Source of the DNA: Actinomycetota bacterium
GTDB lineage: Bacteria; Actinomycetota; Acidimicrobiia; Acidimicrobiales; Microtrichaceae
Direction of reading: 5' to 3'
Assembly (NCBI GenBank): GCA_016870275.1
Contig: VGBZ01000001.1
Coordinates: 62,001 to 126,000, forward strand
DNA: 64,000 nt
The position numbers and the translations under genes are program-made. This document shows, piece after piece, positions 1-64,000 of this stretch (position 1 is the first letter of the stretch; each line of letters opens with the position of its first letter). The notes below the pieces were generated by a model, which worked only from the letters and a program-made list of their open reading frames with translations, did not search any database and was not told the DNA's origin.

Positions 1-348
1 CAGCACCTCACATCGGGTGGACACGCCATCATCCAGGCGTTCATCGCGGCACCGATCACCGAGCGGGAACGCAAGCTCGAGGTTCGCAGCGTCGATGCGT
101 CCGGTGTCACCCTCATCGCCACCGACGCGGATCCGCTCAGCGGGGCGGTCACCGGCGCCCACGTGGAGCTCATCGACGGCCTCCCGCCCAGGGTGCGTCC
201 GTGGAGGGTGGTCCCCGTGGCCATCGACGACCTCGACCGGTGGTTCAGCGACTGCGACATGGAGCTGCTCGGCCGGGACGGCGACTTCGACGGTTCACCG
301 TTCACGCCCTCGAGCGCCGGGTGTGTCAGTACCTACCGCTCCCCCTGA
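1..348 (+). CDS. C-terminal part of a protein of unknown function
   Basis: The reading frame is open from the first base of the window and ends with TGA at 346-348, giving the last 115 residues of a protein whose start lies outside. The fragment opens with QHLTSGGHAI and has an acidic middle section (VAIDDLDRWFSDCDMELLG). I see no membrane segment and no family motif I recognise. The frame has codon use like its neighbours, with G or C in nearly every third position, which supports it being coding. Its stop lies 36 bp from the stop of the convergent thioesterase gene. Confidence 0.6.
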   Translation, partial: QHLTSGGHAIIQAFIAAPITERERKLEVRSVDASGVTLIATDADPLSGAVTGAHVELIDGLPPRVRPWRVVPVAIDDLDRWFSDCDMELLGRDGDFDGSPFTPSSAGCVSTYRSP

Positions 349-384
349 CCGCTGCCCGGGTGATCCGGCAGGTGATGAGAGGAC

Positions 385-1308
385 TCAGAACGCCCGCAGC
401 TTGGCGATCTGGTGGGCGAGGGCGACGAGTTGACGGTCCTCGTCGAAGAGTTCGGCGGTCCCACTGGCATACCCGTCCGCAGCGCTCTGCGCCCGGGTGT
501 GCTGCAGCACCCACTCGGTCCGCACATCGTCGATGAAGCGGATGCCGATCTGCAGCGACAGGATCAGGAAGAAGCCGTGCTGGGTACCGATGCCTGCGCC
601 GACCGCCGGCCCGAGGACGTCACCTGGCACGGCGAGCAGCCCGGGCACCCATGTGGCGTCGGGGGCCATCGGTGACCGGTGGAACCGGAACCACGAGGAG
701 GCCTGCGGCTCCCCGGGTGGCACGTCGACCTGCCCCCAGTGCAGGTGGCCGTCGGCGAGTCGCCAGTCGGTCTGCCGGTGGTAGGGGATGTCGGCGAAAG
801 GGTTGTCGACGACCTTCGGGCGGGGCGAGTAGGCCTCGGGACCAGACACGTCGGGGAACACGGCGCCCTGCAGTCGGTGCGGTGTAGAGGGGGCACGCTC
901 GCCGAGCACGCAGGACACGAGCAGGTCGCTCCGTGACGGACCACGCAGGTCGATCGAGCCGGTGGCGTCCGGGTCGAGCGACCACAAGCGAGCCAACGCC
1001 TGAGCGGCACCCCGGCCCTGACGGAGGACCTCGACGTCGACGGCGACCGGTCCGCAGGGAACAGCCTGGGTGAACGTGGCATCGGCCGACACGAGCGACA
1101 GGTCCGGACGGTCGAGTTCGGTCACGGCCGCTCTGATGGCCGTCGCCATCGTGACACCGCCGAAGGCGTACACCACCCGCCACGCCTCGGGAATATCCGC
1201 TCGATAGCGGCCGGCGAGACCGTCCACCCGGTCAACTGCTGTGTCACGAACGATGTCACCGGGGGCGATGTCATCGACTGGAGTCGACGTGGGCTGAGGC
1301 TTCGGCAT
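385..1308 (-). CDS. Acyl-CoA thioesterase family protein (double hot-dog)
   Basis: Predicted to hydrolyse acyl-CoA thioesters to free acid and CoA in the cytoplasm. The 307 residues follow the layout of TesB-like 4HBT_3 proteins. An N-terminal hot-dog half carries the FGGVTMATAIRAA helix and a strand rich in PVAVDVEVLRQGRG. A C-terminal half ends with EWVLQHTRAQSAADGYASG and AHQIAKLRAF, as in the second hot-dog. I infer the family from this arrangement; the acyl chain specificity cannot be read from sequence. The ATG at 1308 is the only well-placed start. Divergent from the SRPBCC gene, with 80 bp between the two starts. Confidence 0.75.
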   Translation of the reverse strand: MPKPQPTSTPVDDIAPGDIVRDTAVDRVDGLAGRYRADIPEAWRVVYAFGGVTMATAIRAAVTELDRPDLSLVSADATFTQAVPCGPVAVDVEVLRQGRGAAQALARLWSLDPDATGSIDLRGPSRSDLLVSCVLGERAPSTPHRLQGAVFPDVSGPEAYSPRPKVVDNPFADIPYHRQTDWRLADGHLHWGQVDVPPGEPQASSWFRFHRSPMAPDATWVPGLLAVPGDVLGPAVGAGIGTQHGFFLILSLQIGIRFIDDVRTEWVLQHTRAQSAADGYASGTAELFDEDRQLVALAHQIAKLRAF

Positions 1309-1376
1309 GCCCCATGCTGACCGATGCTGGGGCGGTGGCGCGAACTCAGCGGATGGGCGGCGACCCGGAACCGTCG

Positions 1377-1382
1377 TATTCT
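1377..1382 (+). promoter_or_regulatory. Putative -10 element TATTCT, leaderless start
   Basis: TATTCT lies exactly 6 nt before the ATG at 1389. Transcription would then begin at or next to the start codon, as at 13 other genes in this window. Confidence 0.45.
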
Positions 1383-1388
1383 CCGGCC

Positions 1389-1856
1389 ATGTCCGAGTTG
1401 ACCGTTTCTGTGGATCTCGACGCCACCCCGGAGGAGGTCTGGGGCTACGTCGAGGATGTGGCCAGCCACGTGGAGTGGATGGAGGACGCTGTGGCGATCC
1501 GGTTCACCTCCTCGCAGACCTCAGGCGTCGGAACCACATTCGACTGCGACACCGCCATCGGACCGTTCCGACTCGTGGACCACATGGAGATCACCGAGTG
1601 GGTACCGGCGGCGGCCATGGGTGTTCGGCATGTCGGCATGGTGACCGGATCCGGAGTCTTCCGCCTCGAGCCGCTCGACGCAGGCCGCCGTACCCGCTTC
1701 ACCTGGACAGAGGAGCTGACGTTCCCGTGGTGGATGGGCGGTCCGCTCGGCGCCCGCATCGCCCGTCCGGTGCTCGGTCACGTGTGGCGACGGAACCTGG
1801 TCAACTTGCAGTCCGCTGTCGGCGACCACGTGCGGCGAGCCTCAGCGTCGACCTGA
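1389..1856 (+). CDS. SRPBCC family protein (polyketide cyclase/START-like fold)
   Basis: A 155-residue protein of the SRPBCC (Bet v 1-like) superfamily, small helix-grip proteins that bind hydrophobic ligands. The N-terminus ELTVSVDLDATPEEVWGYVEDV is the typical first strand and helix of these proteins. The C-terminal long helix (RPVLGHVWRRNLVNLQSAV) is where the fold closes its cavity. No catalytic residues can be assigned, and the ligand is unknown. I chose the ATG at 1389 rather than the upstream in-frame ATG at 1314 because the family fold begins right there and a -10 element sits 6 nt upstream. Stops 6 bp before the convergent rhomboid gene. Confidence 0.75.
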   Translation: MSELTVSVDLDATPEEVWGYVEDVASHVEWMEDAVAIRFTSSQTSGVGTTFDCDTAIGPFRLVDHMEITEWVPAAAMGVRHVGMVTGSGVFRLEPLDAGRRTRFTWTEELTFPWWMGGPLGARIARPVLGHVWRRNLVNLQSAVGDHVRRASAST

Positions 1857-1862
1857 GTCACC

Positions 1863-2726
1863 TCAGGCCAAGTCGCCTGAGAGTGTGATCGCAGCGAAGA
1901 TCGCCAAGGCCGTGACGCCGAGTCCGATCAACAGAAGGAAACCCTCCCGAATGCCCCGGGTCGTTTGAGGCCATGCCCGGGGTTGGACAACCGCTCCGGC
2001 CACCGCCCCGGCGAGCAACCCGCCGACATGCCCACCGATGGAGATGCCCGGCAACGTGAACGTGATGATCAAGTTGATCACCACGAGCCCACCGATGCCG
2101 GAGTTCCAGGGGTTCTGTCGGGCCCGCAACTGCAGCACAACGAGGGCGCCCATCAGTCCGAACACCCCGCCGGAGGCTCCGAGCGTGGGGGCGTCCGGGG
2201 AGAGCAGCATCACCCCGAGCGCACCGCCGAGCACCGAGACGAGATAGCACAACATGAAGTTCAGGTGCCCGAGCGCCCCTTCGAGCTCATTGGAGAGCAA
2301 CCAGAGCAGGAACATGTTCATGGCCAGGTGGAGTGGGCCGGAATGGAGGAATGCCCCGGTCACGAGCCGCCACCACTCGCCGTCGGCCACGAGGGGTCCC
2401 CAGGTGATGAATCGCTCGAAGATCGGCCCCCCGAGCGTCGTGATCGAACCCGCCGCCAGGCCGGCGATCACGAACGCCACCACGTTCGCCGCAATGAGGA
2501 CCTTCCCGACGACCACCTCGTCGGTCCCTCGGTTCGAACGTAGGACGGACGGCCCGCTCACCACCGGCGAGCGACGCGCTCCGGCAGAGACGCACTCCGG
2601 GCACTGGAACCCGACCGACGCCTGCACCATGCACTGCGGGCAGATCGGTCGCTCACAACGCTGGCATCGCACCCCTACGGGTCGGTCGGGGTGGCGGTAG
2701 CACGTGAGTGTGACCGTTGGTTCCAC
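1863..2726 (-). CDS. Rhomboid family intramembrane serine protease with N-terminal zinc-binding domain
   Basis: Predicted membrane protease that cleaves within transmembrane helices. The first 45 or so residues hold a B-box-like zinc site (CYRHP, CQRCERPICPQC, CPEC). About six or seven hydrophobic segments follow. Rhomboid hallmarks are present: the HSGPLHLAMNM motif that forms the oxyanion hole, GASGGVFGLMGA with the catalytic Ser, and a late HVGGLLAG helix with the catalytic His. I chose the GTG at 2726 (VEPTVTL) over the ATG at 2756 because TACGTT lies 6 nt before it. The ATG would add ten residues. Substrates are unknown. Confidence 0.87.
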   Translation of the reverse strand: MEPTVTLTCYRHPDRPVGVRCQRCERPICPQCMVQASVGFQCPECVSAGARRSPVVSGPSVLRSNRGTDEVVVGKVLIAANVVAFVIAGLAAGSITTLGGPIFERFITWGPLVADGEWWRLVTGAFLHSGPLHLAMNMFLLWLLSNELEGALGHLNFMLCYLVSVLGGALGVMLLSPDAPTLGASGGVFGLMGALVVLQLRARQNPWNSGIGGLVVINLIITFTLPGISIGGHVGGLLAGAVAGAVVQPRAWPQTTRGIREGFLLLIGLGVTALAIFAAITLSGDLA

Positions 2727-2732
2727 GGGATC

Positions 2733-2738
2733 AACGTA
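2733..2738 (-). promoter_or_regulatory. Putative -10 element TACGTT, leaderless start
   Basis: On the minus strand TACGTT lies 6 nt before the GTG at 2726. It overlaps the first codons of the longer alternative reading, so it also argues for the shorter rhomboid start. Confidence 0.4.
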
Positions 2739-2811
2739 CCGTCCGACTCCCGGCACCCCCGCCTCACCCTGGGCCGCAGCCGAGCGCTGTCTCAGTAGCG
2801 GAGTCCGGAAC

Positions 2812-3846
2812 TCAGCGGCGAGTGACCATCCTCAGCGCCTCAGCGAGGCTCCGCTCCCTCGCCACGGTGCGGAGCCCTTCCCAGAAACCCCACCCCCACC
2901 CGAGGTGCATGGCCACGAACGCTGCCGGGATCGCCAACTTGGCCCGAACCCCCGCCACCGTGCGGGCCACCAACACCGACGCCGCCGCCAACGCCAACCC
3001 GTAGACCGCAAACGGAGCCAACGCCACGCTCCGGAAACGACGCCACGGCAACAACACCGCACCCAGAACCATCGACGCCACCAACGACGGTGCCACGTAG
3101 TGCCGGACCGCCCCGGACTCCGGATGACGCAACAACGTCTCGACCTTGCCCCGACCGTAACGCCGGTACTGACGGGCGAAATTCTCCACCGTCGACGGAC
3201 AACGCCAGTCGATCCACATCTGGGGATCGAACAACAACTCCCGGCCCGACTGACGCAGCCGATAGTCGAACTCGAAGTCCTGATTGGTGACCATGTCGAC
3301 GTCCCAGCCGCCGAGTTCCCGGATCACCGCCACCGGATACGCCCCGAACGGAATGTGATCCACCACCCGAGCCGACGTCCCGTGGTGGTACACGCTGTTG
3401 CCCACCCCGAACGGAGATCCCAACGCCGCCGCCACCGCCCGACCCTGATCGGTCTCAGCCACCGCATCCTTCCGGCCACCCACACCCCCCCACCGGCCAG
3501 TCCGCAGGTGAGCCACCGCCCGCTCCACATAATCCGGCGCCAACACCGAGTGACCGTCGTTGCGAACCCACCACACCCCGCGCGCCGCACCGAGCGCCAC
3601 GTTCAACGAACTCGGCACGATCCGCTCCGGATTCACCAACAACTCCACCCGCGGATCAGCCGCTGCGAACTCCTCCACGATCGCCACCGTGTCGTCACTC
3701 GACTCACCATCGACCACGATCACCTGCAGATTCCGATACGTCTGGGACAACACCGACTCCAGACACCAGCGCAACGTCGCACCCTCATTGCGCACCGGCA
3801 CCACCACCGTCACCAGATCCCCCTGATCAACCAGCTCACCGGACAT
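2812..3846 (-). CDS. Glycosyltransferase family 2 membrane protein
   Basis: A 344-residue GT2 enzyme that would transfer a sugar from a nucleotide-sugar donor at the cytoplasmic face. The N-terminal GT-A domain shows VTVVVPVRNEGATL, VIVVDGESSDDT and a metal-binding-like VRNDGHS. NQDFEFDYRLRQSG matches the acceptor-side ED/QD region and is followed by RQYRRYGRGK. Two or three hydrophobic helices near the C-terminus (ALAPFAVYGLALAAASVLVA) anchor it. The ATG at 3846 overlaps the last codons of glgB by 11 bp, so it is translated from the same transcript. A longer in-frame extension to 4242 is antisense-like Ser/Arg-rich sequence and is not used. The acceptor is unknown, and the link to glucan metabolism is only positional. 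Confidence 0.82.
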   Translation of the reverse strand: MSGELVDQGDLVTVVVPVRNEGATLRWCLESVLSQTYRNLQVIVVDGESSDDTVAIVEEFAAADPRVELLVNPERIVPSSLNVALGAARGVWWVRNDGHSVLAPDYVERAVAHLRTGRWGGVGGRKDAVAETDQGRAVAAALGSPFGVGNSVYHHGTSARVVDHIPFGAYPVAVIRELGGWDVDMVTNQDFEFDYRLRQSGRELLFDPQMWIDWRCPSTVENFARQYRRYGRGKVETLLRHPESGAVRHYVAPSLVASMVLGAVLLPWRRFRSVALAPFAVYGLALAAASVLVARTVAGVRAKLAIPAAFVAMHLGWGWGFWEGLRTVARERSLAEALRMVTRR

Positions 3847-5779
3847 CGGGAACCGCCCCGGAATGAGCACCCGCCTCGACGGAGAGCACCACGACCGCGA
3901 GCGGCGGCAGGCTGAGCAGGAGGGAGCCCGGCTGGCCCTGCCACGGCGTGGTCCGGTCCGAACCGGTGCTGCCGTCGATGGGCAGATGGCCCGAGCCGCC
4001 GTACTCCGCAGCGTCGGTCGACAGCGCCACCCGCCACGGTCCGTCGACGGGGACACCGAGCCGGTAGCCCGGGCGGGGCACGGGGGTGAGGTTGGCCACC
4101 ACCACGGCGAACTGCTGGTCGTCGGTCGTCCGCCGGGCGAACGAGAACACGGACTGCTCACGGTCGTCGGCGTCGAGCCACCACCACGTCGACGGGTCGT
4201 CGTCACCGACCCACAGCGCCGGGACATCCCGCTGGAGCGCATTGAGGTCGGTGATCAGCCGCCGCACTCCCTCATGGAGTGGGTCGGCGAGCAGCGACCA
4301 ATCGAGTTCCCGGTCGTGGGACCATTCACGCCGTTGGGCCAGTTCGGTACCCATGAACACCAGCTGGCGCCCCGGGTGACACCACTGCCACGCCAAAAGG
4401 GACCTGAGGTTTCCTGCCTGCTGCCACGGGTCACCGGGCATCCGTTCGATCAACGATCGCTTGCCGTGCACCACCTCGTCGTGGCTGAGCGGCAGGATCC
4501 ACCGCTCGTCACCGGCGTAGACCATCGGGAAGGTGAGGTCGTGGTGGTGATGCGCTCGGTGCACGGGGTCGCGACCGAGGTACGCCAGTGTGTCGTGCAT
4601 CCAACCGAGGTTCCACTTCCGGGAGAAGCCGAGGCCGCCGGACTGGGAGGGCGCAGTGACCCCGGGCCACGAGGTCGACTCCTCGGCGAGGACGACCGCA
4701 CCCGGATGGTCACGGGCGATGACCTCGTTGAGCTCGCGTACGAACTCGATGGCCTCGAGGTCCTCACGGCCGCCGTGTTCGTTGGGAATCCATGCGCCCT
4801 CGGAGCGGGAGTAGTCGCGGTAGATCATCGAGGCCACTGCGTCGACGCGGAGTCCGTCGAAGCGGAACTCCTCGAGCCAGTAGAGGGCGTTGGCCACCAA
4901 GAAGTTCCGCACCTCCAGTCGACCGTGGTTGAACACGAGCGTCCCCCAATCTGGGTGTTCACCCCGACGAGGATCGTCGTGTTCATAGAGCGCAGTGCCG
5001 TCGAACTGCGCCAGTGCCCACGGGTCCCGGGGGAAGTGCGCCGGAACCCAGTCCACGAGCACGCCCACACCGGACTCGTGGAACGCCTCGATCAGCAACC
5101 GGAGGTCATCAGGTGTGCCGAGGCGGGCGTCCGGGGCGTAGTAGCCGGTGACCTGATAGCCCCAGGACCCGGCGAAGGGGTGCGTGGCGATCGGCATGAA
5201 CTCCACGTGGGTACAGCCCAGTTCGACCACCCACGCCGGCAACGACTCGGCCAGCTCGCGGTAGCTGTGCGAACGACCGTCGGGGTGCCGTCGCCAGGAC
5301 CCCAGATGGACCTCGTAGACCGAGGTGCGCCCGGAGTTGCGCTGGGCCCTCGCGGCTCGCCAGTCCGAACCCGCCGTCGACTGGCGCCACTGGTGGGACG
5401 AGCGCCACAGCACCGACGCCGTGGCGGGCGGTACCTCGGCGGCCGCAGCCATCGGGTCCGCTCGCAGCGTCGTGCGACCCGAGCGTTCCTCGATCATGTA
5501 CTTGTAGGCCTGCCCCTCCCTGGCCCGGACGTCGAGGCCGGCCCAGATCCCGAGGTCTCCGACCGGCTCAAGCGCCACGGCGTGGCGGGGATCCTCGCTC
5601 CAGTGGTTCCAGTCACCGACAACCCGGACCGATCGGGCGTTCGGAGCCCACACGGCGAACTGCGCACCTTCGTTGTCGATGAGATGTCCTCCGAGGACCT
5701 CCCAGAGCCGATGGTGTCGACCCTCGCCGAGGAGATGCCGGTCGACGTGGCCGAGCTGACCATCAACATTCACGATCAC
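3836..5779 (-). CDS. glgB: 1,4-alpha-glucan branching enzyme
   Basis: GlgB cuts alpha-1,4-glucan chains and re-joins them through alpha-1,6 bonds, making the branches of glycogen. The 647 residues comprise a CBM48 domain (FAVWAPNARSVRVVGDWNHW), the GH13 barrel and a C-terminal beta domain. Catalytic signatures are present: DGLRVDAVAS with the nucleophile Asp near residue 313, VVLAEEST with the acid/base Glu near residue 362, and LPLSHDEVVHGK with the transition-state Asp. The length is on the short side for the family and lacks the extra N-terminal module of some actinobacterial enzymes. The GTG start overlaps the maltokinase stop (GTGA), so TreS, maltokinase, GlgB and the glycosyltransferase look like one operon. 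Confidence 0.95.
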   Translation of the reverse strand: MIVNVDGQLGHVDRHLLGEGRHHRLWEVLGGHLIDNEGAQFAVWAPNARSVRVVGDWNHWSEDPRHAVALEPVGDLGIWAGLDVRAREGQAYKYMIEERSGRTTLRADPMAAAAEVPPATASVLWRSSHQWRQSTAGSDWRAARAQRNSGRTSVYEVHLGSWRRHPDGRSHSYRELAESLPAWVVELGCTHVEFMPIATHPFAGSWGYQVTGYYAPDARLGTPDDLRLLIEAFHESGVGVLVDWVPAHFPRDPWALAQFDGTALYEHDDPRRGEHPDWGTLVFNHGRLEVRNFLVANALYWLEEFRFDGLRVDAVASMIYRDYSRSEGAWIPNEHGGREDLEAIEFVRELNEVIARDHPGAVVLAEESTSWPGVTAPSQSGGLGFSRKWNLGWMHDTLAYLGRDPVHRAHHHHDLTFPMVYAGDERWILPLSHDEVVHGKRSLIERMPGDPWQQAGNLRSLLAWQWCHPGRQLVFMGTELAQRREWSHDRELDWSLLADPLHEGVRRLITDLNALQRDVPALWVGDDDPSTWWWLDADDREQSVFSFARRTTDDQQFAVVVANLTPVPRPGYRLGVPVDGPWRVALSTDAAEYGGSGHLPIDGSTGSDRTTPWQGQPGSLLLSLPPLAVVVLSVEAGAHSGAVPDVR

Positions 5780-7023
5780 TCCCGGTCGCCCGAAGCGGAC
5801 TGATCGTCCTCACCGAGGAGTTCCTCGACCGCCCGGATCGGCAGGTCCGCCAGGTCAGGGCGGTGGGACAACTCGTAGGCCACCTCGTAGACGGCCTTGT
5901 CGAGTTCGAACATGCTGAGCAGCCCGTCTCGGGCGGAACGGGTGGCAGGCAGCAGTCGATGGGCCTCGTCGAACGACGCATACCCCGACAGGAACGAGTT
6001 CACCGACCTGACCGCCCAGGCCTCTGCGAGCACCCGCACCTCGTCGTCGGGCACGGGCCACTCCCGGAGCGCCAATCCGGCGGCGTAGTGGAACGAACGG
6101 GTCATGCCGGCCACGTCCTTGAGCGGGGAGGACGGGCGGCGACGCTCCTGGACGGGCCGGGCCGGCTCACCCTCGAAGTCGAGCACCATCCAGCGGTCAC
6201 CGAGGCGCAGCACCTGCCCGAGATGCAGGTCACCGTGGATCCGGATCGCCGAACCGAGGTCGTCCGCGGACCGCAGTCGACGGTAGACCGCATCGATCCG
6301 GGCCGTTTCGAGCACACCTGCTGCGACGCGGCCTGCCTGGGCGGACATGTCGAGCGCCCACGCAGCACCATCGGCCGGCTCGACCCCGAATGTCTCTGCG
6401 AGCGCCACGTGGAGCTCAGCGACGTCACGGCCGAGACGCCGAGCCTCCTCGGCGAAGTCGAGGCGGCAGTCCCGAGGTGGTCGGCGCCGATTCAGCACCT
6501 CCCGGAGCGAGTCCATGGTCAGACTCACCCCGTCGCCGCGGGCCCGTTCGTAACGGCGGAGGACCGCAAGGTCGGTATCGCCTCGACGCCAGACCTCGAG
6601 CGGCACGGGAACCCCGCCGAATCCCGCCCGACCGAGAGCCTCGGTCACCTCGACGTCGGGGTTGGGTCCGCGAGTGATCCGTCGGAACACCTTCAGGATG
6701 TATCGCTCGTCGAGAACCAGGGATGTGTTCGACTGCTCCCCGGACTCCGGGCGGATGGTCGCGAACTCCAGTCCGGGTTCCACGTGTGTGCAGAATGCCG
6801 ATGCGAGGACGGAATCGACCAGAGCGTCGTAGATGTACACGGTGCCCCCTGGTCCGGAGAACTCACCCAGGTACGCCACATCGGGGACCTCTTCGGGGAC
6901 CACGTCGGCGACCCCGAGCGGGATCTGGTAGAGGTGGCCGACAGGCTCACGTGAGGTCCGCACCTCGGCGAGGACCCACAGCAACGCCGGCCACGAATCG
7001 ACGAGCGTCTCGACCCGACGCAC
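5776..7023 (-). CDS. mak: Maltokinase (true N-terminus probably further upstream)
   Basis: Phosphorylates maltose with ATP to maltose-1-phosphate, the GlgE substrate. The kinase lobe shows IRIHGDLHLGQVLR (catalytic loop), MVLDFEGEP (metal-binding Asp) and SPLKDVAGM, the set typical of Pep2/Mak proteins. The only standard start codon is the GTG at 7023. The same frame is open upstream to 7131 and encodes LPSFLSAQRWFAASGDP, which matches the N-cap of mycobacterial Mak (LPxWLxxQRWYAGR). A GTG start would therefore cut off a conserved N-terminus. No ATG, GTG or TTG exists between 7024 and the in-frame TAG at 7132-7134. The true start may be ATC or CTG, or the protein may be made by reading through from TreS. 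Confidence 0.9.
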   Translation of the reverse strand: MRRVETLVDSWPALLWVLAEVRTSREPVGHLYQIPLGVADVVPEEVPDVAYLGEFSGPGGTVYIYDALVDSVLASAFCTHVEPGLEFATIRPESGEQSNTSLVLDERYILKVFRRITRGPNPDVEVTEALGRAGFGGVPVPLEVWRRGDTDLAVLRRYERARGDGVSLTMDSLREVLNRRRPPRDCRLDFAEEARRLGRDVAELHVALAETFGVEPADGAAWALDMSAQAGRVAAGVLETARIDAVYRRLRSADDLGSAIRIHGDLHLGQVLRLGDRWMVLDFEGEPARPVQERRRPSSPLKDVAGMTRSFHYAAGLALREWPVPDDEVRVLAEAWAVRSVNSFLSGYASFDEAHRLLPATRSARDGLLSMFELDKAVYEVAYELSHRPDLADLPIRAVEELLGEDDQSASGDRE

Positions 7024-7161
7024 CTCGACGACCGGATCGCCGGACGCAGCAAACCACCGCTGCGCCGACAGGAACGACGGGAGCAGCGTTGTCAGCTGGG
7101 CGGCGAAGCGTGGAGCGTCGATGATCTCGTCCTAGTCGACGGAGGGGTCCGGGGGGAACTA
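7024..7161 (-). other. In-frame TreS-maltokinase junction with two TAG codons
   Basis: On the minus strand treS ends ...TSPNLG-TAG (7159-7161). Eight sense codons follow (FPPDPSVD), then a second TAG (7132-7134), then 36 codons that lead without a frame change into maltokinase. The last 30 or so of these codons encode the conserved maltokinase N-cap. Both genes share one frame, and TreS-maltokinase fusions are known in bacteria, so the locus looks like a fusion interrupted by amber codons. An AGGACGAG sequence next to ATC-ATC could instead serve a rare ATC start. Which applies cannot be decided from sequence. Confidence 0.6.
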
Positions 7162-8850
7162 TCCCAGGTTCGGTGAGGTTCCGGGATCGGCGAGATCGAA
7201 CCAGAGGAACCCGTAGGGCGGCAGGGTTACGTAGTACGGCAGATCCCCGATCGCCGGGAATGCCACCCGCCCGAGCATCTCGACCGGAACGCTCCCGGCG
7301 AGGTGCGCAAGGAACAACTCCGCCGGCTGAGCCGCCGAGGAGAAGTTGGCCACACACAGGACCGGCCGGGTATCGAATCCATCGAGCGGCGTACGGAGGT
7401 ATGCGAACACCGAGGGCGTTGAGACCTCCAGGATCTCGAACCCTCCGATGCCGAACACGTCGTGCTGCTGACGGACGTAGATGAGATGGCGCAACCAGTT
7501 GAGGAACGACGCTCCGTCACGCTGCTCGGCCTCCACGTTGACCGAGGCGAAGCCGTAGACGGGGTCCATGAGCGGCGGCAGGTACAACTGGGCGAAATCC
7601 GCCGAGGAGAACCCGCCGTTGCGATCCGGACTCCACTGCATCGGTGTTCGCACTCCGTCGCGATCACCGAGGTAGATGTTGTCGCCCATTCCGATCTCGT
7701 CGCCGTAGTAGAGGATCGGAGTCCCGGGCAGGCTGAACAACAGGGCATGCAGGAGTTCAGCCTGCCGGCGGTCGTTGTCGAGGAGAGGGAACAGACGGCG
7801 ACTGATCCCGACGTTGCGACGCATACGCGGGTCGGCGGCGTACTCGGCGTACATGTAGTCGCGTTCCTCGTCGGTCACCATCTCGAGCGTGAGTTCATCG
7901 TGGTTCCGCAGGAAGATCCCCCACTGGCACCCGAATGGCACTTCCGGTGTCCGGGCGAGGATCTCCTTGACCGGCGTGGACTCCTCACGTCGCAACGCTG
8001 AGAACATGCGCGGCATCAACGGGAAGTGGAAACACATGTGGCACTCATCGCCGCTGCCGAAGTAATCCACGACGTCCTCAGGCCACTGGTTCGCCTCTGC
8101 GAGCAGGACTCGGTTGGGAAAGCGTTCGTCGACCTCCTTGCGCAGGCGGCGCAGGAAGTCGTGCGTGGCGGGAAGGTTCTCCCCGTTGGTTCCGTCCTCC
8201 TCGTACAGGTAGGGAACGGCGTCGAGTCGGAGCCCGTCGAGCCCTATTCCCAACCAGTGCGCCACCACGTCCAGCATTTCCTGCTGGACGTCGGGGTTGG
8301 CGTAGTTGAGGTCGGGCTGATGATGGAAGAACCGGTGCCAGTAGTACTGCTCCCGGTTGGGATCCCAGGTCCAGTTGGACCGTTCCGAGTCGACGAAGAT
8401 CACTCGAGCTTCCGACCAACGCCGGTCGTCGTCGTTCCACACGTAGTAGTCGGCCTTGGGGTTGGTGCGGTCGGTGCGCGATTCGACGAACCATGGGTGC
8501 TGATCCGAGGTGTGGTTGACCACCAGATCAGCGATCACGCGGATCCCACGTCGGTGGGCGGCGTCGAGGAGTTCTGCTGCGTCCTCAGTCGTTCCGAAGT
8601 CCGGATGGACGCTGAGGAAGTCTGAGATGTCGTAGCCGCCGTCCCTGAGCGGCGATGGATAGAACGGCAACAGCCAGACACAGTCGATGCCGAGCCACTG
8701 CAGGTAGGGGAGCTTGTCGATCAACCCACGGAGGTCACCGTTGCCGTCACCGGACGCGTCGTAGAACGCCCGAACGGACAGTTCATAGAAGATCGAGCGA
8801 CGGAACCAGTACGGGTCGGCATTGATCTGCTGGCCGGCGGGAGGACGCAC
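7159..8850 (-). CDS. treS: Trehalose synthase (maltose alpha-D-glucosyltransferase)
   Basis: Interconverts trehalose and maltose, feeding maltose to maltokinase. The 563 residues start WFRRSIFYELSVRAFYDASGDGNGD, the classic TreS opening, and contain a complete GH13 barrel. Catalytic motifs are DGLRLDAVPYLYEEDGTNG with the nucleophile Asp near residue 209, VLLAEANQWPEDV with the acid/base Glu near residue 250, and FLRNHDELTLEMV. I use the GTG at 8850, which has TACGCT 6 nt upstream. The longer open frame to 9219 runs into the divergent gene. It ends with TAG, the only TAG stop in the window, and the frame continues into maltokinase. Confidence 0.94.
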   Translation of the reverse strand: MRPPAGQQINADPYWFRRSIFYELSVRAFYDASGDGNGDLRGLIDKLPYLQWLGIDCVWLLPFYPSPLRDGGYDISDFLSVHPDFGTTEDAAELLDAAHRRGIRVIADLVVNHTSDQHPWFVESRTDRTNPKADYYVWNDDDRRWSEARVIFVDSERSNWTWDPNREQYYWHRFFHHQPDLNYANPDVQQEMLDVVAHWLGIGLDGLRLDAVPYLYEEDGTNGENLPATHDFLRRLRKEVDERFPNRVLLAEANQWPEDVVDYFGSGDECHMCFHFPLMPRMFSALRREESTPVKEILARTPEVPFGCQWGIFLRNHDELTLEMVTDEERDYMYAEYAADPRMRRNVGISRRLFPLLDNDRRQAELLHALLFSLPGTPILYYGDEIGMGDNIYLGDRDGVRTPMQWSPDRNGGFSSADFAQLYLPPLMDPVYGFASVNVEAEQRDGASFLNWLRHLIYVRQQHDVFGIGGFEILEVSTPSVFAYLRTPLDGFDTRPVLCVANFSSAAQPAELFLAHLAGSVPVEMLGRVAFPAIGDLPYYVTLPPYGFLWFDLADPGTSPNLG

Positions 8851-8856
8851 GTCCCC

Positions 8857-8862
8857 AGCGTA
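8857..8862 (-). promoter_or_regulatory. Putative -10 element TACGCT, leaderless start of treS
   Basis: TACGCT on the minus strand lies 6 nt before the GTG start at 8850. It faces a second -10-like element (8896-8901) that serves the divergent gene, so both promoters share 57 bp. Confidence 0.45.
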
Positions 8863-8895
8863 GCGACGCCGCAACAAAGCGCCGCACCCGTCGTC

Positions 8896-8901
8896 TATCG
8901 T
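8896..8901 (+). promoter_or_regulatory. Putative -10 element TATCGT, leaderless start
   Basis: TATCGT lies 6 nt before the GTG start at 8908 of the DsbA-like gene, the same spacing as at treS. Confidence 0.45.
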
Positions 8902-8907
8902 CTCGAG

Positions 8908-9594
8908 GTGGGTCCGACGCCGATCGAGTTCTTCTTCGACATCATGTGCCCGTACGCATACCAGACATCCAAGTGGATTCGTGACATACGCGACCAGGGC
9001 CGAGTCGACGTCACGTGGCGGTTCTTCTCCCTCGAGGAGATCAACCTCGAACCCGGAAAGCGACACCCGTGGGAGCGTCCGTGGTCGTTCGGGTTCGGCA
9101 TGCTCCGGGTGGCAGCGCTTCTGCGGCGGGGGGTCGGCGAGCACGACGGGAACGATCTGGTCGACCGCTATTACAGCGTCGCCGGGCGCTGGCTGCACGA
9201 AGAGGGCCGCAAACCCCATTCGCCCGAGGCCTCACAGGAGATCCTGGCGTCACTGGACCTCGATCCCGGACTCGTGGTCGAGGCGATCGACGACCCCACG
9301 ACCATCGACGAGGTCCGATCAGACCACGACTCGCTCGTGGCCGCCGGTGGCTTCGGTGTTCCGGTGCTCGTCGTGCCGAGTGGTCGGATGTGGTTCGGCC
9401 CGGTCGTCGCCCCTGCTCCCGAGGGTGCAGCGGCTGCGGCGTTGTGGTCGATCGTCGAGGCTGCTGAAAGCACTGAGCACTTCTACGAACTCAAGCGTGT
9501 GAAGAGCCCGGAGGATCTCCGTCACATCGGCGAGACGTTCCGCCCGTACCTCGAGGGTCGGGACTGGATCTCGGTCGAGCGACCGGCCCCCTGA
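8908..9594 (+). CDS. DsbA family thioredoxin-fold oxidoreductase
   Basis: A 228-residue cytoplasmic protein of the DsbA/2-hydroxychromene-2-carboxylate isomerase fold. The N-terminal IEFFFDIMCPYAYQTSKWI is the thioredoxin strand and active-site loop. A helical insert follows, and then GGFGVPVLVVPSGRMWFGP with the cis-Pro (GVP) loop. The active site reads CPYA, so only one Cys is present and a classical disulfide exchange is unlikely. Mycothiol-linked relatives with a CPWC site are known in actinobacteria, but I cannot assign a substrate. No signal peptide is visible. Start is the GTG at 8908. Confidence 0.72.
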   Translation: MGPTPIEFFFDIMCPYAYQTSKWIRDIRDQGRVDVTWRFFSLEEINLEPGKRHPWERPWSFGFGMLRVAALLRRGVGEHDGNDLVDRYYSVAGRWLHEEGRKPHSPEASQEILASLDLDPGLVVEAIDDPTTIDEVRSDHDSLVAAGGFGVPVLVVPSGRMWFGPVVAPAPEGAAAAALWSIVEAAESTEHFYELKRVKSPEDLRHIGETFRPYLEGRDWISVERPAP

Positions 9595-9635
9595 TCTCCC
9601 GGCTACGGCAGCCCCCACTTCAACGGGCCCGGGCC

Positions 9636-10379
9636 TCACATCCGACGCAGGTCGGTTTCGTCGACCAGTCCGGCTACGACGGCGTGGTCGGCGAGGATGT
9701 CCCGACGATGGTCAGCAGACTCCCCCACGGCGCCCTTCAAGCCGTTGATTCCCGCCTTGCTCAACTTGGCGCAGACCATGTCGAGCTTGCGGTGGTACTT
9801 CTTGGTGGTCCAGCCGAGGCGCCTGGCAACGATCGGCGACGCCTCGACACGACCTCCGTGCCGGCGGGCCGAGTCCACCAGGGCCACGAGGAGGCGATGC
9901 TGCTCCGGGGAGAACGGCACCTCGGCAAAGGTACGGGTTGCGGTGACCGACTGATCCGTGGCCGGCTCCACGTCCCCCGGTCCCAACATCGCATCGAGCC
10001 GGAACACGAGCTCGTAGCGGGCCAGACCTGCGCTGAAACGGACGCCGGTGGCGGGGAGGACGAGGACGCTGACCTCACCCGGGGCGAGCAGGAGCGATCG
10101 GGCGACCGTTACGTCTGGGTCCACGACCTCGAGTCGGCCGAGCGAGCTGAGATTCTGAAGCCACCAGACACCGTGACGCCACACCACCCGGCCGACGACA
10201 CGGTGCATGAACGGGTTGGTGTCCACCACCAGTTGAGCGGTGCGGCCGAAGGTCAGGCTCCCCGGTGGCTCCACCCGGCGGATCTCACCGGCGAGATCGA
10301 CGATCAGTGTCGACTCGTTCGCCTCATTCGGCTCGCCCGACTCGGGCGCTTCACACGTCTCACTCGCCGTGTGGCGCAT
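9636..10379 (-). CDS. FHA-like domain protein with C-terminal helical (wHTH-like) region
   Basis: The N-terminal part (about residues 20-130) resembles an FHA phosphothreonine-binding domain: LTFGRTAQLVV, then NPFMHRVVGRVVWRHGVWWLQNLSSLG. The usual GR, S/H and NG positions are partly altered, so binding may be weak. The C-terminal part (FSPEQHRLLVALVDSARRHGG, then SPIVARRLGWTTKKYHRKLD) looks like a winged-helix region. A role in signalling or transcription is inferred only. I chose the ATG at 10379 because GGAGG lies 8 nt upstream. A GTG at 10388 is the alternative. Preceded by a strongly structured intergenic region. Confidence 0.6.
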   Translation of the reverse strand: MRHTASETCEAPESGEPNEANESTLIVDLAGEIRRVEPPGSLTFGRTAQLVVDTNPFMHRVVGRVVWRHGVWWLQNLSSLGRLEVVDPDVTVARSLLLAPGEVSVLVLPATGVRFSAGLARYELVFRLDAMLGPGDVEPATDQSVTATRTFAEVPFSPEQHRLLVALVDSARRHGGRVEASPIVARRLGWTTKKYHRKLDMVCAKLSKAGINGLKGAVGESADHRRDILADHAVVAGLVDETDLRRM

Positions 10380-10413
10380 GGCGCTCACCTCCCGTGTGGT
10401 CCTCCGATCAGCC

Positions 10414-10602
10414 GGTCGTCCCGTCGAATGACTTCAACGGGACGACCAGCCGATCTGGGCGTCGACCCGTGGGGCAGACGGGTCGCTGAGGGGCCGTCGC
10501 GTCACCGCGACGGCGAGGAGAACTCTGATCCAGACCGTGAACGATGTCCACGGGTACGAATACCCGCTCGGTTCATCTGCCCCGACCTGCGTCGAGGGGG
10601 CA
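10414..10602 (-). other. Cluster of five perfect hairpins in the intergenic region upstream of the FHA gene
   Basis: The 230-bp gap 10389-10618 holds no plausible gene but five perfect inverted repeats: 10414-10447 (11-bp stem GGTCGTCCCGT, 12-nt loop), 10464-10484 (7-bp stem), 10493-10514 (9-bp stem GCCGTCGCG, loop TCAC), 10551-10566 (6-bp stem CGGGTA, loop CGAA) and 10578-10602 (6-bp stem). Both flanking genes are on the minus strand. The region could end transcription from the glgE side, form the leader of the FHA gene, or be a structured RNA. No T-tract follows any stem on the minus strand. Confidence 0.5.
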
Positions 10603-10618
10603 CCCTTTGCCAGATCCG

Positions 10619-11005
10619 TCAGCGGGTGTTGGAGGCTCGCCGCAGCCGCAACGCTGCGTACCAGCCGCCCGTCGCCGCCGGGACAGCGAGTGCCAGCGTC
10701 GAGACCACGCCGATCGGGCCGAGTTCGTCCCGCCACACGACCGCCGCCGCCGCATCGGCAGTGTCGGCCGCTGCCCCGAATGCCACCCAGTGACCTGCTG
10801 GCTCGGGCTCGGTGAGTTCCACGATCGCACCGATGCCCAGGACGACGTCACGGATTCCGAACGCCCGTGCCAGCCAGACCAACGGTCCGGGTCTGACGTC
10901 ACTCGCCCGCGCCAGGACGGTGTCGGGAACGAACAACATGAGGCCGCCGAACACGATCCTGCCGAAAGCGATCGATCTGGCCACAGCGCGTTCGTCGATG
11001 TCCAC
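10619..11005 (-). CDS. Small membrane protein of unknown function
   Basis: A 128-residue protein with three or four hydrophobic segments (ARSIAFGRIVFGGLMLFVP, IRDVVLGIGAIVEL, VVSTLALAVPAATGGWYAAL). It resembles small four-helix DUF4267-like membrane proteins, but I do not assign a family firmly. The GTG at 11005 has AGGA about 7 nt upstream. An ATG at 11068 would add 21 polar residues. It lies about 100 bp downstream of the glgE stop on the same strand and may be co-transcribed. No role in glucan metabolism is evident. Confidence 0.55.
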   Translation of the reverse strand: MDIDERAVARSIAFGRIVFGGLMLFVPDTVLARASDVRPGPLVWLARAFGIRDVVLGIGAIVELTEPEPAGHWVAFGAAADTADAAAAVVWRDELGPIGVVSTLALAVPAATGGWYAALRLRRASNTR

Positions 11006-11106
11006 GGGTTCATCCTGCCCGACCGGCAGCGGCCGGTCCCACTCCGATGATGCACCGGCTCGACCCATGACCTCAGCGGCGGTGCGCCGAGCAGGGCGTG
11101 ACGAAG

Positions 11107-13089
11107 TCAGCCGTGATCGACAGTGAGGATGTGGCCCACCCGTTCGAGCGGATCGAACCGCACGTAGTTGGCGCCGGGCCGCCACGTCCACCGCTCTCCG
11201 GTCAACTCGTCGCGCACCGGGATCTCCGCAGCATCCGAGAGGCCGGTTGCGTTCAGGTCGACGTGAACGACCGTCTCGACCGGCACGTCGGGAGTGAGGT
11301 TGACCACCACGATCACGGCATCAGTGCCGGCGCCCGGCACGAAACGGTGGTGGGCGTACGCCAGCACTGTGTCGCTGCCGGTGGGACAGAAGCGGAGCGA
11401 TCCGATTCGCAGGAGGCACGGGTGGTCGCGGCGTATCCGGTTCAGTTCGGCGACGAAGTCGCTGATCGAACCCGGCGCAGACCAGTCCCGTCGCCGGATC
11501 TGGTACTTCTCCGATGAGGCGAACTCCTCGTTGTCATCGGACTGCGGCTCGTTCTCGCAGAGTTCGTAGCCGGAGTAGACGCCCCACGACGGTGACATCG
11601 TTGCGGCGAGCAACGCCCGGACCTTGAACACGTCCGTCGTTCCACTGCGGAGTGGGCCCGAGAGAATGTCCGGCGTCGTGGGCCAGAAGTTCGGACGGAA
11701 GTACGCCGAAGCCGGCCCCCGGGCCAGTTCCTCACCGTAGGACTCGAGCTCCCACTTGGTCGTTCGCCACGTGAAGTACGTGTAGGACTGCGAGAAGCCG
11801 ACCTCAGCCAGCGTCTGCATTCGAGAGGGATCGGTGAACGCCTCGGCCAGGAAGACGAGGTCCGGCCAACGAGACTGCAGTGCTGGAATGACCCACGACC
11901 AGAATGCGATCGGCTTCGTGTGGGGATTGTCGACACGGAAGATCCTCACGCCCCGTTCCGCCCAGTACTCGAACACTCCCCGACACGCCTCCCACAGCGC
12001 CAGTCGGTCCGACTCGGCCGACGGCCAGAAGTCGAGCGGATAGATGTCCTCGTAACGCTTCGGGGGATTCTCAGCGGTGCGGATGGAACCGTCGGGCAAC
12101 TGCGTGAACCACTCCGGATGCTCGCCGACCCACGGGTGATCAGGACTGCACTGGAGCGCCACATCGAGCGCCACCTCCATGCCGAGCTCCCCCACCCGGG
12201 CGACGAACCGCTCGACGTCTGCGAGGGTCCCGAGGTCCCGGTGGACCGCCTCGAACCCGCCATCGGCCGAACCGATGGCCCACGGGCTCCCCACGTCGCC
12301 GGGGCCGGACACGACGCTGTTGTTCCGGCCCTTCCGAGCCGTCACTCCGATCGGGTGGATCGGCGGGACGTAGACCACGTCGAAACCGTCGGCTGCGATC
12401 TGTTCGATGCGCTCCCACAACGGCGCTCCCTCGACGAAACCACCCTCGCTCCGAGGGAACAGCTCGTACCAGGCGCCGGACACCGCACGTTCCCGATCCA
12501 CACGCCAGAGACGATGCGACGAGGTGGCGACCTCATGGGCGTCGGGAATCGAGTCGAGAGCTGCCGCAACTGCATCGTCGGTCCCGGCAGCGAGACGCAC
12601 ATCGCTTCGACAAGTCGTCGAACGCAGTGTCGCTGCTGCGTCGAGCACGCGGCGCGCCGTCGCACCCCGCAACGCCTGGGCTCGCTCTTCGTACAGGTCG
12701 GCCCCAACGACGAACTCGACGCCGAGGTCGACTCCGGCCGCAGCGCGCCGAGAGATGTCTCGGCGCCACGTCGCCGCCCGGTCCAGCCACGCCTGGACCT
12801 CGAACTCGACGAACCCGGGCGCTTCGGCGTGCAGATCCGCCCACCACCGACCGTTGCGCTCGACCATCGGAGCCGCTGACCACGAACGCCCACCCACCGG
12901 CCGCCAACGCAGACGCGCCGCAAGGACGCCGTGGCCGTCACGGACGAGTTCCGTCGAGACCTCGGTGGGATCGCCGACAACGCCCTTGATGGCCGCCCCG
13001 AGAGGCGTGGACGGTTGGATGTCACGGATCACCAACCGGGCGGACGCTGCGGGTGCGGCGAGTCGGCGGGGGTCGGGGGGAGGGGTCAT
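11107..13089 (-). CDS. glgE: Alpha-1,4-glucan:maltose-1-phosphate maltosyltransferase
   Basis: GlgE extends alpha-1,4-glucan with maltosyl units from maltose-1-phosphate. The 660 residues match GH13_3: an N-terminal beta domain, the VVYVPPIHPIGVTARKGRNN loop, then the barrel. The nucleophile Asp is in IRIFRVDNPHTKPIAFW (near residue 386) and the acid/base Glu is in LVFLAEAFTDPSRM (near residue 413). FSQSYTYFTWRTTKWELE is a family signature. The ATG at 13089 starts 18 bp after the stop of the beta-propeller gene, suggesting co-transcription. Together with TreS, maltokinase and GlgB it completes the pathway from trehalose to branched glucan. Confidence 0.96.
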   Translation of the reverse strand: MTPPPDPRRLAAPAASARLVIRDIQPSTPLGAAIKGVVGDPTEVSTELVRDGHGVLAARLRWRPVGGRSWSAAPMVERNGRWWADLHAEAPGFVEFEVQAWLDRAATWRRDISRRAAAGVDLGVEFVVGADLYEERAQALRGATARRVLDAAATLRSTTCRSDVRLAAGTDDAVAAALDSIPDAHEVATSSHRLWRVDRERAVSGAWYELFPRSEGGFVEGAPLWERIEQIAADGFDVVYVPPIHPIGVTARKGRNNSVVSGPGDVGSPWAIGSADGGFEAVHRDLGTLADVERFVARVGELGMEVALDVALQCSPDHPWVGEHPEWFTQLPDGSIRTAENPPKRYEDIYPLDFWPSAESDRLALWEACRGVFEYWAERGVRIFRVDNPHTKPIAFWSWVIPALQSRWPDLVFLAEAFTDPSRMQTLAEVGFSQSYTYFTWRTTKWELESYGEELARGPASAYFRPNFWPTTPDILSGPLRSGTTDVFKVRALLAATMSPSWGVYSGYELCENEPQSDDNEEFASSEKYQIRRRDWSAPGSISDFVAELNRIRRDHPCLLRIGSLRFCPTGSDTVLAYAHHRFVPGAGTDAVIVVVNLTPDVPVETVVHVDLNATGLSDAAEIPVRDELTGERWTWRPGANYVRFDPLERVGHILTVDHG

Positions 13090-13107
13090 GGTCGGTCTGG
13101 TGAGCGG

Positions 13108-14745
13108 TCAGCGACGCCGGACGGCGATGTCGAACTTACCGGAGGTGAAGGGGAGGTCCTCGGTGGTCATCCAGATTCCCGAGATCCCGAACACCCGCAG
13201 GCCGACGGCACTGAGTCGGCCAAGGACGGCGTAGCGCCGTTCGACACCGGTCGTGGGGTCGGTGAGGGCGATCCGCCCGGTGACGAATCCCCCCTCGCCG
13301 GCGGAGAGATCGATCGCCAACTCGGCGCCGTCCTGTTGGATGCTCCCGCTGATCCGGCCCTCCTCGGTCACCTCGGTCAGCGATGCCTGCAGGGCGGCGT
13401 CGATCAGGAACGACTGTTGGTACTCCTCGAGGCCACGGACGCTCACATCGAGGTACACGTTGCCGACGAGCGCCACCACCAGGGGCCGGACCGTTGCCGC
13501 CGACGGACCGTCGACCACCCGGGAGACGTCGGGGTCGAGGAACTGCGCCGGACCGCCACAGGAGATCCGACCGGCATCGAGTCGACAACGTGGGAACGTC
13601 ACGTAGCGACCCTCTGCGGTCCAACCCAGCGCACCCGCCTCGAAGGTGGCGGTGTCCGGAGTGTCGGGGGGAGTGACATCGAGCAGGACTCCACCGGCGG
13701 ACGGAACCAGCCCGAGTCGGGCACAGGTCGGACCTGATCCGAACACGACTCGGGTGCCATCGGGCGAGGGGGTGGGATCGCAGATCCGCTCCGAGGTCGC
13801 GAGTTGCGTCCGGGAGAAGTCCTCGATCGAGACAGCAATCAGTTCGCGCTGGCCCTTGGCGGATCCGACACCGACGAAGTACGTGCCGTCCGGCCCGAAA
13901 CGGGGCGAGTCGAGCGAGAACAATGTCGGGATCTCCGTGTTGGAGCCGAAGCCACCGGCCACGAGCGTGTAGCGCTGGGCGATGCCGGGGATCGTCGAGG
14001 AGAGGATCAGGACGTCGTCAACCGGTGAGGCGGTTACAGCCACGTAGTTCCGTTCGCTCGGGTTGCCGATCTGAGCCACGAGTCGGCCCGTCCGGTCCAC
14101 GACCGACACGACGTTGCCGAGCACCCCAACGGGGAGCGGATTGGCGAACGTCCCGGGTGCGGGCGGGGTCGTGCGGTCGACGGCGGCATCAGCGATGGCC
14201 TGCGTGCCCACGGCGATGTAGGCGAGGCGCTCGCCCTGCGGGCTCCACGCGATGATCTGCTCGGATCCGAGCGAGGAGACCGCCACGTCGGTGGCCACCA
14301 CGGTCGGCGCTCCACCAGCAGCCGCCACGATCGCCAGGCTGGCGTCGGCGCGCACGAATGCGACCACGTCGCCCGTCGGAGCGAGCTCCACGGCGGACTG
14401 GTCCCCCCGACCGATCGCCGCCCCCTGGGCCACTTCGACTGCTGGCGATGCGCCGTCTCCCACCCAGACCCGTCCGTCTGCGGTGGCGTAGGCCATCGCG
14501 CCCGTGGGCACTGTCGCTCCGGTTCCTGCCGGCACGACCGATGCCCCGGGTGGCACCGATGCGGGCGGCTGACTCGCTGGCGGCAGACTCCCCGTCGCAA
14601 CCGGTGCTGAGATCCCCTCGGAGCCGCCTGAGACGACGAGCCACCCTCCCAGTCCTCCGGCGCCGACCAACACGATGGCGGCGGCCACGAAGACCAGCAC
14701 GGTTCGGCCCCGTCCGGAGCCACGAGCGGCACGACCTCTGGCCAT
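13108..14745 (-). CDS. Membrane-anchored beta-propeller-like protein of unknown function
   Basis: A 545-residue protein with one N-terminal transmembrane segment (VLVFVAAAIVLVGAGGLGGWLVV) after a short basic tail, so most of it should face outward. A Pro/Ser/Ala-rich linker is followed by TolB/WD40-like repeats such as IIAWSPQGERLAYIAV, CDPTPSPDGTRVVFGSG and GALGWTAEGRYVTFP, spaced as in PD40 propellers. The C-terminal 120 residues (EEGRISGSIQQDGAELAIDL) form a beta-rich region of another type. I start at the ATG at 14745, since the open frame upstream is Arg-rich and not family-like. It precedes glgE by 18 bp, so an envelope role tied to glucan is possible but unproven. Confidence 0.62.
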   Translation of the reverse strand: MARGRAARGSGRGRTVLVFVAAAIVLVGAGGLGGWLVVSGGSEGISAPVATGSLPPASQPPASVPPGASVVPAGTGATVPTGAMAYATADGRVWVGDGASPAVEVAQGAAIGRGDQSAVELAPTGDVVAFVRADASLAIVAAAGGAPTVVATDVAVSSLGSEQIIAWSPQGERLAYIAVGTQAIADAAVDRTTPPAPGTFANPLPVGVLGNVVSVVDRTGRLVAQIGNPSERNYVAVTASPVDDVLILSSTIPGIAQRYTLVAGGFGSNTEIPTLFSLDSPRFGPDGTYFVGVGSAKGQRELIAVSIEDFSRTQLATSERICDPTPSPDGTRVVFGSGPTCARLGLVPSAGGVLLDVTPPDTPDTATFEAGALGWTAEGRYVTFPRCRLDAGRISCGGPAQFLDPDVSRVVDGPSAATVRPLVVALVGNVYLDVSVRGLEEYQQSFLIDAALQASLTEVTEEGRISGSIQQDGAELAIDLSAGEGGFVTGRIALTDPTTGVERRYAVLGRLSAVGLRVFGISGIWMTTEDLPFTSGKFDIAVRRR

Positions 14746-14951
14746 CGAGGGGTCAGGGTACCGGCCCCTCGTGCGCCTCCTCCGGCGCCACCGCCGATCG
14801 TCCGCACAGCACCGCAGGTCGGGCAGCAGCGAGGTCCCGGGGTCCCGCCGTTGGCGCCCGTCCTGTTGGTGACCCCTGTCCTGCCGGTGACGATTGCGTG
14901 AACCATGCTGCTTATCGGTCCGGACCGGCGAGCTGTCCGTGAACACGTCGC

Positions 14952-14957
14952 TAGTGT
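14952..14957 (+). promoter_or_regulatory. Putative -10 element TAGTGT, leaderless start of glgP
   Basis: TAGTGT lies 7 nt before the ATG at 14965. The 219-bp divergent gap 14746-14964 otherwise contains a 12-bp palindrome CGGTCCGGACCG near 14916-14927 and no gene. Confidence 0.45.
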
Positions 14958-14964
14958 CCGAGGG

Positions 14965-17541
14965 ATGAAGGCGTTGCACAGCTTCACCGTCCGACCGCAG
15001 CTCCCCGAACGGCTCGCGGGCCTAGACGCGCTCGCCGCCAACCTTCGCTGGTCCTGGGATCGACGCACCCGGCAACTGTTCAGGTCGATCAATCCGATCG
15101 TCTGGGACGAGGGTGGTCACGACCCCCGCCGGGTGCTCGCCGAGACCAGTCCCGAGCGGCTCACCGAGCTCAGCACCGACGCTGACTTCTGCGCGGACCT
15201 CGATGCCGCAGCGGCCTCGCTGCAGACCTACCTGAGCGAACCACGCTGGTACCAGCAGACCGTTTCCCCTGATCCGCTCGATGGCGGGGTGGTGGCGTAC
15301 TTCTCGCCGGAATTCGGGATCGCCGAGGCCGTCCCGCAGTACTCCGGCGGCCTCGGAGTCCTCGCCGGCGACCACCTCAAGTCGGCCTCGGACCTCGGTG
15401 TCCCGCTCATCGGGATCGGCCTGTTCTACCGGCATGGGTACTTCCGCCAGTCGCTCAGCATCGACGGGTGGCAACAGGAGCGCTTCCCCGACCTCGACCC
15501 GTTCGCCATGTCGCTCAACCTCTGCGACGGGGTACGGGTGGAGCTCGATCTCGCTGGCCGCCGACTCGTGGCGCAGGTGTGGGCCGCTCGGGTCGGGCGG
15601 ACACCGCTGTACCTGCTCGACACGGATCTCCCCGACAACGACGAGGACCTGCAACTCGTGACCGACCGCTTGTACGGCGGCGACGTGGAGCACCGACTCC
15701 GGCAGGAGATCCTGCTCGGTATCGGCGGCGTCCGGGCCCTCGAGGCGCTCGGGATCGACGCCCGGGTGTTCCACACCAACGAGGGACACGCCGGCTTTCT
15801 CGGCCTCGAGCGGATCCGCAACCTGATCCAGCGCGACGGCCTGACACTGGACGAAGCCATCCAGGCGGTCCGGGCGGGTTCGGTGTTCACCACCCACACA
15901 CCGGTCCCCGCCGGGATCGACCAGTTCCCCCGGGAACTGATCGAGCAGTACTTCCCGTCGTGGCGTGAGGCGTGCGGGGTCAGTCCGGACGACATGATGC
16001 GACTGGGTCATCGTCCCGACAGCGAGCCCGACGATCGATTCAACATGGCGGTCATGGGCATGCACCTCGCCGAGCGCCGCAACGGCGTCTCGGCCCTGCA
16101 CGGCCAGGTGAGCCGGGGGATGTTCGCCGACCTCTGGCCCGGGGTGCCCGAGGACGAGACGCCAGTCGGCCACATCACCAACGGTGTCCACGGCGAGACG
16201 TGGGTCGGTCGCGAACTCGCCACCCTCTTCGAGGATCACATCGGCTCGGACTGGGAGTGGTGCGCTCCCGAGGCGTGGGACGCCGTGGCCGGGATCGGTG
16301 ATGAAGATCTGTGGCAGGCACACCGGGCGGCGAAGGAACGTCTCGTGGAACATGTGCGGGACCGCCTACGGAGCTCGGGTCTGGCAGTCGGGCGCTCTCC
16401 ATCGGAACTCGAGTGGATCGACACGGCGTTCGACCCCGACGCCCTCACGATCTGCTTCGCCCGGAGATTCGCCACCTACAAGCGGGCGGCCCTCCTCCTG
16501 CGTCAGCCAGAGCGGCTCGCAGCGCTCGTCACCGACCCCGACCGGCCGGTGCAGTTCATCTTCGCCGGCAAGGCGCATCCAGCCGACGACGCCGGGAAGG
16601 AACTCATCCGCCAGGTAGTGAGCTTCGCCAGCGACGCCTCGGTCCGTCACCGGTTCGCCTTCGTCGAGGACTACGACATGTGGTTGGCGCGGATCCTCGT
16701 CCAGGGCGCTGACGTCTGGCTCAACACCCCGGTCAAGCCCATGGAGGCGTCAGGCACGAGCGGCATGAAGGCCGTGATGAACTCGGCGCTGCACTGCTCG
16801 ATCCTCGACGGCTGGTGGGCTGAGTGCTTCGACGACGGCTGGACCCCCGACGGACCCGGCGTGGCCAACGGCTGGGCAATCAGTTCAGCGGACGGCCTCG
16901 AAGACGATGAACGACGCAACGAGGTCGAAGCAGCCGGCCTGTTCGATCTGATCGAACGCCAACTCGTACCCCTCTACCACCCCGACGGGGGGGCTGTTGG
17001 TGCACCGTCGCCGGCCTGGGTCGAACGGCAACGGGTGTCACTCCGTACCCTCGGCCCGTTCGTCAGCGCCCACCGCATGGTGCGTGACTACACCGAGCGC
17101 CTGTACCTCCCCGCTGCCCGGCACAGCGCCGAGCTCAACGATGCCGACCACGTCGGCGCCCGGCAGTTGGCCGCCTACACCGCCCGACTCGATGCGCTCT
17201 GGCACTCGGTGCACGTCGACCGGGTGGACGTCTCCGATTCCATCGCCGATCTCGGTGACACCCGGGGGGTCACCGCCGTCGTGGCGCTCGGTGAGCTCGA
17301 CGTCTCCGAGGTCGAGGTCCAACTCGTCATCGGCCGGGTCGGACAATCCGGTGAGCTCGAGGACACCCAGACCGTTCCCATGGTCGGGGGTGAGTCGATC
17401 GACAGCGAAGGTCACCGCCGATTCGCTGCGCTCGCACTCCTCGATCGTGCCGGTCGTCTCGGCGTGACCGTCCGGGTCGTCCCGGCTCACCCGCTCGTGG
17501 CTGACCCGGCGGAACTCGGTCACGTGGCCTGGGCGGGTTGA
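14965..17541 (+). CDS. glgP: Alpha-glucan (maltodextrin) phosphorylase
   Basis: Releases glucose-1-phosphate from alpha-1,4-glucan using phosphate and pyridoxal phosphate. The 858 residues fit the actinobacterial GlgP type: an N-terminal DUF3417-like region (LAANLRWSWDRRTRQLF) and then the GT35 fold (VVAYFSPEFGIAEAVPQYSGGLG, VFHTNEGHAGFL, TTHTPVPAGIDQF). The PLP-binding Lys is in MEASGTSGMKAVMNS near residue 601. I use the ATG at 14965 because homology begins immediately (MKALHSFTVRPQLP) and a -10 element precedes it. An upstream ATG at 14905 would add 20 non-conserved residues. Divergent from the glgE operon, it provides glucan breakdown opposite to synthesis. Confidence 0.94.
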   Translation: MKALHSFTVRPQLPERLAGLDALAANLRWSWDRRTRQLFRSINPIVWDEGGHDPRRVLAETSPERLTELSTDADFCADLDAAAASLQTYLSEPRWYQQTVSPDPLDGGVVAYFSPEFGIAEAVPQYSGGLGVLAGDHLKSASDLGVPLIGIGLFYRHGYFRQSLSIDGWQQERFPDLDPFAMSLNLCDGVRVELDLAGRRLVAQVWAARVGRTPLYLLDTDLPDNDEDLQLVTDRLYGGDVEHRLRQEILLGIGGVRALEALGIDARVFHTNEGHAGFLGLERIRNLIQRDGLTLDEAIQAVRAGSVFTTHTPVPAGIDQFPRELIEQYFPSWREACGVSPDDMMRLGHRPDSEPDDRFNMAVMGMHLAERRNGVSALHGQVSRGMFADLWPGVPEDETPVGHITNGVHGETWVGRELATLFEDHIGSDWEWCAPEAWDAVAGIGDEDLWQAHRAAKERLVEHVRDRLRSSGLAVGRSPSELEWIDTAFDPDALTICFARRFATYKRAALLLRQPERLAALVTDPDRPVQFIFAGKAHPADDAGKELIRQVVSFASDASVRHRFAFVEDYDMWLARILVQGADVWLNTPVKPMEASGTSGMKAVMNSALHCSILDGWWAECFDDGWTPDGPGVANGWAISSADGLEDDERRNEVEAAGLFDLIERQLVPLYHPDGGAVGAPSPAWVERQRVSLRTLGPFVSAHRMVRDYTERLYLPAARHSAELNDADHVGARQLAAYTARLDALWHSVHVDRVDVSDSIADLGDTRGVTAVVALGELDVSEVEVQLVIGRVGQSGELEDTQTVPMVGGESIDSEGHRRFAALALLDRAGRLGVTVRVVPAHPLVADPAELGHVAWAG

Positions 17542-17549
17542 GCCGATCG

Positions 17550-17562
17550 GGCCGTCACGGCC
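17550..17562. terminator. Short GC-rich inverted repeat between convergent glgP and enoyl-CoA hydratase genes
   Basis: GGCCGTCACGGCC can fold into a 5-bp stem with a 3-nt loop. It fills most of the 21 bp between two convergent stops. It has no T-tract on either side, so termination is a weak inference. Confidence 0.25.
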
Positions 17563-18411
17563 TCAGCTGAACCGTGCCCGACCGGGGCCGTGCTCGAGGA
17601 ACGACGCCACTCCGATGTGGGCATCGTCGGTGTCGAAGGACGCCACGAAGTGTTCCTGCTCCCGACGGAGTCCGTCGGCGAGGGAGCCCTCGAGTCCCTC
17701 ATCGATCGCCCGCTTGGCGATCGCCAGAGCGTGTCTGGGCCCGGCGGCGAACGATGCGGCCCGCTCGATCGCTGCGGGCTCGGCATCCCCCTCGACGACC
17801 TGGTCGACGAGACCCATCTCGAGGGCCTCAGCTGCGTCGAGCATCCGTCCGGTGAAGACGAGGTCCTTGGCCCGGGACGGACCGACGAGCCGTGCCAGCC
17901 GCTGGGTGCCTCCGCCCCCGGGAATGATGCCGAGGAGGATCTCGGGCTGGGCGAACCGGGCGCCGGTGGACGCCACGCGGAAGTCGCACGCCAGCGCCAA
18001 CTCGCACCCGCCCCCGAGCGCCACGCCGTTCACCGCAGCGATCGTCGGGCACGGGAGCGCCGCAACGGCATTGAGCGCGTCGAGGAATGCTCGTCCGAGC
18101 CGGGCCACCGCATCGGCGTCGGAGAGAGCGAACGGTGCGGCACCACCCCGCTCGGCGAACTCGGTGATGTCGGCACCCGCAGCGAAAAGCTTGGGCCCGC
18201 CGGTGATCACCACCGCCCGGGGACCCTCGCTGAGCGGTCGACGAGCCATCTCCGTGACGAGCGTCTCGAGTTGGTCGAGCAGATCCCCACAGAGCGCATT
18301 GACGCGGGGGTGGTCGAGAGTCAGGACCTCCACCCCGTCGGGTCGGGACACGTGTCGAACGAGCGGGTGTTCCGCCGGCTCGTCACTCGATCGGGCATCG
18401 TCGTCAGCCAT
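17563..18411 (-). CDS. Enoyl-CoA hydratase/isomerase family protein
   Basis: A crotonase-fold enzyme acting on acyl-CoA intermediates, usually hydrating 2-enoyl-CoA in fatty-acid breakdown. The 282 residues show VEVLTLDHPRVNALCGDLL, the oxyanion-hole loop AAGADITEF, and the signature PTIAAVNGVALGGGCELALACDFRVAS followed by GIIPGGGGTQRLARLVG. A Glu is at the usual catalytic position in QPEILLG, but the exact reaction cannot be fixed because the superfamily is diverse. The ATG at 18411 has TAGCGT 6 nt upstream. Neighbours do not form a beta-oxidation operon. Confidence 0.88.
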   Translation of the reverse strand: MADDDARSSDEPAEHPLVRHVSRPDGVEVLTLDHPRVNALCGDLLDQLETLVTEMARRPLSEGPRAVVITGGPKLFAAGADITEFAERGGAAPFALSDADAVARLGRAFLDALNAVAALPCPTIAAVNGVALGGGCELALACDFRVASTGARFAQPEILLGIIPGGGGTQRLARLVGPSRAKDLVFTGRMLDAAEALEMGLVDQVVEGDAEPAAIERAASFAAGPRHALAIAKRAIDEGLEGSLADGLRREQEHFVASFDTDDAHIGVASFLEHGPGRARFS

Positions 18412-18417
18412 GCCGAG

Positions 18418-18423
18418 ACGCTA
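18418..18423 (-). promoter_or_regulatory. Putative -10 element TAGCGT, leaderless start
   Basis: TAGCGT on the minus strand lies 6 nt before the ATG at 18411 of the enoyl-CoA hydratase gene. The same hexamer serves hom and the 2H-acetyltransferase gene. Confidence 0.5.
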
Positions 18424-18440
18424 CCGGTCCCGCCGACACC

Positions 18441-19196
18441 TCACCGGCGGAGCATCGTCGCAACCGCCCGGGCGTCTGGGCGCTCGGCGGGACGCACCGT
18501 CAGGCACCGCTCGACGATCCGGCGGAACTGCTCGCTGACTCCGGTCTCGGGATGCGTGGCCCACTGCACGGTGGCCGCTGCGGACCACACGTCACCCGAG
18601 GCTCGGGGACGAACTCCCCGGAGCCGCTCGGGGGGCACGACGACGGGGGTCCAGGCGTGATCGCCGACGTCGGTGTCGACGCCGCCGATCCCGAAGTCGA
18701 CGAGCACCGGACCGAGCCGACCGAGTACGACGTTGGCCGGGCTCACATCGCCGTGCACCACCCCGGCACCGTGGACGGCGGCGAGGGCGTCGGCGACGGA
18801 CCCGAGCACGTCGGCCGCTTCGGACCCGTCGAGGAGTTCGCCCGCCCGGACCCGGTCGACGAGCGTGGGGCCGACGACGAACGACGTGGCGATCCACAAC
18901 GTCCCGAACCGATCGGCGCCACACCCTCGGATCGACGCCACTCCCGGGTGCTCCCCGACACGGGCCAGCGCCCGGGCCTCCCGTTCGATCCGACGGAGAA
19001 CCGCTCCGGCGTCGGCCGGGACGCCGAGCACCTTCACGGCGACGTGATCACCTCGGCGACGGTCCCGCGCCAGGAGGACCGAGGCGCTGCCGCCGCTGGC
19101 GAGGGAGCGCACCGACCGCAGGTGGGCGGGCAACTCGACCGGCGGGGCGGCGGGATGCGGGGAGCCCGGAGCAGTTGCCCGACGGAGTTCGGCCAC
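18441..19196 (-). CDS. Small serine/threonine protein kinase
   Basis: A compact kinase of 251 residues, essentially only the catalytic domain, with no transmembrane or sensor part. Visible motifs are the Gly-rich loop LASGGSASVLLARD, VAVKVLG with the ATP-binding Lys, VVHGDVSPANVVL as catalytic loop (HGD instead of HRD), LVDFGIG with the DFG Asp, and VPPERLRG in place of APE. HGD loops occur in some bacterial kinases, so activity is plausible. Targets are unknown. The FHA-like protein at 9.6-10.4 kb is a possible reader only in theory. The GTG at 19196 has TACGTT 6 nt upstream. Divergent from the Fur-family gene. Confidence 0.82.
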   Translation of the reverse strand: MAELRRATAPGSPHPAAPPVELPAHLRSVRSLASGGSASVLLARDRRRGDHVAVKVLGVPADAGAVLRRIEREARALARVGEHPGVASIRGCGADRFGTLWIATSFVVGPTLVDRVRAGELLDGSEAADVLGSVADALAAVHGAGVVHGDVSPANVVLGRLGPVLVDFGIGGVDTDVGDHAWTPVVVPPERLRGVRPRASGDVWSAAATVQWATHPETGVSEQFRRIVERCLTVRPAERPDARAVATMLRR

Positions 19197-19202
19197 GATC
19201 GA

Positions 19203-19208
19203 AACGTA
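19203..19208 (-). promoter_or_regulatory. Putative -10 element TACGTT, leaderless start of the kinase gene
   Basis: TACGTT on the minus strand lies 6 nt before the GTG at 19196. Confidence 0.45.
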
Positions 19209-19264
19209 GCGAGGCCGACGGCCGCACCCGGAGCCGCTGGGACGGGCAAGGTGACCCTCGCCGC

Positions 19265-19270
19265 TAGGAT
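19265..19270 (+). promoter_or_regulatory. Putative -10 element TAGGAT, leaderless start of the fur-family gene
   Basis: TAGGAT lies 6 nt before the GTG at 19277. Together with the element at 19203-19208 it marks an 80-bp divergent promoter region. Confidence 0.5.
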
Positions 19271-19276
19271 CTTCGT

Positions 19277-19744
19277 GTGGCAGCAACCGCTCCTGACGAC
19301 CTCCACGACGAAATCACCCGTCGCCTCGCCGACCGCAACCTTCGCTACACCAGGTCCCGGCGTGCCCTGGTCGAGATCCTCGCTTCCGCCGGACGGCCCC
19401 TGACGCTCCCCCAGGTGCTCGACAGCGATCGGACCCTCGCCCAGTCGAGCGCCTACCGGAACCTGGCGGAGTTCACCGATGCCGGCGTGACCAACCGGAT
19501 CTTCATCGACGAGGAGCACTCGTACTTCGAGCTCGCCGAAGACCTCACCAGCCACCACCACCACGTGGTGTGCAACTCCTGTGGTCGGATCGACGACTTC
19601 ACGGCATCGAGCTCGCTCGAATCAGAGCTGCACCGGGCACTCCGGACAGTCAGCAACTCCACCGGCTTCGCCCTCACCGGGCACCGACTCGACCTGGTGG
19701 GACGCTGCGGCAACTGCATCACAGGGATCGGCGACAGCGCCTGA
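19277..19744 (+). CDS. Fur family metal-responsive transcriptional regulator
   Basis: A 155-residue DNA-binding repressor of the Fur/Zur/PerR family. The N-terminal winged helix shows RYTRSRRALVEILASAGRPLTLPQVL and SAYRNLAEFTDAGVTNRI. The dimer and metal domain has SHHHHVVCNSCGRIDDF and a second Cys pair in GRCGNCITG, which builds the structural zinc site. Whether it senses iron, zinc or peroxide cannot be read with confidence. Zur-like function is possible, but no target gene lies next to it. The GTG at 19277 is used. The gene ends 6 bp before a tandem-repeat block. Confidence 0.87.
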   Translation: MAATAPDDLHDEITRRLADRNLRYTRSRRALVEILASAGRPLTLPQVLDSDRTLAQSSAYRNLAEFTDAGVTNRIFIDEEHSYFELAEDLTSHHHHVVCNSCGRIDDFTASSSLESELHRALRTVSNSTGFALTGHRLDLVGRCGNCITGIGDSA

Positions 19745-19750
19745 CCGCAG

Positions 19751-19848
19751 CGCCGCATTCTCAGCGCCGCATTCTCAGCGCCGCATTCTCAGCGCCGCAT
19801 TCTCAGCGCCGCATTCTCAGCGCCGCATTCTCAGCGCCGCATTCTCAG
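19751..19848. repeat. Seven perfect 14-bp direct tandem repeats
   Basis: The unit CGCCGCATTCTCAG is repeated seven times without a mismatch or spacer (98 bp). The block starts 6 bp after the Fur-family stop. The last unit contains the TGA stop of the convergent meaB gene. The unit is not self-complementary, so it does not form a normal terminator hairpin. Perfect identity indicates recent expansion or strong conversion. Confidence 0.95.
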
Positions 19849-20798
19849 CGCGGTGGCCCGTCGATGAGCGACGCTGCGCCGAGCACAGCGTCGGCAGCAC
19901 TCCACGGGTCGAGCGACCCCGCAGCGACCTGCGCCCACTGTTGGTCCCAGACCGGGCCCTGACACAGCTCCTCGGCCCGCTCGGCGAGCCGGGTCGCAAC
20001 CACGGCCCGGACCTCCTCCTCGGCTCGCCGCGCCCGCCGCCGCTGGAGCTCGCCGGAAACGACGAGGTGGTCCCGGTGTTCTGCAAGCACCTCGAGCAAC
20101 TGATCCACTCCCCGACCCGTGGTCGCCACGGTCTCGACGACCGGTGGCACCCACGACGATGCTCCGCGAAGCGAGAGCATGGCCGTCAGGTCCCGGACCG
20201 CATCGGCCGCACCGGGCCGGTCTGCCTTGTTGACGACGAACACGTCGGCGATCTCGACGAGCCCCGCCTTGGCGGCCTGGACGGCGTCCCCCCAGCCGGG
20301 ATTGACCACCACCACGGTCGTGTCGGTGGCCGAGGCCACGTCGACTTCGACCTGACCGACCCCGACGGTCTCGACGATCACGTGGTCGAACCCCGCAGCG
20401 TCGAGGACACGAGCGGCGTCGGGTGCAGCGACAGCGAGGCCACCCAGGTGGCCTCGGGTGGCCATGGACCTGATGAACACGCCGTCGTCGAGGACGTGTT
20501 CGCTCATCCGGATCCGGTCGCCCAGAATCGCCCCGCCCGTGAACGGCGACGACGGGTCGATCGCCAGGACGGCAACCGACCGACCGACAGCACGGATCGC
20601 CCGGCACAGGGCACTCGTGAGCGTGGACTTACCCGCTCCGGGAGCGCCGGTGATCCCCACGTTGACGGCCTCGCCGCAGAGCGGGTGGACAGCGGCGCTC
20701 ACCGTGCAGGCGTCGTCACCGCCCCGCTCGACGAGCGACAGGAGACGGGCCAGAGGTGCGCGATCCCCGGATGCGCCACGCTCGAGCAGGTCCGACAC
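19845..20798 (-). CDS. meaB: MeaB/ArgK-type G-protein chaperone for methylmalonyl-CoA mutase
   Basis: A SIMIBI GTPase that protects and reloads the B12 cofactor of methylmalonyl-CoA mutase. The 317 residues show the P-loop GITGAPGAGKSTLTSAL, AIDPSSPFTGGAILGDRIRM, FIRSMATRGHLGGLA, VIVETVGVGQVEVDVA and the base-specificity motif VVNKADRPG, all diagnostic for MeaB. The mutase genes are not in this window. The GTG at 20798 is used, 29 bp after the stop of the Nfu-type gene. Its TGA stop lies inside the last copy of the 14-bp repeat, so the C-terminus is shaped by the repeat boundary. Confidence 0.92.
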   Translation of the reverse strand: MSDLLERGASGDRAPLARLLSLVERGGDDACTVSAAVHPLCGEAVNVGITGAPGAGKSTLTSALCRAIRAVGRSVAVLAIDPSSPFTGGAILGDRIRMSEHVLDDGVFIRSMATRGHLGGLAVAAPDAARVLDAAGFDHVIVETVGVGQVEVDVASATDTTVVVVNPGWGDAVQAAKAGLVEIADVFVVNKADRPGAADAVRDLTAMLSLRGASSWVPPVVETVATTGRGVDQLLEVLAEHRDHLVVSGELQRRRARRAEEEVRAVVATRLAERAEELCQGPVWDQQWAQVAAGSLDPWSAADAVLGAASLIDGPPR

Positions 20799-20827
20799 GG
20801 CGTCGGCCGTGACGGCAGCGTTGCGAT

Positions 20828-21088
20828 TCAGAGCGATACCGCCGTACCCAACTCAGCGCCCTCGTCGGGCTGGACGACCGCCGTGATCCCGGGGACGCGG
20901 TCCTTCACGATGCGTTCGACTCCGGCCTTCATGGTCACCGTCGACGCCGGACAACTGACACAGGCGCCGCTCAACTGGACGGTCACGACCCCGGTGTCCT
21001 CGTCGACGGACAGCAACTCGATGTCGCCGCCGTCGGCCTGAATGGCCGGGCGGATGATATCGATGACGGCGTCGACCTGCTCGAACAC
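20828..21088 (-). CDS. NifU C-terminal (Nfu) domain iron-sulfur protein
   Basis: An 86-residue single Nfu domain thought to carry or donate Fe-S clusters. It contains IIRPAIQADGGDIELLSVDEDTG and the cluster-binding CVSCPAS, followed by TMKAGVERIVKDRVP, the standard order in NifU/NfuA C-terminal domains. I chose the GTG at 21088 because GGAG lies 4 nt upstream and the domain begins at that point (FEQVDAVIDIIRP). A longer start at 21151 would add basic residues that are not part of the domain. It sits between murA and meaB on the same strand. Confidence 0.85.
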   Translation of the reverse strand: MFEQVDAVIDIIRPAIQADGGDIELLSVDEDTGVVTVQLSGACVSCPASTVTMKAGVERIVKDRVPGITAVVQPDEGAELGTAVSL

Positions 21089-21171
21089 GATGCTCCGCTC
21101 ACACTCACGCCGGTGTCCCTTACTCGGACCGGCTCGCTTCGATCGTCCCACAGCCTACGGCTCTGGAACGA

Positions 21172-22479
21172 TCACGGGGCAAGCACGGCCACATCGGCCC
21201 CGATGGAACGAAGTTGCTCCACGAATCCGGCGTAACCCCGCTCGAGGTGCTCCGCTCCCTCCACCCGGGTCGGCCCGCCCGCTCCGAGAGCCGCCACCAC
21301 CAGGGCGGCTCCAGCACGGATGTCGGTGGCCTCCACCGTCTGCCCACCGGAGAGTCGATCGACGCCCCGCACCACCAGGTGGTGGCCGTGCTCCTCGATG
21401 CTGGCGCCCATCTGTCGAAGCTCCTCGACGTAGGCGAAGCGGCCCGTCTGCACGTTCTCCGTGACGTAGCTCGTGCCGGTCGCAGTCACGAGCGTGGCGA
21501 CGAGCAGCGGGAGTTGGTCGGTGGCGAGTCCCGGATACGGCAGGGTCTGCAGATCGGTGGGTTGACGTCGACCGGGTTCGGCCCGTACCCACACACCTCC
21601 GCGATCCGGAGCAACCCGAACGCCAGTGTCCCCGAGCCGCTCGATGATCACGGCGAGGTGCCGATGGTCGGCGTTCCGCAACCGGACCTCGCCGCCGGCG
21701 ACCGCAACCGCTGCGAGGTACGTCGCCGCCTCGATCCGATCAGGGACCACTGCGTGCTTGACGGGCTGCAGGGCATCGACGCCGGTGACCTCGATCACTC
21801 GGCTACCCGCCCCGAGGATGTGGGCACCCATGCGGTTCAACATCGCAGCGAGGTCGGCGATCTCCGGTTCCTGGGCTGCGTTGATGATCGTGGTTCTGCC
21901 AGCGGCGAGCACCGCGGCCATGAGCACGTTCTCCGTCGCCCCGACACTCGGATACGGCAGACGGACATCTCCTCCGTGAAGGCGCCCGCCGGGGACCTCT
22001 CCGTGCACCACCGCCCCGGATGGACCATCGGTGAACTCCCACGTGGCACCGAGGGTCTCGAGCGCATCGGTGTGCATGGAGATCGGTCGAGCTCCCCGGC
22101 CGAAGTCGTCGCCGCCGGGAGCGGGCAGCGTGACCTGGCCCTCTCGTGCGAGCAGGGGTCCAAGCAGTGCCGTCGACGCCCGGATTCGGGAGACGAGTCT
22201 GCTCGGGGCCGACGCCGAGAGGTCGGTGGCGAGATGCTCCGGTCGGACGAGCTCGACGACCCCCTCCGTCGCTGGACGGGTGACGTCGCATCCGATCGAT
22301 CCGAGGAGTTCGGCCATGGTCCCGACGTCTGCGATCGCCGGGACGTTCACCAGACGGTGGACGTGACCGCTCCCGGACAGCAACGTCGCCGCCATGAGCT
22401 TGAGGACCGAGTTCTTGGCCCCGCCGATGTCCACGCAGCCGTCGAGCGGGTCGCATGGCTCCACCACGATCGAGGTCAC
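21172..22479 (-). CDS. murA: UDP-N-acetylglucosamine 1-carboxyvinyltransferase
   Basis: MurA transfers enolpyruvyl from PEP to UDP-GlcNAc, the first committed step of peptidoglycan synthesis. The 435 residues show CVDIGGAKNSVLKLMAATLL (substrate-binding Lys/Asn), SRIRASTALLGPLLAR, RLPYPSVGATENVLMAAV and TDQLPLLVATLVTA. The loop that normally carries the reactive Cys (PGGCxIG) reads PGGDDFGRGARP. Asp124 is at the Cys position, as in mycobacterial MurA, and two extra residues follow. This should give resistance to fosfomycin. I use the GTG at 22479. A GTG at 22488 is also possible. Divergent from the MFS gene. Confidence 0.93.
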   Translation of the reverse strand: MTSIVVEPCDPLDGCVDIGGAKNSVLKLMAATLLSGSGHVHRLVNVPAIADVGTMAELLGSIGCDVTRPATEGVVELVRPEHLATDLSASAPSRLVSRIRASTALLGPLLAREGQVTLPAPGGDDFGRGARPISMHTDALETLGATWEFTDGPSGAVVHGEVPGGRLHGGDVRLPYPSVGATENVLMAAVLAAGRTTIINAAQEPEIADLAAMLNRMGAHILGAGSRVIEVTGVDALQPVKHAVVPDRIEAATYLAAVAVAGGEVRLRNADHRHLAVIIERLGDTGVRVAPDRGGVWVRAEPGRRQPTDLQTLPYPGLATDQLPLLVATLVTATGTSYVTENVQTGRFAYVEELRQMGASIEEHGHHLVVRGVDRLSGGQTVEATDIRAGAALVVAALGAGGPTRVEGAEHLERGYAGFVEQLRSIGADVAVLAP

Positions 22480-22530
22480 ACCATCCACTCTGCCACCCCC
22501 TAGGGTGCGCAGAGCACCGACAGGGGGATC

Positions 22531-24114
22531 GTGGGCCGCACCCGACACGACACGACGCTCCGGGCCGCCGAGCTCCGGGATCTGCTCGGGCCCCGCAACG
22601 ATCCATTCGTGCTCGAATCAGCCGTCGACCCGGTGGCGCCCAGTGAGTTCGACGAACGACCACCGGCCACCGGGTGCGCTGAGTTCGCCGCCGAGGCCGG
22701 ACCGTTTCGCACCTACCGGCGGCGGGTCGAGTGGCGCCGCATCGAAGCGCACCCGACCGATGCGACCCCGGATGGTTCCGGCGGGGATCGTTACGAGGTC
22801 AGCGAGTCGGCCGAGTGGCACCTCGGATTCCCGTACTGGCGGTGGATCTACGATCCGCTCTTCAAGCGGAAGGCGTTGGCCGAGTTGCCGCCCGGCACCC
22901 AACCGTGGTGGCTGTTCCCTGACCGACTGAGCCCTCACCAGGCGACCGTCGTGTCGGCCATGGCGTTGTTCAACGTGGTCGGCGGGATCATCTTCGGGAT
23001 GCTGACGCAGGTGATGACCTTCGTCAGTGCCGACATCGGCGACGGTTCCGCCGGCCAGCAGACCACGGTCTTCGCCGCCGTGCGGATCGGTACGGTGCTC
23101 ACGTTTGCTGCGCTCGCCCTGTCCGACTCTGCCGGACGACGCCGAATAGCCCTGGCGTGTTGTTGGATCGCCGTGGTGGCGACGCTCGCCACGGCGGTCG
23201 CTCCGTCGCTCCTGGCGTTCACCGCATTCCAACTCGTGGCCCGCAACGTCTCGATCGCCGCACTCATCGCCATCGACACCATCGTGGTCGAGGAACTCCC
23301 ACCCGGTTCCCGGGCCATGGCCGTCGGCCTGGGCACGCTGGCGTACGGACTCGGGGCCGGCACCGCCGTCGTCGCCCTCCCACTCGCTGACCTGGGCTCG
23401 GGCGGTTGGCGATTCGTCTACGGACTCGGGGTCCTGGCGATCCCGCTCATCATCAGCGGGGCCCGTCACCTCCCCGAGAGCTCCCGCTTCACTGCGATGC
23501 GAGTGGAGACGACCTCAGGCGAGGCCCCGAAGCGGCGTGTTCGCGGTTCCCGATTCGCTCTGCTCGCCGGGTTGTTCGTCCTCGTGAACGTGTTCGTCGC
23601 CCCGGCGTCCCAGCTGCAGAACGACTACCTCCGGGTCGAGCAGGGCTACAGCGGACTGACCATCACCCTGTTGATCCTCACGACGAGCATTCCAGGTGCG
23701 ATCGGGGTCATGGCAGGCGGTCGCCTCGCTGACACCCGGAGTCGCCGCTGGACGATCGTCGTCGGACTGCTCGCCACCGCCACGTTCGGCTCGGTGTTCT
23801 ACTCGCTCAGCGGCGCCGCCATGTGGGCGAGCGCCTTGTTCGCCTCGGTCCTCGGCGCAATCACGGTCGCCCCGCTCGGCGTCCTCGGCGCCGAGTTGTT
23901 CCCGACCTCGCGTCGAGGCGGAGCACGGGGAGCACTGAGCGTGGTGGCGGTCAGCGGTTCGGTGATCGGACTCCTCTCGGCCGGAGCGCTCACCGACACG
24001 CTCGGGTTCGGGCCGGCGTTCGCCTTGTTGGCGATCGGACCACTGATCGCCGCCGCACTCGCCTTCGCCGTGCCCGAGACCCGCGGCCGGACACTCGAAC
24101 AGCTCAACGAGTGA
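22531..24114 (+). CDS. MFS transporter with long N-terminal cytoplasmic extension
   Basis: A 527-residue major facilitator of the sugar/metabolite porter type. After about 130 mostly polar residues (YRRRVEWRRIEAHP, WHLGFPYWRWIYDPLFKRK), about twelve hydrophobic helices follow. Family loops are present: RIALACCWIAVV after DSAGRRR (loop 2-3), PETRGRTLEQLNE at the C-terminus as in sugar porters, and GGRLADTRSRR for loop 8-9. The substrate is unknown. The start GTG at 22531 has the strong ribosome site AGGGGG 4 nt upstream, with a TAGGGT -10-like element at 22501-22506. The extension is therefore probably real. The 3' end overlaps the convergent hydrolase by 11 bp. Confidence 0.82.
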   Translation: MGRTRHDTTLRAAELRDLLGPRNDPFVLESAVDPVAPSEFDERPPATGCAEFAAEAGPFRTYRRRVEWRRIEAHPTDATPDGSGGDRYEVSESAEWHLGFPYWRWIYDPLFKRKALAELPPGTQPWWLFPDRLSPHQATVVSAMALFNVVGGIIFGMLTQVMTFVSADIGDGSAGQQTTVFAAVRIGTVLTFAALALSDSAGRRRIALACCWIAVVATLATAVAPSLLAFTAFQLVARNVSIAALIAIDTIVVEELPPGSRAMAVGLGTLAYGLGAGTAVVALPLADLGSGGWRFVYGLGVLAIPLIISGARHLPESSRFTAMRVETTSGEAPKRRVRGSRFALLAGLFVLVNVFVAPASQLQNDYLRVEQGYSGLTITLLILTTSIPGAIGVMAGGRLADTRSRRWTIVVGLLATATFGSVFYSLSGAAMWASALFASVLGAITVAPLGVLGAELFPTSRRGGARGALSVVAVSGSVIGLLSAGALTDTLGFGPAFALLAIGPLIAAALAFAVPETRGRTLEQLNE

Positions 24115-24712
24115 CCGGCCCCAACCAGTCGCACGTGGCGTCGGCGACGGCGGCGTCGGACCGAGCGAGTTCGTGGCGGGCGCCGGGGATCGTGACGCTG
24201 GTGACCGGACCCCGCAGGAGCTCCTGGGCTCGACTCAGCTCATCCGGCGTGCCGAACGGATCCCTGTCTCCAGAGACGAACAACGTCGGCACGCAGACAT
24301 CGGCAAGGTGCTCGGTACGCAGCCGATCGGGCCGACCCGGCGGATGCAGCGGATAGGCAATGAGCAGCACTCCGGCCACGTCGAGCGGTGCGACGCCGTC
24401 CGCCCCGGCAGCGACCATCGAGCAGATCCGACCTCCCATGGACCGGCCGCCGATCACGACCCTCCCCGGTTCGACACCGAGCCGGCCACAGCGCTGTTCG
24501 ACCTCCGTGCGGACCGACGCCATGAGGACCGGGACCCGATCGGGTGCCCGTCGGCCGGCGATCCGGTAGGGAAAGTCGATGCGCTCAACCCGACGCCCGG
24601 TGGAGCTGATCCGCTCGGCGAGGGCCACGAGCGAGGGGTGCTCGGCCGACGAGCCTGCTCCGGGCCACAACAACACTGCCTCCACACCCTGCGGTCGGCG
24701 ACGACGACCCAC
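24104..24712 (-). CDS. Alpha/beta-hydrolase family protein
   Basis: A 202-residue small alpha/beta-hydrolase of the dienelactone-hydrolase/TEX30-like type. The triad can be placed: Ser in VVIGGRSMGGRICSM, Asp in LFVSGDRDPFGT and His in IPGARHELARSD. The N-terminal LLWPGAGSSAEHPSLVALAERI supplies the oxyanion loop. The substrate is unknown. The start is a GTG at 24712, 11 bp after the stop of the J-domain gene on the same strand, so they are probably co-transcribed. The 3' end overlaps the convergent MFS gene. Confidence 0.8.
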   Translation of the reverse strand: MGRRRRPQGVEAVLLWPGAGSSAEHPSLVALAERISSTGRRVERIDFPYRIAGRRAPDRVPVLMASVRTEVEQRCGRLGVEPGRVVIGGRSMGGRICSMVAAGADGVAPLDVAGVLLIAYPLHPPGRPDRLRTEHLADVCVPTLFVSGDRDPFGTPDELSRAQELLRGPVTSVTIPGARHELARSDAAVADATCDWLGPVTR

Positions 24713-24723
24713 GGAGACGTCGC

Positions 24724-25431
24724 TCAGGCCGTACCGAGGAGGATCCGGCGGGCCTCGGAGAGTTCGGAGATCCGCTCGGCCGCCGTTCCCTCGTTCGCCC
24801 CGTGGTCGGGGTGCGCCTCACGGAGACGATCACGGAACGCTCGTTGGACGTCCCGGCGGGTCGGCACCGCCGGTACGGATCGGAGGTCGAGCACGCCCAA
24901 CGCCCACGCCACGGGGTCCCGTAGCGCCTCGACGGACAGCCCCGAGGAGCGGCCCGACAGGTGAGCGACGAGAGCAGGTCCGGCGCCTCCTCCCCAGCCG
25001 AGTCCGGTCCGCACGGCCGAGAGCACAGCGTGACGCACCGATGGGGCTGCCCGACCCGCTGCATAGACCGCACAGAGGACGTGCTGAGCCGGTGTCCCGA
25101 CCTCACCGTTGAGTTCGAACACCAACTCGCCGTAAGCGCCGGAACGGAGGCGGTGCACACAGCGCTGGAGGCCAATGCGATCGTCCTGCAGCCGGTGGCG
25201 GAGACGGGGCTGGGCGATCCGTCGGCCCCGACCGAGCTCGGTGATCAAGCGTTGCGCATCGGTGGTGAAGTCGTCGTCGAGGCCGGGTCCGAACTCAGCG
25301 GCGACGCCGGCCAGCAGGATGCCCCCGTAGCCGGGAGCAGGATCCGTCGGGAGGTCCACCCACCCCAGCGCCACCCTCCTCGTCGGGGCCACGGGCCGAG
25401 AATAGAACGACTCGAATTCGGCGAGGATCAC
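24724..25431 (-). CDS. Protein with a C-terminal J-domain
   Basis: A 235-residue protein in which a DnaJ-like J-domain is at the C-terminus (PTRRDVQRAFRDRLREAHPD, then ERISELSEARRILLG). The HPD tripeptide needed to stimulate an Hsp70 ATPase is intact. The N-terminal 170 residues (FESFYSRPVAPTRRVALGWV) are unknown and have no Gly/Phe-rich or zinc domain, so this is not DnaJ itself. It is likely a specialised co-chaperone. The GTG at 25431 has TACGAT 5 nt upstream. The open frame beyond it to 25545 is not family-like. Confidence 0.7.
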   Translation of the reverse strand: MILAEFESFYSRPVAPTRRVALGWVDLPTDPAPGYGGILLAGVAAEFGPGLDDDFTTDAQRLITELGRGRRIAQPRLRHRLQDDRIGLQRCVHRLRSGAYGELVFELNGEVGTPAQHVLCAVYAAGRAAPSVRHAVLSAVRTGLGWGGGAGPALVAHLSGRSSGLSVEALRDPVAWALGVLDLRSVPAVPTRRDVQRAFRDRLREAHPDHGANEGTAAERISELSEARRILLGTA

Positions 25432-25436
25432 TCCCC

Positions 25437-25442
25437 ATCGTA
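25437..25442 (-). promoter_or_regulatory. Putative -10 element TACGAT, leaderless start of the J-domain gene
   Basis: TACGAT on the minus strand lies 5 nt before the GTG at 25431. Confidence 0.4.
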
Positions 25443-25471
25443 CCGCCGCAGCGGCACAGCGCCGCAGTCGC

Positions 25472-26215
25472 TCAGATGTACCCGGAGACGGCGTTGCGGA
25501 GATCCTCGACGATCTCGGCGAGTTCGCCATCGGTGAGGGCACCATCGCCGTCGGCGTGCAGCGCCTCTCGCACGTCCGACACGAGGTTCACGAACGACCG
25601 CCACTCGAGCGCCGTGAAGCCGAACGGAGGAGCGAGCATCTCGACCTCGGCTCCAGCGGCGTCGAGAGCGAGCACCGCCCGGGCATCCTGTGGGTTCCGG
25701 ACGAGGCGAGTCGTCGCGGCGTGCACCCGGTCGAGCACCTGGTGCACAACCAGGCCGTCATCGGCGGAGATCACACCCTCGCCCTCATCCGGGTCACCGA
25801 GCGCCTCGAGAATCGCCTCGACCTCGTCCTCGTGCTCCTCGTAGACGACGAGATCGCCGGCCTCGTCCCACTCGAACGGCAACCTGGCATCGGTGAGCGC
25901 CTCGGCAAGCTGCGTCTGGAACGCCACTGGCCAGGCCCGAACCTCGTAGGCGATCCGGGGTGAGTCGGCAGCGAGCGCCGGAGTGGCGACCGCCTGGACC
26001 TCATCGATGAGACCATCGACGAAGTCCGAGTCCCCGGCGTGGACGGTGACAGTGGTGCCCTGCCAGACGTGGTCGACCCCTTCGGACTCGAGGATCGATG
26101 CCAGCAGCGAGCGGGACTCACCCGACCACGGAGCACAGTCGTAGTCGACACGGTCCGGGCCGAGGCGTCTCCGCGTCCGCTCCTCGTCGGGATCAACCAG
26201 AGCCTCGTCGTCCAT
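25472..26215 (-). CDS. Acidic protein of unknown function (DUF2007-like segments)
   Basis: A 247-residue, strongly acidic soluble protein. The region SRSLLASILESEGVDHVWQG followed by TVTVHAGDSDFVDGLIDEVQ resembles the short ferredoxin-like domain of DUF2007 signal proteins. A second similar unit (FQTQLAEALTDARLPFEWDE, then DLVVYEEHEDEVEAILEAL) follows, suggesting a duplicated domain. The C-terminal part (HQVLDRVHAATTRLVRNPQD) is helical. No function is known to me. ATG at 26215, 40 bp upstream of the J-domain start on the same strand. Confidence 0.6.
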   Translation of the reverse strand: MDDEALVDPDEERTRRRLGPDRVDYDCAPWSGESRSLLASILESEGVDHVWQGTTVTVHAGDSDFVDGLIDEVQAVATPALAADSPRIAYEVRAWPVAFQTQLAEALTDARLPFEWDEAGDLVVYEEHEDEVEAILEALGDPDEGEGVISADDGLVVHQVLDRVHAATTRLVRNPQDARAVLALDAAGAEVEMLAPPFGFTALEWRSFVNLVSDVREALHADGDGALTDGELAEIVEDLRNAVSGYI

Positions 26216-26287
26216 GTCCTGATTCTCGCACCGTGACGACGTCCTCACTGCCTCGAGCGAGGAGCAGCCCGGCGTCCTGCCACCGCT

Positions 26288-26293
26288 AGTGTC
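26288..26293 (+). promoter_or_regulatory. Putative -10 element TAGTGT, leaderless start of glpX
   Basis: TAGTGT lies 6 nt before the ATG at 26300. It is the same hexamer as upstream of glgP. Confidence 0.5.
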
Positions 26294-26299
26294 TCTCCC

Positions 26300-27268
26300 A
26301 TGCCGACGTCCACACCTGACCGCAACCTCGCACTCGAGCTCGTTCGCACCACCGAGGCGGCTGCTCTTGCGGCCTCCAAATGGGTCGGCCGGGGCGCCAA
26401 GGAGTCCGCCGACGGAGCCGCCGTGGACGCCATGCGTCTCATCCTCGGGACTGTCCGAATGACCGGCACGGTGATCATCGGAGAAGGAGAGAAAGACGAG
26501 GCGCCCATGCTCTACAACGGCGAGGTCGTCGGCGACGGCAGTCAGCCACACGTCGACATCGCTGTCGATCCGATCGACGGCACGACGCTCACTTCCAAGG
26601 GCCGTGGCGGCGCCGTGGCGGTGATCGCCGTGTCCGAACAGGGCACGATGTTCGATCCCGGACCGTGCGTGTACATGGAGAAGATCGCCGTCGGACCCGA
26701 GGCTGCCGGATCAATCGACCTGAACGCCTCCGTGGCCGACAACCTGCGCTCGATCGCCGTCGCCAAGGGCATCGACGTGAGCGAAGTGACCGCCACCGTC
26801 CTCGACCGCCCCCGGCACGACGACCTGGTGTCCGAGATCCGCAAGACCGGCTCACGGATCCGCCTCATCGGTGATGGTGACGTTGCTGCAGCGATCGCCA
26901 CGGCATGGCCCGACTCCGGTGTGGACGTGTTGTTCGGAGTCGGCGGCACACCGGAAGGGGTGATCGCTGCTGCGGCACTCAAGTGCATGGGCGGAGAGTT
27001 GATCGGCCGACTCTGGCCACGGGACGACGCCGAGCGTTCCGCCACCGAGGAACTCGGCTACGACCTGAATCGGGTGCTCGACACAGACGACCTCGTCGCC
27101 GGAGACAATTGCTTCTTCGCCGCCACGGGGATCACCGACGGGAACCTGCTCCACGGTGTGCACTACCAGCGCACCGGCGTCACCACGCAATCACTCGTGA
27201 TGCGCTCGAGATCAGGTACCGTTCGCCTCATCGAGGCTCGCCACCATCCCGACAAGCTCGAGGTCTGA
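26300..27268 (+). CDS. glpX: Class II fructose-1,6-bisphosphatase
   Basis: Hydrolyses fructose-1,6-bisphosphate to fructose-6-phosphate in gluconeogenesis. The 322 residues match Glp[59 protein letters not shown] (metal and phosphate site) and [20 protein letters not shown]. Actinobacteria commonly rely on this class. It would supply hexose phosphates, which fits a genome investing in glucan storage. The start ATG follows a -10 element by 6 nt. The ABC exporter genes begin 4 bp downstream and may share its transcript. Confidence 0.95.
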
Positions 27269-27272
27269 TCAG

Positions 27273-28268
27273 ATGAGCAACCTCATCGAGGTCAATGGCC
27301 TCGTCAAGCACTTCGGTGCGACCCGCGCCGTCGATGGCGTGAGCTTTAATGTCGGGACCGGGACGGTGCTCGGCCTCCTCGGCCCCAACGGAGCCGGAAA
27401 GACGACCACTGTCCGAATGCTCGCCACCCTGCTCACTCCCGACGCCGGCAGTGCGAGCATCGACGGGTTCGACGTGGTCACCGACGCAACCTCGGTGAGA
27501 TCCATCATCGGTCTGACCGGCCAGTACGCTGCGGTGGACGAGAAGCTGACCGGGCGGGAGAACCTCTGGATGGTGGGTCGACTCCTCGGCATGCGGCGAG
27601 ATGATGCCGATGCCCGGGCGAGCGAACTGCTCGCCCGGTTCCGACTGTCCGATGCCGGCGACCGGCAGGTGAAGACTTACTCCGGCGGCATGCGGCGGCG
27701 GGTCGACCTCGCCGTGAGCCTGGTGGGTCGACCGGAGGTCCTCTTCCTCGACGAGCCGACGACCGGGTTGGATCCGGCGAGCCGGATCGAGATGTGGGAG
27801 GTCACCCGAGAACTGATCAGCGAGGGCACGACGGTCCTGCTCACGACGCAGTATCTCGAGGAGGCCGACGAGCTGGCCGACCGGATCGTCGTGATCGACA
27901 GCGGGCGGGTCATCGCCGAGGGCACCGCTGAGGAGCTCAAGGACCGAACGGGCGGACGGACCCTCGAGCTCACACTCACTCAACGCGCCGACCTCGAGCG
28001 GGCCACGACGATCGCCATGCGGATCGGCGACCGGCCGGTCACGGCCCGGTCGGACGTTGCCACGTTGGAGGTCGAGGTCGGTCGAGACACCGAGTACGCC
28101 GCCCGCGTGGTGGCGGCGTTGAGCGAAGGAGGAATCGCCGTGGAGGAGTTCCGTCTGCAGCGACCGAGCCTGGACGACGTCTTCCTGTCCCTCACGGGAC
28201 ACGCGGCCGAAGCCGAAGCCGATGGCGAGGAAGACGAGAACGGCGACGACGAGCAGGCCGACTCGTGA
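27273..28268 (+). CDS. ABC transporter ATP-binding protein, DrrA type
   Basis: The nucleotide-binding subunit of an ABC-2 exporter related to daunorubicin-resistance DrrA. It has Walker A LLGPNGAGKTTTVRML, Q-loop GLTGQYAAVDEKLTG, signature YSGGMRRR, Walker B VLFLDEPTTGLDP and the H-loop region with Gln (LLTTQYLEEADELAD). The C-terminal DrrA domain (QRPSLDDVFLSLTGH) is complete and is followed by an acidic tail. It begins 4 bp after glpX and overlaps the permease gene by 4 bp (GTGA). The exported compound is unknown. Confidence 0.9.
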   Translation: MSNLIEVNGLVKHFGATRAVDGVSFNVGTGTVLGLLGPNGAGKTTTVRMLATLLTPDAGSASIDGFDVVTDATSVRSIIGLTGQYAAVDEKLTGRENLWMVGRLLGMRRDDADARASELLARFRLSDAGDRQVKTYSGGMRRRVDLAVSLVGRPEVLFLDEPTTGLDPASRIEMWEVTRELISEGTTVLLTTQYLEEADELADRIVVIDSGRVIAEGTAEELKDRTGGRTLELTLTQRADLERATTIAMRIGDRPVTARSDVATLEVEVGRDTEYAARVVAALSEGGIAVEEFRLQRPSLDDVFLSLTGHAAEAEADGEEDENGDDEQADS

Positions 28269-29059
28269 GCGCCCTCTCCCGGCCACGAGGTCCTGCGGCG
28301 CTGCTACACGACGGAGTGATCCTCACGTGGCGCAACCTGGTGTCGCTGCCCCGCACACCCGAGTTGTTGTTGTTCACGCTGATCCAGCCGATCATGTTCG
28401 TGCTGTTGTTCACCTACGTCTTCGGGGGGTCGATCGGACAGTCGCTGCCACCGGATGTCTCCTATGCGCAGTTCCTCATTCCGGGAATCATGGTGCAGAC
28501 GCTCGTGTTCAGCACCAACTCGACCGCCGTTGGTCTCGCCGATGACCTCCAGAAGGGTCTCGTGGATCGATTCCGGTCCCTCCCCATTGCGCGCTCGGCG
28601 GTGCTGGTCGGTCGAATCTGTTCCGACGCCGTCCGCCTGACCATGGTCGCTGTCGTGCTCGTAGCCATCGGCTACGTCGTCGGGTTCCGCTTGGAGGCGG
28701 GGATCGGCTGGGGTGTGCTCATGATCCTCACCGCCGTGGCGTTCGGATTCTCGATGTCGTGGATCATGGCGACCATCGGTCTCAGCGTCCGTGACGCCGA
28801 GACGGCGAGTACCGCCGGGTTCGTCTGGCTGTTCCCCCTGACGTTCGTGAGTTCGGTCTTCGTCCCGGTGACCTCCATGCCCGGGTGGCTCCAGGTGATC
28901 GCCCGCAACAACCCGGTCACGCTCCTCTCCAACCTGCTTCGCGAGTTCACCCTGATCGGGCGGCCGGCCGCCGGTACCGTTCTGCCGGTTCTCCTGTGGA
29001 TGGTGGGAATCGTGGTCGTGTTCGCACCACTCGCAGTCTCCCGCTACCGCAAGGTCTGA
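28265..29059 (+). CDS. ABC-2 type permease, DrrB type
   Basis: The 264-residue membrane partner of the preceding ATPase. Six hydrophobic segments are visible (PIMFVLLFTYVFGGSI, AVVLVAIGYVVGF, AFGFSMSWIMATIGL, WLFPLTFVSSVFVP, VLLWMVGIVVVFAPLAV). The ABC-2 signatures FLIPGIMVQTLVF and VTSMPGWLQVIARNNPVTLL are typical of the DrrB family. A GTG start overlaps the ATPase stop. A broken metallopeptidase gene begins 25 bp after its stop. Confidence 0.9.
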   Translation: MSALSRPRGPAALLHDGVILTWRNLVSLPRTPELLLFTLIQPIMFVLLFTYVFGGSIGQSLPPDVSYAQFLIPGIMVQTLVFSTNSTAVGLADDLQKGLVDRFRSLPIARSAVLVGRICSDAVRLTMVAVVLVAIGYVVGFRLEAGIGWGVLMILTAVAFGFSMSWIMATIGLSVRDAETASTAGFVWLFPLTFVSSVFVPVTSMPGWLQVIARNNPVTLLSNLLREFTLIGRPAAGTVLPVLLWMVGIVVVFAPLAVSRYRKV

Positions 29060-29084
29060 ACCCGATCTGCGTGACGGTTCAGTC

Positions 29085-29813
29085 GTGGAGTTCGATGAGG
29101 ACGCGTCGCTCGACACCGATCAGGTCGACGACCGCCGGGGGCGGGCGGCGGAGGTCGGGGTGGCGCACCGGCGCCGATGCGAACCGGCGGGAGGACTGCC
29201 GCATGGTGGCAGTCCTCAACAGCGTCCAGCATTACTGGGCCGATGAGTTCGCCGAATCGGGATTGAAGTACCGCCCGGCGACCACACAGCTGTTCTCCGG
29301 GCGGACCCAGACAGCGTGTGACCCGGGTACCTCAGCGACCGGGCCCTTCAACTGTCCCGCCGATCAGACCATCGACATCGATCTCTCGTTCTTCAACCAG
29401 CTTCGCCAACCGCCGTTCAACGCCCGCGGCGGCGACTTCGCCCAGGCCTACGTGATCGCCCACGAGTACGGACACCACGTGCAGAACCTCTTGGGCTCAC
29501 TCCGGCCGGGTCGGACCTCCGGGCCACAGTCCGATGCCGTGCGGGTGGAACTGCAGGCCGATTGTTACGCCGGGGTGTGGGCCGGCAACGCCGAGTCGAC
29601 CGGATTCATCACCTCGCTCACACGGGCCGACATCGCCGAGGGCCTCGACGCTGCCGCAGCCGTTGGAGACGACCGGATCCAATAGGCCACGCAGGGCCGG
29701 AGCAACCCCGGGTCGTTCACCCACGGCACCTCGGAGCAGCGCCAGCGATGGTTCACCACGGGCGCCCAGACAGCAAACCCGGACCGCTGCGACACGTTCA
29801 ACGGGTCGATCTG
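29085..29813 (+). pseudogene. Broken neutral zinc metallopeptidase (YpfJ family)
   Basis: The start GTG at 29085 opens with VEFDEDASLDTDQVDDRRGR, the usual soluble N-terminus. The frame is then lost in a Gly-codon-rich stretch. The peptidase body continues in the next frame from about 29161 (TGADANRREDC) through QAYVIAHEYGHHVQ (zinc site) and ELQADCYAGVW. The membrane helix and linker that should lie between are missing, so there is a deletion with frameshift. A TAG at 29683-29685 interrupts VGDDRIQ. The frame continues to TGA at 29811-29813 with the complete family C-terminus (SFTHGTSEQRQRWF, CDTFNGSI). The TAG takes the place of a Gln in E. coli YpfJ. Confidence 0.78.
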
Positions 29814-29841
29814 ATCGTCCCGGCTCCCGGTTTGGAGCTTC

Positions 29842-30786
29842 TCAGAGCCGTCGGACGGCCGACACTTTTCCGGCCCCGTCGAACAGGCTGAACCCGTGGC
29901 GAACGAGGAAGCTCGCTGCCTGTTCGTCGGAAACGACCGCCGAGGCCCACGTGATCCCGGACCCACCGACCTGCGAACACCATTCCGCTAGCAGCCGGGC
30001 GCCGAGACCGAAGCCCCGCTCTGCCGGGGCCACCACGAGCGACCGCAACTCCGTTCCGCCACGACCGACCACACCGACAGCAGCACCGACGAGCGAACCG
30101 GTTCCATCACCGGGTTCGCCCTCGGCCACGACCACGATCGGCACGTCGTCGTCGGCGCGACCGGCGGGGCCACGGGCGGCGACGTGACACAACTCTCCGA
30201 CCGCGACGGGAATCATCCGCAGGGTGCGCAGGTGCGCTGGCCGGGTACCCCGGCCAACCACCCGGGGTGCACCGAGCGGCACCTCGGCAACGGTGACCCA
30301 GCGGCCCGGGTCGTGGTGACGTTCGAGGACGTGCACTGAGCCCACCGGCCACGCCGTGGCGACCCCTGCGAGGGCGGTGAGCGCCGCATCGATGCGGGCC
30401 TGTTCGGCGGACGGAACCAATGTCACGTGGGGGACGAACGGGCGGCGTTCGGAGCGGGCGAGCGGCCCGACCATCAGGCGTTGACGGAGCCGACCGAGTG
30501 CCACGAGGTCACCGTCGACCGACAACTGAATCGTCGGCGTCACCGGAGCGAAGGTCGCTGCGGGCCCGAGCGTCAGGTCGAACGGCTCGGCTGACTCCGC
30601 CGCAGCGACCAGGACCTGATCGACGACCTCAATGTCGACCTCGGCAACGTTGGTCGGAGGAACGAGCGTGATGTGTGGCGGGATACGGAACGGCTCACCC
30701 ACGCCGAGGGCACGCCGCAGCTCATCGAGCCACTCCCACTGGGCCGGGGCCGGAAGGAGGGCGACGAACAGTCGGGTGCGTGCCAC
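29842..30786 (-). CDS. Fusion of 2H phosphoesterase (2'-5' RNA ligase family) and GNAT acetyltransferase
   Basis: A 314-residue two-domain protein. The first 170 residues are a LigT/2H domain with two catalytic repeats, PPHITLVPP and FVPHVTLVPS, spaced as in cyclic phosphodiesterases. The second half is a GNAT domain with ELRSLVVAPAERGFGLGARLL (acetyl-CoA pyrophosphate loop) and ASFLVRHGFSLF (motif B). Both active sites look complete. The link suggests one enzyme that processes and acetylates a nucleotide-derived substrate, or simply two enzymes co-regulated; neither is proven. The GTG at 30786 has TAGCGT 6 nt upstream. It lies 32 bp downstream of atpC on the same strand but has its own promoter. 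Confidence 0.8.
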   Translation of the reverse strand: MARTRLFVALLPAPAQWEWLDELRRALGVGEPFRIPPHITLVPPTNVAEVDIEVVDQVLVAAAESAEPFDLTLGPAATFAPVTPTIQLSVDGDLVALGRLRQRLMVGPLARSERRPFVPHVTLVPSAEQARIDAALTALAGVATAWPVGSVHVLERHHDPGRWVTVAEVPLGAPRVVGRGTRPAHLRTLRMIPVAVGELCHVAARGPAGRADDDVPIVVVAEGEPGDGTGSLVGAAVGVVGRGGTELRSLVVAPAERGFGLGARLLAEWCSQVGGSGITWASAVVSDEQAASFLVRHGFSLFDGAGKVSAVRRL

Positions 30787-30792
30787 TCCCTG

Positions 30793-30798
30793 ACGCTA
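30793..30798 (-). promoter_or_regulatory. Putative -10 element TAGCGT, leaderless start
   Basis: TAGCGT on the minus strand lies 6 nt before the GTG at 30786. It would allow the 2H-GNAT gene to be transcribed separately from the ATP synthase operon. Confidence 0.5.
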
Positions 30799-30818
30799 TC
30801 GGTGCGACGATGGCGAAC

Positions 30819-31225
30819 TCAGGCGGCGTCGACGGCCGAGAGGCGAACCTCGGCGCGCCGCAACGCCGAGAAGGCCTCGGGATCACCTGGACCGGTGCGG
30901 AGCCGTTCCTCTGCTTCGGCCTTGGCCGAGCGAGCCCGTTCCACGTCGATCGTGTCGGCGAGTTCGGCAACGTCGGAGAGGATCGTCACCCGGGTACGAC
31001 CGTCCTCGCCGGGGGGAGAGACCTCGACGAAACCCTGGTGGACGGCAATGACCACCTCGCCGTCGTCCTGCTGCACCCGAACCGGGTGGGTGGAGAGCAC
31101 GCCGATGAACGGGATGTGCCCCGGGAGGAACGCAATGTCGCCGGTGGTCGTCCGGCAGATGACCATCTTGGCCTCTCCGGTGTACGCCACCCGCTCGGGT
31201 GACACGAGCTCGACGAGCAACGACA

Positions 31226-31226
<1 letters not shown>
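30819..31226 (-). CDS. atpC: F1Fo ATP synthase epsilon subunit
   Basis: The 135-residue epsilon subunit of the central stalk, which couples and regulates rotation. The beta-sandwich is clear (LVELVSPERVAYTGEAKMV, GDIAFLPGHIPFIGVL, VAVHQGFVEV-like IAVHQGFVEVSP). The C-terminal helical hairpin (VERARSAKAEAEERLRTG, ALRRAEVRLSA) is present and may inhibit ATP hydrolysis. The start overlaps the atpD stop by 1 bp. Last gene of the operon. Confidence 0.95.
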
Positions 31227-33702
<2,476 letters not shown>

Positions 33703-33732
33703 GGTGGCTCCTGTACGTGCGGACTGCGCCGG

Positions 33733-35364
<1,632 letters not shown>

Positions 35365-35432
35365 CTGGTTGCTCTCCTGTACTTCGGTTCGAGGGTGGCT
35401 TCGTCAGCTGTTGGTGGACTCCTGAGCTGGAC

Positions 35433-35960
35433 TCAGAAGGCCTCGCGCAGCTGGTTGAGACGGGTACGGACAGTTCCATCGAGGACGGAGTCCCCGATCC
35501 GGGTGACGATGCCGCCGATCACGCTCTCGTCGACGATGTTGCGGACCGTCACGGTTCGATTGGTGCGTGCGCTGAGCGCCCGTTCGAGGTCGGCGATCTG
35601 CGCATCGCTGAGTGCCACGGCGGAGCGCACCTCGGCAACGGTCTCGCCCGCTGCGGACGCCGTCCGCTCAGTGAGTTCCTCGGCGATGTCGGACAGTTCC
35701 CCGATACGACCGGCGCTGACGAGCAACGAGATGAACGACACCGTCGTCATGGTGGCATTCCCGTCGAGCAGGTCCTCGGCGATCTGGCTGCGCCTGTCGA
35801 CCGGAAGGTGCGGATCGGACAGCGTGTGCCGGAGGTCATCGTTGGTTCGCAGCACCTGGGCGAAGCGGAACAACTCGTCGGTGACCTGGTCCACGGCGCC
35901 CTCGGCCGAGGCGATCGCCAGAGCGGCGTTGGCGTAGGCGGTGGCTCGGTTGTCGGTCAT
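35433..35960 (-). CDS. atpH: F1Fo ATP synthase delta subunit
   Basis: The 175-residue delta (OSCP) subunit of the peripheral stalk. It begins ATAYANAALAIASAEGAVDQV, like the N-terminal helical domain, and ends with the conserved NIVDESVIGGIVTRIGDSVLDGTVRTRL. Separate from subunit b here, unlike the fused b-delta of mycobacteria. It starts 34 bp after the atpF stop. Confidence 0.95.
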   Translation of the reverse strand: MTDNRATAYANAALAIASAEGAVDQVTDELFRFAQVLRTNDDLRHTLSDPHLPVDRRSQIAEDLLDGNATMTTVSFISLLVSAGRIGELSDIAEELTERTASAAGETVAEVRSAVALSDAQIADLERALSARTNRTVTVRNIVDESVIGGIVTRIGDSVLDGTVRTRLNQLREAF

Positions 35961-35994
35961 CTTCTCGTCCGTCCTGTCAGGGTGGCGGTCACGG

Positions 35995-36528
35995 TCAGTT
36001 CTGGGATCCGACCTGGCGGATGTAGTCGTCGATCAGTCGCTGCTGAGCCGGAGCGTCCAGAGCCGAACCCACGTACTGCTCGGTGGCACCGAGTGCCAAC
36101 CGGGAGACCTCGCCGGCGAGGTCGGCGTTGGCCTGGTTCTGCGTGGTGAGAAGATCTCCAGCCGCTCGCTCGCGCAGCGCTGCGATGTCGTCGGCGGTGC
36201 GGGCCGCAATGTCGTCGCGCAGTCGGTCGGCGGACTGACGGCTCTCCTCGATGATCCGCGCCGCCTCCGAGTCGGAGTCGGCGAGCGCCGCCTTGATCCG
36301 ATCCCGTTCGGCCTCCGCCTCGGCTCGAGCCTGGGCTGCGTCGCCGAGCTGCTGTTCCACCGCAGCGGTCCGGTTGGCGTAGTACTTGAGCACCGGGGCC
36401 TTGCCGAACTTCACCAGCAACGCAGCAACGATGAAGAATGCGATGCTGCTCCAGTAGACCTCGTTGATGTCGGCCGGGAGCCACAGGCCATTCTTCCCCT
36501 CTGCGGCGAGCAGGTTGATCACGGTCAC
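35995..36528 (-). CDS. atpF: F1Fo ATP synthase b subunit
   Basis: A 177-residue peripheral-stalk subunit: one N-terminal membrane helix (SSIAFFIVAALLVKFGKAPVL) and a long charged coiled coil (QLGDAAQARAEAEAERDRIK, ARIIEESRQSADRL). It ends in ALGATEQYVGSALD, the delta-contact region. It is the second of two adjacent b-type genes; both start with the peptide INLLAAEG, showing that they arose by duplication. I call this copy b because it is next to atpH, but the b/b' naming is arbitrary. Confidence 0.92.
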   Translation of the reverse strand: MTVINLLAAEGKNGLWLPADINEVYWSSIAFFIVAALLVKFGKAPVLKYYANRTAAVEQQLGDAAQARAEAEAERDRIKAALADSDSEAARIIEESRQSADRLRDDIAARTADDIAALRERAAGDLLTTQNQANADLAGEVSRLALGATEQYVGSALDAPAQQRLIDDYIRQVGSQN

Positions 36529-36541
36529 AACGTCCTCCCGG

Positions 36542-37093
36542 TCACTTCTGTCCGCCGGAGCGGTTCATGAATTCATCGACGGTCGGCCGGACCGAGGAGA
36601 CCTCGACTGGTGACTGCACCACCTTCGACGCCGCTGCGGCGGCGAGTTCGGCCACATCACCCGTGAGGCCTCCGATCGCTGCGGACCTCGCCGCATCGAT
36701 CTCGGCGAGGGCAGTCTGTCGCTGCTCGGCGATCTCCTGTTCCACAGCGAGAACCTGTCGACCACGCTCGGCATCTGCTGTGGCCCGGACCTGCTCGACG
36801 GTCCGGGCGGCCTGCTGGCGCGCTTCGGAGATCGTGGCCGCGTAGTCCCGCCGGACCTGCTCGGTCGCCGCCTCGGCGGCCGAGGCCGCCTCGTAGTCGG
36901 CCTGAGCCTGCAACTGACGATCCTCTCGGGCCTTGAGCAGCGGAGGAAGGCAGACGTAACGGAGGACGATCCACGTCAGGAAGAAGAAGATCGCCCCCCA
37001 GACGAGTTCGCCCGCTGAGTCGGGGAACACCGGGTTGACGGCCGCGCTCTCCCCACCCTCGGCGGCCAACAGGTTGATCGCTGCGAGCAGCAT
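36542..37093 (-). CDS. F1Fo ATP synthase second b-type subunit (b')
   Basis: A 183-residue paralogue of the neighbouring b subunit. It has a membrane helix (LVWGAIFFFLTWIVLRYVCL) and a coiled coil (LKAREDRQLQAQADYEAASA, AEAATEQVRRDYAATISEAR). It starts LLAAINLLAAEGG, like the other copy. Two different b subunits forming a heterodimeric stalk are known from cyanobacteria and phototrophic proteobacteria. Most actinobacteria have one b plus a b-delta fusion or a single b. The gap to atpE is 107 bp and holds a hairpin. Confidence 0.88.
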   Translation of the reverse strand: MLLAAINLLAAEGGESAAVNPVFPDSAGELVWGAIFFFLTWIVLRYVCLPPLLKAREDRQLQAQADYEAASAAEAATEQVRRDYAATISEARQQAARTVEQVRATADAERGRQVLAVEQEIAEQRQTALAEIDAARSAAIGGLTGDVAELAAAAASKVVQSPVEVSSVRPTVDEFMNRSGGQK

Positions 37094-37139
37094 GGTTACT
37101 CCTGGTCGTTCCGCTCGTGGCGGATCCGTTCGGTTGTCC

Positions 37140-37160
37140 CGCCCGAGGTTCGAGCGGGCG
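37140..37160 (-). other. Hairpin in the atpE-atpF' intercistronic gap
   Basis: The stem CGCCCG/CGGGCG with a 9-nt loop lies 41 nt after the atpE stop. A second weaker stem follows the stop more closely (37180-37191, CGGCG/CGCCG). Such hairpins after atpE can protect the abundant c-subunit message in other bacteria; here that is inference. Confidence 0.35.
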
Positions 37161-37200
37161 TGGTGGTCCGGCTGGTCGACGGCGGTCGCCGCCGACCGAC

Positions 37201-38367
<1,167 letters not shown>

Positions 38368-38371
<4 letters not shown>

Positions 38372-38889
38372 GGATGGTCACTCCTCACGGTTCCGGAGTC
38401 CGACCCGACGGTCTCGTCGGTCCGGTCACGAACGGGCAGGTACGGATTGGGTGTCGGCCCGGGCTTGAGGCCGGGGAACGCCAGCGAGGCCGAGACGTGG
38501 CGCAGCTCCCAGAACAACAGGAGCAGGTGCGTGACGATGATCGTCAGGCCGAGCGGGACGAGTTCGACCCATGGGGCATTCCGCACGGCGAGCACCGCCA
38601 CCATGATCAGCCCCAGTCGCAGCAGGAAGCCGAACAACGCAGCAGCGCCCATGGCCGCAGCCCCGATGCGGCCGGTCACGGCGAGCATCCACCCGGCGAG
38701 AAGGAAGTTGATCACGACGATGGCCAGGCCGTACATCGTCGACCACACACCGTCGGCGCCCCAGAACCCGGCCGAGATCACCAGCGCCACCGGGACGACC
38801 CACACGGCGCGCTTGACGATGTCGACCGCCACCGCCATGGCCGGTGAAGGGCCTTCGATGCGCGCCCCGAGGGGTTCGGTCACGCTCAT
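38368..38889 (-). CDS. AtpI-like small membrane protein of the ATP synthase operon
   Basis: A 173-residue protein with four hydrophobic segments (AVWVVPVALVISAGFWG, MYGLAIVVINFLLAGWMLAVTG, AALFGFLLRLGLIMVAVLA, LVPLGLTIIVTHLLLLFWEL). It sits where ATP synthase subunit I is usually encoded. The Arg in the third helix and the general shape fit subunit I proteins, which assist c-ring assembly or cation uptake. Sequence similarity is too low for a firm name. I chose the ATG at 38889, which overlaps the upstream stop by 4 bp. A longer frame to 39039 would run into the upstream gene. Confidence 0.72.
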
Positions 38890-39215
38890 GCGATCGGTTC
38901 CGAGTCGAGTCGAGTCGGCGTGTCGTCGGCGGACCACGGCGCCGTCGCATCGTGTGCGGCCATGAGGTGGCGATACTGGTAGATCACCTTGACCGAGGCT
39001 CCGGCAACGCCCAGGGCGGCCAGGATCACGATGAACCACGGCGTCGTCCCAAGCGTGCGGTCGATCCAGAGGCCGATCAACGCCATCAGCACCGGAGCGA
39101 AGGCCAACTCAAACGACGCCGACGACCGGTGCGCCGCCCGTGCGAGCACCTCGGTCCGCGTCGCAACAGAGGGCGCGGAGTCGCAGGAATCGGGGCGGGC
39201 GGGATCGGCGGGCAT
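38886..39215 (-). CDS. AtpZ/AtpI family protein
   Basis: A 109-residue protein with two membrane helices (SFELAFAPVLMALIGLWIDR and WFIVILAALGVAGASVKVIYQY). The spacing of LIGLWIDRTLGTTPW matches AtpZ/ATP synthase protein I, which helps c-ring assembly or Mg/Ca uptake elsewhere. It is the first gene of the operon. The ATG at 39215 is used; a GTG directly before it (39218) is equally possible. A good promoter lies 33 nt upstream. Confidence 0.75.
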   Translation of the reverse strand: MPADPARPDSCDSAPSVATRTEVLARAAHRSSASFELAFAPVLMALIGLWIDRTLGTTPWFIVILAALGVAGASVKVIYQYRHLMAAHDATAPWSADDTPTRLDSEPIA

Positions 39216-39227
39216 CACAGACGGCGT

Positions 39228-39247
39228 GGTTCAAGACTTTGTGAACC
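39228..39247 (-). promoter_or_regulatory. Inverted repeat at the atp operon start site
   Basis: GGTTCA-N8-TGAACC is a perfect 6-bp dyad of 20 bp located between the -10 element and the first start codon. It covers the predicted transcription start. It is a candidate operator, or a hairpin in the first bases of the message. Confidence 0.4.
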
Positions 39248-39254
39248 GAGGCGC

Positions 39255-39283
39255 AATCTAGGTTCGGCCCTGCAGAGCCGCAA
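39255..39283 (-). promoter_or_regulatory. Promoter of the ATP synthase operon
   Basis: On the minus strand TTGCGG (-35, 39278-39283) and TAGATT (-10, 39255-39260) are separated by exactly 17 bp. The start codon follows about 33 nt after the expected transcription start. This is one of the few canonical two-element promoters I can see in the window. Confidence 0.6.
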
Positions 39284-39312
39284 ATCTGCTCAGGAGCGAA
39301 TCGGAGCAACCC

Positions 39313-39900
39313 TCAGCGCAGATCCTCCGAAGGGGGGAACACCGGCGGAGCTGGGGCCTGAACCGGCGGAGCCGGGGCCTGAACCGGCGGAGCCGGGGCC
39401 TGAACCGGCGGAGCCGGGGCCTGAACCGGCGGAGCCGGGGCCTGAACCGGCGGAGCCGGGGCCTGAACCGGCGGAGCCGGGGCCTGAACTTCCGGAGCCG
39501 GGGCCTCTGGATCGCCGGCGGCCCAACGGATCGACGCGACCAACCGATCAGCGTTCGCCCGACCCTCGTAGGTGGAACGGATCAACCAGAACCGGAGGAA
39601 CCGAGCTGTGGAGTAGCGGACGAACAGAGCCGCTCCGACAACGGCGAGCGTCAGGCCGAGGAGCGAACCCTGCGCCATGTAGGCGCGTTGATCGGCCGCC
39701 GAGCCGCCGCTGGTTCCCACCATGACCGCCCCGAAGATCCCGAGCACCACGCCGATCACCATGAGCACGGCTCCGAGCAGCAGGAGTCTCTGTTCCCCGG
39801 CCCCCGAGCCGGCGATACGCAGTTCGTCGATGTCGCTGCGGAAGCGAGCGATGCGATCAGGATCTCCCGGCGATCCGGCCCCGGTGTCTGTTGCGGTCAT
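39313..39900 (-). CDS. Membrane protein with Pro-rich heptapeptide repeats
   Basis: A 195-residue protein of unknown function. It has a charged N-terminus, two hydrophobic helices (LLLLGAVLMVIGVVLGIFGAVMV and SLLGLTLAVVGAALFVRY), a short loop, then a tail of seven QAPAPPV heptads ending FPPSEDLR. The tail should be extended and stiff. Its orientation is unclear, but cell-wall spanning is possible. The ATG at 39900 has GGGAG 5 nt upstream. It ends about 100 bp before the atp operon promoter. Confidence 0.65.
   Translation of the reverse strand: MTATDTGAGSPGDPDRIARFRSDIDELRIAGSGAGEQRLLLLGAVLMVIGVVLGIFGAVMVGTSGGSAADQRAYMAQGSLLGLTLAVVGAALFVRYSTARFLRFWLIRSTYEGRANADRLVASIRWAAGDPEAPAPEVQAPAPPVQAPAPPVQAPAPPVQAPAPPVQAPAPPVQAPAPPVQAPAPPVFPPSEDLR
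39340..39507 (-). repeat. 21-bp in-frame tandem repeat encoding QAPAPPV
   Basis: Six identical 21-bp units begin at 39361, 39382, 39403, 39424, 39445 and 39466. A slightly changed copy lies on each side (39340 and 39487). Being a multiple of three, the repeat can change copy number without breaking the reading frame. Confidence 0.92.
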
Positions 39901-39994
39901 GTGCACTCCCTGGTACTCACGTTGATGTTGCTGATCACGCTCGCTGGGATGCGATAACACGCAGTGTTCGAGCCGTTCGACAACAGTTCCATGA

Positions 39995-40696
39995 TCACCC
40001 TCCCAGATAGGCCGAGGACAACTCGGACTCGATCGAAGCGGGCTCACCGACGGAACGAATGACCCCGTTGACCATGATGGCGGCGATGTCGGCCACACCG
40101 AGGACGGTGCGGGCGAACTGCTCGACGACCAGGATCGATGTCCCCGACCGTGCGATCGTCGCCACGATCCCGTAGAGCTCCTCGACGATCAAGGGAGCCA
40201 GACCCATGGAGAGTTCGTCGAGCAGGAGGACTGCTGGATCGACAGCGAGACCTCGAGCGAGGGCCAGCATCTGCTGCTCGCCACCGGAGAGCGTGCCGGC
40301 GACCTGCGTCTGCCGCTCAGCGAGACGGGGGAACCGTCCGTAGGCGACCTCCTCGACTGCTGCGAGCCGGGTCCCGGCGAGGGTCGCCATCTGCAGGTTC
40401 TCCCGCACCGTCAGGTTGGGGAAGATCCCTCGACCCTCCGGAATGGTCACCAGCCCCCTCCGGGCGAGCACCTCCGGAGCCACACCCGCAACGTTGCGTC
40501 CAGCCACCAGGACCGTTCCCGCCGTCGGCTGGATGAGCCCGCAGGCCACCGACAGGGTCGTGGTCTTCCCGGCGCCGTTCGGGCCCAGCAGCGCCACCAC
40601 CGACGAGGGAGGCACGACGAGGTCCACTCCGTGCAACACCTCGATCGTGCCGTAACCGGCGCAGATGGAGCGCAGCTCGAGGAGCGGCGCGTTCAC
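39995..40696 (-). CDS. livF: ABC transporter ATP-binding protein, LivF type
   Basis: The 233-residue second ATPase of a branched-chain amino-acid type importer. It has Walker A LLGPNGAGKTTTLSVA, the LivF-specific TIPEGRGIFPNLTVRENL, signature LSGGEQQMLALARGL and Walker B VLLLDELSMGLAP. LivF-type proteins have this short length and EGR motif. The start GTG overlaps the livG stop by 4 bp. Gene names here reflect family only; the substrate may be another amide or amino acid. Confidence 0.9.
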   Translation of the reverse strand: MNAPLLELRSICAGYGTIEVLHGVDLVVPPSSVVALLGPNGAGKTTTLSVACGLIQPTAGTVLVAGRNVAGVAPEVLARRGLVTIPEGRGIFPNLTVRENLQMATLAGTRLAAVEEVAYGRFPRLAERQTQVAGTLSGGEQQMLALARGLAVDPAVLLLDELSMGLAPLIVEELYGIVATIARSGTSILVVEQFARTVLGVADIAAIMVNGVIRSVGEPASIESELSSAYLGG

Positions 40697-41523
40697 CCGC
40701 TGGCCCCCAGTTCGGATTCGACGATCGGCGCTGTGGATCTCAACGCCTCGTCACCTCCGAGGTACGCATCGAGCACCGCCCGGTTGGACTGCACCTCCGT
40801 CGGGGTGCCCGAAGCGATGACCTGACCGAAGTTCAACACCGACAGGTCTGCGCACACCCGCATGACCAGGGCCACGTCGTGCTCCACGAGCAGAACCCCG
40901 AGCCCCGCCGCAGCGAGCTCACCCAGCAGGACCCCGAGATCGCCGGTCTCGCGGTCATCGAGCCCGGACGCCGGCTCGTCGAGCAGGAGTACTCGGGGGC
41001 GTGCCGCCAGGGCCCGCCCCAACTCGACCTTGCGCGCCGACCCGGTCGACAGCGCACCGACGGGAACGTCGGCGGAGTCCGCCAGCCCGATCCGGGTCAC
41101 GATCAGGTCCACCTCGTCGTCGGCCGTCAACGACGAGTCGGTGGCGCCGGCGAGGAACTGCGGAGCGGGCGGCCGTCGACGTGACCAACTCCGCCGGATC
41201 TCGAGTCCGACACGCACGTTGTCGGCGACGGTGAGCGACGAGAACACCTCGAGACGCTGGAAGGTCCGCCCGACACCGCGGCGAGCGCGCTGGTGGGTCG
41301 ACAACCGGCCGAGATCCTCCCCGGAGAGGCGCACTCGTCCAGCGGACAGAGGGGTCACTCCACAGATGGCGTTGAACGTCGTCGTCTTCCCAGCACCGTT
41401 CGGGCCGATGAGACCGGTGATGCGACCGGCGTGGACCTGGATCGACACGTCGCTGACCGCAAGGTGTCCACCGAAGCGAACCGACAGTCCCTCGACGGCG
41501 AGTACGGGAGCCACGTCGTTCAC
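40693..41523 (-). CDS. livG: ABC transporter ATP-binding protein, LivG type
   Basis: The 276-residue first ATPase of the importer. It has Walker A LIGPNGAGKTTTFNAICG and the LivG-specific GVGRTFQRLEVFSSLTVADNV. The signature motif is degenerate: GALSTGSARKVELGRAL in place of LSGGQ. Walker B is VLLLDEPASGLDD. The degenerate signature is unusual but occurs in LivG relatives with a YGxQR-type motif. It overlaps livF and the permease gene by 4 bp each. Confidence 0.9.
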   Translation of the reverse strand: MNDVAPVLAVEGLSVRFGGHLAVSDVSIQVHAGRITGLIGPNGAGKTTTFNAICGVTPLSAGRVRLSGEDLGRLSTHQRARRGVGRTFQRLEVFSSLTVADNVRVGLEIRRSWSRRRPPAPQFLAGATDSSLTADDEVDLIVTRIGLADSADVPVGALSTGSARKVELGRALAARPRVLLLDEPASGLDDRETGDLGVLLGELAAAGLGVLLVEHDVALVMRVCADLSVLNFGQVIASGTPTEVQSNRAVLDAYLGGDEALRSTAPIVESELGASG

Positions 41524-43940
41524 CGGTCGGCTCCGGCCACAGCGGATGCACCCCGTGATGCGGTGACGTGTTCCAGTCCGATCGCCTCGACCTCCGCTTC
41601 GAAATCGTCCTCGCTAAGACCCATCTGACGAGTCGCTTCGAGCGCATCGGCGCGGACCAGCGGCCGGTCGACGCCGACGAGGTCCGGCGACGGCGGAATC
41701 GGTCGGCGCAGTTGTTCCGGTGCCACTCCGAGGATCCCGATGGCCACCCGGGCCGAGAGTGCTGCGAACACGATGATCAACAGGATCCGGACACCGTTGG
41801 AGGAGATCCGATCGGCCCATGGGAACACCGCAGCGGCAACCGTGACGAGGGCCAGCCAGAGCGCACACGCCAGTCGTCGGGGCGGTGGCGCCGTGTCCTC
41901 CGGCAGGACAGGCCGGAGAATCAGCGGCAACAGAGGGACTGCAGCCACCACGAAGACGAACAGCGCCGCTGCGAACGACCACTTGGCCAACGGGCCGAAC
42001 CGGGTGGCCAACCACAGAGCCACCACCCCGCCGACGGTGAACGCCAGCGCCGCTGCTGACCGACCGACCGCTCGGTAGCCCACGGCGATCTGTGGAGCTG
42101 CGCCGTCGGGTTCCCGACCGAGCGAGATGCCCATGAGCCCCGGCGTGAACGTCAGGACGTCACGAACCGGGATGCTGACGAATCGGAAGACACCGATGGC
42201 ATTGGCGGCGAACACCGTCGATGCGATCGGGATCGCCCCGAGCAGCATGCCGCCCATGAACGCTCCGGCGATGGATCCGATACCACCCACCACTGCGAGC
42301 ATGGTGACCGGCAACGACGACGGCAGGGCGAAGTTGTCGGCGGTGAAGGTCCTCCCGGCCAGCGCCCCACCGGCGCCGGCGATCGCTGCAGACAGGGCGA
42401 AGACACCGACCTTGGTCGATGTGAGGTTCAAGCCGAGGGTGGCGCACGCCACCGGCGAGTCCTTCATGGCCGTCAGACGCCGACCCCACGCACTCCGGCG
42501 CAACCAGACCAACAGATTGCCGGTACCAGCGAACAGGATCGCCAGGAGGACGAGTTGCTTGAAGTCGGTATCGGCGGTGAACGGGCCGATCGACAACGGG
42601 GGCACCTGCACTGATCCGCTCGGGATGATCTGCTGCTGGTTGAAGATCATCGCGGTGCAGAACAGTGCGAACGCAGCGGTGGCGAGCGCCAGGTAGATGC
42701 CGGAGAGCCGTAGCGCCGGGAGTGCGATCACTGCTCCGACCGCCGCACAGAGGGCGATCGACGCCGCAACGGCGAGGGGCGATCCATTGGCCCCCCAGGC
42801 GGCCATCGCCACGGCGCCGATCCCGGTGAACGTCAACTGGGCCAGCGAGATCTGGCCGGCGTAACCAGTGAGGGGGACCAGCGAGAGCGTGATGAGGGCG
42901 AACCCGGCACCCTTCGTGACCAACACGAGGTCCGACGGCGCGATGAGTGACCCCAGCGCGGCGAGCACCAACACGAGTGCCAATCCGCCGAACACGGCGA
43001 TCCGTTGGGACGGCACCGGCTGTGGCGGACGCAGCCGGGCTGCTCCATGGGACCGCAGTCGGGCTTCGGGCTGGATCAGCAGGACGGTGAACAACATGAT
43101 CGCCGGGAGCGCAGCGGCGAGGTTCCCCAGAGCGATCGGCCCGACGGTCAGGTCGGGGTTGATGTACCCGGTGACGTAGGACTGGGCCAGGCCGAGGATG
43201 ACCGCTCCGAGGAACGCCCCGGGCAGACTCCGCAGTCGCCCCACCACGGCGACGGCGTAGGTGTTGACGACCAGCAGCGTCAGCGTCACGGCTGAGAGCG
43301 TCTGTTCGGTCGAGTAGAGCACGCCGGAGATGGCGGCCAGCGCCGCCCCCAGCCCCCAGGACAACATGGCGGTACGACCTGGCCGACCTCCGTTCAGCTG
43401 CAGCAGCGAGCGGTCGTCGACGACGGCTCGCATGGCGATGCCGAGACGGGTCCGGGTGAACAGGAGTCGGAGCCCACCGGCGACCACGACCGCCACGACC
43501 AGAGCGAGCAGCCGGGACCACTGCACCCGAACCCCGGCGAATTCCACGGAGCGGCCCTCGAAGAACGGCGGCACTGGCCGGGAGACGTCGGGCGGCCAGA
43601 TGACCTGTGCCAGACCGAGGAGCGCCACCATGAGGCTGACGGTCACGACGATCTTCACGACGTCCGAGGAACCCTCGATTCCCCGCATGATGACCCGCTC
43701 GACCACGGCACCGAAGAGCGGCGCCGCCACGAACACGATCAGGATCACCGCCGGGATGGTCGGCACACCCCAGGCGACGCTGACCTGCCAGAAGCCAAAC
43801 GCCGCCAGCATCCCGAAGGCGCCGTGGGCGAAGTTGAAGATGCCCGACGTCGTGTAGGTGACGACCAGCCCCGATGCAGCGATGGCGTAGATCGCCGCTG
43901 AGGAGAGTCCGGCGATCGTGAAGACCAGGAACTTGTCCAT
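41520..43940 (-). CDS. Fused LivH-LivM permease of a branched-chain amino-acid type ABC importer
   Basis: One 806-residue protein carries both permease subunits. Residues 1-290 are LivH-like (SGLVVTYTTSGIFNFAHGAFG, then VDDRSLLQLNGGRPGRTAML and SLPGAFLGAVILGLAQSYV). Residues from about 320 are LivM-like (LVPLTGYAGQISLAQLTFTGIG, RLTAMKDSPVACATLGLN, VVGGIGSIAGAFMGGMLLGAIP). After LivM come further membrane helices and a soluble tail (DDFEAEVEAIGLEHVTAS) of unknown role. The fusion forces a 1:1 pairing of the permeases. It starts 38 bp after the binding-protein stop. Confidence 0.9.
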   Translation of the reverse strand: MDKFLVFTIAGLSSAAIYAIAASGLVVTYTTSGIFNFAHGAFGMLAAFGFWQVSVAWGVPTIPAVILIVFVAAPLFGAVVERVIMRGIEGSSDVVKIVVTVSLMVALLGLAQVIWPPDVSRPVPPFFEGRSVEFAGVRVQWSRLLALVVAVVVAGGLRLLFTRTRLGIAMRAVVDDRSLLQLNGGRPGRTAMLSWGLGAALAAISGVLYSTEQTLSAVTLTLLVVNTYAVAVVGRLRSLPGAFLGAVILGLAQSYVTGYINPDLTVGPIALGNLAAALPAIMLFTVLLIQPEARLRSHGAARLRPPQPVPSQRIAVFGGLALVLVLAALGSLIAPSDLVLVTKGAGFALITLSLVPLTGYAGQISLAQLTFTGIGAVAMAAWGANGSPLAVAASIALCAAVGAVIALPALRLSGIYLALATAAFALFCTAMIFNQQQIIPSGSVQVPPLSIGPFTADTDFKQLVLLAILFAGTGNLLVWLRRSAWGRRLTAMKDSPVACATLGLNLTSTKVGVFALSAAIAGAGGALAGRTFTADNFALPSSLPVTMLAVVGGIGSIAGAFMGGMLLGAIPIASTVFAANAIGVFRFVSIPVRDVLTFTPGLMGISLGREPDGAAPQIAVGYRAVGRSAAALAFTVGGVVALWLATRFGPLAKWSFAAALFVFVVAAVPLLPLILRPVLPEDTAPPPRRLACALWLALVTVAAAVFPWADRISSNGVRILLIIVFAALSARVAIGILGVAPEQLRRPIPPSPDLVGVDRPLVRADALEATRQMGLSEDDFEAEVEAIGLEHVTASRGASAVAGADR

Positions 43941-43978
43941 GCGTCGCCGGGGCCGGAGTCAGGTCAGCCGGTTACGGG

Positions 43979-45406
43979 TTAGTTCGGGTACTTCGGGTTG
44001 ATTTTCGCCTCGACGCCGAGGTCCTCGGTCACCGTGGCCACGCTGTCGGGCGGACAGTGGAACCCGTCGCCGTCGTCGTCGGTGCCACCGACCTCCGGGT
44101 AGAGGCGTTCCCATTTCCCGCCCTTGGCCACGACGAGCAGACCGCACTCGGTGGGCTCGGAGCGACCCGGATCGCTCGAGGCATGAAGACCTCCAGCGGT
44201 CCAGTCCTCGACGGCCTCGGCTTCGGTGATCACGCAGGTGCGGTCAATCACGCCACCGTTCTTCTCCGCACAGGTCGACGCAGACGTAACGAACAACAGC
44301 CAGGCCGAAGTGCTCTGCAGGCCGAGCGAAGCCACCTTGCCGTCGGGAACGTACTGCGCCAGCGTGTCGAGGTACTGCTGGACCGCCGGCCACTGATCTG
44401 CTTCTTCGAACGGGTGGTAGGCGGTCCGGACGATGATTCCCTCCGCAGCGGTCGGGCCGGCGGCGAAGACCTTGTCGTCGTAGATGTTGGTCTCGTTGAT
44501 GATCGTGCCCTCCCACCCCTGGTCTCGGAGAGCCTTGAAGAGGTTGGCGGCGTTGCTCGGCTCGCCGATCCAGTAGAGCGACGTGGCGCCGGAGTCCTTC
44601 ACCTTCTGGGCCAGCGGCGTCCAGTCGGACAGCCCCGTCACCGGGTACGGGAGCCCCGGGAGTTGTTCGATGCCGCCGACCTGCTGGACCGCAGCGTCGT
44701 ACTGCGTCTTGACGACCTGGAGGGACGGGAGTTCCCCGTAGACCACGATGTTCTTCTTGGAATCCTCGGGTTCGAGCTTCTTGAAGTCGGTGAGCCACTG
44801 AGTGGACTTCTTGGTCGGCGGGTTCGGGATCACCTGCACCTGACCGTTGGACAGGCCCTTGGTCGGCGACACGGCGAAGCCGGGGATGTCGATCATGTTG
44901 CACTGGTGGAAGTCCGAGCCGGCCTTGCCGCTGAACTCGAGGTCGTCCTGGGTGAAGGCGCCGCCGACCATGGCGAACGCCTCGGTGCAGATCGTCGTCA
45001 TGACCGACTCGACCTCGAAGAGCTTCCCGTCCGCGTCGATGAGTTCGATCTGCAGACCCTGGATCCCACCGGCGGCGTTGCACCACTCGGCGAAGGCCAC
45101 CGATGCGTCCCAGAGCTCCTTGTTGAGGCCGGGTCGGATCTCGGAGCTGCGGTCGCTCCCGACGGCGACGTTGATCGTGCCGGGAGCGCTCGTTCCCTCA
45201 CCGGGTGCGACAGTGGCCTCTCCCGGGCCGCACACGTTCTTCAGATCCCCCCACGACGCACCCGTGTCGGCCACGGTGGTCGTGGTCTCGGCCTGTTCCC
45301 CGCCCGATTCACCGCCGGACTCATCACCTGACGCTCCGCACGAAGCGGCCACGAGCGACACCGCCGCTACGAGTGGGATCAGCAATCGTCGGCTGACGTC
45401 TGTCAT
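43979..45406 (-). CDS. ABC transporter substrate-binding lipoprotein, LivJ/LivK-like
   Basis: A 475-residue periplasmic binding protein of type I fold. The N-terminus has a basic start, a hydrophobic stretch and a lipobox-like VAASCGASGD, then an acidic and Thr-rich linker. The mature part opens with TINVAVGSDRSSEIRPGLNK. The ligand-binding core includes AAGGIQGLQIELIDADGK, MVGGAFTQDDLEFSG and a hinge with PGLPYPVTGLSDWTP. The C-terminus contains DDDGDGFHCPPDS, which looks like a calcium-binding or EF-like loop. It is the only gene in the window ending in TAA. The ATG at 45406 has GGGGGGA upstream. The ligand is unknown. Confidence 0.88.
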   Translation of the reverse strand: MTDVSRRLLIPLVAAVSLVAASCGASGDESGGESGGEQAETTTTVADTGASWGDLKNVCGPGEATVAPGEGTSAPGTINVAVGSDRSSEIRPGLNKELWDASVAFAEWCNAAGGIQGLQIELIDADGKLFEVESVMTTICTEAFAMVGGAFTQDDLEFSGKAGSDFHQCNMIDIPGFAVSPTKGLSNGQVQVIPNPPTKKSTQWLTDFKKLEPEDSKKNIVVYGELPSLQVVKTQYDAAVQQVGGIEQLPGLPYPVTGLSDWTPLAQKVKDSGATSLYWIGEPSNAANLFKALRDQGWEGTIINETNIYDDKVFAAGPTAAEGIIVRTAYHPFEEADQWPAVQQYLDTLAQYVPDGKVASLGLQSTSAWLLFVTSASTCAEKNGGVIDRTCVITEAEAVEDWTAGGLHASSDPGRSEPTECGLLVVAKGGKWERLYPEVGGTDDDGDGFHCPPDSVATVTEDLGVEAKINPKYPN

Positions 45407-45549
45407 GTCGGTTCCCCCCGGTCTTCTGCGACCGCCGAAGGCGGACCGCTCGAACGTGATCTGTCTAGCACGTGACTGCGCCGTGGATACGGGCAGTGGC
45501 CCGGTGACCACCGATCCAACTCGTCCCGACAGCGGTGTGGCGCAGCAAG

Positions 45550-45578
45550 AATCTGACAGAGTGTCAGAAACGCGTCAA
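45550..45578 (-). promoter_or_regulatory. Promoter of the liv-type operon overlapped by a dyad operator
   Basis: On the minus strand TTGACG (-35, 45573-45578) and CAGATT (-10, 45550-45555) are 17 bp apart. A perfect 7-bp inverted repeat TCTGACA-GAG-TGTCAGA (45552-45568) lies over the -10 and spacer. This fits a repressor site of the TetR/FadR kind. The 203-bp gap also serves the divergent amidohydrolase gene, so one regulator could control both. Confidence 0.5.
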
Positions 45579-45609
45579 GCACCTGAGCCGACACCCGAAG
45601 GACGCCACC

Positions 45610-47337
45610 ATGGACCTGATCATCCGAAACGCCACCCTCATCGACGGGAGCGGCGCCCCGGAGCGTCCGGCCGACGTCGCCGTGACCGACGGGCGGATCG
45701 AGTTGGTCGAGGAACCCGGTCGCATCGACCGGGACGCCATCGAGGAACTCGACGCCACCGGTCTGGTGCTGACCCCGGGGTTCATCGATCCCCACACCCA
45801 CTACGACGCCCAGCTCTTCTGGGATCCGACTGCGTCACCGTCGGTGCTGCACGGAGTGACGACGGTGATCGGGGGCAACTGCGGGTTCACCCTGGCGCCC
45901 CTGCTACCGGGGGACGGCGACTACGTACGACGCATGATGGCCAAGGTCGAGGGGATGCCGCTCGCTGCACTCGAGCAGGGTCTCGACTGGGACTGGTCGA
46001 GTTTCGGGGAGTACCTCGACCGCCTCGACGGACGGCTCGGGGTGAATGCCGGATTCCTCGTGGGCCACTGCGCCCTCCGCCGCGTGGTGATGGGGCCGGC
46101 AGCGACCACCGAGGACGCCTCACCCGAACAGCTCCGGGCCATGAGCGATCTGCTGGCGGAGTCGATCCGAGCCGGCGGCCTCGGATTCTCCACAACCCGG
46201 GCCCGCACCCACTCCGACGGTGACGGGGAGCCCGTGGCGTCGCGCCGGGCGACCGTGGAGGAACTGCTCGCGCTCGCTGCTGTGGTGGGCGAGCACGAGG
46301 GAACGACGCTCGAGTTCGCCTCGGACGGCTGCCTCGACGGTTTCGACGACGACGAGATCGAGTTCATGATCGCCTTCTCCAAGGCCGGCGACCGACCGCT
46401 GAACTGGAATGTGTTGACCGTCGACTCCCACGCTCCTGACCGCTACCGGAACCAACTCGCCGCCATGGACCGCTGCAGAGCCGAGGGCGCGCGTGTGGTC
46501 GCCCTCACCATGCCGGTCATCGTCGGCATGAACATGAGCTTCGCCAACCACTGTGCGCTCAACATGATGCCGGATTGGGGTGAGATCCTCGGGCTTCCGA
46601 TCCCCGAACGCATCGAGCGCCTCCGGGACCCGGCCACTCGGCGATTCATGGCCGAGCGCGCCTCCTCACCCGATGCAGGCGTGTTCGCCCGCCTGACCGG
46701 CTGGGACGGCTACGTGATCGGCGACACGTTCTCCCCGGCGAACGATGGCCTCAGCGGCCGGCGCGTCGGCGACATCGCCGCCGAGCGCAACGCCGATGCC
46801 TTCGACACCCTGATCGACATCGTGCTCGCCGACGAGCTCCGAACCGTCCTCTGGCCCAGCGCCACCGACAACGACTCCGAGTCCTGGGAACTCCGGAGGC
46901 TCGCCTGGCAACACCCGGCGGTCATGCTCGGTGGCTCCGACGCCGGCGCCCACCTCGATCGGATGCAGGGCGCCAACTACACCACCCGCTTCATCGCCGA
47001 CTGCCTCCGAGGCCGGCGCCTGACGACGCTCCCCGACGCCGTACGCATGCTCACGTCGGTGCCGGCGCAGCTCTTCGGGCTGATCGACCGGGGCATCGTC
47101 ACGCCGGGAGCGCACGCCGATCTGGCCCTGTTCGACCCGGCGACGCTCGACTCCGAGATGCTCACGCTGCTCAACGACCTCCCCGGCGACACCGGGCGGC
47201 TGTACGCCGGTGCGGTCGGGATGCACCGTGTGTGGGTCGGGGGGGTGGAGGTCGTGCGGGACGACCGATCGACCGGAGCGACGCCGGGCACGGTGCTGCG
47301 CTCCGGGCGGGACACCCAGACGGTGACTACCGGTTGA
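45610..47337 (+). CDS. N-acyl-D-amino-acid deacylase-like amidohydrolase
   Basis: A 575-residue metal-dependent amidohydrolase of the D-aminoacylase group. It has the N-terminal beta domain (LIIRNATLIDGSGAPERPADV), then GLVLTPGFIDPHTHYDAQLFWDP with the metal His pair. VIGGNCGFTLAPL follows with the bridging Cys typical for D-aminoacylases, then a late Asp in VMLGGSDAGAHLD. GVITPGAHADLALFDP is the family end. It is divergent from the amino-acid type importer and shares the operator region, so import and cleavage of an N-acyl amino acid is a reasonable inference. The ATG at 45610 is used. The open frame upstream to 45535 overlaps the promoter. Confidence 0.88.
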   Translation: MDLIIRNATLIDGSGAPERPADVAVTDGRIELVEEPGRIDRDAIEELDATGLVLTPGFIDPHTHYDAQLFWDPTASPSVLHGVTTVIGGNCGFTLAPLLPGDGDYVRRMMAKVEGMPLAALEQGLDWDWSSFGEYLDRLDGRLGVNAGFLVGHCALRRVVMGPAATTEDASPEQLRAMSDLLAESIRAGGLGFSTTRARTHSDGDGEPVASRRATVEELLALAAVVGEHEGTTLEFASDGCLDGFDDDEIEFMIAFSKAGDRPLNWNVLTVDSHAPDRYRNQLAAMDRCRAEGARVVALTMPVIVGMNMSFANHCALNMMPDWGEILGLPIPERIERLRDPATRRFMAERASSPDAGVFARLTGWDGYVIGDTFSPANDGLSGRRVGDIAAERNADAFDTLIDIVLADELRTVLWPSATDNDSESWELRRLAWQHPAVMLGGSDAGAHLDRMQGANYTTRFIADCLRGRRLTTLPDAVRMLTSVPAQLFGLIDRGIVTPGAHADLALFDPATLDSEMLTLLNDLPGDTGRLYAGAVGMHRVWVGGVEVVRDDRSTGATPGTVLRSGRDTQTVTTG

Positions 47338-47347
47338 GACGGCCCGG

Positions 47348-48451
47348 TCAGCCCACCGCCGCCTGACGGGCGCGCCAGCGTGGTGCGATGAGCGTGAACA
47401 ACCCGAGCGCCAGGGCGGCAATCGCCAGAGGGATGATCCCGTTCCCACGTCCGGTGTAGACGGGCACCAGCACGAGCCCCGAGAGCAGCGCCGTCCAGCC
47501 CCACATGATCGCCACCGTCCACCGGGGACCATGACCCATCTCCACGAGCCGGTGGTGGAGATGCCGCTTGTCGGCAGTAGCGACACCACTACCGCTCGTC
47601 GCTCGCCGCACGATTGCGAGCAGGGTGTCGAGCAGTGGGACGCCGAGGATCAGCAGGGGGATCACGAGCGGAGCGAAGAAGAACCACGCCTGACCCGAGA
47701 ACGGGTCATCGGACTGGCCGCCCACGGCCATGGTCGACGCTGCGAGCAGCAGACCGAGCATGAGCGCACCGCTGTCACCCATGAAGATCCGGGCGGGGCT
47801 CACGTTGAACGGCAGGAACCCGAGACAGATGCCCACGGTGACGATCGCAATGAGCGGCCCGATGTTGCCGGCGTCGATCACCCCGACCTCCAACAGGCGC
47901 CACCCGTAGAGGAAGAACGAACCCGAGGCAATGGCCACGATCCCAGCTGCGAGGCCGTCGAGGCCGTCGATCAGGTTGACGGCGTTGGCCATCCCCACGA
48001 CCCACAACACCGACACGAGCGCCGAGAGGTCCGGGGGGAGCACCGTGAACCCCACGAACGGGACCCGGAAGTAGATGATCGTGAGCCCGACCAGCGAGAG
48101 GATGGATCCGGCGAGGACCATCCCGGCCACCTTCGCCGGTGCCGAGACGTCACGAAGGTCGTCGATGAGCCCGATGAGCCACATCACCGACGCCGCAGCG
48201 AGGACGCCGAGCACGTTGCCCGATGAATCGAAGACCGGGTCGAACTCGGGAATGAACCACGCCACACCGATCGCAGCGAGCAGACCGAGGTAGAGCGCTG
48301 TTCCACCGAGGATCGGAGTGGGCTCCTCGTGGACGCTGCGATCCCCCGGCTCGGCCATCGCCCCGAATCGGACCGAGAGTGCCCGGAGACCCGGAACGCA
48401 GGCGGCGGCGACCACAAGGGCCACGGCGAACACCAACAGGTAGGCCTGCAC
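47348..48451 (-). CDS. Undecaprenyl-phosphate sugar-1-phosphate transferase (WecA/MraY family)
   Basis: A 367-residue polytopic enzyme that loads a sugar-1-phosphate onto undecaprenyl phosphate. The motifs follow the WecA/TagO order: DRSVHEEPTPILGGTALYLG, MWLIGLIDDLRD, GMANAVNLIDGLDGLAAG (catalytic Asp), FNVSPARIFMGDSGALMLG and DKRHLHHRLVEMGHG. The HLHHRL ending is that of WecA-like rather than MraY proteins. About ten or eleven helices. It probably initiates a wall polymer or lipid-linked glycan. The GTG at 48451 has TAGCCT 7 nt upstream. Stops 10 bp from the convergent amidohydrolase. Confidence 0.9.
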   Translation of the reverse strand: MQAYLLVFAVALVVAAACVPGLRALSVRFGAMAEPGDRSVHEEPTPILGGTALYLGLLAAIGVAWFIPEFDPVFDSSGNVLGVLAAASVMWLIGLIDDLRDVSAPAKVAGMVLAGSILSLVGLTIIYFRVPFVGFTVLPPDLSALVSVLWVVGMANAVNLIDGLDGLAAGIVAIASGSFFLYGWRLLEVGVIDAGNIGPLIAIVTVGICLGFLPFNVSPARIFMGDSGALMLGLLLAASTMAVGGQSDDPFSGQAWFFFAPLVIPLLILGVPLLDTLLAIVRRATSGSGVATADKRHLHHRLVEMGHGPRWTVAIMWGWTALLSGLVLVPVYTGRGNGIIPLAIAALALGLFTLIAPRWRARQAAVG

Positions 48452-48458
48452 GACTGTG

Positions 48459-48464
48459 AGGCTA
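48459..48464 (-). promoter_or_regulatory. Putative -10 element TAGCCT, leaderless start
   Basis: TAGCCT on the minus strand lies 7 nt before the GTG at 48451. Confidence 0.4.
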
Positions 48465-48508
48465 GTGCTCGCTCGCTGCAGCCCCGGGTGAGGTCGCTCG
48501 GTAGTCGC

Positions 48509-49747
48509 TCAGTAGACGGGGAACTTCCCGCAGAGCGTCCGGACCTCGCTGCGCACCTCGTCGATCGTGGTGGCATCGGCAGGTGAGCGCAGGACCCGCA
48601 TCATCAGCTCGGCGATCTGCAGCATCTCCGGTTCCTCCATGCCCTGCGTCGTGACGCTCGGCGTACCGATCCGGAGGCCGGAGGTCACGAAGGGTGAACG
48701 GGGATCATCGGGCACGGTGTTCTTGTTGAGCGTGATACCGGCAGCGTCGAGGGCCACCTGCGCCTCCTTGCCGGTGAGGTTCTCGCTGATGCTGCGGAGG
48801 TCGAGGAGCACCAGGTGGTTGTCGGTCCCGCCGGAGACGAGGCGGCATCCGTCGGCACTGAGCGCATCGGCGATCGCCCGGGCGTTGGCGACGATCTGGT
48901 GGGCGTAGTCCCGGAACTCCGGGGTGGCGGCCTCACGGAACGCCACCGCCTTGCCGGCCACGACGTGCTCGAGTGGACCGCCCTGCAGTCCGGGGAACAC
49001 GGCCTTGTCGATGGCGGCGGCGTGCTCGGATCGGGACAGGATGCATCCACCGCGGGGACCGCGGAGCGTCTTGTGGGTGGTGAACGTGACCACGTCGGCA
49101 TACGGAACCGGACTGGGGTGGGCGCCCCCGGCGATGAGTCCGGCGATGTGTGCGGCGTCGAACATGAACAACGCACCCACCTCGTCGCAGATCTCACGTA
49201 TCGGAGCTGGGTCGATCGAGCGGGGGTAGGCGGTGGCACCCGAAACGATCATGGCCGGTCGATGCTCGAGGGCCAGGTCCCGGAGTTGATCCAGGTCGAT
49301 CCGCTCATCACCCGGGGTGACTCCGTAGGAGACGAAGTCGTAGAAGCGACCAGAGATGTTCACCGGGGAGCCGTGGGTGAGGTGCCCGCCGTGGTCGAGG
49401 GAGAGTCCGAGCACCGTCGCCCCCGGATCGAGGAGCGCCAGGTACACACCGAGGTTGGCGTTGGCCCCGGAATGGGGTTGGACGTTGGCGTGATCGGCGC
49501 CGAACAGGGCGCACACCCGATCGCGAGCGAGGTCCTCCACCTCGTCGACGAACTCGTTGCCGCCGTAGTAGCGCTTGGCGGGGTAGCCCTCGGAGTACTT
49601 GTTGGTCAGGACCGACCCAACGGCGTCCATCACCTGCGGCGACGTGAAGTTCTCCGAGGCGATGAGTTGGAGCCCCTCGTTCTGCCGGGTCACCTCACGC
49701 TCGATCAGGTCGAACACATCGGAGTCTCGTTCGCTGGGCCACGGCAT
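48509..49747 (-). CDS. glyA: Serine hydroxymethyltransferase
   Basis: A PLP enzyme converting serine and tetrahydrofolate to glycine and methylene-THF. The 412 residues show [61 protein letters not shown] and the PLP-Lys segment [16 protein letters not shown]. All are complete. I chose the ATG at 49747. An in-frame GTG at 49759 is also possible, with GAGGAG close by. A TAGTCT -10-like element about 55 nt upstream gives a normal leadered message. Confidence 0.96.
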
Positions 49748-49801
49748 GTTCAGATGCACTCCTCACTGGGATCCAGCGGCTGCGCCGGATGACTCGATCT
49801 G

Positions 49802-49807
49802 AGACTA
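49802..49807 (-). promoter_or_regulatory. Putative -10 element TAGTCT upstream of glyA
   Basis: TAGTCT on the minus strand lies about 55 nt before the glyA ATG. The divergent thiolase-like gene has TAGAGT at 49845-49850, about 58 nt before its start. These two genes have ribosome sites and would be leadered. Confidence 0.35.
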
Positions 49808-49907
49808 CCGCGCCGCCGGTTCACCACCGGTCCGATCCCGACCGTAGAGTTCCGGCTCACGCTCGTGCGGAGGACCCACGGCGCAGGAACGTCCGCAGGA
49901 GGAAATC

Positions 49908-51398
49908 GTGATGATCGACGACCGGATCGACCCGAGGACACCGGTGATCATCGGTGTGGGACAGCACCTGCAACGAACCGATCAGGGCGCCGACCCGCTC
50001 GAACCACTCGAGCTCATGGAGATCGCACTGCGTGCAGCAGCCGACGACACCGGCGTGAGCGATGTGCTGGGCTCCACCGACGTGGTGGCGGTGGTCCCGG
50101 TCGTCTCCTGGGGGTACCGGGACCCGGGGCGCCTGATCGCCGAGCGCCACGGCGCCTCCTCAACCACCTGGTACCCGTCGATGGGTGGGAACACCCCGCA
50201 GATGCTCGTCAACCGATTGGCAGCGGCGATCGCCGCCGGCGATGCCGACCTCGGTGTCGTCGTCGGCGGTGAGGCGTATCGGACCCGGATCGCGACCAAA
50301 CGGGCCGGGGGGCGACCCGAGTGGACCGTGCAGCCCGAGGACCTCCGAGCCGACTGGGACGAGGACGGCGCATTCAACTTCGGCCACCCGGCTGAGTTCG
50401 CACTGGGCATCGCCATGCCGACGCAGGCCTACCCGCTGTTCGAGACGGCGCTCTGGCACGCCTCCGGCCGCTCGCTCGAGGAGCACCTCCGGTCGATCGG
50501 CACCATGTGGTCGAGGTTCTCGGAGGTGGCAGCCGCCAACCCGAACGCCTGGCGGCGCGAGGCACTCTCGGCCGAGGAGCTCACGACCCCCACCGCAGAG
50601 AACCGGATCGTCGGGTTCCCCTACACCAAGCGGATGGTCGCCAACCCTGACGTCGACATGGCGGCAGGCAGCATCATCTGCTCGGTCGAGCGGGCCCGGT
50701 CGCTCGGCGTACCGACCGACCGGTGGGTGTTCATCCACGCCGGGACCGACGGCGTCGACCGGGTGATGTCCGAGCGTCGGGACCTCGTCACCTCGCCAGC
50801 GATCGGCATTGCCGGAAGCCTGGCGTTGGAGCTCGCCGGGACCACCGCCGAGGAGGTGGATCACATCGACCTGTACTCGTGCTTCCCCTCGGCGGTACAA
50901 CTCGCCTGTCGGGAACTCGGTATCTCCACCGATCGGCAACTCACGGTCTACGGGGGGTTGCCCTTCGCCGGCGGCCCCTGGAACAACCCCGTCAGCCATG
51001 CGCTCGCCACAATGGTCGACGTGCTCCGCGCCGACCCCGGCAGCACCGGGCTCGTCACTGCCAACGGCGGGAACGTGGACAAGCACGCCTTCGGGGTCTA
51101 CTCGACCGAGCCACCGGTGGACGGCTTCCGCTACGCCAGGCCTCAGGATCAGATCGGCGCCGTACCCGGCCGCACAGTGCTCGATGGGCACCACGGGGCG
51201 GCGACGATCGAAGGGTGGACCGTCGTCCACGAACGAGACGGCTCAGCGCAACGGGCGCACGCCGCATGCATCACTCCCGACGGTCAACGGGTGTGGGCCG
51301 TGTCGAACGACGTCGACGTCATGGAGGTCTTCGAGACCACCGACGTCGGCGGCCAGAGTGTCACAGTCGCCGGGAACGAGTTACGGCTCGACGATTGA
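49908..51398 (+). CDS. Thiolase-like (acetyl-CoA acetyltransferase family) protein lacking the usual nucleophilic Cys
   Basis: A 496-residue thiolase-fold protein related to actinobacterial acetyl-CoA acetyltransferase/SCP2-type proteins. The N-terminal half opens with TPVIIGVGQHLQR and ELMEIALRAAADDTG. The segment that should hold the acylated Cys reads WYPSMGGNTPQMLVNRLAAA, with no Cys. The second half has DLYSCFPSAVQLACRELGI, NPVSHALATMVDVLR and GLVTANGGNVDKHAFGVYS, the CoA and His region. A C-terminal extension of about 80 residues follows (OB-like). It may bind or carry acyl-CoA rather than act as a true thiolase. AGGAGG precedes both the GTG at 49908 and the ATG at 49911. Confidence 0.75.
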   Translation: MMIDDRIDPRTPVIIGVGQHLQRTDQGADPLEPLELMEIALRAAADDTGVSDVLGSTDVVAVVPVVSWGYRDPGRLIAERHGASSTTWYPSMGGNTPQMLVNRLAAAIAAGDADLGVVVGGEAYRTRIATKRAGGRPEWTVQPEDLRADWDEDGAFNFGHPAEFALGIAMPTQAYPLFETALWHASGRSLEEHLRSIGTMWSRFSEVAAANPNAWRREALSAEELTTPTAENRIVGFPYTKRMVANPDVDMAAGSIICSVERARSLGVPTDRWVFIHAGTDGVDRVMSERRDLVTSPAIGIAGSLALELAGTTAEEVDHIDLYSCFPSAVQLACRELGISTDRQLTVYGGLPFAGGPWNNPVSHALATMVDVLRADPGSTGLVTANGGNVDKHAFGVYSTEPPVDGFRYARPQDQIGAVPGRTVLDGHHGAATIEGWTVVHERDGSAQRAHAACITPDGQRVWAVSNDVDVMEVFETTDVGGQSVTVAGNELRLDD

Positions 51399-51420
51399 AC
51401 CCAGCCGGGTGGAATGCCGC

Positions 51421-51840
51421 TCAGGCGCCGGAGTTGCGATCGAGACGGCGTTGCAGTTCAGCGAGGATGTGCTCGGAGGCCCGAGGCATTTCCTCGAGCA
51501 ACGTCTTGAACTCCTTGGTCCGAAACGCGAGCAGATCAGTCGGCACATCGGCGACCACCGACGCCGACCGCGGTCGGTGGTCCACCAACGCCATCTCACC
51601 CACCATCGACCCGGGCCCGATCGAAGCGATGTAGTCGCCCCGGACGTACACCGACACCGAACCCGACACCAGCAGGAAACACTCAACGGCGGTGTCGCCC
51701 TGATCGAGGATCAAATCGCCGGCGGCCGCAGTTCGTGGCGTCGACAACGTCAGGATCCGTCGACGTTCCTCCGACCCGATCTCGGCGAAGAACGGGACAC
51801 CGTCGAGGACCACGGGATCGGGTTCAGGTTTGGACGACAT
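51421..51840 (-). CDS. Cyclic nucleotide-binding domain protein
   Basis: A 139-residue protein that is nearly only a cNMP-binding domain: FFAEIGSEERRRILTLST, GDLILDQGDTAVECFLLVSG, IGPGSMVGEMALVDHRPRSAS (the phosphate-binding cassette, with GEMAL and an Arg in HRPRSAS). No DNA-binding helix follows, so it is not a Crp-type regulator. It could be a small sensor or regulatory subunit. ATG at 51840. It follows prmC by 75 bp on the same strand. Confidence 0.82.
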   Translation of the reverse strand: MSSKPEPDPVVLDGVPFFAEIGSEERRRILTLSTPRTAAAGDLILDQGDTAVECFLLVSGSVSVYVRGDYIASIGPGSMVGEMALVDHRPRSASVVADVPTDLLAFRTKEFKTLLEEMPRASEHILAELQRRLDRNSGA

Positions 51841-51915
51841 GACCACCTCCGACGGCGACCCTACACGGCGTCCGCTCGACCGCACTCGGTGCCCGCTGGC
51901 CGACGCCGGCGGCCG

Positions 51916-52791
51916 TCACCGTCTCGGAAAGCGGGCCACGAGCACACGGTCCCGTCCGCTGAGGTCGGGGTGCACCCGGGCCTCGCAGTAGTGCTCCTCG
52001 GCGAGGTCGGTCACCCACTGCGCCTGTTCCGGTGAGATCTCACACACCAGCGCTCCGTCCGGGCGCAGCCACGCACCACTCCCCCGCACCAGCACGTCGA
52101 GCGACGACCGGCCGATGTCACCGGCGTAGAGCGCCATGTGAGGCTCCCACTCATGGACCTCGCTCGGGAGAGCGGCGGCCGGGTCGACATAGGGCGGATT
52201 GGAGGCGATCACCCCGACAGCGGATCGCAGTTCGTCGGGAAGTGCGTCGAACCACGATCCTTGCGCCAGGCGGACCCGCGCCGCCGCCCGCCCGAGACCG
52301 CTCAGGTTGGCGGTCGCCACGACGAGCGCATCGGCGCTCACATCCGTGGCCCACACCGTCGTGACGGCCCGTTCCGAGGCCACCGACAGCGCAATCGCAC
52401 CGGAACCGGTGCCGAGGTCGACGACGGTGACGGGTTCCCGATCCGGTCCGGCGAGGCGATCGACCTCTGCGAGCACCTCGTCGACGACCGACTCGGTCTC
52501 GGGTCGGGGGATCAGGACGCGTCGATCCACCGCCAGGTCGAGCGATCGAAATCCCCAGCGGCCGAGCACGTACTGCAGCGGCTCTCCGGCGATCCGTCGT
52601 TCAACCATGCTCCGGAGACGGACCTCGGCCCGTTCGACCGGTGTCGCATCGAGTTCGTCGAACAATTCCGCTCCGTCGAACCCGGATGCCTGCTCCACCA
52701 TCCAACGGGCCTCACGCTGAGCTGCGGACAACCCGGCGCCGGCGAGCTCTCCGGACGCCCACACCTCGAGGTCCCGCCAGCTGGTGCTCAC
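51916..52791 (-). CDS. prmC: Release factor glutamine methyltransferase
   Basis: PrmC methylates the Gln of the GGQ motif in release factors. The 291 residues have the N-terminal helical domain with REARWMVEQASGFDGAELF, GEPLQYVLGRWGFRSLDL, the SAM-binding VTVVDLGTGSGAIALSVA and the substrate motif IASNPPYVDPAA. The GTG start overlaps the prfA stop by 4 bp, the classical prfA-prmC arrangement, so enzyme and substrate are co-translated. Confidence 0.96.
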   Translation of the reverse strand: MSTSWRDLEVWASGELAGAGLSAAQREARWMVEQASGFDGAELFDELDATPVERAEVRLRSMVERRIAGEPLQYVLGRWGFRSLDLAVDRRVLIPRPETESVVDEVLAEVDRLAGPDREPVTVVDLGTGSGAIALSVASERAVTTVWATDVSADALVVATANLSGLGRAAARVRLAQGSWFDALPDELRSAVGVIASNPPYVDPAAALPSEVHEWEPHMALYAGDIGRSSLDVLVRGSGAWLRPDGALVCEISPEQAQWVTDLAEEHYCEARVHPDLSGRDRVLVARFPRR

Positions 52792-53867
52792 GTCGCCTCA
52801 CGCAGACGGCGCTCCCGGTCTGCTGCGAGCAGCGCATCGCTCAACGAGTCGAGATCCCCGGCGAGCACCCGATCGAGTGCGTGCAGGGTGAGACCGATGC
52901 GGTGGTCGGTGACCCGATTGTCCTTGACGTTGTAGGTGCGGATCTTCTCCGAGCGACCACCGCCGCCGATCTGCGAGCGCTTCTGGCCGCTCGCCTCGGC
53001 GGCCTGTTCGGCAGAGGCGAGCTGCCAGAGGCGTGAGCGCAGCACCTCGAGCGCCCGGTTGCGGTTCTGCAACTGGCTCTTCTGGTCCTGCATGGACACG
53101 GTGATGCCGGTGGGCCGGTGGGTCACACGAACGGCGGAGTCGGTGGTGTTGACCGACTGCCCGCCGGGACCGGAGGAACGGAAGACATCGATCTGCAGGT
53201 CACCCGGGTCGAGTTCGACCTCGACCTCGTCGGCGACGGGGAGGACGACGACGGTGGCCGAGGACGTGTGTACGCGTCCCTGCGACTCCGTCACGGGGAC
53301 GCGCTGCACCCGGTGCGGTCCGGCTTCGAACTTCAGTCGCGACCAGACGCCTTCGCCGGCGAGACGCAGGACGACCTCGCTGTAGCCGCCGAGGTCCGAC
53401 ACGGACTCGTGGAGCACCTCGACCCGCCAACCCTGACGGATCGCCCAGGCCCAGTACATATCGCAGAGATCGCGGGCGAACAGGTTGGCCTCCTCACCAC
53501 CTTCGGCGCCGCGGATCTCCAGGATGACATCCCGGTCGTCGAACGGATCCGGTGGGAGCAGGAGGGAGCGCAGGTCGGCTTCGCAACGAACGACCCGCTC
53601 CTCCGCACTCGCCACCTCGGCTCGGAGTTGGTCGGCATCGGCGCCGGTCGACTCGGCGAGCAACTCCCCCGCTGCTCGTGCATCGGCCCGGGCGTCCCTC
53701 CACTCGTTGAGTGCTTCCGCCACCTGCTCGAGTGCACGGTAGCGGCGCGTCATCTCCACGTAGCGCCGGCGATCGGCCACCACCTCCGGATCGGCGAGCA
53801 GGTCCCCACAGGACACGAACTCGGCCTCCATGGCCTCGAGGCGCGCCAGGACCGCCGGATCGATCAC
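52788..53867 (-). CDS. prfA: Peptide chain release factor 1
   Basis: RF1 ends translation at UAG and UAA. The 359 residues carry SSGPGGQSVNTTDSAVR with the catalytic GGQ and the stop-recognition tripeptide PVT in RVPVTESQGRVHTSSATVV (usually PAT or PVT in RF1). The helix region DDRDVILEIRGAEGGEEA is also standard. The GTG at 53867 overlaps the upstream stop by 4 bp. Its presence matters for the TAG questions in this window: a working RF1 would compete with any reading of TAG as sense. Confidence 0.96.
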   Translation of the reverse strand: MIDPAVLARLEAMEAEFVSCGDLLADPEVVADRRRYVEMTRRYRALEQVAEALNEWRDARADARAAGELLAESTGADADQLRAEVASAEERVVRCEADLRSLLLPPDPFDDRDVILEIRGAEGGEEANLFARDLCDMYWAWAIRQGWRVEVLHESVSDLGGYSEVVLRLAGEGVWSRLKFEAGPHRVQRVPVTESQGRVHTSSATVVVLPVADEVEVELDPGDLQIDVFRSSGPGGQSVNTTDSAVRVTHRPTGITVSMQDQKSQLQNRNRALEVLRSRLWQLASAEQAAEASGQKRSQIGGGGRSEKIRTYNVKDNRVTDHRIGLTLHALDRVLAGDLDSLSDALLAADRERRLREAT

Positions 53868-54979
53868 GACCCTGTCCCTCCGAGTTGACCGCCCGACGGA
53901 GGGTCCCACGGCGGGCTGACGCCCACGAGTTCGGCGCCCCCGACCACCAGTTCGCCGAGTCGCCGTGTACCGACGAGGAGGTCCCGTTCCGGCACGACGA
54001 GGACGAGTCGTGCCCCCGGGTGGCGGACGGCTCGGGTGTCAGCAGCCACCGGCACGAACCCGAGGTCGGATCCGACAGAGCACACCACGAGTACCTCTCC
54101 GCCCGCCTCGTCCCGGCCCAGGGCAGCGGCCGGCGCCACATCTCGGACACCCGAACGTCGAACCGTGGTCGGGGTCGGCTCGAGATCGCTCACATCGACT
54201 CCGAGCGCCGATGGGTCGTCGATGATCGACCGGCGCAGCCAGCGCTCCCGGGCGAGCAGCGCCGCCGGATGAGCGACAGCCCCCGCAACGCGATGTGGCG
54301 CCACGGCGTCGATCGTCCGCCGCAGCGACACCTCTGCGGCCTCCCCCGGATGAACCGCAGCCGCAGCGTCACGGTCGAACCGCCCGACCCCCACCTCGAG
54401 GTGGACCCGACCGTCGCCACCGGAGTCGACCGGCCACACGACGAGGCGGGCGACCTCGAGGCCGAGCACCTCGCCGGTCACCACTCCGTCCTCGGTGACC
54501 ACCTCGAGGCCGGCGGCGGACATGAGGTCTCGGAGCCCGACGTCGTCGGCATCGTCGGCGAGAGGTCGGGAACCGACCGGCTCAGCGAACTCGAGGGGAG
54601 CACCGGAGTCGAGAGGAAACGCAGGGTCGAGGAGACGTGCGGGATCAACGAGGACAGCGGTGGCACCATTGCGCTCGAACACCGTCGTCGGCGTGGTGAA
54701 TCGTGACGCCCATCGGAGTGCACCAAGAGCCGGTGGATCCACGATGAGTCGGAGGTGCTCGGCGTGGCACCGGTCGGCCCACAACACTGCACCGGCGATC
54801 GTGCCGGGCGTGGACTGCTCGACGAAAACCTCGGCGGTACCGTCTCGGACCACGCCGACAGCGGATGAACCCACGGCGGCGACGTCGTCGACGGGGATCT
54901 CGGATCCGTCGATCGATCGCACCACAGCGGCGAGCGCTGCGGTTCGCAGTGCGGTTCGCCGATCCTCGCTGAGGGCCAC
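53864..54979 (-). CDS. Conserved-looking protein of unknown function in the prfA operon
   Basis: A 371-residue soluble protein rich in Ala, Val, Asp and Arg. No signal peptide or membrane segment is visible. It contains SEIPVDDVAAVGSSAVGVV and RDGTAEVFVEQSTPGTIAGA near the N-terminus and ends with VLVVPERDLLVGTRRLGELV. I do not recognise a family. It lies between rpmE (20-bp gap) and prfA (4-bp overlap), so it is in the translation operon and expression would be coupled with RF1. An alternative explanation as a diverged enzyme cannot be tested by eye. Confidence 0.62.
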   Translation of the reverse strand: MALSEDRRTALRTAALAAVVRSIDGSEIPVDDVAAVGSSAVGVVRDGTAEVFVEQSTPGTIAGAVLWADRCHAEHLRLIVDPPALGALRWASRFTTPTTVFERNGATAVLVDPARLLDPAFPLDSGAPLEFAEPVGSRPLADDADDVGLRDLMSAAGLEVVTEDGVVTGEVLGLEVARLVVWPVDSGGDGRVHLEVGVGRFDRDAAAAVHPGEAAEVSLRRTIDAVAPHRVAGAVAHPAALLARERWLRRSIIDDPSALGVDVSDLEPTPTTVRRSGVRDVAPAAALGRDEAGGEVLVVCSVGSDLGFVPVAADTRAVRHPGARLVLVVPERDLLVGTRRLGELVVGGAELVGVSPPWDPPSGGQLGGTGS

Positions 54980-54999
54980 CTCGGCGACTGGAGACAGGT

Positions 55000-55317
55000 T
55001 CAGGACTCGGCAGCCTCAGGCTCCGCAGGCGTTGCGGCAGCCTCGGGCTCCGTGGCCTTGGCGGCTGCCTTGCGGCGCTTGCCGTAGCGGCGCTCGAAGC
55101 GCTCGACCCGGCCGGCGGTGTCGACGATCTTCATCTGACCGGTGAAGAAGGGGTGTGTGAACGCCGAGATCTCCACCTTGGCCAGCGGGTACTCCGAACC
55201 GTCGGTCCACGTGGTGGTCTCGGTGGTGGAGATGGTCGAGCGGGTGAGGAACGTGTCACCCGAGGAGGTGTCCTGGAACACCACGTACCGGTACTCGGGG
55301 TGGATGTCCTGCTTCAT
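55000..55317 (-). CDS. rpmE2: Ribosomal protein bL31, zinc-free B type
   Basis: A 105-residue L31 protein. It starts [28 protein letters not shown] and contains [36 protein letters not shown], the B-type sequence. The Cys residues of zinc-binding A-type L31 are absent. A 25-residue tail of Ala, Pro and Glu ([19 protein letters not shown]) extends the usual length. The ATG at 55317 is used. The gene follows rho by 132 bp with a hairpin in between. Confidence 0.93.
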
Positions 55318-55332
55318 CGTTAGTCCCTTCAC

Positions 55333-55355
55333 GACCCGCCGCGATCAGCGGGGTC
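55333..55355 (-). other. Hairpin upstream of rpmE
   Basis: GACCCGC and GCGGGGTC pair (one bulged G) around an 8-nt loop, ending 15 nt before the rpmE ATG. It may modulate ribosome access or be the end of the rho message. The gap 55318-55449 otherwise holds no gene. Confidence 0.35.
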
Positions 55356-55449
55356 GAATCGATCGGTCCTCCGCCGCAGCCAGAGCGACGGAGCGAGGCT
55401 CAAGTATGGACGGCGGACGGGTCCTCACGCCATGTCGCCGTTGCGTCGG

Positions 55450-57219
55450 TCAGCCGGGAACCCCTGGCGCCTTGGCGATCTCCGCCAGGAACACGTCGTT
55501 GTTGGGAAATGTCTTCATGCGGTCGATGAGCAACTCGAGCCCGGCACCGGGGTTGCCCTCGTTGGCCAGCCCGGAGAGAACCCGGCGGAGCTTCCAGACC
55601 TGCTGGAGCTGGTCCCGGTCGAACAACAGCTCCTCGTGGCGGGTCGAGGACGCATCGACGTCGATGGCCGGGTAGATGCGCTTCTCCGACGCCCGTCGGT
55701 CGAGTCGCAGTTCCATGTTGCCAGTGCCCTTGAACTCCTCGAAGATCACCTCGTCCATCTTCGAGCCGGTCTCGACGAGGGCAGTGGCGAGGATGGTGAG
55801 TGAACCACCCTCCTCGACGTTGCGGGCCGCGCCGAAGAATTTCTTGGGCGGGTACAGCGCCCCGGTGTCGATACCGCCGGACATGATGCGGCCGGTCGCC
55901 GGGGCCGCCAGGTTGTACGCCCGGGCGAGACGGGTGATTCCGTCGAGGATGATCACGACGTCCTGGCCGTCCTCCACGAGGCGCTTGGCTCGTTCGATCG
56001 CCATCTCGGCAACCTTCGTGTGTTCGTCCGACGGACGGTCGAAGGTCGAGGCAAGCACCTCGCCCCGAACGCACCGCCGCATGTCGGTGACCTCCTCGGG
56101 GCGTTCGTCGACGAGGAGGACCATGAGGTGCACCTCGGGGTTGTTGTGCTCGATCGACTGGGCGATCGTCTTCATCACCGTGGTCTTGCCGGCCTTCGGA
56201 GGCGAGACGATCAGTCCGCGTTGCCCCTTCCCGATGGGCGAGATCAGGTCGATGATCCGAGATGTCATGTCCAGAGGTTGATCGGCTCGTTCGAGCCGGA
56301 GCCTCGAGTCGGGGAACAGCGGAGTCAGATCCTCGAACCGGGGACGCCGACGGGCCTGCTCGGGGTCGATCCCGTTGACCGTGTCGATGCGCAGGAGCGC
56401 ACCGTTCTTCTCGTTACGGGTCGCTGGGCGACCGGCGCCACTGACGTGGTCACCCTTGCGCAGACCGAGCTGGCGCACCAGCTTCTGCGACACGTAGAGA
56501 TCGTCTCGATTCGGCAGGTACCCCTTGACCCGCAGGAAACCGAAGCCCTCGTCACGGAGGTCGAGGTGACCGTCGACCTCGATCGGCTCGCCGTCCCACT
56601 GTTGATCGGGCCCGTCCTCGGTGCGCTCACGGTCCCCGCCACGGTTGCGGCGCCGACCTCGACGACGACGGTTACCGGACTCAGGCCCGTCTCCGTCACC
56701 ACCCTGGCGATGGGAATCGGATCGCTGCTGCTGCTGGGGTTGAGAACCGGAGGATCCCGGGCGCTCGGCGGTGGTGGCGTCTGTACCACCGGCGGCCTCG
56801 GGACCTGCGGCCTCGGGACCTGCGGCCTCGGGACCTGCGGCCTCGGGACCTGCGGCCTCGGGACCTGCGGCCTCGGGACCTGCGGCCTCGGGACCTGCGG
56901 CATCGGGACCTGCGGCCTCGGCATCCTCAGCGGACGCCACGTCGGTCGATGGTGCGGCCGAGTGCTCTGCTGATGAGGCGCTCCCGTTGCGGCGTTCCGA
57001 GCCCGCTGTGGATGCTGCAGACCCGTTCGATCCGGACACCCCACCACCAGCGGAGTCATCTGCGAGGCCATCGGCTCCCACCAGTTCGAGAATCATGCCG
57101 ATGATGTCGGCCTTGCGGGTCCGACTCGTGGGCTTCGCTCCGAGCGTCTCGGCGATCTGGGCCAGTTCCGCCCGGTCCTTCCGCTCGAGGCTCTCGAGAT
57201 CAACTGCGTCGAGACTCAA
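55450..57219 (-). CDS. rho: Transcription termination factor Rho with low-complexity insert
   Basis: A hexameric RNA helicase that terminates transcription. The 589 residues start with a Rho N domain ([36 protein letters not shown]). About 170 residues of disordered, Ala/Gly/Pro/Glu- and then Arg-rich sequence follow, including eight AAGP(E/D) repeats. The RNA-binding OB fold ([22 protein letters not shown]) comes next, then the ATPase with P-loop [14 protein letters not shown] and Walker [15 protein letters not shown]. Long inserts of this kind occur in actinobacterial Rho. I chose the TTG at 57219 because AGGGAGA lies just upstream and the domain starts there. No ATG is close. Confidence 0.95.
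56794..56913 (-). repeat. 15-bp in-frame tandem repeat in rho encoding AAGPE
   Basis: Eight 15-bp units (plus strand GGCCTCGGGACCTGC) run without interruption. Seven are identical, and the one at 56899 has a single change (GGCATC, giving Asp). They encode consecutive AAGPE pentapeptides in the disordered insert of Rho, and can vary in number without frameshift. Confidence 0.93.
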
Positions 57220-57240
57220 CTGTCTCCCTTTCGCATCTGA

Positions 57241-57287
57241 CCACCCGGTCCCGGGTGGCAATTCTTCGATCCGATCGAGTCGGATCG
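57241..57287 (-). promoter_or_regulatory. Two tandem hairpins directly upstream of the rho start
   Basis: CCACCCGG-TC-CCGGGTGG (57241-57258, 8-bp stem) and CGATCCGA-TCGAG-TCGGATCG (57267-57287, 8-bp stem) are perfect. The first ends about 22 nt before the TTG start. They could regulate rho translation or act in feedback termination. Confidence 0.5.
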
Positions 57288-57381
57288 CCATGGCGTACCG
57301 GATCGTCATCGTTGGCGACCGGTGGAGGCTCCGCTCCGCCCCGCACTTCTGCCGGCCCACACGTTCGTGCCGGAGTGCACC

Positions 57382-57434
57382 GTGTGGTTGGTGAAGAGCG
57401 ACACGGTCCCGTCTGTTCTCGCCACCGACCACAC
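57382..57434 (-). promoter_or_regulatory. Long hairpin in the rho leader
   Basis: GTGTGGTTGGTG (57382-57393) pairs with CACCGACCACAC (57423-57434) over 12 positions with one G-T wobble, enclosing 29 nt that can pair further. With the two hairpins near the start codon it makes the 5' leader of rho strongly structured. The 392-bp gap 57220-57611 holds no convincing gene; a 71-codon frame (57306-57521) is discussed under rejected items. Confidence 0.45.
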
Positions 57435-57536
57435 CAACAGGTGAACGTGGTTGAAGCGAGAGGGACGGTCGAGGCCGGTACGACTGACGGTGTGGTTCAC
57501 CGCCGCCCATCGGCTCCGCATCGGAACAGCGAGCCA

Positions 57537-57565
57537 ACTCTAGATCAGCGAGCGGGTCGAGACAA
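57537..57565 (-). promoter_or_regulatory. Putative rho promoter
   Basis: On the minus strand TTGTCT (-35, 57560-57565) and TAGAGT (-10, 57537-57542) are separated by 17 bp. Transcription from here would give rho a leader of about 310 nt. Confidence 0.5.
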
Positions 57566-57611
57566 CCACCCTCTGGTCCAGCCCGGCCGAATCCGCTTCA
57601 CATCGCCCCGG

Positions 57612-59027
57612 TCAACCGAGTCGTTGACGAATGAGGTCCTCGAGGTCAGCGAGGTCCGCTTCGGCCCGTGCGATCCGTTCCGGCAGGTCGAACAGGTCAC
57701 CGAGTCGCTCCGGCAGCGCCGGTCGGATCCCGGTCGCCCCCTCGACGGCATCGGGGAACTTGGCCGGGTGGGCCGTCGCCAGGCAGACCACCGGGACCTC
57801 GGGATCCGACAGCGGCCCCCCGTCGGCGAGCTCCTCGGCCACGCCCAGGCCCACGGCCGTGTGCGGGTCGAGCAGCAGACCGGTCCGGTGGTGCACGTCC
57901 CGGATCACCCGTGCGGCCGACTCGTCGTCGAGCCGACCGCAGTCGAACTCGGAGCGCAGCGCGTCGAGCACGGCACCGGTGACCGACACGGCGCCCTCGC
58001 CCCGGAAGCGCCCCAACAGCTCGGCGACCGCCGGCCCGTCCCGGTCCAGGACCTCGAACAACAACCGCTCCAGGTTGGACGACACCTGGATGTCCATGGA
58101 CGGACTCGTCGTAGGGACCACCTCGGCGAGCGACATGGTGCCGGTCGTGAAGAACCGGGTCAGCACGTCGTTGCGGTTCGAGGCCACGACCAGGCGATCG
58201 ACCGGCAGTCCCCCACGGGCCGCCACCCAGCCGGCGAGCACGTTGCCGAAGTTGCCGGTCGGCACGACGAAGGAAACCGGTCCGTCGTCATCACGCACGG
58301 CGAGGTGGGCGGTGACGTAGTAGGTGATCTGCGCCATCACCCGGGCCCAGTTGATCGAGTTGATCGCAGCGAGGTGCACATCGTCTCGAAACGACGTGTC
58401 GGCGAATGCAGCCTTGACCAGGTCCTGACAGTCGTCGAAGGTCCCCGGGATCTCGACGGCGCAGAGGTTGGCGGCGGTGAGCGTGGTCATCTGACGTCGC
58501 TGGACCTCCGAGGTGCGACCGGCGGGGAAGAGGATGAACGCATCCACTCGATCCAGTCCGGCGCAGGCGTCCATGGCGGCAGATCCGGTGTCGCCCGAGG
58601 TCGCTCCGAGCACGCAGATCCGCTCGTTGCGCAGCGACAGCACGTGATCGAAGAGGCGCCCGACGAGTTGGAGCGCCACGTCTTTGAACGCCAGCGTCGG
58701 TCCCCGGTACAACTCGAGGAGGTGCAGTGGCGCCCCCGACGGAAGTGTCCCGATGGGAATCACGGGACAGACCTCTGGCACGTCGAAGGTGGCGTACGCC
58801 TCATCGACGATGCGCTCGTAGTCCAGACGTTCGATCGCTCCGTCGATGAAGGGCCACGTGACCGCCACTGCGATCTCGGCGAACGACCGCCCGCGCAGGT
58901 CGGCCAGCGGGGGCAGCACCGGCCAGGCCTCAGGAACGTAGAGCCCGCCGTCGCGGGCCAGGCCGTCGAGCAGGACATCGGCGAACGACCGCGGCTCGCC
59001 GCCACCCCTGGTCGAGACGTAACGCAC
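57612..59027 (-). CDS. thrC: Threonine synthase
   Basis: A PLP enzyme converting O-phosphohomoserine to threonine. The 471 residues begin with RYVSTRGGGEPRSFADVLLDGLARDGGLYVP, the typical ThrC opening. The PLP Lys is in RGPTLAFKDVALQL, the phosphate loop is in LGATSGDTGSAAM, and VPTGNFGNVLAGWVA is present. The long form with an N-terminal lid is present. It starts 1 bp after the hom stop, forming argS-lysA-hom-thrC. Confidence 0.96.
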   Translation of the reverse strand: MRYVSTRGGGEPRSFADVLLDGLARDGGLYVPEAWPVLPPLADLRGRSFAEIAVAVTWPFIDGAIERLDYERIVDEAYATFDVPEVCPVIPIGTLPSGAPLHLLELYRGPTLAFKDVALQLVGRLFDHVLSLRNERICVLGATSGDTGSAAMDACAGLDRVDAFILFPAGRTSEVQRRQMTTLTAANLCAVEIPGTFDDCQDLVKAAFADTSFRDDVHLAAINSINWARVMAQITYYVTAHLAVRDDDGPVSFVVPTGNFGNVLAGWVAARGGLPVDRLVVASNRNDVLTRFFTTGTMSLAEVVPTTSPSMDIQVSSNLERLLFEVLDRDGPAVAELLGRFRGEGAVSVTGAVLDALRSEFDCGRLDDESAARVIRDVHHRTGLLLDPHTAVGLGVAEELADGGPLSDPEVPVVCLATAHPAKFPDAVEGATGIRPALPERLGDLFDLPERIARAEADLADLEDLIRQRLG

Positions 59028-59028
59028 G

Positions 59029-60345
59029 TCAGGCGTCGCCGAGAACGCGGATCACCGAGTCGATGGACCCCACGACGTCCAGCGACCGGAGCTTGATCAG
59101 TGTCGCCGAGACATCGGCTTCTCGGGCTGCGTGGGTGATGAACACCAGCCTCGCCGTGGCGTCCCCATCGGCACCGACCTGCTCCATGGAGCGGATCGAC
59201 ACGCCGTTGGTGCCGAACACTCCGGCGACCGTGGCCAGCACGCCGGGTTGATCGGCCACCTCCACCGCCAGGTAGAACGCCGACGGCAGTTCGGACTGTG
59301 GCCGCAACGACGCCGGCGTGAACACACCGAGAGAGGCGTGCGATCCCTGCACCAGGTTGACGGAGGCGTCGATGACGTCGCCGAGAACTGCCGAGGCAGT
59401 CGGACCGCCTCCGGCACCACGGCCGTAGAACATGAGCTCACCAACGGCCCGGCCCTCCACGAACACGGCGTTGAAGCTGTCACGCACCGACGCCAGAGGG
59501 TGCTCTTCGGGGACCATCGTCGGATGGACCCGCACCGCCACGCTGTTGTCGTCGAACCGCTCCGCCACTGCGAGCAACTTGATCTGGAACCCGAGCCGCC
59601 GGGCGGTGGCGATGTCGTCGGCGGAGACCTCGGTGATCCCCTCGTGATGGACGTCCTCGGCGCTGAGCGCCACGCCGAACGCAATCCCGGCGATGATCGC
59701 CGCCTTGGCACCGGCGTCGAAGCCGCCGACGTCGGCGGTGGGGTCGGCCTCGGCGTAGCCGAGCGCCTGAGCCTCGGCGAGCGCCTCGGTGTAGCTCCAC
59801 CCCTCCTCGGTCATCTTGGTGAGGATGTAGTTGGTCGTGCCGTTGATGATGCCGATCACCCGGGTCACGTCCTCGCCGGCGAGCGACTCCCGCAGCGGCC
59901 GGACGAACGGGATGCCGCCCGCCACTGCGGCCTCGAACAGCAGATCCACACCGTGGGCATCGGCGAGCTCGAACAGTTCCGCTCCGTGGTGCGCCAGCAA
60001 TTCCTTGTTGGCGCTCACGACCGGCTTGCCGGAGCGCAACGCCGTGGTGATCAGTGTTCGCGCCGGTTCGATCCCCCCGATCACCTCGACCACGACATCG
60101 ACGTCATCAGCGGTGACGACCGAGGCCGGATCCTCGGTCAGGACCGCATCTGCGAGCTGGACCTGGCGTGGACGTCGAGCGTCACGGACGGCGATGCGCG
60201 ACACCGTGAGACGCACCCCGGTGCGAGCGGCGATGTCATCGCAACGACCGGTGACCAGTTCCGTGAGGGCGCCACCGACCGTTCCACATCCCAACAGCCC
60301 GACCCTCACGGTTCGCGGAGCGGGACGGTCCGGGTTCTCGGTCAC
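59029..60345 (-). CDS. hom: Homoserine dehydrogenase
   Basis: Reduces aspartate semialdehyde to homoserine. The 438 residues have the NAD(P)-binding VRVGLLGCGTVGGALTEL, VVEVIGGIEPARTLI, SGKPVVSANKELLAHHG and the catalytic region INGTTNYILTKMTEEGWSYTEAL then AQALGYAEADPTADVGGFDAG. The C-terminal ACT domain (VADQPGVLATVAGVFGTNGV) should give feedback control by threonine. The GTG at 60345 has TAGCGT 6 nt upstream, so hom-thrC can be transcribed apart from argS-lysA. Confidence 0.97.
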   Translation of the reverse strand: MTENPDRPAPRTVRVGLLGCGTVGGALTELVTGRCDDIAARTGVRLTVSRIAVRDARRPRQVQLADAVLTEDPASVVTADDVDVVVEVIGGIEPARTLITTALRSGKPVVSANKELLAHHGAELFELADAHGVDLLFEAAVAGGIPFVRPLRESLAGEDVTRVIGIINGTTNYILTKMTEEGWSYTEALAEAQALGYAEADPTADVGGFDAGAKAAIIAGIAFGVALSAEDVHHEGITEVSADDIATARRLGFQIKLLAVAERFDDNSVAVRVHPTMVPEEHPLASVRDSFNAVFVEGRAVGELMFYGRGAGGGPTASAVLGDVIDASVNLVQGSHASLGVFTPASLRPQSELPSAFYLAVEVADQPGVLATVAGVFGTNGVSIRSMEQVGADGDATARLVFITHAAREADVSATLIKLRSLDVVGSIDSVIRVLGDA

Positions 60346-60351
60346 CGGGAC

Positions 60352-60357
60352 ACGCTA
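60352..60357 (-). promoter_or_regulatory. Putative -10 element TAGCGT, leaderless start of hom
   Basis: TAGCGT on the minus strand lies 6 nt before the GTG at 60345, in the 51-bp gap between lysA and hom. Confidence 0.5.
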
Positions 60358-60396
60358 CCGGCGAGCGGGTGGAGCCGCGAACCCGGATCGGTACGC

Positions 60397-61683
60397 TCAA
60401 CCGAGGTCTGTGGCGAGCAGATCGTCCACCGTCTCACGCCGCACCACCAGACGGGCCATGCCATCACGCACGAACACCACGGGGGGGCGCAGGACCTTGT
60501 TGTAGTTCGAGCCCATCGAGTGGCCGTAGGCACCCGTGACCGGCGTGGCGACCACGTCCCCGACGGCCACATCGGCGGGCAGAGCGCCGTCGGCAACGAG
60601 GAGGTCGCCGGACTCGCAGTGCTTGCCGACGAGTCGAACCGGCATCTCACGACGCGACGCCGCCGCCCGCGGCAGGAAGGTCTCGTAGCCGCTCCCGTAG
60701 AGCACGGGACGAGGGTTGTCGCTCATCCCGCCGTCCACGGCCACGTAGGTGCGGACCCCGGGGATGAACTTGATCGTCCCGACGGTGTAGAGCGTCACCG
60801 CCGCAGCAGCGACGAGCGCCCGGCCCGGCTCGACGGACACCTCAGCGGCGATGCGCTCCTGAGCGCAGACGGCGAGGACGGCGCTCCCCCACTCCCGCAG
60901 ACTCGGGGCGCTCTCGCCGGTGACGTAGGCCACGCCCAGTCCACCGCCGACAACGAACTCCCCCAGGTCGACCGCCCGGACGAACGGAGCCACGGCGCGC
61001 ACTCCAGCAGCGAAGTTCTCGACACTGAACACCTGCGATCCGATGTGCATGTGCAGGCCGACGAGGTCGACCGCCGGTGACGCTGCGGCGCGCCGCACCG
61101 CTTCATCGGCCTGACCCGTGGCGAGCGGGAAGCCGAACTTGGAGTCGAGTACGCCCGTCTGGACGTGCTCGTGGGTGTGAACCTCGATTCCGGGGTTGAT
61201 CCGCAGGAGGATCCTCGGTCGCGGGGCGCCTGCGGCGACGAGCGTTTCAATCCGGTCGAGTTCGTCGGTGCTGTCGACGACGATCCGCCCGACGTCGACG
61301 TGCAGGGCACGTTCGAGTTCACCGGCGGACTTGTTGTTGCCGTGCATCTCGAGCCGCTCGGGGGGAACCCCGGCGGCGAGCGCCACCTCGAGTTCACCAC
61401 CGGTGGCCACGTCGAGTCGGAGCCCCTCCTCGACGGCGAGCCGAGCCATGGCCCGACACAGGAACGCCTTGGTGGCGTAGATCACCCGACCGTTGCCGAA
61501 CACACTGACCGCCTCGGCGCACCGGGCACGGAGATGGGCCTCGTCGTAGACGAACACCGGCGTGCCGAACTCTTCGGCCAGGTCGACCAGTCTGCATCCT
61601 CCGATCGAGAGACGACCGTCGCTGTCGAACGTGGCAAAGTCGGGGAGCAGCGCTGCGTCCAACGGTGCCGACGACGCCGTCAC
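60397..61683 (-). CDS. lysA: Diaminopimelate decarboxylase
   Basis: Forms lysine from meso-diaminopimelate. The 428 residues show FGTPVFVYDEAHLRAR, VIYATKAFLCRAMARL (PLP Lys in YATKA), the dimer-interface EMHGNNKSAGEL-like LEMHGNNKSAGEL, VDLVGLHMHIGSQVF and SVEPGRALVAAAAVTLY. HCESGDLLVADGALP carries the second-subunit Cys. The GTG at 61683 overlaps the argS stop by 4 bp. Linked argS-lysA is a well-known actinobacterial arrangement. Confidence 0.97.
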   Translation of the reverse strand: MTASSAPLDAALLPDFATFDSDGRLSIGGCRLVDLAEEFGTPVFVYDEAHLRARCAEAVSVFGNGRVIYATKAFLCRAMARLAVEEGLRLDVATGGELEVALAAGVPPERLEMHGNNKSAGELERALHVDVGRIVVDSTDELDRIETLVAAGAPRPRILLRINPGIEVHTHEHVQTGVLDSKFGFPLATGQADEAVRRAAASPAVDLVGLHMHIGSQVFSVENFAAGVRAVAPFVRAVDLGEFVVGGGLGVAYVTGESAPSLREWGSAVLAVCAQERIAAEVSVEPGRALVAAAAVTLYTVGTIKFIPGVRTYVAVDGGMSDNPRPVLYGSGYETFLPRAAASRREMPVRLVGKHCESGDLLVADGALPADVAVGDVVATPVTGAYGHSMGSNYNKVLRPPVVFVRDGMARLVVRRETVDDLLATDLG

Positions 61684-63278
61684 ATCTGCTCCGGGGCCGT
61701 CACCCCGAGCAACTCGAGGCCGACCTGCAAGCCGGTGGCCGCAGCAGAAGCGAGCCACCAGCGGGCCTGACGCACCGGTTCCGGTGTGTCGGGATGCAGG
61801 ACGGGGCAGTCGTGGTAGAAGCCGTGCACCGCCGAGGCCAGGTCACGCACCCACGTGGTGACCTTGTGCGGTGCCCGCTCCCGGGCGGCGAGCTCGACGA
61901 CCTCGGGCAGCAGCTCGAGCGTGCGCAGTACCTCGAGTTCACGTTGGTCGACCAGAACCGACAGGTCGACCGACCCGAGCGGGGCGCGCTCGAGCCCGCG
62001 TTCGGCAGCCACCCGATCGATGGATCGAAGACGGGCGTTGGCCATCTGGATGTAATGGACGGGGTTCTCGTTGGACTCCGACACCACGACGTCGAGGTCG
62101 ACGGTCTGCGGAGAGTCGACCGACTGCAGCAGGTAGGTCAGCCGAACGGCGTCCGGGCCGATCTCTTCGATCAGGTCGCGGAGTGTGATCAGATCGCCCC
62201 ACCGCTTGGAGATACGAACCTCTTGCCCACCCCGTTCGAGCCGCACGAGTTGCGTGATCACAACCTCAAGTGACGACGGGGCATGACCGAGTGCCTCGAT
62301 GGCGGCGCGCATCCTCGGGACGTATCCATGGTGATCCGCGCCCCAGACGTCGACGAGCAGGTCGTAGCCGCGGGCGAACTTGTCCCGGTGGTAGGCGATG
62401 TCGGGCAGCAGGTAGGTGACGTCACCGTCGGACTTGACCAGCACGCGATCCTTGTCGTCGCCGAAGTCGGTGGAACGCAACCAGGTGGCGCCATCGGAGT
62501 CGAACACGACGCCTCGGGTTCGAAGGTCCTGAAGCGTCGTGTCGATCGCTCCACTGTTGACCATCCGACGTTCTGAGAACCAGTCGTCGAACACCACCCC
62601 GAGTTCGGCGAGCACCTCCTGCTGGTCGAGCAGGGCGCGGGCCTCACCCCAGGTGAGCGGATCCGAGCCTGATGGCATCTCAGCGGCCCACTCGGCGATG
62701 TAATCACCCCGATAGCCGTCGGAGGGTGGTTCCTCCCCGGCAGCACGGGCTGCGAGCGACGCCGCAAAGGCCTGCATCTGCACGCCGCGGTCGTTGACGT
62801 AGAACTCCTCGTCGACCTCGTGACCGACGGCCCGGAGGATGCGGGCCAGGCTGTCGCCGTAGACAGCGCCCCGAGCGTGGCCGGCGTGGACGGGTCCGGT
62901 CGGATTGGCCGAGACGTACTCCACGAGCACCCGGGTTCCAGCGCCGGTGCTGCTCCTCCCCCAGAGACCGCCGGCGGCCACGACGGAGCGGAGGACGTCG
63001 TGCAGCCACTCGTCACAGATGTGGAAGTTCACGAACCCGGGCCCGGCCACCTCGACCCGACTGACCTGCGGCGGCGGGTTCGCATCGAGGTGGGCTGCGA
63101 TGTCGGCGGCAATGTCCCTCGGTGCTCGACCGGCGGCCTTGGCCGAGACGAGCGCCACGTTGGTCGAGAACGCCCCGTGCTCCCGGCGTGCGGGGCGCTC
63201 GAGCTCGATCGTCTCCGGAGTCGGAACACCGAGAGATCCGAGCGCGTTCCTTATGGCAGAGGACAGCTCGTTGCGCAT
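61680..63278 (-). CDS. argS: Arginyl-tRNA synthetase
   Basis: A class I synthetase charging tRNA-Arg. The 532 residues have the N-terminal Add-1 domain, GPGFVNFHI, the HIGH-type ANPTGPVHAGHARGAVYGD and the KMSKS-type region reading EVRISKRWGDLITL. The anticodon-binding helical domain ends in GLQVGLELLGVTAPEQM. The loss of the Lys in KMSKS (ISKR) is usual for ArgRS. The ATG at 63278 has TACGAT 5 nt upstream. The tRNA-Arg(CCG) gene lies 112 bp away on the other strand. Confidence 0.97.
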   Translation of the reverse strand: MRNELSSAIRNALGSLGVPTPETIELERPARREHGAFSTNVALVSAKAAGRAPRDIAADIAAHLDANPPPQVSRVEVAGPGFVNFHICDEWLHDVLRSVVAAGGLWGRSSTGAGTRVLVEYVSANPTGPVHAGHARGAVYGDSLARILRAVGHEVDEEFYVNDRGVQMQAFAASLAARAAGEEPPSDGYRGDYIAEWAAEMPSGSDPLTWGEARALLDQQEVLAELGVVFDDWFSERRMVNSGAIDTTLQDLRTRGVVFDSDGATWLRSTDFGDDKDRVLVKSDGDVTYLLPDIAYHRDKFARGYDLLVDVWGADHHGYVPRMRAAIEALGHAPSSLEVVITQLVRLERGGQEVRISKRWGDLITLRDLIEEIGPDAVRLTYLLQSVDSPQTVDLDVVVSESNENPVHYIQMANARLRSIDRVAAERGLERAPLGSVDLSVLVDQRELEVLRTLELLPEVVELAARERAPHKVTTWVRDLASAVHGFYHDCPVLHPDTPEPVRQARWWLASAAATGLQVGLELLGVTAPEQM

Positions 63279-63283
63279 AATCG

Positions 63284-63289
63284 ATCGTA
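63284..63289 (-). promoter_or_regulatory. Putative -10 element TACGAT, leaderless start of argS
   Basis: TACGAT on the minus strand lies 5 nt before the ATG at 63278. Confidence 0.45.
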
Positions 63290-63353
63290 CCGTGGGTCCC
63301 CCATGCGTCCCCGCATGCGTTTGCGGCATCGGAACGCTGTGCGAGCGGCGCGC

Positions 63354-63359
63354 TAGGGT
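63354..63359 (+). promoter_or_regulatory. Putative -10 element TAGGGT of the tRNA-Arg gene
   Basis: TAGGGT lies 31 nt before the mature tRNA 5' end, leaving a short leader to be removed by RNase P. I see no clear -35 element. Confidence 0.35.
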
Positions 63360-63390
63360 CGCTCCCTGCCGCCCCGATCGTGGGGCGCGT

Positions 63391-63465
63391 GCCCTCGTAG
63401 CTCAGGGGATAGAGCATCGGCCTCCGGAGCCGTGTGCGCAGGTTCGAATCCTGCCGAGGGCGCCA
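63391..63465 (+). tRNA. tRNA-Arg (anticodon CCG)
   Basis: A 75-nt cloverleaf with encoded CCA. The acceptor stem GCCCTCG pairs with CGAGGGC. The D-arm AGCTCAGGGGATAGAGC is present. The anticodon stem TCGGC/GCCG(T) encloses CTCCGGA, with anticodon CCG reading CGG. The T-arm is GCAGGTTCGAATCCTGC. All standard bases (TTCGA, discriminator G, CCA) are present. It lies between argS and kup. Confidence 0.97.
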
Positions 63466-63548
63466 TCTCCGTCTCACGGTTCGTCGGAAGACGCAGCGAC
63501 GGGCGGGGTCCGGCTCTGCGCCTGACGGCGTGTAGCCTTCGCCATGGC

Positions 63549-64000
63549 ATGACCACGTCCGAGCGACCCGGAACCGACATGTCTCCGACCGGTGCCGCAG
63601 CGACGGAAACCGACGAGCCCGGCCAGCATGATCACGTTGGTGGCAGAGGTTCGATCGGCCTCGCCGCACTGTCGGTCGCTGCGCTCGGAATCGTGTTCGG
63701 CGACATCGGCACCAGCCCGCTGTATGCGTTCCGGGAAACATTCGAGCACCACTCGATCCTCGTCGACAAGCCCAACGTGCTCGGCGTGTGCTCGCTGATC
63801 CTCTGGTCGCTGATCCTGGTCGTGTCGATCAAGTACGTCGTGTTCATCCTGCGCGCCGACAACCGTGGCGAGGGCGGGATCCTGGCGCTCACCTCTCTCG
63901 TCGTCGGCGGTGACACGAGCCCTCGCATCGGCCGGAGGCTGCTGGGACTGCTGTTCCTCGGCCTGTTCGGCATGGCGTTGCTCTACGGCGACGGCATCAT
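63549..64000 (+). CDS. kup: Kup family potassium transporter, N-terminal part
   Basis: The window ends inside this gene. About 150 residues are visible. A polar N-terminus (TTSERPGTDMSPTGAAATE) leads into SIGLAALSVAALGIVFGDIGTSPLYAFRE, the Kup/HAK signature of the first helix. A second helix (LILWSLILVVSIKYVVFIL) and the loop RADNRGEGGILALTSLV follow, then GLLFLGLFGMALLYGDGII. The family imports K+ with protons. The ATG at 63549 is used; an ATG at 63579 is also in frame. A TAGCCT -10-like element lies at 63533-63538. Confidence 0.93.
   Translation, partial: MTTSERPGTDMSPTGAAATETDEPGQHDHVGGRGSIGLAALSVAALGIVFGDIGTSPLYAFRETFEHHSILVDKPNVLGVCSLILWSLILVVSIKYVVFILRADNRGEGGILALTSLVVGGDTSPRIGRRLLGLLFLGLFGMALLYGDGI

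Follow-up and report, generated by a model that had tools for sequence, protein, structure and literature searches.

The rho gene, its promoter and its leader

The 64,000-nt stretch of DNA analysed here, referred to as the window, derives from an actinobacterial genome of the order Acidimicrobiales, family Microtrichaceae. Its minus strand carries hom, thrC, rho and rpmE in that order, and a gap of 392 nt separates thrC from rho. The features of the locus, in the direction of transcription, are as follows.

60345-59029, minus strand: hom, homoserine dehydrogenase (Pfam and NCBIfam)
59027-57612, minus strand: thrC (Pfam and NCBIfam)
57560-57565, minus strand: -35 box TTGTCT (GGTGGTTGTC exact in L009, L010, L011 and L032; CGGTTGCC at the same place in L015)
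57537-57542, minus strand: -10 box TAGAGT, spacer 17 (kept in the genus; promoter-like pair common in the order)
57220-57530, minus strand: putative untranslated leader of ∼311 nt, its start placed near 57530 from the -10 box
57473-57515, minus strand: 5' element, a 43-nt hairpin (model match 57517-57471, 60.5 bits; pairing and covariation in the genus)
57267-57287, minus strand: H2, a perfect 8-bp hairpin with a 5-nt loop (hairpin of at least 7 bp upstream of H1 in 4/5 genus leaders)
57241-57258, minus strand: H1, a hairpin whose end lies 21 nt ahead of the start codon (5/5 genus leaders, 35/35 cells paired)
57224-57228, minus strand: Shine-Dalgarno sequence GGGAG (sequence and relatives)
57211-57226, minus strand: possible small hairpin GAGAC/GUCUC, pairing the Shine-Dalgarno end with codons 2-3, TTG start in the loop
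55450-57219, minus strand: rho, TTG start, 589 amino acids (TIGR00767, 571 bits; PF07497 and PF00006)
55332-55000, minus strand: rpmE (Pfam and NCBIfam)

The open frame of rho extends from the TTG upstream to 57537. In relatives, similarity of the Rho protein begins at a TTG or GTG in the same position, a Shine-Dalgarno sequence lies ahead of that codon, and no in-frame ORF upstream of it is conserved. For these reasons the TTG at 57219, the start proposed in the preliminary description, is taken as the start of rho and the stretch upstream of it as leader. The encoded protein has a long N-terminal insert, within which a 15-nt unit repeated 8.9 times with 97% matches (56788-56921) codes for an Ala-Ala-Gly-Pro-Glu repeat.

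A TTGTCT-17-TAGAGT promoter had been proposed for rho, and both its letters and the distance of 318 nt from the end of the -10 box to the TTG were confirmed. A standard consensus promoter scan did not list the pair, as its boxes are far from TTGACA/TATAAT. Six genomes of the genus were available, one of which (66% complete) gave no rho match, and the promoter is kept in all five with a readable rho leader; their -10 boxes read TAGAGT, TACAGT, TACAGT, TAAGGT and TAGGGT, and the leaders range from 238 to 330 nt. On the strength of this conservation it is thus very probable that rho has a sigma-70-type promoter of its own and that its mRNA starts with a leader of ∼311 nt.

The order was sampled at two sizes, 148 and 397 genomes. 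Scanning 135 loci for the Rho N terminus gave 127 leaders, 26 from the family and 101 from elsewhere in the order; L023, L031, L036, L038, L047, L058 and L078 had no N-terminus match and L112 had no start. Outside the family, 99 of the order leaders were searched for a promoter-like pair (TTGNNN-16..19-TANNNT within 500 nt), L089 and L140 being left out as shorter than 480 nt. The pair stands on the sense strand in 72 of them and on the antisense strand in 8, and 30 shuffled sets had it in 13.6 leaders on average and in 19 at most. Measured from these pairs, the leaders have a median length of ∼204 nt, the 10th percentile being 138 nt and the 90th 303 nt. Within the family a promoter was assigned by eye in 23/26 leaders, which measure 152-330 nt; L014 was too short, and L029 and L030 were unclear. 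As judged from these predicted promoters, long leaders ahead of rho are therefore common in the order and no peculiarity of the window.

The predicted transcript start itself shows a pattern in some relatives. In seven leaders of four genera (L012, L016-L020 and L034) the sequence just after the -10 box is GUCGUC followed by GGCGGGGG, nearly unchanged. Over 85 leaders, counted after eleven near-duplicates had been dropped, GTCG occurs 32 times in the first 10 nt past the -10 box, versus ∼7 times per bin further on.

The promoter-proximal 5' element

Alignment of the genus leaders revealed two near-perfectly conserved blocks, GCCGATGGGCGGCG and CCGTCWGTCGTACCGG, the latter having T as its first base in L010. 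Folded alone, each of the five genus sequences takes the same form, in which an outer helix P1 (57515-57511 with 57477-57473 in the window; GGCCG/CGGCC) and an inner helix P2 flank an internal loop, AUG/GUAC. The outermost P1 pair of the window is an A·C that does not form. P2 is built of GGC followed by GGCG and a variable arm, and contains a single bulge, either A or U. The internal loop and two G·U pairs are invariant in 5/5 genus leaders, and the variable arm switches from GGG/CCC to GUG/CAC and AUC/GAU.

The pairing of the element holds in 94.1% of 85 cells, versus 28-55% in slid controls, and its covariation score, 0.235 versus 0.115 in shuffled alignments, was reached by 0/500 shuffles. 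Changes on both sides of a pair occur at four pairs, versus 2.0 in shuffles (36/500 reach four), and the count of further pair types, six versus 5.1, is not unusual (187/500). These values derive from five genomes, a small sample with some unavoidable relatedness. In each genome the element is also more stable than its own shuffles (z -2.2 to -3.2). It begins 20-22 nt past the -10 box in 5/5 genus leaders while leader length varies, and 223-314 nt from the start codon.

Within the full transcript the predicted folding of P1 differs between genomes. When the whole window leader is folded to minimum energy, P2 forms and P1 does not. With the outermost pair excluded, P1 of the window has predicted pair probabilities of 0.74-0.79 if the whole leader is folded and of 0.26-0.30 if the first 90 nt are taken, those of L011 are 0.36-0.47 and 0.67-0.87, respectively, and in L010, L032 and L015 they are at least 0.72 in both settings. 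Taken together, the comparative data support a promoter-proximal hairpin with a conserved internal loop in the rho leader, as predicted from sequence. The preliminary description had proposed a long structured leader ahead of rho without this element; the conservation of promoter and hairpins in relatives bears out such a leader, and the pairing-conservation test turned out favourably for the hairpin at 57515-57473, which is the strongest structure of the leader.

The distribution of the element is narrow. A covariance model scored 60.5-73.5 bits in 5/5 genus leaders in a scan that took 64 sources rather than all loci. In the 397-genome order sample, scored with stricter filters, the four genus members included gave the same 60.5-73.5 bits, each with a single copy listed, located at rho; 11 further matches scored 23-31 bits (E 0.001-0.1 per genome), which is chance level. 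An exact motif scan of a collection of 84,980 species, covering contigs of 3,000 bases upward, found only four sister genomes (G001, G002, G004 and G005). By these searches only one genus has the 5' element, which is therefore not needed for rho control in general. Compared with Rfam, the segment 57190-57570 gave no match at the gathering score and six below it (best E 2.3), and the only match in the whole window was a tRNA at 63391-63462. The locus represents a structured rho leader, probably a regulatory device of an already known general kind, with an element matching no described RNA family.

Four genus members have thrC upstream of rho, whereas L015 has an apgM-like gene there, of which only the C-terminal piece is present, so that its score, 104.6 bits, lies under the family cut-off of 320. 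Promoter, 5' element and H1 are all present in L015 despite the different neighbour. To judge from these gene orders, the leader and its 5' element belong to rho, staying with it as the upstream gene changes.

Another genus of the family (g18; L024-L028 and L037) has a different long hairpin at the same promoter-proximal place. In this hairpin 99/100 cells are paired, with changes on one side only; among 5/6 leaders, L028 being left out as identical there to L026, no pair changes on both sides and shuffles perform equally well.

Hairpins beside the ribosome site and other candidate pairings

Two perfect 8-bp repeats, at 57241-57258 and 57267-57287, had been described next to the ribosome site and are indeed present. 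As only 2 nt separate the arms of the first, it forms 7 bp with the loop GGAC as RNA. In their last 70 nt, none of 2000 dinucleotide shuffles contained at least two perfect Watson-Crick hairpins and 44/2000 contained at least one, by a criterion (at least 7 bp, loops of 3-6) set after the hairpins were seen.

Counts of hairpins by position, likewise designed after the hairpins had been seen and so partly after the fact, point in the same direction. Within -55..-10, hairpins of 7 bp or more occur in 5/5 genus leaders versus 0.4 expected (0/200 shuffle sets), corresponding to H1. In a non-redundant family set that includes the five genus leaders the count is 6/20 versus 0.8 expected, that is 1/15 among the others, and with 6 bp it is 10/20 versus 2.6; outside the family a 7-bp hairpin occurs there in 1/100 leaders versus 3.1 expected. 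When H1 is registered by structure, a procedure that leans towards the structure, 35/35 cells pair and 6/7 positions have both-side changes. The 3' end of H1 stays 17-22 nt from the start codon while its sequence changes freely. For H2, the 45 nt preceding H1 contain a hairpin of at least 7 bp in 4/5 genus leaders, L015 being the exception, versus a shuffle mean of 0.46 (0/500 sets). Leaders from outside the family are hairpin-rich in more distal segments too (for example -190..-145, at least 7 bp: 16/100 versus 5.5 in shuffles). In relatives the pairing test was favourable for the hairpins beside the ribosome site, H1 in 5/5 and the second in 4/5, and these data support two predicted hairpins directly upstream of the Shine-Dalgarno sequence whose pairing is conserved under free sequence change.

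From the family, 20 or 21 leaders were chosen for each of the tests of H1 position, ribosome-site stability and the start-codon hairpin, and L089 was left out of all three. A small hairpin around the start codon gains weak support: 21 family pairs fold better than chimeras (9/300 chimera sets as low), the effect is not significant in the genus plus L012 (70/300), and 100 leaders from the rest of the order show none (80/300). A stability test of the ribosome-site region gave a weak result, with a mean Z of -1.06 in the family, -0.38 in the order and -0.57 for 22 window genes called by a crude rule. In L016, L018, L020 and L034, unlike the window's genus, the Shine-Dalgarno sequence GGAG immediately ahead of the rho start lies inside a 5-bp hairpin, CUCCG-loop-CGGAG.

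Other pairings proposed for the leader fared less well. The complementarity of the 12-bp hairpin described at 57382-57393/57423-57434 requires a T·G on the plus strand, which is C·A in the sense transcript, such that 11/12 positions pair. It has no counterpart in the genus relatives: of its two arms, L010 and L032 keep only a block of the 3' one (CCACACGGTGC), there is no alignment at the site for L011 and L015, and the hairpins listed for these four leaders are different ones. With no paired counterpart in four relatives, it was rejected as a conserved part of the leader. Of the three leader copies claimed for GTGTGGTT, two are exact (57382 and 57490), while by inspection the third is an inverted near-copy with one mismatch. 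The whole window holds three exact copies versus a shuffle mean of 1.12, and 13/100 shuffles have at least three.

The leader as a whole (57190-57536) is not unusually stable (z -1.45; 6/100 shuffles fold at least as well). An alternative fold, in which the 3' side of the 5' element pairs with 57440-57428, was rejected, as the lists of hairpins for the other four genus leaders do not include it. When the 5' end was tested for duplexes with more distant parts of the leader, the energy was better than in shuffles (p<0.05) in 2/23 leaders (L024 and L033), and the window gave p 0.82. In one other genus (L016, L018 and L034), CCCCCGACGAC at about -70, near the ribosome site, is complementary to GUCGUC plus GGGGG at the predicted transcript start, the stretch that separates these two being bulged; this pairing is not significant by duplex energy.

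Possible control of rho and known rho leaders

By analogy with other bacteria, autogenous control of rho is the most likely function of the leader, a reading held tentatively and with slightly less than even confidence; the feedback step, the roles of the hairpins and any ligand are all putative. The leader would act as a cis-acting control region that keeps the level of Rho in bounds by autogenous feedback, and, as it does in E. coli and B. subtilis, excess Rho would terminate transcription inside the untranslated rho leader. In this scheme the 5' hairpin may serve as a recognition or timing element, while the hairpins beside the ribosome site might keep that site open or tune its use.

A Rho-autoregulated leader of the E. 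coli type has a C-rich, G-poor Rho entry region. The window leader has a C versus G skew of -0.026, and its best 78-nt C-minus-G value, 12, is reached by 41% of random window segments; among 23 family leaders the bias of C over G is mixed. Actinobacterial Rho is extended at its N terminus by ∼150 residues, has an RNA-binding subdomain there and uses various RNAs (PMC4167861), for which reason an entry-site test based on C over G is weak in these bacteria. No terminator-like site, such as an intrinsic attenuator or a terminator-bearing riboswitch would have, was found in 57000-57800. Both results speak against autogenous control, the one on C over G weakly.

The leader could instead be a passive architecture, an unlikely though serious alternative in which the 5' hairpin guards the mRNA end from decay, the hairpins beside the ribosome site insulate it against the GC-rich leader, and nothing is sensed. 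The behaviour of H1, which keeps its pairing and the spacing of its 3' end to the start codon while its sequence changes freely, is what such a role would predict, as is the constant place of the 5' element near the predicted 5' end. Mere protection, however, would not need the invariant AUG/GUAC loop and two G·U pairs (5/5), which, coming from five genomes, are modest evidence.

Somewhat less probable again is translational control, in which a protein or small molecule binding the 5' element or the H1 region would alter access to the Shine-Dalgarno sequence and start codon. The invariant internal loop and the possible family hairpin holding the Shine-Dalgarno end and the start codon speak for it. 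Against this, the chimera test of that hairpin is weak, the 5' element lies more than 200 nt from the start codon, and conserved long-range pairing was not found.

A more specific proposal, which we consider improbable, is that the 43-nt hairpin is a rho-specific RNA receptor whose AUG/GUAC loop would bind Rho, another protein or a cell signal as the leader emerges. Were that so, the 5' hairpin would set the amount of Rho and hence termination genome-wide.

The constant distance to the -10 box might suggest that a transcription factor binds the conserved block as DNA beside the promoter, which is very unlikely as the half-sites GCCGATGGGCGGCG and CCGTCWGTCGTACCGG are variably spaced and the segment between them changes with compensation. 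The 5' element contains an invariant ATG, in frame with rho in the window, from which a leader peptide might be read; this was rejected as barely credible: by inspection, block spacing shifts the frame so that the same letters are read in three frames among the genomes, and no Shine-Dalgarno sequence precedes that ATG.

Autogenous control of rho, the preferred reading, has precedents. The preliminary description had pointed out that E. coli rho is autoregulated by attenuation in its leader, and this is stated, for E. coli and other bacteria, in passages of PMC6582626. It had also held that no analogous device was described for this lineage. That needs qualifying, in that a 257-nt rho 5' UTR is tabulated for M. 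tuberculosis and a Pseudomonas rho-leader RNA stands in Rfam; titles and abstract beginnings in the open-licence literature yielded no description of a structured rho leader in this lineage. In passages of PMC5379054 no mention of autoregulation was found, and those of PMC3890552 treat terminators only. Rho sets transcription termination genome-wide, and little on the control of its level in actinobacteria was found in the open-licence literature. A long rho leader in most of the order's genomes sampled, together with a genus-specific covarying hairpin, offers a small target for asking whether Rho autoregulation evolved lineage-specific RNA parts.

The window and E. coli share a long leader before rho, in the window with a promoter of its own predicted from conserved sequence, and by analogy negative feedback by Rho is expected; they differ in that passages of PMC6582626 describe no comparable RNA hairpin and in that the window leader is without an unusual C-rich stretch. 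In B. subtilis, rho is autoregulated by attenuation (passages of PMC12350095). The likeness here is control of rho by Rho in a Gram-positive bacterium, feedback in the window being putative.

A cmscan of 57190-57570 with E up to 10 gave no match to RF01720, Pseudomon-Rho RNA. This RNA presumably lies in the rho leader, to judge from its name, and the window leader likewise stands ahead of rho, in a different lineage. It is an Rfam RNA of Pseudomonas rated as probably cis-regulatory (passages of PMC2864571).

M. tuberculosis is of the same phylum, and its rho gene (Rv1297) has a leader of similar length, the 5' UTR of 257 nt. No structure is described for it in passages of PMC3207917, and the window's 5' element is found only in another genus. 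According to Table 8 of that paper the ratio of UTR to coding-sequence read density is 2.3 in exponential phase, with more leader than coding reads, and 0.3 in stationary phase, a value bracketed there as low-count. The exponential value is compatible with early termination.
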